From: Legionellaceae bacterium
GTDB lineage: Bacteria; Pseudomonadota; Gammaproteobacteria; UBA12402
Reading direction: 5' to 3'
Assembly: GCA_002707695.1 (NCBI GenBank)
Contig: PANR01000051.1
Coordinates: forward strand, 1 to 41,138
Length of the DNA: 41,138 nt
Below are positions 1 through 41,138 of the stretch, piece by piece; position 1 is the first letter of the stretch; every line of letters begins with the position of its first letter. A model generated the notes under the pieces. That model was not told where the DNA came from and searched no databases. It saw only the letters and a program-made list of their open reading frames with translations. A program made the position numbers and the translations under genes.

Positions 1-14828: not shown

Positions 14829-16562
14829 ATGTTTGGGTTGTCTGGTAAAAAAATTTCTGAAATTGTTGTTGAGTCTTTAGTGTCGGTTGGTGTTGAGCGC
14901 GTATATGGTGTTGCAGGTGACTCACTCAATGGTATTACTGAGGCCATGCATAAGCAGAAGGGTATCGAGTGGTTTGCGACGCGCCACGAAGAAAGCGCAG
15001 CTTTCGCTGCTGGCGCTGAAGCCTTGTTGACTGGAAAGTTAACCGTTTGTGCGGGGAGTTGTGGCCCAGGCAATTTGCATTTGATTAATGGTTTATATGA
15101 TTGTCAGCGAAATAATGCGCCTGTCTTGGCGATCGCTGCGCATATTCCTAGTGGTGAAATTGGCAGTGGTTATTTTCAAGAAACCCACCCAGAAATTTTA
15201 TTTAAAGAATGCAGTGTGTTTTGTGAGCTAGCGTCAACGCCCGAGCAAGTGCCAAGAATGCTGGGGCTTGCTATGCAGGCTGCTGTCTCTAAAAGAGGCG
15301 TCGCTGTCGTTGTGCTCTCTGGCGATATTGCCTTGAAAAAAATAGACGAAGATCATTATCTGCCTAAACTTTTTTATAGCCAATCTAAAGTTACGCCACT
15401 AAAAGCAGAGTTACAAGAAATCGCCGCTTTGCTTAATGAAGCAAAAACAGTGAGTTTGTTTTGTGGTTCGGGTTGTGCAGATGCGCGAGAGGAGATTAAA
15501 CAGCTTTGTGAAAAAATAAAAGCGCCCGCTGTGCATACGTTCAAATCAAAAGAATATTTAGATTATGATAATCCTTATGATGTTGGGATGACGGGTTTTA
15601 TTGGTTTTTCATCGGGTTATTTTGCAATGAACTCTTGCGAGGTTTTGTTGTTGCTTGGTACGAGTTTTCCTTATCGAGATTTTTATCCGACAAAAGCTAA
15701 AATCATTCAAATTGATTTGGATGGTTCTCAGTTAGGACGGCGTTGCACGTTGGAAAAAGGTGTTGTGGGTGATGTAAAGTCGACATTGCAAGCGCTTTTG
15801 CCACTTGTCGGCGAAAAGCAAGATAAAGATTATTTAGATGCGGCAGTAAAACATTATCAAAAAGTGAGAGAAGGCCTCGAGAAATTAGCGCAACCAACAA
15901 AAAAAATTATTCACCCGCAATACGTAGCCAAACTTGTTAGTGAGCATGCAGCAGATGATGCTATTTTTACGGCAGATGTTGGCGCTTGTTGTATTTGGGC
16001 GGCGCGCTATTTGAAAATGAATGGTAAGCGAAAACTGTTGACCTCATTTAATCATGGCACCATGGCAAATGCTTTATCGCAGGCAATAGGTATGCAGGCC
16101 GTCGATAAAAAACGCCAAGTCATTGCCTTTTGTGGTGATGGTGGTTTTACGATGTTGATGGGGGAAATCATTACCTTGCTTCAACAGCAATTGCCGATCA
16201 AAGTTATTATTTTTAATAATGGCGCGCTCGGTTTTGTTGAAATGGAAATGAAAGCAGCAGGGTTTGCTAATCAACAACCCACCACATTAGATAATCCAAA
16301 CTTTGCTGATATGACTAAAGCCATAGGCATTCACAGCGCACGTGTAGATGATCCGCAAGCGCTTGAAGAGGCTATTAAGGCCGCATTATCTCACGATGGA
16401 CCAGCTGTGGTTGATGTGAAAACTAATCGGCTGGAATTATCGATGCCGCCAACCATTACCTTCAAGGAAATGTTTGGTTTTAGTTTATACATGGGTAAAA
16501 GCATTCTTAACGGCGAAGGCAGCGGCTTGATTGATTTGGCCAAATCCAATCTTTGGCGCTAG
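14829..16562 (+). CDS. poxB: Pyruvate dehydrogenase (quinone) / pyruvate oxidase
   Basis: A 577-residue thiamine-diphosphate and FAD enzyme that converts pyruvate to acetate and CO2 and passes electrons to ubiquinone at the membrane. Seen are the N-terminal VERVYGVAGDSLNG and HEESAAFAAGAEA (catalytic Glu), the ThDP/Mg motif GDGGFTMLMGE followed by NNGALGF, and an ending IDLAKSNLWR close to the membrane-activating tail of E. coli PoxB (572 residues). It lies 20 bases after the QEGLA gene and is likely co-transcribed. Confidence 0.93.
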   Translation: MFGLSGKKISEIVVESLVSVGVERVYGVAGDSLNGITEAMHKQKGIEWFATRHEESAAFAAGAEALLTGKLTVCAGSCGPGNLHLINGLYDCQRNNAPVLAIAAHIPSGEIGSGYFQETHPEILFKECSVFCELASTPEQVPRMLGLAMQAAVSKRGVAVVVLSGDIALKKIDEDHYLPKLFYSQSKVTPLKAELQEIAALLNEAKTVSLFCGSGCADAREEIKQLCEKIKAPAVHTFKSKEYLDYDNPYDVGMTGFIGFSSGYFAMNSCEVLLLLGTSFPYRDFYPTKAKIIQIDLDGSQLGRRCTLEKGVVGDVKSTLQALLPLVGEKQDKDYLDAAVKHYQKVREGLEKLAQPTKKIIHPQYVAKLVSEHAADDAIFTADVGACCIWAARYLKMNGKRKLLTSFNHGTMANALSQAIGMQAVDKKRQVIAFCGDGGFTMLMGEIITLLQQQLPIKVIIFNNGALGFVEMEMKAAGFANQQPTTLDNPNFADMTKAIGIHSARVDDPQALEEAIKAALSHDGPAVVDVKTNRLELSMPPTITFKEMFGFSLYMGKSILNGEGSGLIDLAKSNLWR

Positions 16563-16584
16563 GTGTTTGCATTAGATAGTACAA

Positions 16585-16995
16585 TTATATGACCGGTTCA
16601 GCGTCAATTAATTTGAGCCCAGGAACACGCTCAAATTCTCTAACATTATTGGTCAGCACTGGAAAACCGGAGTGGATAGCTGTAGCGGCAATGATGAGAT
16701 CGTGCGCGTCGATCATTTTTCCTTTTTTTATTAAATGTGCATGTAGCTCAGCATGTATTCTTGCGATCGTATCGTCAAAAGCAATAGCAGCTATTTTGGT
16801 GATAATGTACTCAACAAAAGCTGAGCGGCGCATTTTTATCGCCTGTGTTTTAGCCATATGAACACCAGTTAATAATTCTGAGACTGTCACGCTGGAGATG
16901 TACACGCTGCTATGTTTGGCCCAGCGAGAAAAATCAATGGGTTCTCTTGAGGTCAATTGGCCGGGTGCCAGGATCCAGCGTGCTGATTCATCCAT
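16585..16995 (-). CDS. VapC-like PIN-domain protein, N-terminus probably degraded
   Basis: A 136-residue frame with typical PIN-domain middle and C-terminal parts: SAVTVSELL-like ISSVTVSELLTGVH (second acidic residue) and KGKMIDAHDLIIAATA (third acidic residue), then TNNVREFERVPGL. The N-terminal strand carrying the first catalytic Asp (usually LxDTSV near residue 5) is missing. In another frame just upstream (16994-17008) the codons spell VALID, suggesting frameshifting at the 5' end. No antitoxin gene is adjacent. It is probably an inactive remnant of a ribonuclease toxin, unless an assembly error caused the shift. Confidence 0.6.
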   Translation of the reverse strand: MDESARWILAPGQLTSREPIDFSRWAKHSSVYISSVTVSELLTGVHMAKTQAIKMRRSAFVEYIITKIAAIAFDDTIARIHAELHAHLIKKGKMIDAHDLIIAATAIHSGFPVLTNNVREFERVPGLKLIDAEPVI

Positions 16996-17057
16996 CGATT
17001 AAAGCAACAAATCTTCATTTTCAAAAATAAATCACATATTTTCAACCAGTTAAAAAA

Positions 17058-17117
17058 ACTATTTAGGAGCTTACTCCGAAAAAAGACAACTATTTCGGAA
17101 TACGCTCCGAAATAGTT
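17058..17117. promoter_or_regulatory. Tandem palindromic operators upstream of the DUF4143 ATPase
   Basis: A perfect 12-bp inverted repeat AACTATTTCGGA (17088-17099) / TCCGAAATAGTT (17106-17117) is preceded 30 bases upstream by a close copy (AACTATTTAGGAG, CTTA, CTCCGAAA). Both keep a GGA...TCC core. The second site touches the -35 box at 17117-17122, as expected for repression. A related site lies at 36905-36962. Confidence 0.65.
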
Positions 17118-17145
17118 TGAAAAAAGCTTGATGATTTGCTACCAT
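17117..17145 (+). promoter_or_regulatory. Promoter of the DUF4143 ATPase gene
   Basis: TTGAAA (17117-17122), a 17-base spacer and TACCAT (17140-17145) predict a start at 17152-17153, the A of the ATG. No Shine-Dalgarno lies upstream, so a leaderless message is predicted. Confidence 0.55.
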
Positions 17146-17152
17146 ATACGCC

Positions 17153-18334
17153 ATGGGTGTAGATAAAACATACAAGCGGGCGCTAAAACTTAATTTGCCT
17201 ATTGGTCAATCGGCTTTTTTGTGGGGCGCAAGAAAAACGGGTAAATCAACCTATCTTAAAAAGCACTTTTCTCAGTCAGTCGTATATGATCTACTAAAAT
17301 CAGATTTGTTTAATGCTTTTATGAAGGCGCCGCATGAATTTCGTGAGGAAGTCCTGTCTCTAACAAAAGATCAGCTTAAGCATCCAGTCATTGTAGATGA
17401 AGTTCAAAAAATTCCACAGTTATTAGATGAGGTGCATTGGTTAATTGAAAACAGTGATGCTTATTTTATTTTGTGTGGCTCAAGCGCTAGAAAATTAAAA
17501 CATGCTTCTGTGAATATGTTGGGTGGGAGAGCGTGGCGTTACACTTTTTATCCTTTGATTTATTTGGAAGTGCCTGATTTTGATTTATTGCGAGCACTTA
17601 ATCATGGGTTGATTCCATCACATTATGTAAGCAGCAATCCTAAACGTTTCTTGCAGGCGTATGTTCAGGACTATCTTAAGCAGGAAATTCAAGAGGAAGG
17701 GCTGGTGCGTAACCTCCCAAACTTTGCTCGTTTTCTTGATAGTTTAGCTTTCAGTCATGGAGAGCTAACTAATTTTTCTAATATAGCAAGAGATTGTGGG
17801 ATTGATTCAAAAACTGTTAAAGAGTACTACCAAATACTGGTTGATACATTGTTAGGATACTTTGTTTTTCCCTATAGCAAAAAACGCACAAGAGATATCA
17901 TTACATCTATGCCAAAATTTTATTTGTTTGATGTTGGTTTAGCCAATTATTTGGCTAAACGGAGCATAGCAGATTTAAAGGGTGCTGAAGCAGGGCAGTG
18001 TTTTGAGCAGTTTATTTTCATGGAATTAATGGCTTTTCGCGATTACTGCGAACGTGATTTTAATATTGAGTATTGGCGGACAAAGAGTGGGTTGGAAGTT
18101 GATTTTATTCTGGGTGATGCAGACGTTGCAATTGAGGTAAAGTTAACGGACAGAATTGACAAAGCTCATCTTAAAGGCTTGATTGCTTTTAATGAAGAGC
18201 ACCGTGTTAAGCAATCTTATCTTGTTTGTCATATTCCTCGGGCAAGAAAGATTCAAGTGAGTGATCAGCTTTCCATCCATGCGTTGCCTTGGGAAATGTT
18301 TCTTAAAAAACTATGGGCAGGAGAGATTAAGTAA
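17153..18334 (+). CDS. AAA ATPase with DUF4143 nuclease-like domain
   Basis: A 393-residue protein. The N-terminal ATPase has Walker A GARKTGKST near residue 25 and Walker B VIVDEVQKIP, then the arginine-rich GGRAWRYTFYPL segment typical of this family. The C-terminal DUF4143 domain contains GLEVDFIL...AIEVKLT, the D...ExK layout of PD-(D/E)XK nucleases. Such genes are scattered in bacteria and horizontally mobile; their physiological role is unsettled, and defence or toxin-related roles have been proposed. The operators and promoter directly precede it, and the next gene starts 3 bases after its stop. Confidence 0.88.
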   Translation: MGVDKTYKRALKLNLPIGQSAFLWGARKTGKSTYLKKHFSQSVVYDLLKSDLFNAFMKAPHEFREEVLSLTKDQLKHPVIVDEVQKIPQLLDEVHWLIENSDAYFILCGSSARKLKHASVNMLGGRAWRYTFYPLIYLEVPDFDLLRALNHGLIPSHYVSSNPKRFLQAYVQDYLKQEIQEEGLVRNLPNFARFLDSLAFSHGELTNFSNIARDCGIDSKTVKEYYQILVDTLLGYFVFPYSKKRTRDIITSMPKFYLFDVGLANYLAKRSIADLKGAEAGQCFEQFIFMELMAFRDYCERDFNIEYWRTKSGLEVDFILGDADVAIEVKLTDRIDKAHLKGLIAFNEEHRVKQSYLVCHIPRARKIQVSDQLSIHALPWEMFLKKLWAGEIK

Positions 18335-18337
18335 AGA

Positions 18338-18892
18338 ATGAGCAAGGTGGTAAAAAATAATTTTTTTATTTTAACCGGTTCTCCGGGTAGTGGCAAAACG
18401 TCGATCTTGCGTGAGCTACAATCACTAGGATATTTAGTGGTTCCAGAGTATGCTCGCGAAATTATTCGTGAACAACGCATCATTGATGGGGAAGGTGTTT
18501 ACGATCGTGATCCTCGTTTATTTAAAGAATTAATGTTGTCGAGAGCTATTCATGATTACGAGCAGCATTCTATCCATCTGTGTCCAGTTATTTTTGATAG
18601 GGGTATTCCTGATATATTGGTTTATGCAGATTGCTTTGGCTTGGAGCGAGGGTCTGAGTCTAATGCTGCGTCGAATTTTCAATACAACAACACTGTATTT
18701 TTTAGCCCAAGTTGGCGAGAGATTTATGCGAATGATGAGGATAGAAAAATATCATATGAAGAGGCGCAGCAGTTTGGCAATAATTTGGAGGCCACCTATC
18801 TCGAGTGTGGGTACCAGGTGGTGAGATTGCCGTTGGTTTCTCCTCTTGAGCGTGCAACGTTCATCATCGACAAGCTTGGAACAACTCTGTAA
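18338..18892 (+). CDS. AAA_28-type P-loop protein
   Basis: A 184-residue protein with Walker A TGSPGSGKTS near residue 15, then VPEYAREIIREQR and VIFDRGIPD, the pattern of the AAA_28/NadR-like kinase-ATPase group. It probably binds a nucleotide and phosphorylates a small molecule or acts as a switch; the substrate is not evident. It starts 3 bases after the DUF4143 gene and is therefore in the same operon. Confidence 0.8.
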   Translation: MSKVVKNNFFILTGSPGSGKTSILRELQSLGYLVVPEYAREIIREQRIIDGEGVYDRDPRLFKELMLSRAIHDYEQHSIHLCPVIFDRGIPDILVYADCFGLERGSESNAASNFQYNNTVFFSPSWREIYANDEDRKISYEEAQQFGNNLEATYLECGYQVVRLPLVSPLERATFIIDKLGTTL

Positions 18893-19105
18893 TCGGCGGG
18901 TGTTTTGCGCTCGCATCAGACGAATCCCTGTCTTGATGAGGAACAAAAATCACTTCGTTCAAAAAATAATCAAAAAAATTTCACATTTTTTGCCCACCTT
19001 TTTGTACATAAACAAACCATCACAACCTGTTGATATTAAATAAGATTCCACCCACTAAAGCTTTTTAACCATTGCCAATAAGCCTTGGAAAGTTCGTTTT
19101 TCGAC
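18893..19105. other. AT-rich intergenic stretch, no gene seen
   Basis: No coding frame, RNA gene or clear terminator is visible between the P-loop gene and the mraZ promoter. The sequence is A/T-rich with several short homopolymer runs. Confidence 0.5.
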
Positions 19106-19134
19106 TTGAAAATGGGGGATAAGGGTTCTATAGT
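19106..19134 (+). promoter_or_regulatory. mra (dcw cluster) promoter
   Basis: TTGAAA (19106-19111), a 17-base spacer and TATAGT (19129-19134) form a good sigma70 promoter about 120 bases before mraZ. It corresponds to the known Pmra position ahead of the division/cell-wall cluster. Confidence 0.7.
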
Positions 19135-19135
19135 G

Positions 19136-19168
19136 TGGTTAAGTGGTGAAAAGTGGTAAGAAGTGGGG
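19136..19168 (+). promoter_or_regulatory. MraZ-binding boxes
   Basis: TGGTG (19144-19148), TGGTA (19154-19158) and TGGGG (19164-19168) recur exactly every 10 bases, with a further TGGTT at 19136-19140. MraZ is known to repress its own operon through direct TGGGN-type repeats with five-base spacers. The location just after the -10 box fits autorepression. Confidence 0.75.
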
Positions 19169-19256
19169 TAATCAATAAATCACTCATTTTGCTTTCAACC
19201 ACTCAGTTAGATTGATTTGAAACGTGGTCTAACTAGGGATGATGGAGGATTAAAGG

Positions 19257-19715
19257 ATGTTTCGGGGAATACATGCAGTCAACTTAGACACTAAGGGTCG
19301 CATGGCCATCCCGGCTCGTTATCGCCAACGTTTACAAGATGATGCTCAAGGTAAACTGGTGGTGACGATCGATACCGATGAACACTGTCTCTTAATCTAT
19401 CCAATGTCTGAATGGGAAGCGATTGAAGCGAAGATCGAAGCATTACCCAGCTTCAATCAAGTGACACGGCGTATCCAGCGATTATTGATTGGTCACGCCA
19501 CCGAAGTGGAGATAGATGGAAATGGACGCATACTACTACCGCCTTTGTTGCGCGATTATGCTCATTTGGATAAGCGCACTATTTTGTTGGGTCAGGGTAA
19601 AAAATTTGAGTTATGGTCTGAGTCTCATTGGCAACTACGCCGTGATGATTGGATGGATCGGGACAGCGATGATGCCGGTGATTTACCGACTGTTTTAGAT
19701 AATTTGACGTTGTAG
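19257..19715 (+). CDS. mraZ: Transcriptional regulator MraZ
   Basis: A 152-residue DNA-binding protein with two AbrB-like halves: NLDTKGRMAIPARYR near residue 10 and IDGNGRILLPPLLR near residue 85, each holding the DxxGR core. It forms a ring and represses the dcw cluster promoter. It is the first gene of the cluster; GGAGG and AAAGG lie upstream of the ATG, and rsmH follows after 4 bases. Confidence 0.97.
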   Translation: MFRGIHAVNLDTKGRMAIPARYRQRLQDDAQGKLVVTIDTDEHCLLIYPMSEWEAIEAKIEALPSFNQVTRRIQRLLIGHATEVEIDGNGRILLPPLLRDYAHLDKRTILLGQGKKFELWSESHWQLRRDDWMDRDSDDAGDLPTVLDNLTL

Positions 19716-19719
19716 GTTA

Positions 19720-20655
19720 ATGATGGAAAAGCAATCAACACATGAATCCGTTATGTTGCAAGAAGCCGTTGCTGGTCTTGCAGTGCAACCCAACGGTATT
19801 TACATTGATGCAACCTACGGACGCGGCGGGCACAGCCAAGCGATTTTGCGCTTACTAGGTGCCAACGGCCAATTGATTTCGATTGATAAAGATCCCGAAG
19901 CGATTGAAGATGCACAAGCACGCTTTGCGGATGATTCACGTATAAAGGTTTTTCACCGTTCTTTTGCTGACATTTCTGATGTTGCTAAGTCAGAACAGGT
20001 TTGTGGCAGTGTGAACGGTATTTTGTTTGATCTAGGTGTGTCCTCTCCTCATCTCGATGAGGCTCGGCGGGGGTTTAGTTTCTCGCGTGAAGGACCGCTG
20101 GACATGCGCATGGATACCAGTAGTGGTATCACAGCAGCAGAGTGGTTGGCTCAGGTCTCTGAAAGTGAGCTAACAGCTGTCTTGCGCGATTATGGTGAAG
20201 AACGTTATGCTCGACGGATTGCTGCTGCTGTTATTGCAGCACGGCAACAGCAACCCATCGACACAACAAAACGTTTGGCGACCATTATTTCAGCGGCTGT
20301 CCCTTCACGTGAGCGGCATAAACATCCCGCCACTCGTTCTTTTCAGGCGATTAGGATTTACATCAATCAAGAATTAGAGGAATTAAAAGCAAGTTTGGAA
20401 CAAGTGCTCGATGTGTTAGCTGTTGGTGGTCGTTTAGTCGCGATAAGTTTTCATTCGTTAGAAGATAGAATAGTTAAACAATTTATCCAACGTCACACAG
20501 GTCAACAAAATTTGCCTCGGCATTTGCCGATACAGCATCATCAAATCGCTCAGCGCTTGCAAAAAGTAGGGCGTTATGTTGCAAACGAGCAAGAAGTTGA
20601 AGCCAATCCACGCGCACGCAGTGCTGTGTGTCGCGTTGCGGAGAAATTGCAATGA
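19720..20655 (+). CDS. rsmH: 16S rRNA (cytosine-1402-N4)-methyltransferase
   Basis: A 311-residue SAM-dependent enzyme that N4-methylates C1402, the base whose ribose is methylated by RsmI at 10714-11544. Motifs: HESVMLQEAV, DATYGRGGHSQAIL (SAM site), LFDLGVSSPHLDEA, RGFSFSREGPLDMRMD and ISFHSLEDRIVKQF. Two adjacent ATG codons open the frame; either may be used. Its stop overlaps the ftsL start (ATGA). Confidence 0.97.
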   Translation: MMEKQSTHESVMLQEAVAGLAVQPNGIYIDATYGRGGHSQAILRLLGANGQLISIDKDPEAIEDAQARFADDSRIKVFHRSFADISDVAKSEQVCGSVNGILFDLGVSSPHLDEARRGFSFSREGPLDMRMDTSSGITAAEWLAQVSESELTAVLRDYGEERYARRIAAAVIAARQQQPIDTTKRLATIISAAVPSRERHKHPATRSFQAIRIYINQELEELKASLEQVLDVLAVGGRLVAISFHSLEDRIVKQFIQRHTGQQNLPRHLPIQHHQIAQRLQKVGRYVANEQEVEANPRARSAVCRVAEKLQ

Positions 20656-20999
20656 ATGCAAGTGTAAAAACGACAGCGGCAAGACGTCAACCTCATTGGC
20701 ACTTTACGTTGTTGTCAAATGCATTGAGTAAAAAACAACGTGTGTGGTTGTTTGGTTTAATCGCGGCAATTGTTATTTCTGCATTTTCATTAATCTATGT
20801 GACAAGCTGGAATCGTCAACTTGTCAGTGAGCAACAAGAATTGCTGGCCGTACAATCACAACTACACAATCAATGGGGTCAGTTATTGTTAGAGCAAGGA
20901 GCCTATAGTAACCAGGCAACTATTGCCAATATGGCGGAGCAAAAGCTTGGCATGCAAATGCCATCAGCTAATAACATTGTAATGGTTCGACAGCAGTGA
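20652..20999 (+). CDS. ftsL: Cell division protein FtsL
   Basis: A 115-residue bitopic protein. A short cytoplasmic basic tail is followed by one membrane segment (WLFGLIAAIVISAFSLIYV) and a periplasmic coiled-coil-like region (QLVSEQQELLAVQSQL). FtsL joins FtsB and FtsQ in the divisome. The start at 20652 overlaps the rsmH stop and has GGAG upstream. Its own stop overlaps the ftsI GTG. Sequence conservation is low in this family, so synteny carries much of the call. Confidence 0.9.
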   Translation: MNASVKTTAARRQPHWHFTLLSNALSKKQRVWLFGLIAAIVISAFSLIYVTSWNRQLVSEQQELLAVQSQLHNQWGQLLLEQGAYSNQATIANMAEQKLGMQMPSANNIVMVRQQ

Positions 21000-22678
21000 A
21001 AAGCGGGGGTTCTTCATTCTTTCGCCCACTACGGTTTTATTGTTTATTAGCAGTTTTTGTTGTCGTCATATTGGCACTTCTTTTTCGCATGTTTTATCTC
21101 ACCGTTGTTGAGCGAGATTTTTTGCTCAATCAAAGTAATTTGCGCACAGAGCGTGTGGTGCCAACGCCTGCTTATCGCGGCATGTTGCTTGATCGAAATG
21201 GTCAGCGTTTAGCAGTGAGCACACCGGTTGATTCGGTGTGGGTAAATCCTCATGTGTTTGATTCAACACCTGACAACATTTTTCAACTCAGTCAAGTCTT
21301 GCAAATCTCACCGACTGATTTTGGCAAATTGCTTGCTAAGAATGCCAAAAAATATTTTCTCTACGTGAAGCGTGATGTGCCTGATAATATTGCTGATCAG
21401 GTTAAAGCACTGAATTTGCCAGGCGTTTATTTTCAACAAAGTTATCAGCGGTATTACCCGGAGGCAGACGCCACATCACAGTTATTGGGATTCACTAATG
21501 TTGATAACCAAGGGCAAGATGGATTAGAGCTGGCATTTAATTCAATTTTGCGAGGCCATCCTGGCAAAGAAAAAGTTTTAAAAGATCGCCTGGGTCAAAC
21601 AGTTGCTGTGTTAAACGTGTTAAAAACAGCAGAATCAGGTAAAAACGTCACGCTGAGCATTGATACGCGTTTGCAGTATTTGGCCTATCACACATTGATA
21701 GATACGGTGAATGAGTATGATGCTGATTCCGGGTCAGTTATTATTATGGATCCACGCAACGGCGAAATTTTAGCGATGGCCAACGCGCCTTCCTATGACC
21801 CTAATCATCGCACCGGTTCGCCTGATGCCAGTTATCGCAATCGCGCTGTCACTGATGTGTATGAACCAGGTTCAACAATGAAAACCTTTAGTATTGCCAG
21901 TGCATTATCAACGGGTAAGTTTACCCCAGACTCAAAAATTGATACGACCAGTGATGGTGTTTATCGTGTCGGGCATCACACGATTCGCGACGACACCAAA
22001 AATGGCGTCATCACAGTGACAAAAATCTTGCAGGTTTCAAGTAATATTGGTGCGACTAAAATAACGTTAGCCTCACCACCCGAACAGCTTTTAAATTTTC
22101 TACACACCATGGGTTTTGCGCAAAAACCCGGTGGTGAATTTCCTGGCCAAAGCGCAGGGTTTATTCCGCACTATAAGCACTGGAGTGATTTTGAGTTAGC
22201 CACCTTGTCATTTGGGTATGGCATTGATGCAACGCCTTTGCAGTTAGCGCGCGCTTACAGTGCTATTGCTAATGGTGGTCACCAGTGTCCGATTACTGTG
22301 ATTAAGCGCACACAAGCACCGGTTTGTCCGCAAATTATGAGTCCACAATTGGCAAATCAAATGCTCACCATGATGCAAGCCGTGTTGGCAACAGGTGGCA
22401 CCGGTACACTTGCGCGCATTAAGGGGTATCATGTTGCCGGTAAAACAGGCACGTCTTATATTGCCAAACCGGGCGGTGGTTACTATAAAGATGAATATAA
22501 CTCATCGTTTGTTGGCATTGCGCCGGCAACGAATCCACAGCTAGAAGTGTTGGTGCTAATTCGTAATCCGCATCACCAGCATTTCGGCGCGATTGTAGCC
22601 GCACCTGCTGTGCAAAAAATCCTCTCTGGCGCATTGCGTATTCTTAATATTCCACCGGATGATTTAGGCAGTTCGTAG
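20996..22678 (+). CDS. ftsI: Peptidoglycan transpeptidase FtsI (PBP3)
   Basis: A 560-residue septal class B penicillin-binding protein. An N-terminal membrane anchor (about residues 12-32) is followed by the pedestal domain and a transpeptidase with GSTMK (nucleophile Ser), SSN (VSSNIGAT) and KTGTS motifs. It crosslinks septal murein with FtsW. The frame begins with GTG overlapping the ftsL stop. Downstream synteny is broken: murE is over 1.1 kb away, beyond three secreted-protein cassettes. Confidence 0.97.
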   Translation: MKSGGSSFFRPLRFYCLLAVFVVVILALLFRMFYLTVVERDFLLNQSNLRTERVVPTPAYRGMLLDRNGQRLAVSTPVDSVWVNPHVFDSTPDNIFQLSQVLQISPTDFGKLLAKNAKKYFLYVKRDVPDNIADQVKALNLPGVYFQQSYQRYYPEADATSQLLGFTNVDNQGQDGLELAFNSILRGHPGKEKVLKDRLGQTVAVLNVLKTAESGKNVTLSIDTRLQYLAYHTLIDTVNEYDADSGSVIIMDPRNGEILAMANAPSYDPNHRTGSPDASYRNRAVTDVYEPGSTMKTFSIASALSTGKFTPDSKIDTTSDGVYRVGHHTIRDDTKNGVITVTKILQVSSNIGATKITLASPPEQLLNFLHTMGFAQKPGGEFPGQSAGFIPHYKHWSDFELATLSFGYGIDATPLQLARAYSAIANGGHQCPITVIKRTQAPVCPQIMSPQLANQMLTMMQAVLATGGTGTLARIKGYHVAGKTGTSYIAKPGGGYYKDEYNSSFVGIAPATNPQLEVLVLIRNPHHQHFGAIVAAPAVQKILSGALRILNIPPDDLGSS

Positions 22679-22723
22679 CCTGTATAGCAATTCTATCATC
22701 TTGTGCTACTATTAGAGAACAAT

Positions 22724-22810
22724 GTTCATATACACAAGGAGTGATTTCATGAAAAAAGTCAGTTTACTCGTATTATCAGGTGCGTTATTGATGGGTAGCG
22801 CGATGGCTGC
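22724..22810 (+). repeat. Leader cassette copy 1 (RBS plus signal-peptide coding block)
   Basis: An 87-base block holding GTTCATATACACAAGGAGTG and the codons for MKKVSLLVLSGALLMGSAMA. It matches copies at 23072-23158 and 23474-23560 without any gap; copies 1 and 2 differ at only about three bases. Homology stops abruptly after the signal peptide. Confidence 0.9.
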
Positions 22811-23039
22811 CAGCTCGCAGACAGTGGCTTATTTTAGAACTCGTTCTGCGTCTTCTGCCAATTCGGCAGCGCTTAGTTCATATCAAAATGGAGTATGTAG
22901 TGGTACGGTGAATCCTTGCGTTTTTCCATATCCAGTGCCAGCACCAGGGCCACGACAAGGGTCAGGATCTCAGAACAATCCGAATCTGCCTTCGTGTGCT
23001 CGCACGCTTTCTTGTGCTCCAGCACCACAAGGCCTGTAG
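22749..23039 (+). CDS. Secreted protein, tandem cassette 1
   Basis: A 96-residue protein with a signal peptide (MKKVSLLVLSGALLMGSAMAA) and AAGGAG 8 bases upstream of the ATG. The mature part has Ser-rich (RTRSASSANSAALSS) and Pro/Gly-rich (PYPVPAPGPRQGSG) stretches and four Cys (CSG, NPC, SC, SC). No domain was recognised. The stop lies within the GTAGCCCGTAT repeat that follows each cassette. It is one of three neighbours with near-identical leaders and unrelated mature regions. Confidence 0.75.
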   Translation: MKKVSLLVLSGALLMGSAMAASSQTVAYFRTRSASSANSAALSSYQNGVCSGTVNPCVFPYPVPAPGPRQGSGSQNNPNLPSCARTLSCAPAPQGL

Positions 23040-23060
23040 CCCGTATCCAGCGCAGCGGGA
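23036..23060. repeat. GTAGCCCGTATCCAGCGCAG repeat, copy A
   Basis: The sequence GTAGCCCGTATCCAGCGCAG follows cassette 1. Near-identical copies follow cassettes 2 (23452-23470) and 3 (23788-23819). It probably provided homology for the tandem duplication. Confidence 0.65.
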
Positions 23061-23071
23061 TAGAGAGCAAA

Positions 23072-23158
23072 GTTCATATACACAAGGAGTGATTTTATGA
23101 AAAAAGTCAGTTTACTCGTATTATCAGGTGCGTTATTAATGGGTAGTGCGATGGCTGC
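23072..23158 (+). repeat. Leader cassette copy 2
   Basis: The second copy of the 87-base ribosome-site and signal-peptide block, collinear with copies 1 and 3. Confidence 0.9.
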
Positions 23159-23423
23159 TAACTTTTATCGTGTCAATAATGAGGTCTTAAGACCGCAATA
23201 TCAGGCGAGCGGCACAACATCTCAATATCTGGCGTTACACAGGAGTTATACGATGTCTTCCAGGTCCTCAGCCTTGCAGCAGATAGAGCAGCAGGCGGAG
23301 CAGCCGGCAGCAGCAGCGCATGCCGCCGCACTGGCTAACGTCGCAGAGCATGAGCAGAGCCCAGCTGAGCAGCAGGCAAGGCGGCGGGCAGAGCAGTACG
23401 ACCTGGAGCGTGAAGACCAGTGA
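23097..23423 (+). CDS. Secreted protein, tandem cassette 2
   Basis: A 108-residue protein sharing the signal peptide of cassettes 1 and 3. The mature part is Ala/Gln/Glu-rich and probably a helical coiled coil (QQIEQQAEQPAAAAHAA, then EQSPAEQQARRRAEQ). It has no Cys, unlike its neighbours. The composition differs completely from cassettes 1 and 3 beyond the leader. Function unknown; periplasmic or extracellular location is inferred from the signal peptide. Confidence 0.72.
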   Translation: MKKVSLLVLSGALLMGSAMAANFYRVNNEVLRPQYQASGTTSQYLALHRSYTMSSRSSALQQIEQQAEQPAAAAHAAALANVAEHEQSPAEQQARRRAEQYDLEREDQ

Positions 23424-23451
23424 TTCGCCATCACGGAGCATACATAGCTCT

Positions 23452-23470
23452 GTAGCCCGTATGCAGCGCA
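23452..23470. repeat. GTAGCCCGTATGCAGCGCA repeat, copy B
   Basis: This copy is exactly shared with the first 19 bases of copy C at 23788. It lies three bases before the third leader block. Confidence 0.65.
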
Positions 23471-23473
23471 AAT

Positions 23474-23560
23474 GTTCATATACACAAGGAGTGATCTCAT
23501 GAAAAAAGTCAGTTTACTCGTATTGTCGGGTGCGCTATTGATGGGTGGTGCGATGGCTGC
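23474..23560 (+). repeat. Leader cassette copy 3
   Basis: The third copy of the 87-base block. It has a few more substitutions than copies 1 and 2, mostly at third codon positions, with the signal peptide kept (one Ser to Gly change). Confidence 0.9.
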
Positions 23561-23783
23561 TAGTTCGCAGGCGGATATGATTTATAGGGTTCGTACTCCT
23601 ATTAATCGCACTGTGCCGACTATTACTGTCAACTCATTTAGTAGCGTGACCTTGACGCCCAGTCAGTTAAAGGCCGCTCAAAACACCCCCGCAATAATTA
23701 CATGTTGCAGAGTTTCAAGTCAGTTTTTAGGACCCGGCTGGCTTACTTCGCCCACGAGTTCAGCAAACAGTCCTGTGTCTTAG
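23499..23783 (+). CDS. Secreted protein, tandem cassette 3
   Basis: A 94-residue protein with the shared signal peptide (MKKVSLLVLSGALLMGGAMA). The mature region is Thr/Ser-rich (TVPTITVNSFSSVTLTPSQ) with an adjacent Cys pair (IITCCRVSS). No known domain was recognised. Mature residues 1-4 (SSQ) resemble cassette 1, then similarity ends. It is followed by the longest copy of the GTAGCCCGTATG repeat. Confidence 0.72.
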   Translation: MKKVSLLVLSGALLMGGAMAASSQADMIYRVRTPINRTVPTITVNSFSSVTLTPSQLKAAQNTPAIITCCRVSSQFLGPGWLTSPTSSANSPVS

Positions 23784-23787
23784 CTCT

Positions 23788-23819
23788 GTAGCCCGTATGC
23801 AGCGCAGTGGAATACGGGG
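23788..23819. repeat. GTAGCCCGTATGCAGCGCAG repeat, copy C (full hairpin)
   Basis: This copy continues to ATACGGG, so CCCGTAT (23792-23798) can pair with ATACGGG (23812-23818). It resembles dispersed GTAGCCCGGAT-type palindromes of proteobacteria. It may also reduce read-through into murE. Confidence 0.6.
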
Positions 23820-23840
23820 TTCTTCATGGGCGTCATGCGC

Positions 23841-23846
23841 TATAAT
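23841..23846 (+). promoter_or_regulatory. Candidate murE promoter -10 box
   Basis: A perfect TATAAT lies 38 bases before the murE ATG; the -35 region is poor. A local promoter would let murE and the genes after it be expressed despite the intervening cassettes. Confidence 0.4.
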
Positions 23847-23883
23847 TCTGTAAAACCTTGACCAGGTGTGCCACAATTTCCCT

Positions 23884-25326
23884 ATGAAGTTAAAAGGATT
23901 GCTCAGGGATATTGTGGCCACCCCAGTGGTGGTTGATCTTGATATTCATGGCCTTTCTATCGACAGTCGTACCCTAAAACCTGGCGATCTCTTTTTTGCG
24001 TACCCAGGTGTTCATCAAGATCGGCGCCAATGCATGAGTGAGGCGGTAGAGCGGGGTGCTGCAGCCATTTTGGTTGAGGTGGCTGATCAGCCTGATTTGC
24101 CCGAGCATGTGGGTATTCCATTCATTCCCGTGATGAACTTGCGCGACAAACTTGGTTTTATCGTGAGCCGGTTTTATGGCGATCCTTCTCAACAATTAAC
24201 TGTGATTGGTGTAACAGGCACAAATGGCAAAAGCTCGATTGTGCACCTAATTGCGCAAGCATTAACCTTGCTAGGGAAAAAGGTAGCGGCGATCAGCACG
24301 ATTGTGGCAGCACAAACCACACCCGATGCGATTACTATTCAGTCAAGTTTGGCTGACGAAGTCAAAAGCGGTGTTGATTATGCCGTGATTGAAGTGTCGT
24401 CTCACGCGCTTGATCAAGGGCGTGTCAATGGTGTGCAGTTTGACTATGCGGTATTTACCAACTTAACACGTGATCATCTCGATTATCATGGTGATATGCA
24501 GCACTATGCGTTAGCAAAATATCGGTTATTCACTTTTCCTGATCTCAAAGCGGGCGTGATCAACGAAGATGATCCGTTGGGCGCTGAGTGGATTGATAAC
24601 CTCAGTGCAAGGTTGCCTGTTTGCAGCTATTCCACGCATGATCTTCATCCACAAGCTAATGTTTCGGCATCCAATATCGAGTTTAGCTTGCAAGGCACGC
24701 GTGCAGCTATCAAAACGCCTTGGGGCGGTGGTCAATTGAGCAGTCAATTAATCGGCGAATTTAATCTTAGCAATTTATTAGCCGTGGTGGCTGTGCTGGG
24801 TGAGTTGGCTATAAGTTTAGATGATATTTTAGGCGTGCTGCCACAGCTCAGTCCTGTTTCTGGACGTATGGAGACATTGGGTGGTCAGCAAGGCCAGCCG
24901 CTCGTTGTGATTGATTATGCGCATACGCCTGATGCCTTGGCCAAAGCGCTTTCAAGCTTAGCTAAACACTGTTGTGGGAAATTATTTTGTGTATTTGGTT
25001 GTGGGGGAAGTCGCGATCGGGGTAAGCGTGCGCAAATGGGAAAAGTTGCTGAAAACTATGCCGATAGAATTATTGTGACTGATGATAATCCACGTGCTGA
25101 ATCACCTGAGCAGATCATTCAAGATATTTTTGCAGGGATTGATTGCCCAGAAAAAATTCATGTGGAAAGGAATCGCGAGCTAGCGATTAAATTCGCTGTG
25201 CAAGAGGCCTGTGCGGATGATATGATTTTGCTTGCGGGCAAAGGTCATGAGCAATGCCAGGATATTCAGGGCGTTAAGCATCCGTTTGATGAGCGGGCGA
25301 TTGTAAAAAAAGTGCTAAAGTATTGA
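23884..25326 (+). CDS. murE: UDP-MurNAc-L-Ala-D-Glu:meso-DAP ligase
   Basis: A 480-residue ATP-dependent ligase adding the third peptide residue to the cell-wall precursor. The ATP loop VTGTNGKSS, EVSSHALDQGR, FTNLTRDHLDYHG and DYAHTPDAL are present. The DDNPRAE motif indicates meso-diaminopimelate specificity. The ATG at 23884 gives the usual N-terminus; a GTG at 23866 is possible. murF, which normally follows, is missing. Confidence 0.96.
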   Translation: MKLKGLLRDIVATPVVVDLDIHGLSIDSRTLKPGDLFFAYPGVHQDRRQCMSEAVERGAAAILVEVADQPDLPEHVGIPFIPVMNLRDKLGFIVSRFYGDPSQQLTVIGVTGTNGKSSIVHLIAQALTLLGKKVAAISTIVAAQTTPDAITIQSSLADEVKSGVDYAVIEVSSHALDQGRVNGVQFDYAVFTNLTRDHLDYHGDMQHYALAKYRLFTFPDLKAGVINEDDPLGAEWIDNLSARLPVCSYSTHDLHPQANVSASNIEFSLQGTRAAIKTPWGGGQLSSQLIGEFNLSNLLAVVAVLGELAISLDDILGVLPQLSPVSGRMETLGGQQGQPLVVIDYAHTPDALAKALSSLAKHCCGKLFCVFGCGGSRDRGKRAQMGKVAENYADRIIVTDDNPRAESPEQIIQDIFAGIDCPEKIHVERNRELAIKFAVQEACADDMILLAGKGHEQCQDIQGVKHPFDERAIVKKVLKY

Positions 25327-25341
25327 GGTTGCTTCTCCGTT

Positions 25342-25457
25342 GTCATTCCCGCGAAGGCGGGAATCCAGCCCTCAAGTAAAAACTCAAGGTGAGAAAAGAA
25401 TTTTTTAAAAATAGATTTCTTCTTTATTGACTAGATTCCTGCCTACGCAGGAATGAC
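25342..25457. repeat. 116-bp paired palindromic repeat at the murF position
   Basis: Two 27-base hairpin units in inverted orientation: 25342-25368 (GTCATTCCCGCGAAGGCGGG...) and 25431-25457, whose complement begins GTCATTCCTGCGTAGGCAGG. Each unit is a palindrome by itself. The type is common in proteobacterial intergenic DNA. It fills nearly all of the murE-mraY gap. Confidence 0.8.
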
Positions 25458-25481
25458 AGCCAAAGAAAGGACAAAGAAAAT

Positions 25482-26564
25482 ATGCTTTATTACATCACAC
25501 AATTATTATCACATTATTTTCATTTTTTTGGTGTTTTTCAGTACCTCACTTTGCGAGGGATTTTAGCGACAATCACTGCATTGGTGATTGCATTATTCCT
25601 TGGTCCCCGTTTTATTCGAGAATTACAAGAACGTCAAATGGGCCAAGTGGTTCGTGATGATGGGCCAGAGAGTCATTTTTCTAAAAAGGGCACACCCACC
25701 ATGGGAGGCACATTAATTTTAGTATCAATTATTAGCAGCACGTTGTTATGGGCAGACTTAATGAACCGCTATATTTGGGTAGTGCTGTTTGCTACGAGCA
25801 CGTTTGGTGTGTTAGGTTGGTACGATGATTTTAATAAAATCTCCAAAAAAAATAGTCGTGGCTTATCGGCTAAACGTAAATATATTTGGCAGTCAATTCT
25901 TGCATTAGCTGCTGGTGCATTTTTATATGTCACTGCAACAAGCAGTGCCAATACAGATTTAATTATTCCTTTTCTTAAGCACGCCACTATTCCTTTGGGG
26001 GTTGGTTTTATTGTGCTTGCATATTTAGTCATTGTAGGTACGGGCAATGCTGTGAATTTAACGGATGGATTAGATGGTTTAGCCATTATGCCAACCGTGA
26101 TGATTGCTGGCGCACTGGGTATTTTTGCTTATTTGCTCGGGAATTATAAGTTTTCGAGTTACTTGCTTTACCCTTACTTGCCTGGGGTGGGTGAGCTGGT
26201 TGTGATATGTGGTTCGATGATTGGTGCGGGTTTGGGTTTTTTGTGGTTTAACACCTATCCAGCGCAGGTTTTTATGGGTGATGTGGGCTCGTTAGGTTTG
26301 GGCGCTGCGCTTGGTACGATTGCAGTGTGCACTCGTCAAGAGATTGTGTTGTTTATTATGGGTGGTGTTTTTGTGATGGAGACAGTGTCTGTGATCCTTC
26401 AAGTTGTGTCTTTTAAGCTGACAGGCAAACGAATTTTTCGCATGGCCCCGATACATCATCACTTTGAGTTAAAGGGTTGGCCTGAGCCGCGAGTAATTGT
26501 TCGTTTTTGGATTATTACATTTGTTTTAGTATTGATTGGATTGGCTACATTAAAAGTTCGCTAA
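25482..26564 (+). CDS. mraY: Phospho-N-acetylmuramoyl-pentapeptide-transferase
   Basis: A 360-residue polytopic membrane enzyme that makes lipid I from undecaprenyl phosphate and UDP-MurNAc-pentapeptide. Key segments: GTPTMGG, the catalytic Asp pair in [32 protein letters not shown], and the HHHFELKGW loop near the C-terminus. It starts 25 bases after the palindromic repeat and is followed by murD with a one-base gap. Confidence 0.97.
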
Positions 26565-26565
26565 T

Positions 26566-27903
26566 ATGAAAAAAGAACTCTATGTCATTATTGGTTTAGG
26601 TAGAACTGGCTTATCTTGCGCTTGTTACTGCTTGGCAAATGACATTCCGTTTGCAGTCACCGATGCGAGCGATCAGCCAATGTTTGCAAAAGAGCTTGCT
26701 GAAATGGCGCCTGATGCAGAGACTGCGTTTGGTGGCTTATCGGCGAAACTTATTAAAAAAGCAACGCTATTGTTAGTGAGTCCTGGCGTTTCTCTCCAGG
26801 AGCCTTTGATACAAGAAGCGGTAAAAAAACATATCCCAGCGATTGGTGACACGGAATTATTTGTTAAATTGGCCAAAAAACCGATCATTGCTATTACAGG
26901 ATCAAACGCAAAAAGTACTGTGACAAGTCTTATTGGCGATATGTTAAAACGAGCGGGCAAACGAGCTGTTGTGGCTGGCAACATTGGTATACCCGTTCTT
27001 GATGTGCTGAATGATGATGACGTTGATTTTTATGTGATTGAGTTGTCCAGTTTTCAGCTTGAGCGCACCCCGTCACTGGCGCCCTATATAGCAACCGTTT
27101 TGAATATTTGTGAAGATCACATGGATCGTTATTCAAGTCTTGATGAATACATCAAAGCAAAAAAAAGTATTTATCGTCACTGCCAATATGCTGTGGTGAA
27201 TCGTGATGATGTGAGAACTTATCCTGATGAAAAACATAGTTTAATCATTAGTTTTGGTTTGGATGAACCAAGTGCAGGCGAATTTGGCTTGCGGCACGAT
27301 CATGGTAAAGACTATTTGTCGTTTTCCAATGAAAATTTAATGCCTGTTAGTGAATTAAAATTATCTGGTCAACACAATGTGTTAAATGTGCTTGCTGCGT
27401 TGGCTATTGTTGCTCCTTTAGAATTAGATAGGGGAGCGTTGTTAGAAAGTGCTCGTGAGTTTTCAGGGTTGCCCCATCGTTGTCAAGTGGTTCGCGAACA
27501 TGCAGGATTAGTTTGGTACAATGATTCTAAAGGTACTAATGTGGGTGCTACATTAGCGGCGCTTAATGGTTTGGGTGTCAAGCAGGCTGGTCGAGCTAAA
27601 ATTATTTTAATTGCAGGCGGTGTGGGTAAGGGCGCCGATTTTTCGCTTTTAAGGCCTGTGGTAAAGCAATTTGTAAGAAAGGTGATTGTGTTTGGCGAGG
27701 CATCGCGACAGATTGAGATAAGTTTGCGTGATTATGTTGACGTAGAGCGCGTTGATAATTTGCAGGCAGCGGTTGAAGCGGCTGATCTTGCCGCTGTGCG
27801 AAATGATATTGTTTTGTTCTCTCCAGCTTGTGCCAGCTTTGATATGTTTAAAAATTTTGAACACCGAGGTGCTGTATTTGAACAGCTGGTTGGAGAACTG
27901 TAG
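26566..27903 (+). CDS. murD: UDP-MurNAc-L-alanine:D-glutamate ligase
   Basis: A 445-residue Mur ligase adding D-Glu. The N-terminal Rossmann motif is GLGRTGLSCA and the ATP loop is ITGSNAKSTVT (Ala replaces the usual Gly of SNGKST). ELSSFQLE and NICEDHMDRY follow, then WYNDSKGTN in the C-terminal domain. Its stop shares one base with the ftsW GTG. Confidence 0.96.
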   Translation: MKKELYVIIGLGRTGLSCACYCLANDIPFAVTDASDQPMFAKELAEMAPDAETAFGGLSAKLIKKATLLLVSPGVSLQEPLIQEAVKKHIPAIGDTELFVKLAKKPIIAITGSNAKSTVTSLIGDMLKRAGKRAVVAGNIGIPVLDVLNDDDVDFYVIELSSFQLERTPSLAPYIATVLNICEDHMDRYSSLDEYIKAKKSIYRHCQYAVVNRDDVRTYPDEKHSLIISFGLDEPSAGEFGLRHDHGKDYLSFSNENLMPVSELKLSGQHNVLNVLAALAIVAPLELDRGALLESAREFSGLPHRCQVVREHAGLVWYNDSKGTNVGATLAALNGLGVKQAGRAKIILIAGGVGKGADFSLLRPVVKQFVRKVIVFGEASRQIEISLRDYVDVERVDNLQAAVEAADLAAVRNDIVLFSPACASFDMFKNFEHRGAVFEQLVGEL

Positions 27904-29042
27904 TGACACGAAAGCGATCTGCTATTCCAATAATAGATAAATATTTTATTTTTGCTGTGCTGGCGTTGTTAGCTTTAGGCTTAATTATGTTGACGTCGGC
28001 ATCTGCACAAATTTCTCAACATCATTATGGACAGCCTTTTCATTATTTGTTTCGTCAGCTGTGCTATTTAGCCCTGGGCTTGGTGATTGCTTTTTTTCTG
28101 TTTCGACGACCGATTTTGTTTTGGGAGAGTACCGGTCAAATATTTTTGATCGTCAGTTTTGTCGCCTTGTTGCTTGTGCTGATTCCAGGCATAGGGCATC
28201 GCATTAATGGCAGTCGACGTTGGTTGGGCTTTGGTCCATTAACGTTTCAAGTATCTGAGTTTATTAAATTTGCTGTCGTGATTTATTTTGGTGGTTACTT
28301 AGTTCGACGGCATAAAGAGGTCACTGAGGAGCTCGCAGGGTTTTTAAAACCCCTGATGGTGCTCGGTGCGCTTGCTGTTTTGTTGCTATTAGAGCCTGAT
28401 TTTGGCGCAACCGTTGTGATTGTCTTTACCGTGTTCAGCATGATGTTTTTGGCCAACACCAAAGCGCTTCCTTTTATTATTTTGCTTGGCCTGGTCATTT
28501 CTGCCTTTGTGCTGTTAGCCATCACTTCGCCTTATCGCATGGCGCGTTTAACAACCTTTATGCATCCTTGGGAATATCAATATCATAGTGGTTATCAGCT
28601 TATACAAGCGTTGCTCGCCTTTGGGCGAGGTGGCGTTTTTGGCGTGGGGTTGGGTCATAGTTTACAAAAACTGTTTTATTTGCCCGAGGCGGACACCGAC
28701 TTTTTATTTGCTGTGATTGCTGAAGAGCTGGGTTTAATTGGCATCATCGTGGTAATTGCATTATATGTTTTATTGGTTTGGCGTGGTTTGTTGATTGGCC
28801 GGCGAGCTATTGCTGCAGGGTTTCCTGCTGCTGGCTATATGGCGTTTGGATTTTCAATCTGGTTGGGCATGCAGGCCGCGATCAACATGGGCGTTAATTC
28901 TGGTTTGTTGCCAACCAAAGGATTAACACTGCCGCTGATGAGTTATGGTGGCAGTAGCATGGTGATATCTTGCATGGTGATTGCTGTTTTGTTGCGTATT
29001 GATTTTGAAGTGCGCCTGCAGCGTGCTAAATGGAGCCGGTAG
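27903..29042 (+). CDS. ftsW: Septal peptidoglycan glycosyltransferase FtsW
   Basis: A 379-residue SEDS-family membrane protein with about ten hydrophobic segments that polymerises septal glycan from lipid II with FtsI. Seen: GSRRWLGFGPLTFQ, EFIKFAVV, PDFGATVV, GYQLIQALLAFGRGG, LPEADTDFLFAVIAEELG with the catalytic-region Asp, and GLTLPLMSYGGSS. It starts with GTG overlapping the murD stop. Confidence 0.96.
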   Translation: MTRKRSAIPIIDKYFIFAVLALLALGLIMLTSASAQISQHHYGQPFHYLFRQLCYLALGLVIAFFLFRRPILFWESTGQIFLIVSFVALLLVLIPGIGHRINGSRRWLGFGPLTFQVSEFIKFAVVIYFGGYLVRRHKEVTEELAGFLKPLMVLGALAVLLLLEPDFGATVVIVFTVFSMMFLANTKALPFIILLGLVISAFVLLAITSPYRMARLTTFMHPWEYQYHSGYQLIQALLAFGRGGVFGVGLGHSLQKLFYLPEADTDFLFAVIAEELGLIGIIVVIALYVLLVWRGLLIGRRAIAAGFPAAGYMAFGFSIWLGMQAAINMGVNSGLLPTKGLTLPLMSYGGSSMVISCMVIAVLLRIDFEVRLQRAKWSR

Positions 29043-29043
29043 C

Positions 29044-30105
29044 ATGACTAAAAGAATGCTCATCATGGCAGGCGGCACTGGGGGCCATATATTTCCAGCA
29101 TTAGCGGTTGCTGAGCAATTAAAGCAAGAAGGTCATGAGGTTTGTTTTTTAGGCACAGCCAGTGGTTTGGAAGCCAAGCTTGTGCCTGCTCACAAGTTTA
29201 CCTTATTAACGCTCAATATTGTTGGCGTGCGTGGACACAAGTTATCACGAAAGTTACTTTCTCCTTTGTTGTTACTCAGAGCGATCTGGCAGGCAATTCG
29301 CATTATTAAAAAATTCAAGCCTGATGTGGTGCTGGGCATGGGAGGGTTTGTTAGTGGTCCAGGTGGTATTGCCGCTTTTTTGCTGAGAAAACCGCTTTAT
29401 TTGCATGAACAAAATGCAGTGGCCGGTACAACCAATCGTTATTTGTCAAAATTTGCTAAACACATTTTCTCTGCATTTCCGAACACATTTCCTCGCGCCT
29501 CAAATGAGATATGTGTCGGTAATCCAGTTCGCCGTTCATTGTGTGATTTACCAGCGCCGTCTGAACGCTATGCTAAACGCACAGGCCCTATCAATATTCT
29601 AGTGTTGGGAGGCAGCCGCGGGGCAATGGCACTTAACCTTTATGTACCACAAGCATTATCACAGTTAAAAAAACCGATCATGGTTTGGCATCAAGCGGGC
29701 GAGGCCCATTTTGATCAGGCCAAACAGGCTTATCGCGAGTGTGGTATTGAGGCGAAGATCGACGCATTTATCGATGATATGTCAACCGTCTATGCCTGGG
29801 CTGATTTAGTCATTTGTCGTTCAGGAGCAATGACGGTAAGTGAGATTGCTGCGGTTGGCATTGCTGTTGTATTTATTCCTTTTCCACATGCCATTGACGA
29901 TCACCAAACAAAAAACGCAGCGTCACTAGCTAATGAAAAAGCTGCTATTGTTGTTAAGCAATCGGCAGATATGGTCGAGCGTTTATCAGTAGCAATTGAT
30001 GGGCTGCTCGATCGTCAAGTGTTGATCGATATGGCAGAACATGCCTACAGCGTTAGAAAAATTCATGCAGTTGAAAAAATTGTGACGGAATTAAATATTG
30101 ATTAA
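29044..30105 (+). CDS. murG: Lipid II synthase MurG
   Basis: A 353-residue GT-B glycosyltransferase that adds GlcNAc to lipid I. Motifs: MAGGTGGHIFPALAVAEQL, MGGFVSGPGG, HEQNAVAGTTNR, LGGSRGA, and CRSGAMTVSEIAA in the UDP-GlcNAc site. The ATG at 29044 has GGAG about 8 bases upstream; a frame start at 28981 lies inside ftsW and is rejected. Confidence 0.96.
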   Translation: MTKRMLIMAGGTGGHIFPALAVAEQLKQEGHEVCFLGTASGLEAKLVPAHKFTLLTLNIVGVRGHKLSRKLLSPLLLLRAIWQAIRIIKKFKPDVVLGMGGFVSGPGGIAAFLLRKPLYLHEQNAVAGTTNRYLSKFAKHIFSAFPNTFPRASNEICVGNPVRRSLCDLPAPSERYAKRTGPINILVLGGSRGAMALNLYVPQALSQLKKPIMVWHQAGEAHFDQAKQAYRECGIEAKIDAFIDDMSTVYAWADLVICRSGAMTVSEIAAVGIAVVFIPFPHAIDDHQTKNAASLANEKAAIVVKQSADMVERLSVAIDGLLDRQVLIDMAEHAYSVRKIHAVEKIVTELNID

Positions 30106-31462
30106 TCAACACAACGACATTCGACATATTCACTTTGTTGGTATTGGCGGCGCTGGTATGAGTGGTCTTGCGGAAGTTTTGCATTATCAAGGGTATCAAG
30201 TTTCTGGTTCAGATTTGCTTGTCACGTCTGTTACTGACCGATTGAATGCATTGGGCATTACGGTTTATCAGGGGCATAGCGCAGAGCATATTAAAAATGC
30301 TGATTTTTTGGTTGTCACATCGGCAGTTACATCAAACAATGTTGAAGTTCTTGCGGCGAGAAATAAAAAAATTCCAGTGCTAAAGCGTGCGGAAATGTTG
30401 GCTGAATTGATGAGAATGAAGCGCGGTATTGCAATAGCAGGCACATCAGGTAAAACGACAACAACGAGTTTATTGGCTGCCATCATGCATGCTGCAAAAC
30501 TTGATCCAACCTATATTATTGGTGGAAAGGTCAATAGTATTGGAGCAAATGCTAAATTGGGCTCAAGTGAGTTTTTATTGGCTGAGGCAGATGAGAGCGA
30601 TGCATCATTTTTATATTTATCGCCCGAGATTGCTGTCATTACTAACATTAATCCTGATCATCTTTACAATTATCAACAAAATTTTTCTCGTTTAAAGCAA
30701 GCCTTTCATGATTTTTTAAACCGATTACCGATAAATGGTTTAGCAATTTTATGTGCTGATGACAAAAATGTTGTTGAGCAAGTCTCTGCGATTAATCGAG
30801 CTTGTTTGACTTATGGGTTTTCCGAAAAAGTCGATTTTCGAGCAGTGCATGTGAAGATGACACAATCAAACACAACATTTGCAGTCAAACGCAATGGCAA
30901 ACCAGATTTGCATGTTGAGCTTAACATGTTGGGCAGGCATAACGTATTAAATGCATTAGCTGCAATCGCAGTGGCTGATTATTTAAAGATTGAAGATCAG
31001 TGCATTGTGAAAGGCTTGTCAGGTTTTTTGGGTGTTGATAGACGTTTAAATATTTGTGGTGAGAAAGTAATAGCAGGCAAGAAAGCGTTGTTGATTGATG
31101 ACTATGGCCATCACCCAAAAGAGCTGTTGGCTGCGATCAATACCCTGCGAGAAGTATGGCCAAATCGAAGCATCACGATGGTTTTTCAACCTCATCGTTT
31201 TACTCGCACACGTGATTTATTTGATGAGCTAGTTGATGTGTTGACAGCCGTTGATCGTTTAATTTTATTGCCGATTTATCCTGCATGTGAATCACCCATT
31301 GAAGGTATAAGTTCCCAAACATTATGTCAGGCAGTTAAGCAGGGAGAGGTTGTTAGCCCCTCCGATTTGCTTGCTGTGCTCAAGCACACACTCCATGATG
31401 ATGATATTCTGCTCATGCAGGGTGCGGGCGATATAGGACTTCTTGTCGAACAATTCATTTGA
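30098..31462 (+). CDS. murC: UDP-MurNAc:L-alanine ligase
   Basis: A 454-residue ligase adding the first peptide residue. FVGIGGAGMSGLAEVL opens the UDP-binding domain. The ATP loop reads AGTSGKTTTTS where most MurC proteins have AGTHGKTTT. EADESDASF, NINPDHL and DDYGHHPKE are intact. No ATG precedes the first motif, so a TTG at 30098, overlapping murG by 8 bases, is the best start. Confidence 0.95.
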   Translation: MINQHNDIRHIHFVGIGGAGMSGLAEVLHYQGYQVSGSDLLVTSVTDRLNALGITVYQGHSAEHIKNADFLVVTSAVTSNNVEVLAARNKKIPVLKRAEMLAELMRMKRGIAIAGTSGKTTTTSLLAAIMHAAKLDPTYIIGGKVNSIGANAKLGSSEFLLAEADESDASFLYLSPEIAVITNINPDHLYNYQQNFSRLKQAFHDFLNRLPINGLAILCADDKNVVEQVSAINRACLTYGFSEKVDFRAVHVKMTQSNTTFAVKRNGKPDLHVELNMLGRHNVLNALAAIAVADYLKIEDQCIVKGLSGFLGVDRRLNICGEKVIAGKKALLIDDYGHHPKELLAAINTLREVWPNRSITMVFQPHRFTRTRDLFDELVDVLTAVDRLILLPIYPACESPIEGISSQTLCQAVKQGEVVSPSDLLAVLKHTLHDDDILLMQGAGDIGLLVEQFI

Positions 31463-31497
31463 TCTTTTCTTTATTGTTGAGCTACATTAACAACATG

Positions 31498-32358
31498 CCA
31501 GTTTTGGAAAGCGACATCGGATTAGCTCAGCACACTTCTTGGAAGGTGGGTGGTACGGCTGAATGTTTTTTTCAGCCAAACAACGCTGATGAGTTGTCTG
31601 ATTTTCTCCAACAACTTCCAGCGGAAAAGTCGATAACATGGTTAGGCTTGGGCAGCAATCTTCTTGTTCGTGATAACGGTGTGCGGGGCGTGGTTATTGC
31701 GACGTTTCCAACACTGAATGCCTTGCGCATTAATAACGATATTGTCTCTGCTCAAGTCGGCGTGGCTTGTGCGCAAATCTCAAGGCTGACAGCGAGACAG
31801 GGGCTAACAGGCTTAGAGTTTTTAGCGGGCATACCTGGCACTGTCGGTGGCGCTTTAGCAATGAATGCGGGTTGCCATCAGGGCGAAGTCTGGCAAACCG
31901 TTAAACGAGTCGAAATGATTAATCGTCAAGGAGAGCGTTATTTTCGTGATGCGAATGAATTCAAAGTTGCATATCGTGAGGTAGACTTATCGCCCAACGA
32001 ATGGTTTCTTTCAGTTGACTTTCATCTCAAGCAAGGCAATTCATCTACCGCTTTAGGCGTTATTCGTGATTTATTAGCAAAACGCGCAGCGACACAGCCA
32101 ACAAGTTATCCTAATTGTGGCTCGGTTTTTCGAAATCCACCCAATGATCATGCTGCTCGATTAATTGAGGCCGCAGGTTTAAAAGGGTTTAAAATAGGTG
32201 CGGCTGAAGTATCAACTAAGCATGCTAATTTTATTATTAATACAGGTGGAGCGACAGCGGCTGACATTGAACGATTGATTGAGCATATTGAGCGTGAAGT
32301 TTTTCAGCAATTTGATATTCGATTGATTCGTGAAGTCAGGATTGTCGGGGAAAAGTAG
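31498..32358 (+). CDS. murB: UDP-N-acetylenolpyruvoylglucosamine reductase
   Basis: An FAD enzyme reducing the enolpyruvyl group to make UDP-MurNAc. Seen: HTSWKVGGTAECF, GLGSNLLVRDNGVRG, LAGIPGTVGGALAMNAG, and the SYPNCGSVFRNP segment with the proton-donor Ser, then EVSTKHANFI. The ATG at 31498 gives 286 residues, the usual N-terminus. A TTG at 31459 overlapping the murC stop would add 13 hydrophobic residues. Confidence 0.93.
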   Translation, partial: PVLESDIGLAQHTSWKVGGTAECFFQPNNADELSDFLQQLPAEKSITWLGLGSNLLVRDNGVRGVVIATFPTLNALRINNDIVSAQVGVACAQISRLTARQGLTGLEFLAGIPGTVGGALAMNAGCHQGEVWQTVKRVEMINRQGERYFRDANEFKVAYREVDLSPNEWFLSVDFHLKQGNSSTALGVIRDLLAKRAATQPTSYPNCGSVFRNPPNDHAARLIEAAGLKGFKIGAAEVSTKHANFIINTGGATAADIERLIEHIEREVFQQFDIRLIREVRIVGEK

Positions 32359-32441
32359 TTGAAGAGCTCTTGGTTGCAGTTATAGAGGGTTTGTGATTAA
32401 CTTATATTAAGGTTAATTATTGGGGTGTTAGGGAGCGCGGT

Positions 32442-32882
32442 ATGAAAGGTATTTTCAACATTTTATTTACGTTTATTTGTTTGCTTTCAATAAGCATGGC
32501 ATCTGTTTTTTCTTCAACACCAAAGCAAAATCAAGTGATTGGTCAGTATCAATGTCAAGGCATTGACGTATATTATAAGACTAAATATGTCGGTGGATTT
32601 ACCTTAACGCCAGCAACAACTAACTCTGATGTGCTTGTATACAAAGGGTATTATCGAGATGTTGGCGCTCATCAACAGTCAGTTAGCGGTCTTGGGTATC
32701 TTGATGGTGACATATTAATACTGAGTTTTAGGCCCAATCATGATGAGCTTCCAGGTGCGGGCAGTTATCGTATCTCTGCTAAAGGCCACTATCTAGCAGG
32801 TAAATATATTTACTTAACTGATCCTGACAATGTGGCGCGTGCAAAAGTTAATACTGAATCTTGTCGGAAAGTTGATAAATAA
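32442..32882 (+). CDS. Secreted protein of unknown function between murB and ddl
   Basis: A 146-residue protein with a signal peptide (first about 24 residues, FNILFTFICLLSISMASVF) and a probable beta-rich mature domain (YQCQGIDVYYKTKYVGG, GYLDGDILILSF, GSYRISAKGHYLAGKY). Two Cys (in YQCQG and ESCRK) could form a disulfide. Its stop overlaps the ddl ATG (TAATG), so it is translationally coupled to a cell-wall gene. The family was not recognised. Confidence 0.75.
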   Translation: MKGIFNILFTFICLLSISMASVFSSTPKQNQVIGQYQCQGIDVYYKTKYVGGFTLTPATTNSDVLVYKGYYRDVGAHQQSVSGLGYLDGDILILSFRPNHDELPGAGSYRISAKGHYLAGKYIYLTDPDNVARAKVNTESCRKVDK

Positions 32883-33826
32883 TGAAAGTGTATGCGCCTT
32901 CACAATTTGGCCGAGTCGCGGTTTTATATGGTGGTCTCTCACCCGAGCGCGAAGTATCTTTAACGTCGGGCAACACGTTGCTATCAGCATTACAGCGGGC
33001 CGGTGTCGATGCATTTGGTATTGATGTCGGTGAAAACTTAATTGAGCAATTACAACAATCGCCCAGTGACATGGTTTTTAGTGTGTTGCATAGTGGTCAG
33101 GGAGAGGATGGTACGGTTCAAGCGCTGCTCGAGTTAATGGGCTTGCCTTATCCAGGGTCTGGTGTGGCTGCCTGTGCACTGGCAATGGATAAATGGCGAA
33201 GTAAATTACTTTGGAAAGCATCAGATTTGCCAGTTTTGCCCGCTATTTTTTTAACACCAGGTGATGATTACCAACACGTCGCTGATGTGATTGATTTACC
33301 CTATTGTGTTAAGCCGTGTAGTGCTGGTTCAACCATTGGCATCAGCTGGGTTAAACGCCTAGATGAGCTGCCCGAAGCGGTTGCAAAAGCTCGCCAGTAT
33401 TCTAGCAATATCATCATAGAGCCTTTTGTTGTAGGGCGTGAATTTACGGTGGGCATTGTCCAAGATCAAGTATTGCCCGTGCTTGAAATTACAACACCGC
33501 AAGGTTTTTATGACTATGATGCAAAATATCATTCGTCGGATACTAAATTTCATTGCCCAGCAGATTTATCTAAAGAGAAAGCTGAGCAGATTCAAGATAT
33601 TGCCTGGCGTGCATTCATGGCCATTGCTGGCGAGGGTTGGGGGCGTATTGATTTTATGCAAGATAAAGCAGGACAGTTTTGGATATTAGAAATGAATCCT
33701 CTCCCGGGGATGACGCCGCGCAGTGATATCCCAATCGCGGCACAGGCGCTGGGCTGGTCGTATGAAGAAGTGGCCATAAAAATTTTGAGCTCAGCTAAGA
33801 TGACAACAACTAGCTCTATTTGCTAG
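32882..33826 (+). CDS. ddl: D-alanine--D-alanine ligase
   Basis: A 314-residue ATP-grasp enzyme making D-Ala-D-Ala for MurF. Seen: VLYGGLSPEREVSLTSG, HSGQGEDGTVQALLE, PGSGVAACALAMDK, CVKPCSAGSTIGI, and the metal-site segment ILEMNPLPGMTPRSD. The length matches DdlB. It is the last canonical dcw gene here. ftsQ, ftsA and ftsZ do not follow. Confidence 0.95.
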   Translation: MKVYAPSQFGRVAVLYGGLSPEREVSLTSGNTLLSALQRAGVDAFGIDVGENLIEQLQQSPSDMVFSVLHSGQGEDGTVQALLELMGLPYPGSGVAACALAMDKWRSKLLWKASDLPVLPAIFLTPGDDYQHVADVIDLPYCVKPCSAGSTIGISWVKRLDELPEAVAKARQYSSNIIIEPFVVGREFTVGIVQDQVLPVLEITTPQGFYDYDAKYHSSDTKFHCPADLSKEKAEQIQDIAWRAFMAIAGEGWGRIDFMQDKAGQFWILEMNPLPGMTPRSDIPIAAQALGWSYEEVAIKILSSAKMTTTSSIC

Positions 33827-33835
33827 ACTGCTTCC

Positions 33836-34555
33836 ATGAAGATACTGCTAAACACGGTGCTATTTTGTCGAACAATGTTGTTTCGCATTGTGTTCTGGTC
33901 TTTTACTGTCATCTACGGCTCACTCAGCTTGCTTGTTTTACCTTTCCCTTATAAATGGCGCTTTGCTTTTGTGACGCAGTGGGCGCGCCTTATGTTGTGG
34001 TGGTTATGGTTAAGTTGCGGTGTTCGCTATGAAATACGTGGTCAAAACAATATTCCTAAAGAGCCTTGTGTGATTTTATGCAAGCACTCTTCGGTTTGGG
34101 AAACCTTAGCTGCACCATTGATTTTTCGCATGCCGGCTATTGTTGCAAAGAAATCTTTATTACGCATTCCATTTTTTGGTTGGATGTTGGCGATGTGTGA
34201 GCCAATTGCTATCGATCGAAAACAAACCTCCTCGGCGATGAAACAAGTGTTGCAGCAAGGTAAAAAACGCTTAGAACAAGGAAGAAAAATTTTATTATTT
34301 CCAGAGGGCACGCGTGTTCCACCGGGTGAAGCCCGGGAATACAAGCCAGGTGGTGTATTATTAGCGAAGCGAAATCATCAAAAAATATTACCGGTTTCAC
34401 ATAATGCTGGTTTGTTTTGGTCTGACAAATCTTTTTTAATTAGGCCTGGTAAAGTTATTGTAACCATTGGCCCATTGATTGACACGCACGGTAAAAATAT
34501 TGATACCTTAAATGATATGACAAAAGATTGGATTGAGGCGAATACGAATGTTTAG
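33836..34555 (+). CDS. plsC: 1-acyl-sn-glycerol-3-phosphate acyltransferase
   Basis: A 239-residue membrane-associated acyltransferase producing phosphatidic acid. An N-terminal hydrophobic region precedes block I, KHSSVWET, an HX4E form of the usual HX4D found in one PlsC subgroup. Block III FPEGTRVPPGE and block IV-like ILPVSHNAG follow. It starts 9 bases after ddl and overlaps the next gene, so it is probably in the cell-wall operon. Confidence 0.9.
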   Translation: MKILLNTVLFCRTMLFRIVFWSFTVIYGSLSLLVLPFPYKWRFAFVTQWARLMLWWLWLSCGVRYEIRGQNNIPKEPCVILCKHSSVWETLAAPLIFRMPAIVAKKSLLRIPFFGWMLAMCEPIAIDRKQTSSAMKQVLQQGKKRLEQGRKILLFPEGTRVPPGEAREYKPGGVLLAKRNHQKILPVSHNAGLFWSDKSFLIRPGKVIVTIGPLIDTHGKNIDTLNDMTKDWIEANTNV

Positions 34556-34988
34556 ATCACGTAGTTTTTTGCTGAGTTTTATTTTATGTTTTCCTGCATT
34601 AACTTTTGCGATTGGTATGGACCCAACTTATTGCGTGAATATAGTGAAAGTGGTGCCTGAAAAGGGCAAGTGCCCGTTTGCTGTGGGAGGATACTCAGCC
34701 ACCCAAGTGCTGGATAGAAAAATTGGACGTTTTGTCTCAACAGTGGGTGATGATCGTTTTATTTATGATGGTTCTGTGGCGCTGCCTAGCAACTCAGAGT
34801 TAATTCAGTTGCGTGCCTGGGGCATGTTTGTGGCTAAGCACAAATCACCTGTTAAATTCTCTGAGACCATCGCCAAAGAGCCGCGCCGCGAATCCGATCA
34901 GTATGACCCCGCGATGAGAGGCTGGGTGATCATTCCTTCGTTAAATTGTAGAATGCGTTATGTTACTTCGCATGCTTGTTCGAAATAA
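34548..34988 (+). CDS. Secreted protein of unknown function
   Basis: A 146-residue protein whose ATG lies inside the last codons of plsC, with GAGG upstream. The signal peptide is about 20 residues (FRSRSFLLSFILCFPALTFA). The mature part has four Cys (TYCVN, GKCPF, LNCRM, HACSK) that could form two disulfides and a central VGGYSATQVLD segment. The overlap implies coupling to plsC. No family was recognised. Confidence 0.72.
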   Translation: MFRSRSFLLSFILCFPALTFAIGMDPTYCVNIVKVVPEKGKCPFAVGGYSATQVLDRKIGRFVSTVGDDRFIYDGSVALPSNSELIQLRAWGMFVAKHKSPVKFSETIAKEPRRESDQYDPAMRGWVIIPSLNCRMRYVTSHACSK

Positions 34989-35017
34989 ATAATTTTGGCG
35001 AGTTGGCGGTGATTGAT

Positions 35018-36172
35018 TTAAGACGTTTTGAGTTTGGCTGCTAGCTCATCAAGCTCATTTTTCTTAACACGAGTGTATTCTTCAGCCATGTTTTTCAAAT
35101 AAATAAGATGCTGTTTTGAGCCATCAAACACCCCGTGGTTTTTTACTGGAATGTTCATGTTGATGCGATAATAGTCCACTAAATGTGAGCCTGGCTCATT
35201 GATCAGGTCTTCTAAATAATCTTGTGACAGTAAGGTGTGGCTATGAACAAAGACATTAATTAAGATATGCCCCCATGCTAAAAAGCCCATCGAGCCTAAA
35301 GCTGATTCTTCGGGCATCAGAATATCTTTGTAGCTACCATCTCCTATGGAGATAATCCGGATGTTGCTGTTTGGGTAAAGTTTACGAGCAGCAAAATATG
35401 CCATCATGCTGGGAGTGTTAGCCACTAAGCCCCCGTCAACTAAAACGTTTGACTCGTTTTGCCCAACAAATGTTAGCTTGTATGGTGGGAAGGCTACAGG
35501 GGCTGACGTTGCGCCTAGCAACAGTTGATAGGTTGGTGTTTTTGCATAGGGAGCATTTCGCTTCCAGCTTGAAAACTCAACGATGTCACCCGTTTTTAAG
35601 TCAAAGCTTGGGAATATGAGTGGTTTTCTTGCATCACCAAGGATTATTTGATGATATTTGTTTTCGAGTCCTTGTTTGAGGGCTGCATGATCGTATAAAG
35701 CGCCGAATAAACCAAAACCAGTTTTAAGTTGATGTGAAAAAGATTGGCTGAAAATCTTGTGAGACAATTGAAAATATCCGGCCATGATGTCGGCAGTGGT
35801 GGGTGGCTGCATTTTTCCATCGATTTCTAGATTATTAGCATAGGCTGATGCGATCAGTGCGCCTGTTGATGTGCCAGCAAACAAGTCAAATGAGTCTGCA
35901 ATTTTGATACCGCTGCGTTGTTCAACATATTCAAGGATGCCAAGCGGTAAAATGCCCATGACGCCGCCACCCGATACGACGAGCACGTTCACAACTTTTC
36001 GTGGCGCCTGTACCGAGCTTGCTTTGTGCAGAAACAGAAACTTTTTATTTTGGTTTTGAAAGAGCTTGCTCTTGACGGCGTGGTTAACGCCTAAAAGGAT
36101 GATCGCAATGATTACCAGCGTGAGTATGACAGTGATGATTGCCGTTGTGAGAATCGTAACCGTTTGTTTCAT
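35018..36172 (-). CDS. Patatin-like phospholipase, membrane-anchored
   Basis: A 384-residue protein. One N-terminal hydrophobic segment (ILTTAIITVILTLVIIAIIL) anchors a patatin domain with oxyanion loop SGGGVMGILPLG, nucleophile elbow GTSTGA and the DGG motif carrying the dyad Asp (LVDGGLVANTP). It probably hydrolyses acyl lipids on the periplasmic or outer face. The ATG at 36172 is preferred over an upstream TTG at 36208. It converges on the secreted-protein gene ending at 34988. Confidence 0.9.
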   Translation of the reverse strand: MKQTVTILTTAIITVILTLVIIAIILLGVNHAVKSKLFQNQNKKFLFLHKASSVQAPRKVVNVLVVSGGGVMGILPLGILEYVEQRSGIKIADSFDLFAGTSTGALIASAYANNLEIDGKMQPPTTADIMAGYFQLSHKIFSQSFSHQLKTGFGLFGALYDHAALKQGLENKYHQIILGDARKPLIFPSFDLKTGDIVEFSSWKRNAPYAKTPTYQLLLGATSAPVAFPPYKLTFVGQNESNVLVDGGLVANTPSMMAYFAARKLYPNSNIRIISIGDGSYKDILMPEESALGSMGFLAWGHILINVFVHSHTLLSQDYLEDLINEPGSHLVDYYRINMNIPVKNHGVFDGSKQHLIYLKNMAEEYTRVKKNELDELAAKLKTS

Positions 36173-36314
36173 ATCACTATTTCTACAAGCAATTCGGTTT
36201 GGAGTCAAGCTAGACTAAAATTGGCATGTACCTCCCCAGGCTATGTCAAAAACTATTTTCACCATTCACCATTGGCAAATAGCGTGAATCCGATCAGTAT
36301 GCCACTACGAATAG

Positions 36315-36530
36315 TTAATCAGCCTTGCGTTGCTCATACGCCTGAGCATCCTGCGCGTTTAATTTAACTATAGTGGTGGGGCTTGAGCCTAATTGCACCA
36401 TTGGTATTATCGGCATAACACATCCCACGCTGGTATGTATGCAGAATGATGTTCCATATGCCAGGCGAGGCAGGCCAAATAGAGAGAAGGCTGCGGTAGA
36501 GATTAAGCAGATATTTACAATTTTCCTCAT
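36315..36530 (-). CDS. Small secreted protein with Cys pair, paralogue A
   Basis: A 71-residue protein with a signal peptide (about 24 residues) and AGGAG 7 bases before the ATG. The short mature part has CIHTSVGCVMPIIPM, a two-Cys loop followed by Pro/Ile, and a charged tail. The adjacent upstream gene (36549-36773) has the same layout (C...GSCVAPIPILP), so the two are diverged tandem duplicates. Function unknown. Confidence 0.7.
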   Translation of the reverse strand: MRKIVNICLISTAAFSLFGLPRLAYGTSFCIHTSVGCVMPIIPMVQLGSSPTTIVKLNAQDAQAYEQRKAD

Positions 36531-36548
36531 TGCATTTCTCCTGTGTTA

Positions 36549-36773
36549 TCAGTAGGTAACTGGCGGTGAATAAAGCTCTTCTCGAGTTCTGTTAAGGCCA
36601 ACAGCACTAGAGTAATTTGTCATCATCAATGGAAGAATAGGGATTGGTGCGACACAGCTGCCATCGAGTTGGAATGCTGGGGGCTCGCAATAAATTCCTA
36701 AAGCAGCGCTGGGCAGTGTGGCTGACAAGACAACGCTGGTGGCTATTAACGTTACTGCAATATTTCTCTTCAT
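36549..36773 (-). CDS. Small secreted protein with Cys pair, paralogue B
   Basis: A 74-residue protein starting at ATG 36771-36773 with AGGAGG 5 bases upstream. A longer frame from 36860 covers the promoter and is rejected. The signal peptide (MKRNIAVTLIATSVVLSATL) leads to a mature segment YCEPPAFQLDGSCVAPIPIL and a TREELYSPP tail. It is 18 bases upstream of paralogue A, likely one transcript. Confidence 0.72.
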   Translation of the reverse strand: MKRNIAVTLIATSVVLSATLPSAALGIYCEPPAFQLDGSCVAPIPILPLMMTNYSSAVGLNRTREELYSPPVTY

Positions 36774-36812
36774 CAAGGCCTCCTGGCTGACTGAAATAAA
36801 ACTAACTCTTTG

Positions 36813-36841
36813 AATATAGTCCAGGCTGCAGTGTTTATCAA
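36813..36841 (-). promoter_or_regulatory. Promoter of the small secreted-protein pair
   Basis: On the minus strand, TTGATA (36836-36841), a 17-base spacer and TATATT (36813-36818) give a start about 35 bases before the ATG of paralogue B. Confidence 0.55.
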
Positions 36842-36904
36842 GCTGGATGGACACAGCCAATCCCTTGCTTTCATTTTATTATATGTATTCATTAGTTAGC
36901 CAAC

Positions 36905-36962
36905 CTCCTCAAAAATCTGATTTTTTAGGAGTACACTCCTTATAAATCAAATTTTTGAGGAG
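36905..36962. promoter_or_regulatory. Double palindromic operator-like element
   Basis: Two successive 27-base dyads, CTCCTCAAAAAT...ATTTTTTAGGAG (36905-36931) and CTCCTTATAAAT...ATTTTTGAGGAG (36936-36962), are separated by TACA. Together they form a 54-base near-palindrome (36907-36960, 23 of 26 arm positions). The AGGAG-N4-CTCC core equals that of the element ahead of the DUF4143 gene (17058-17083). No gene of that type is next to it here. Confidence 0.6.
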
Positions 36963-37023
36963 TTGTTGTGTTCAGGCAAGTGTTGTTGACGACCACACGT
37001 TAGCGCATTGGCTGATGGTTGTT

Positions 37024-37053
37024 ATCAAAAGGGCGCCTTGGCGCCCTTTTGAT
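37024..37053. terminator. Strong bidirectional intrinsic terminator
   Basis: A perfect 14-bp stem (37024-37037 with 37040-37053) has a GGGCGCC/GGCGCCC core, a two-base centre, and A-run/T-run flanks. It lies 6 bases past the stop of the gene at 37059-37496 and would terminate leftward transcription. Confidence 0.8.
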
Positions 37054-37058
37054 TTGTG

Positions 37059-37496
37059 CTACTGGGTTGAAAAAACAACCACAGTCGTTCCCTGTGCTTG
37101 GCAGACAAATCCTTGCGAGCCATCAGCTTGTTTGGTAATAAAGACAGTCGACTTGGTGTTTGAACTTTTATCGGGTTTAGACACCGCTTGGCATTGCCCG
37201 GCAGGGTCTTGTGCATCGCCGATGGTGGCATTTAACTGCGCAGGGCCACCATAGGGCACGTAGCCTTTATCCTCATGCGATTGTGATGCATGGGGTGCAA
37301 CGGGGTCATTTTCCAGCTTGCCGAGGGAGTTTGTCACCACCACGCTTAATGGTTTTTGCAGATGGTTTACGATGGTCATATCTGCTTGGTCTGGGTGGCC
37401 TGGCGGCATGGGTGGAAAACCCGTGCTGGCTAATGCGGTGGCGCCGATGCCGGCCATTAAAGCTGTTGCTGCTAGTAATATTTTTGTTTTATTCAT
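37059..37496 (-). CDS. Secreted protein of unknown function
   Basis: A 145-residue protein with a signal peptide (MNKTKILLAATALMAGIGA to about residue 24) and AGGAG before the ATG. The mature part begins PPMPPGHPDQ, has a likely beta-sandwich region (MTIVNHLQKPLSVVVTN) and two Cys (AGQCQAV, GFVCQAQ). It is a single-gene unit closed by a strong terminator. It may fold like an immunoglobulin-type periplasmic protein, but no family was recognised. Confidence 0.72.
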   Translation of the reverse strand: MNKTKILLAATALMAGIGATALASTGFPPMPPGHPDQADMTIVNHLQKPLSVVVTNSLGKLENDPVAPHASQSHEDKGYVPYGGPAQLNATIGDAQDPAGQCQAVSKPDKSSNTKSTVFITKQADGSQGFVCQAQGTTVVVFSTQ

Positions 37497-37855
37497 TATA
37501 TTCTCTCCTGTTAGTTGTTGTCTTGCTGTGAATTATCAGCCAGAACTGTAATGGTAGAACATTACAACAGTACAGTCAAGTGTTTTATGGCGCTAAATTT
37601 AGCCAATATGAGCAGCCTTGCATATTGGTGGCTAAGCATACAGATAAAACAGCACTTTTCTCAAAAAGCCCCTTGCCCTTAACTGGAAAAAATGGTCTAC
37701 TGCGCGTCCTATGAAATTCCGTCGCTGGAGTTTCGCCGGAAACGGTAAGGTTATGTGCTTTACAGGTCTGGGTCTATATTTAACCACGCCTGTAGAACAG
37801 TTAAGTAACGAAATCGCTTTGCCACGCTAACGGCGGCTAGAAAAACGATTTAGGC
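37497..37855. other. Intergenic stretch without recognised gene
   Basis: No coding frame with supporting signals, tRNA or known RNA motif is visible. The segment 37700-37860 is relatively GC-balanced and could hold regulatory sequence for the str operon. Confidence 0.4.
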
Positions 37856-37884
37856 TTGACAGGAACCCTATGCCTCTTTAGAAT
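37856..37884 (+). promoter_or_regulatory. str operon promoter with GC-rich discriminator
   Basis: TTGACA (37856-37861), a 17-base spacer and TAGAAT (37879-37884) are followed at once by CGCGCG. A GC-rich discriminator is typical of ppGpp-inhibited promoters of translation genes. The leader to rpsL is about 100 bases. Confidence 0.8.
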
Positions 37885-37902
37885 CGCGCGACCTATACGG
37901 TG

Positions 37903-37963
37903 GCGTCCTATCGACGCATACGGTTTAGACCATCAAAAAGCGGCCAAAAAAAGGTCGTTTTTT
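37903..37963 (+). terminator. rpsL leader hairpins, possible attenuator
   Basis: A small stem GCGTC/GACGC (37903-37917) is followed by AAAAAGCGGCC (37935-37945) pairing with GGTCGTTTTTT (37953-37963), with two G-U pairs. The second stem ends in a T-run like an intrinsic terminator, inside the leader of an essential operon. Partial termination or antitermination is possible. Confidence 0.45.
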
Positions 37964-37990
37964 AATGATTACTTATAATTTGGGAAAGAT

Positions 37991-38365
37991 ATGGCCACAA
38001 TTAACCAATTAGTTCGCAAACCGAGGACGCGTAAGCCGGCAAAATCTAATGTGCCAGCATTAAACAGTTGTCCCCAAAAACGCGGTGTTTGCACGCGTGT
38101 TTATACCACAACGCCTAAGAAGCCAAACTCAGCGCTTCGTAAAGTGGCTCGTGTTCGCCTAACTAATAAGTATGAAGTCACTGCATATATTGGCGGTGAA
38201 GGCCATAACTTGCAAGAACACTCAGTGGTCTTGATTCGTGGTGGTCGTGTAAAAGATTTGCCGGGTGTGCGTTATCACGTTGTGCGCGGTAGCCTGGATA
38301 CTGCAGGTGTGAATGATCGTAAGCAGGGTCGTTCTAAGTATGGTACGAAGAAACCAAAAGAATAG
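37991..38365 (+). CDS. rpsL: 30S ribosomal protein S12
   Basis: A 124-residue decoding-centre protein of standard length. The conserved [16 protein letters not shown] loop and [13 protein letters not shown] keep the lysines whose mutation gives streptomycin resistance, so the sequence is of the sensitive type. The start [12 protein letters not shown] is canonical. It is the first gene of the str operon, 12 bases before rpsG. Confidence 0.99.
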
Positions 38366-38377
38366 GATTGATATAGA

Positions 38378-38902
38378 ATGAGAAGAAAACAAGCCCCCAA
38401 GCGCGATTTACTGCCTGATCCTAAATACGGAAGTGAATTGCTTGCTAAGTTTATTAACCATCTTATGGAATCAGGTAAGCGCTCGCTTGCAGAGCGTATT
38501 GTTTATGGCGCGCTAGAAACTGCTGAGCAGCGCATGAAAAACAAACCTGCCGAAAAGAAAGAAGGCGATGAAGAAGGTGGTGGCAGCGCTGGGTTGTTAA
38601 AGCCTTTAGAAATTCTTGAATTAGCGTTAAAAAAAGTTCGTCCAACGGTTGAAGTACGTTCACGCCGTGTGGGTGGTGCAACGTACCAAGTGCCTGTTGA
38701 AGTGCATGCAAAGCGTAGTATGTCATTAGGTATGCGTTGGATAATTAGCTCAGCAAGAAGTCGTGGTGAGAAATCAATGACTTTGCGTTTAGCGGGTGAA
38801 TTTGTTGATGCGTGTGAAGGGCGCGGTGCAGCGTTGAAAAAACGTGAAGATGTGCATCGTATGGCTAAAGCAAACCAAGCGTTCGCGCATTATCGTTGGT
38901 AG
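38378..38902 (+). CDS. rpsG: 30S ribosomal protein S7
   Basis: A 174-residue 16S rRNA head-assembly protein. [20 protein letters not shown] and [20 protein letters not shown] are diagnostic, and the C-terminus ends [11 protein letters not shown]. About 18 extra residues at positions 57-75 ([17 protein letters not shown]) enlarge the loop before the [11 protein letters not shown] helix; most S7 proteins are near 156 residues. It precedes fusA by 12 bases. Confidence 0.98.
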
Positions 38903-38914
38903 AGGAGAGAGATT

Positions 38915-41014
38915 GTGCCACGTAGTACACCCATAGATTTATATCGCAACATCGGGATTATGGCGCATATCGATGCGGGTAAAACCACAACGACTGAGCG
39001 TATCCTATTTTATACGGGTATTTCACATAAAATCGGTGAAGTGCACGAAGGTGCTGCAACCATGGATTGGATGGAGCAAGAGCAAGAGCGCGGTATTACC
39101 ATCACATCAGCGGCAACGACTTGCTACTGGGCTGGCATGGATCAGCAATATAAAAAGCATCGTATTAACATTATCGATACTCCCGGACACGTTGACTTTA
39201 CCATTGAGGTTGAGCGCTCATTGCGCGTACTAGATGGCGCTGTTGCAGTTTTTTGTGCGGTAGGTGGTGTTGAGCCACAATCTGAAACAGTTTGGCGCCA
39301 GGCAAACAAATACAAAGTGCCTCGCATGGCATTTGTGAACAAAATGGATCGTACGGGTTCAAATTTCTTGAATGTTGTTGGTCAGATTAAAGATCGTTTA
39401 GGTGCAAACCCTATACCAATGCAACTGCCTATTGGTGCTGAAGAAAATTTTAAAGGTGTGGTTGATTTAATCCGCATGCAGGCTATTTATTGGGATGATG
39501 CAACAAAAGGCGCAAGCTACGAAGCTAAAGATATTCCTGACGATATGAAGGCAGACTGCCAGAAGTATCGTGAACAAATGTTAGAAGCGGCTGCTGAAGC
39601 TTCTGAAGAATTGATGGATAAATACTTAGGTGAAGGTGATTTATCTGCTGAAGATATTAAGCTTGGTATTCGCACGCAAACATTAGCGGGTGAAATGGTG
39701 CCTGTTTTTTGTGGTTCAGCGTTTAAAAACAAAGGTGTTCAAGCGTTGTTGGACGCTGTGATTGATTACATGCCATCACCAAAAGACGTGCCTGCCATCA
39801 AAGGTATTTTAGATGATGCGGCAGAAACAGAAGCTGAGCGCCACGCTGATGATAATGAGCCATTTGCGGCACTAGCGTTTAAAATTGCAACTGATCCATT
39901 CGTCGGTTCGTTAACTTACTTCCGCGTGTACTCAGGTGTGGTGAAAGCGGGTGATACTATTTATAACCCTGTTAAGTCAAAGAAAGAGCGCGTTGGTCGT
40001 CTTCTTCAAATGCACTCTAACAGTCGTGAAGAAATTAAAGAAGTTTACGCCGGTGATATTGCCGCTGCCGTGGGTTTAAAATCAGTGACAACAGGCGATA
40101 CGCTTTGTGATCAAAAACAAGTAATTACGCTTGAGCGTATGGAATTCCCAGAGCCTGTGATTTCTGTAGCGATTGAGCCAAAAACTAAGGCTGATCAAGA
40201 AAAAATGAGTATTGCGTTAGGTAAATTGGCGCAAGAAGATCCATCTTTCCGTGTACATACGGATGAAGAGTCAGGTCAAACTATTATTTCTGGTATGGGT
40301 GAGCTTCACTTAGAGATTATTGTCGATCGTATGAAGCGTGAGTTCAAAGTAGAAGCGAATGTGGGTAAACCACAAGTGGCTTACCGTGAAACTATTCGCA
40401 AATCAGTTGAGCAAGAAGGTAAATTTGTTCGTCAATCAGGTGGTCGTGGTCAGTACGGTCATGTGTGGTTGCGCATTGAGCCCAATGAGCCAGGTGCTGG
40501 TTTTGAGTTTAAAGACGAAATTTTTGGTGGTTCAGTGCCAAAAGAATATATCGCGCCAGTTGAAAAGGGTATTCAAGAGCAAATGGAAAACGGTGTGATT
40601 GCTGGTTATCCAGTGGTTGACGTCAAAGTCGCGCTTTACGATGGTTCTTACCATGATGTCGATTCAAGTGAAATGGCATTTAAGATGGCTGGTTCTATCG
40701 GTTTCAAGGAAGGTGCTAAGAAAGCAGGCGCTGTATTGCTTGAACCAATGATGAAGGTTGAAGCGATTACCCCAGAAGATTACATGGGTGATGTGATGGG
40801 TGATTTAAACCGTCGCCGTGGTATCTTGCAAGGCATGGATGATTCAGCAGGTGGTAAAATTATTCGTGCTGAAGTGCCGTTGGCAGAAATGTTTGGTTAT
40901 GCAACCGATTTGCGTTCGATGTCACAAGGTCGTGCAACCTATTCAATGGAATTTTTGAAATACGCAGAAGTGCCTAACAACATTGCACAAGAAATTATTG
41001 AGAAAAGAAGTTAA
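38915..41014 (+). CDS. fusA: Elongation factor G
   Basis: A 699-residue translocation GTPase of normal length. G1 [12 protein letters not shown], switch [14 protein letters not shown] and the [10 protein letters not shown] segment define the G domain. Domain IV carries [11 protein letters not shown] and the C-terminal part ends with [15 protein letters not shown]. The start is a GTG with AGAGGAGAGA upstream. tuf follows 42 bases later. Confidence 0.99.
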
Positions 41015-41035
41015 TAATAGAGTTTAAAAATTTAA

Positions 41036-41138
<103 letters not shown>

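Follow-up and report, generated by a model that had tools for sequence, protein, structure and literature searches.

How did three neighbouring genes that share one leader but differ in their mature products come to lie inside the division and cell-wall (dcw) cluster of a bacterium, and do they form a diversifying set of exported proteins? The array occupies the ftsI-murE gap (Table 1) of the window, by which we mean the whole analysed stretch of 41,138 nt, one contig (C51) of a draft genome (1.35 Mb, 56 contigs, 62% complete). The host is a probable Legionella relative; among the best named matches of its FtsI are Legionellales draft genomes (43% identity), and family-mate genomes are nearer (50-53%). 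The earlier note on this DNA correctly placed the array between ftsI and murE, while the end that it gave, 23790, was too short, as the feature reaches the end of an intact REP palindrome at 23819. An assembly error is unlikely because the three copies differ from one another. A scan for promoters and terminators gave nothing clearly above shuffles, and cotranscription with the cell-wall operon is likely. The reading we prefer, with a probability of roughly 0.6, is that of a tandem family, young and specific to its lineage, whose three genes encode small Sec-exported proteins and were put into the ftsI-murE gap. Elsewhere in the window, a long ORF (3034-5010) appears by eye to consist of an FAD-oxidoreductase-like half and a cysteine-synthase-like half; it adjoins a separate cysteine-synthase-like ORF (1954-3006).

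Table 1. Features of the array and its neighbours (window coordinates)
Feature	Position	Strand	Evidence or remark
ftsI (peptidoglycan transpeptidase), upstream neighbour	20996..22678	+	NCBIfam FtsI/PBP2-type models
Possible REP remnant GTAGCCTGTATAGCA at the ftsI stop codon	22675..22689	+	One mismatch to REP core GTAGCCCGTAT
Leader copy 1, 5' untranslated block with AGGAG ribosome site	22725..22748	+	Repeat search, motif count, alignment
Cassette 1 ORF, 96 aa; predicted signal peptide 1-20 (AMA, then A); mature part Ser/Pro/Ala-rich, Cys 50, 57, 83, 89	22749..23039	+	TAG stop from REP
Damaged REP at the 1/2 junction, joined after GGGATA to leader upstream sequence	23036..23062	+	Model R1, 16.5 bits
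Leader copy 2, 5' block	23073..23096	+	Motif count, alignment
Cassette 2 ORF, 108 aa; identical signal peptide; mature part acidic, Ala/Gln/Glu-rich, GC-rich	23097..23423	+	
26-nt 3' block TAGCTCTGTAGCCCGTATGCAGCGCA, identical to 23781-23806	23445..23470	+	Sequence comparison
Leader copy 3, 5' block	23475..23498	+	Motif count, alignment
Cassette 3 ORF, 94 aa; signal peptide with one S to G change; mature part basic, Ser/Thr-rich, Cys 69-70	23499..23783	+	
Intact GTAG-class REP ending the array	23788..23819	+	Model R1, 47.2 bits, E 7e-11; all pairs standard
murE, downstream neighbour	23866..25326	+	NCBIfam murE

A repeat search of the window recovered the leader block three times, head to tail (22713-22815, 23061-23163 and 23463-23565), with 93% and 84% identity over 103 nt. 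The ungapped core extends from -24 to +63 and has no internal gaps across the copies, which confirms the 87-base block, repeated three times without gaps, that had been described earlier. From 24 nt 5' of the ATG through codon 21 the copies are 90-97% identical, and the ribosome-site motif TTCATATACACAAGGAGTGAT occurs three times in the window against 0.00 expected. The search for further leader copies proposed in the earlier note was run on DNA, with a profile (E up to 10) and with a pattern (three mismatches); no fourth copy was found in the 62%-complete genome. Over the 21 signal-peptide codons, pairwise silent/non-silent changes number 3/0, 5/1 and 4/1, the silent share expected from the structure of the genetic code being 22-35%; these counts are low and come from three comparisons that depend on one another. 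Since nearly all of these changes are synonymous, the signal peptide appears to have been under purifying selection once the copies had arisen.

At the other end of the cassettes, the repeat GTAGCCCGTATG reported for each copy is present, but it is the left arm of a 32-bp palindrome (GTAGCCCGTATG...AATACGGG), a GTAG-class REP dispersed through the genome, and in array copy 1 it reads GTAGCCCGTATCC, not ...TG. A covariance model (R1) built from seven copies, including the array copy at 23788-23819, matches about 22 sites in the own genome, 92 in a family relative (G005) and 103 in a more distant genome (G010); most copies examined lie between ORFs. The distribution of the family is patchy, with ~100 copies in G005 and G010 and near absence from other members of the same family. 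With its unpaired GTAG terminus and palindromic stem, the array copy falls within the 20-40 bp class criterion. It resembles the GTAG-tagged REP palindromes described by Di Nocera et al. 2013 (PMC3733652) in having an unpaired GTAG at one end and a short palindromic stem, in its length of about 32 bp and in being dispersed, often downstream of genes. The GTAG end of this super-family is reported to supply a TAG stop in many cases (PMC3733652), and here the REP gives one to the flanking ORF in cassette 1, at C30:8100 and perhaps in ftsI. The TAG stop of ftsI lies in GTAGCCTGTAT at 22675. At this stop codon, GTAGCCTGTATAGCA has a T variant that also occurs in the intact REP at C22:5823, but it falls below the covariance-model threshold and is only suggestive of a REP remnant. 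Another family relative (G003) has CGTAGCCTGTATA at the matching position. Elsewhere in the window, a tandem pair of a 31-bp unit (36905-36963) is made of copies that are each a palindrome (CTCCTCAAAAATC...TTTTTGAGGAG).

Unlike in GTAG REPs generally, the element is cut and joined to the leader at the two internal array junctions. The REP inside the 3' block of cassette 2 (23452-23470) is cut at the 2/3 junction after ...GCGCA and is followed by leader-upstream sequence; the TAG of this block is in frame with both ORF 2 and ORF 3 and lies 24 nt beyond the TGA that ORF 2 actually uses. In our reading, short overlaps such as TA or GCA may be present at the joins. REPs truncated at the internal junctions but intact at the array end and elsewhere in the genome are consistent with two rounds of tandem duplication that broke in REPs. 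In E. coli, spontaneous rearrangements are known to break at REPs, and 22 of 90 new junctions that were sequenced fell within such elements (PMC3161906). The suggestion that the end repeats could seed recombination is thus sound in that the junction REPs plausibly took part; being dispersed elements, they carry no cassette-specific signal. No gene for the RAYT transposase (PF01797) linked to such REPs was found in the own, 62%-complete genome. G005 and G010 have one each, and no strong REP lies beside the G005 gene.

The three mature frames are open in the frame of the leader, which by dinucleotide shuffles has a chance of 0.08 x 0.03 x 0.027 = 6.6e-5, and the leader frame is the best-scoring codon frame in 3/3 ORFs. 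Mature codon scores are near 0 bits per codon, compared with 0.31-0.34 in dcw genes, and exceed those of stop-free shuffles with p values of 0.07, 0.017 and 0.063. A similarly weak score (-0.009 bits per codon) was obtained for another orphan exported ORF of the window, at 12827-13384. This ORF and one at 37059-37496, both on the minus strand, begin with what resembles a signal peptide and match no Pfam or NCBIfam model. Because the leader changes are mostly synonymous and the mature frames open, the three array genes look expressed or recently expressed; the near-zero codon score would also allow their mature parts to be badly adapted or in decay. It might be argued that the copies are degenerating or non-functional altogether, either duplicated junk with chance-open frames or pseudogenes, as the weak codon signal, the low complexity of mature part 2, the TGA of cassette 2 ahead of the shared TAG and the lack of relatives would allow. 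We find this very improbable in view of the almost entirely silent leader changes, the odds against three open frames and the agreement of the best frame with that of the leader.

Similarity ends differently in the different cassettes. Cassette 2 keeps 92-95% identity with the other two through codon 21 and then falls at once to background (25-33%); its mature part has nothing significant in common with mature parts 1 or 3. Mature parts 1 and 3 match at 23/42 nt right after the leader, the best value found (3e-5 of all diagonal windows score as high), and their proteins have ASSQ....R.R in common (global protein p 0.0065). Past the first ~40 bases this similarity fades and is not significant. 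The mature regions, earlier taken to be unrelated, are therefore so in the case of cassette 2, with its sharp break after the signal peptide, and not in that of parts 1 and 3. Of the two basic mature parts, part 1 has four cysteines and part 3 has two; mature part 2 is acidic, lacks cysteine, reaches a GC content of 0.675 and is partly made of a 22-bp CAG-type repeat (23287-23328). Structure prediction for ORFs 1 and 3 gave a pLDDT of 44 and no confident fold. A match of ORF 3, a Ser/Thr-rich protein, to the Tir model (E 0.018, 15.5 bits versus a cut-off of 25) was dismissed. The earlier note had also raised the case that the mature regions are frameshifted copies of one another; it fails because no local DNA alignment between them is significant (p 0.98, 0.87 and 0.25). 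Among 27 cross-frame protein comparisons, the highest score (p 0.004) reflects Ser-rich composition, not a frameshift.

The leader has a dS of 0.25-0.45, based on about 14 sites for each value and with a large error. When neutral divergence of the mature parts was simulated with indels, d = 0.3 always left clear alignments, and at d = 0.5 the sequences became unalignable in 1% of runs and were still alignable in 99%. The leader dS is too low, in the light of these simulations, for the mature parts not to have changed faster than the silent sites of the leader. Neutral substitution alone is thus insufficient for the tandem-family reading, and selection, indels, replacement or gene conversion of the leader must be added. 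Gene conversion could stand as an explanation of its own: ordinary paralogues would have diverged long ago in their mature parts, with leaders homogenised so that they look younger than the duplications. A leader silent distance far too low for the divergence elsewhere would be expected in this case, and the copies lie only 350-400 bp apart; the shared block of about 87 nt is nevertheless short for conversion, and the upstream junction differs in each copy. We consider this explanation quite improbable.

Replacement, too, can be carried further. The 5' leader and the 3' REP block would stay in place while the mature segment is swapped by recombination, which would give a small diversifying repertoire. 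Cassette 2 speaks for such swapping through its abrupt loss of identity after codon 21, through the 26-nt 3' block with an in-register stop that it shares unchanged with cassette 3, and through the GC content and charge that set its mature part apart; simulated neutral divergence, moreover, fails to account for the lost similarity. Cassettes 1 and 3, however, decay gradually with no break, and the 62%-complete genome yielded neither donor or silent mature segments nor another cassette array. We regard cassette replacement as unlikely, and think it slightly less probable still that the fixed ribosome-site/signal-peptide module and the REP block frame a mature segment exchanged wholesale, with new exported proteins arising at a housekeeping locus. 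For cassettes 1 and 3, plain divergence after duplication suffices, with no dedicated mechanism. For mature part 2 we favour replacement or repeat expansion within the old gene frame, because of the abrupt break, the raised GC content, the CAG-type repeat and the shared 26-nt 3' block. Of the diversifying exported set with a fixed secretion module that was originally proposed, one conserved module with differing mature proteins remains; active diversification is not borne out by three copies, no donors in the 62%-complete genome, ordinary REPs and collections that yielded no relative in which swapping or presence and absence could be seen.

The signal peptide has the Sec/SPase I features of a basic n-region, a hydrophobic core, AxA and no lipobox cysteine. 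As judged by these sequence features, it would be MKKVSLLVLSGALLMGSAMA followed by A, with a core hydropathy of 1.8, and the proteins are predicted to be exported by Sec and cleaved after AMA. The genome encodes a type II secretion locus, in which GspD and GspE pass their cut-offs; we read the ORF adjoining gspD/gspE as GspF-like. The array proteins could therefore exit the cell by type II secretion, and we favour small disordered proteins that are either periplasmic or type-II-secreted. It would be speculative to assign them a role in contact with a host or a competitor.

Relatives of the array were found neither in 54 related genomes nor, by profile search, in the other 368 of 369 genomes of the class, nor by a pattern scan of GTDB-220. 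There were likewise no hits among phages (searched with ORF 3), plasmids (with ORF 1 and the array DNA) or viral contigs (with the profile), nor in PHROGs, PADLOC and PDB; Rfam gave a chance match alone. The layout is real and unusual, and confined to one draft genome. In family relatives the ftsI-murE gap measures 60 (G005), 175 (G001) and 508 bp (G006) and contains no such gene, and G003 has no murE near ftsI; the gap thus tolerates insertions. The G006 gap (contig C63) holds an ORF with a GIY-YIG domain (L029:325-615, E 1e-16) flanked by GGATCCCGC-type repeats, suggesting a repeated insertion site.

Frog antimicrobial peptides and cone-snail toxins form families of tandem paralogues with a conserved signal peptide and a hypervariable mature part. 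The array works like them, with no homology implied, in its fixed export module, fast mature region and tandem duplication; it differs in being bacterial, in having just three copies and in having no known target. Precursor families of the prochlorosin/Nif11 type likewise comprise several genes with a constant N-terminal part and differing C-terminal parts, but the constant part of the array is a Sec-type signal peptide and not a leader for modification enzymes. Neither a RiPP precursor or leader family nor any other Pfam or NCBIfam model matched the array ORFs.

For the tandem family that we prefer, the course of events may have been as follows. A single leader-plus-mature gene ending in a GTAG-class REP would have been duplicated twice, so that at each junction a broken REP runs into sequence that starts about 0-15 nt before the conserved ribosome-site block. 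Thereafter the mature parts would have diverged very rapidly, while purifying selection would have preserved the signal peptide and its ribosome site. In cassette 2 the mature part probably owes some of its present sequence to replacement or to repeat expansion. Cleavage after AMA and release of the proteins into the periplasm are most likely, and type II secretion could then carry them out of the cell. Were the proteins not made, the array would be a minor curiosity of a single draft genome. If they are made, it is a compact case of new exported proteins arising in bacteria, in which selection keeps the export module while the payload changes beyond recognition and REP elements mark the breakpoints of the array; it would then allow one to test directly if REP-bounded duplication is a source of new orphan secreted proteins in gammaproteobacteria.
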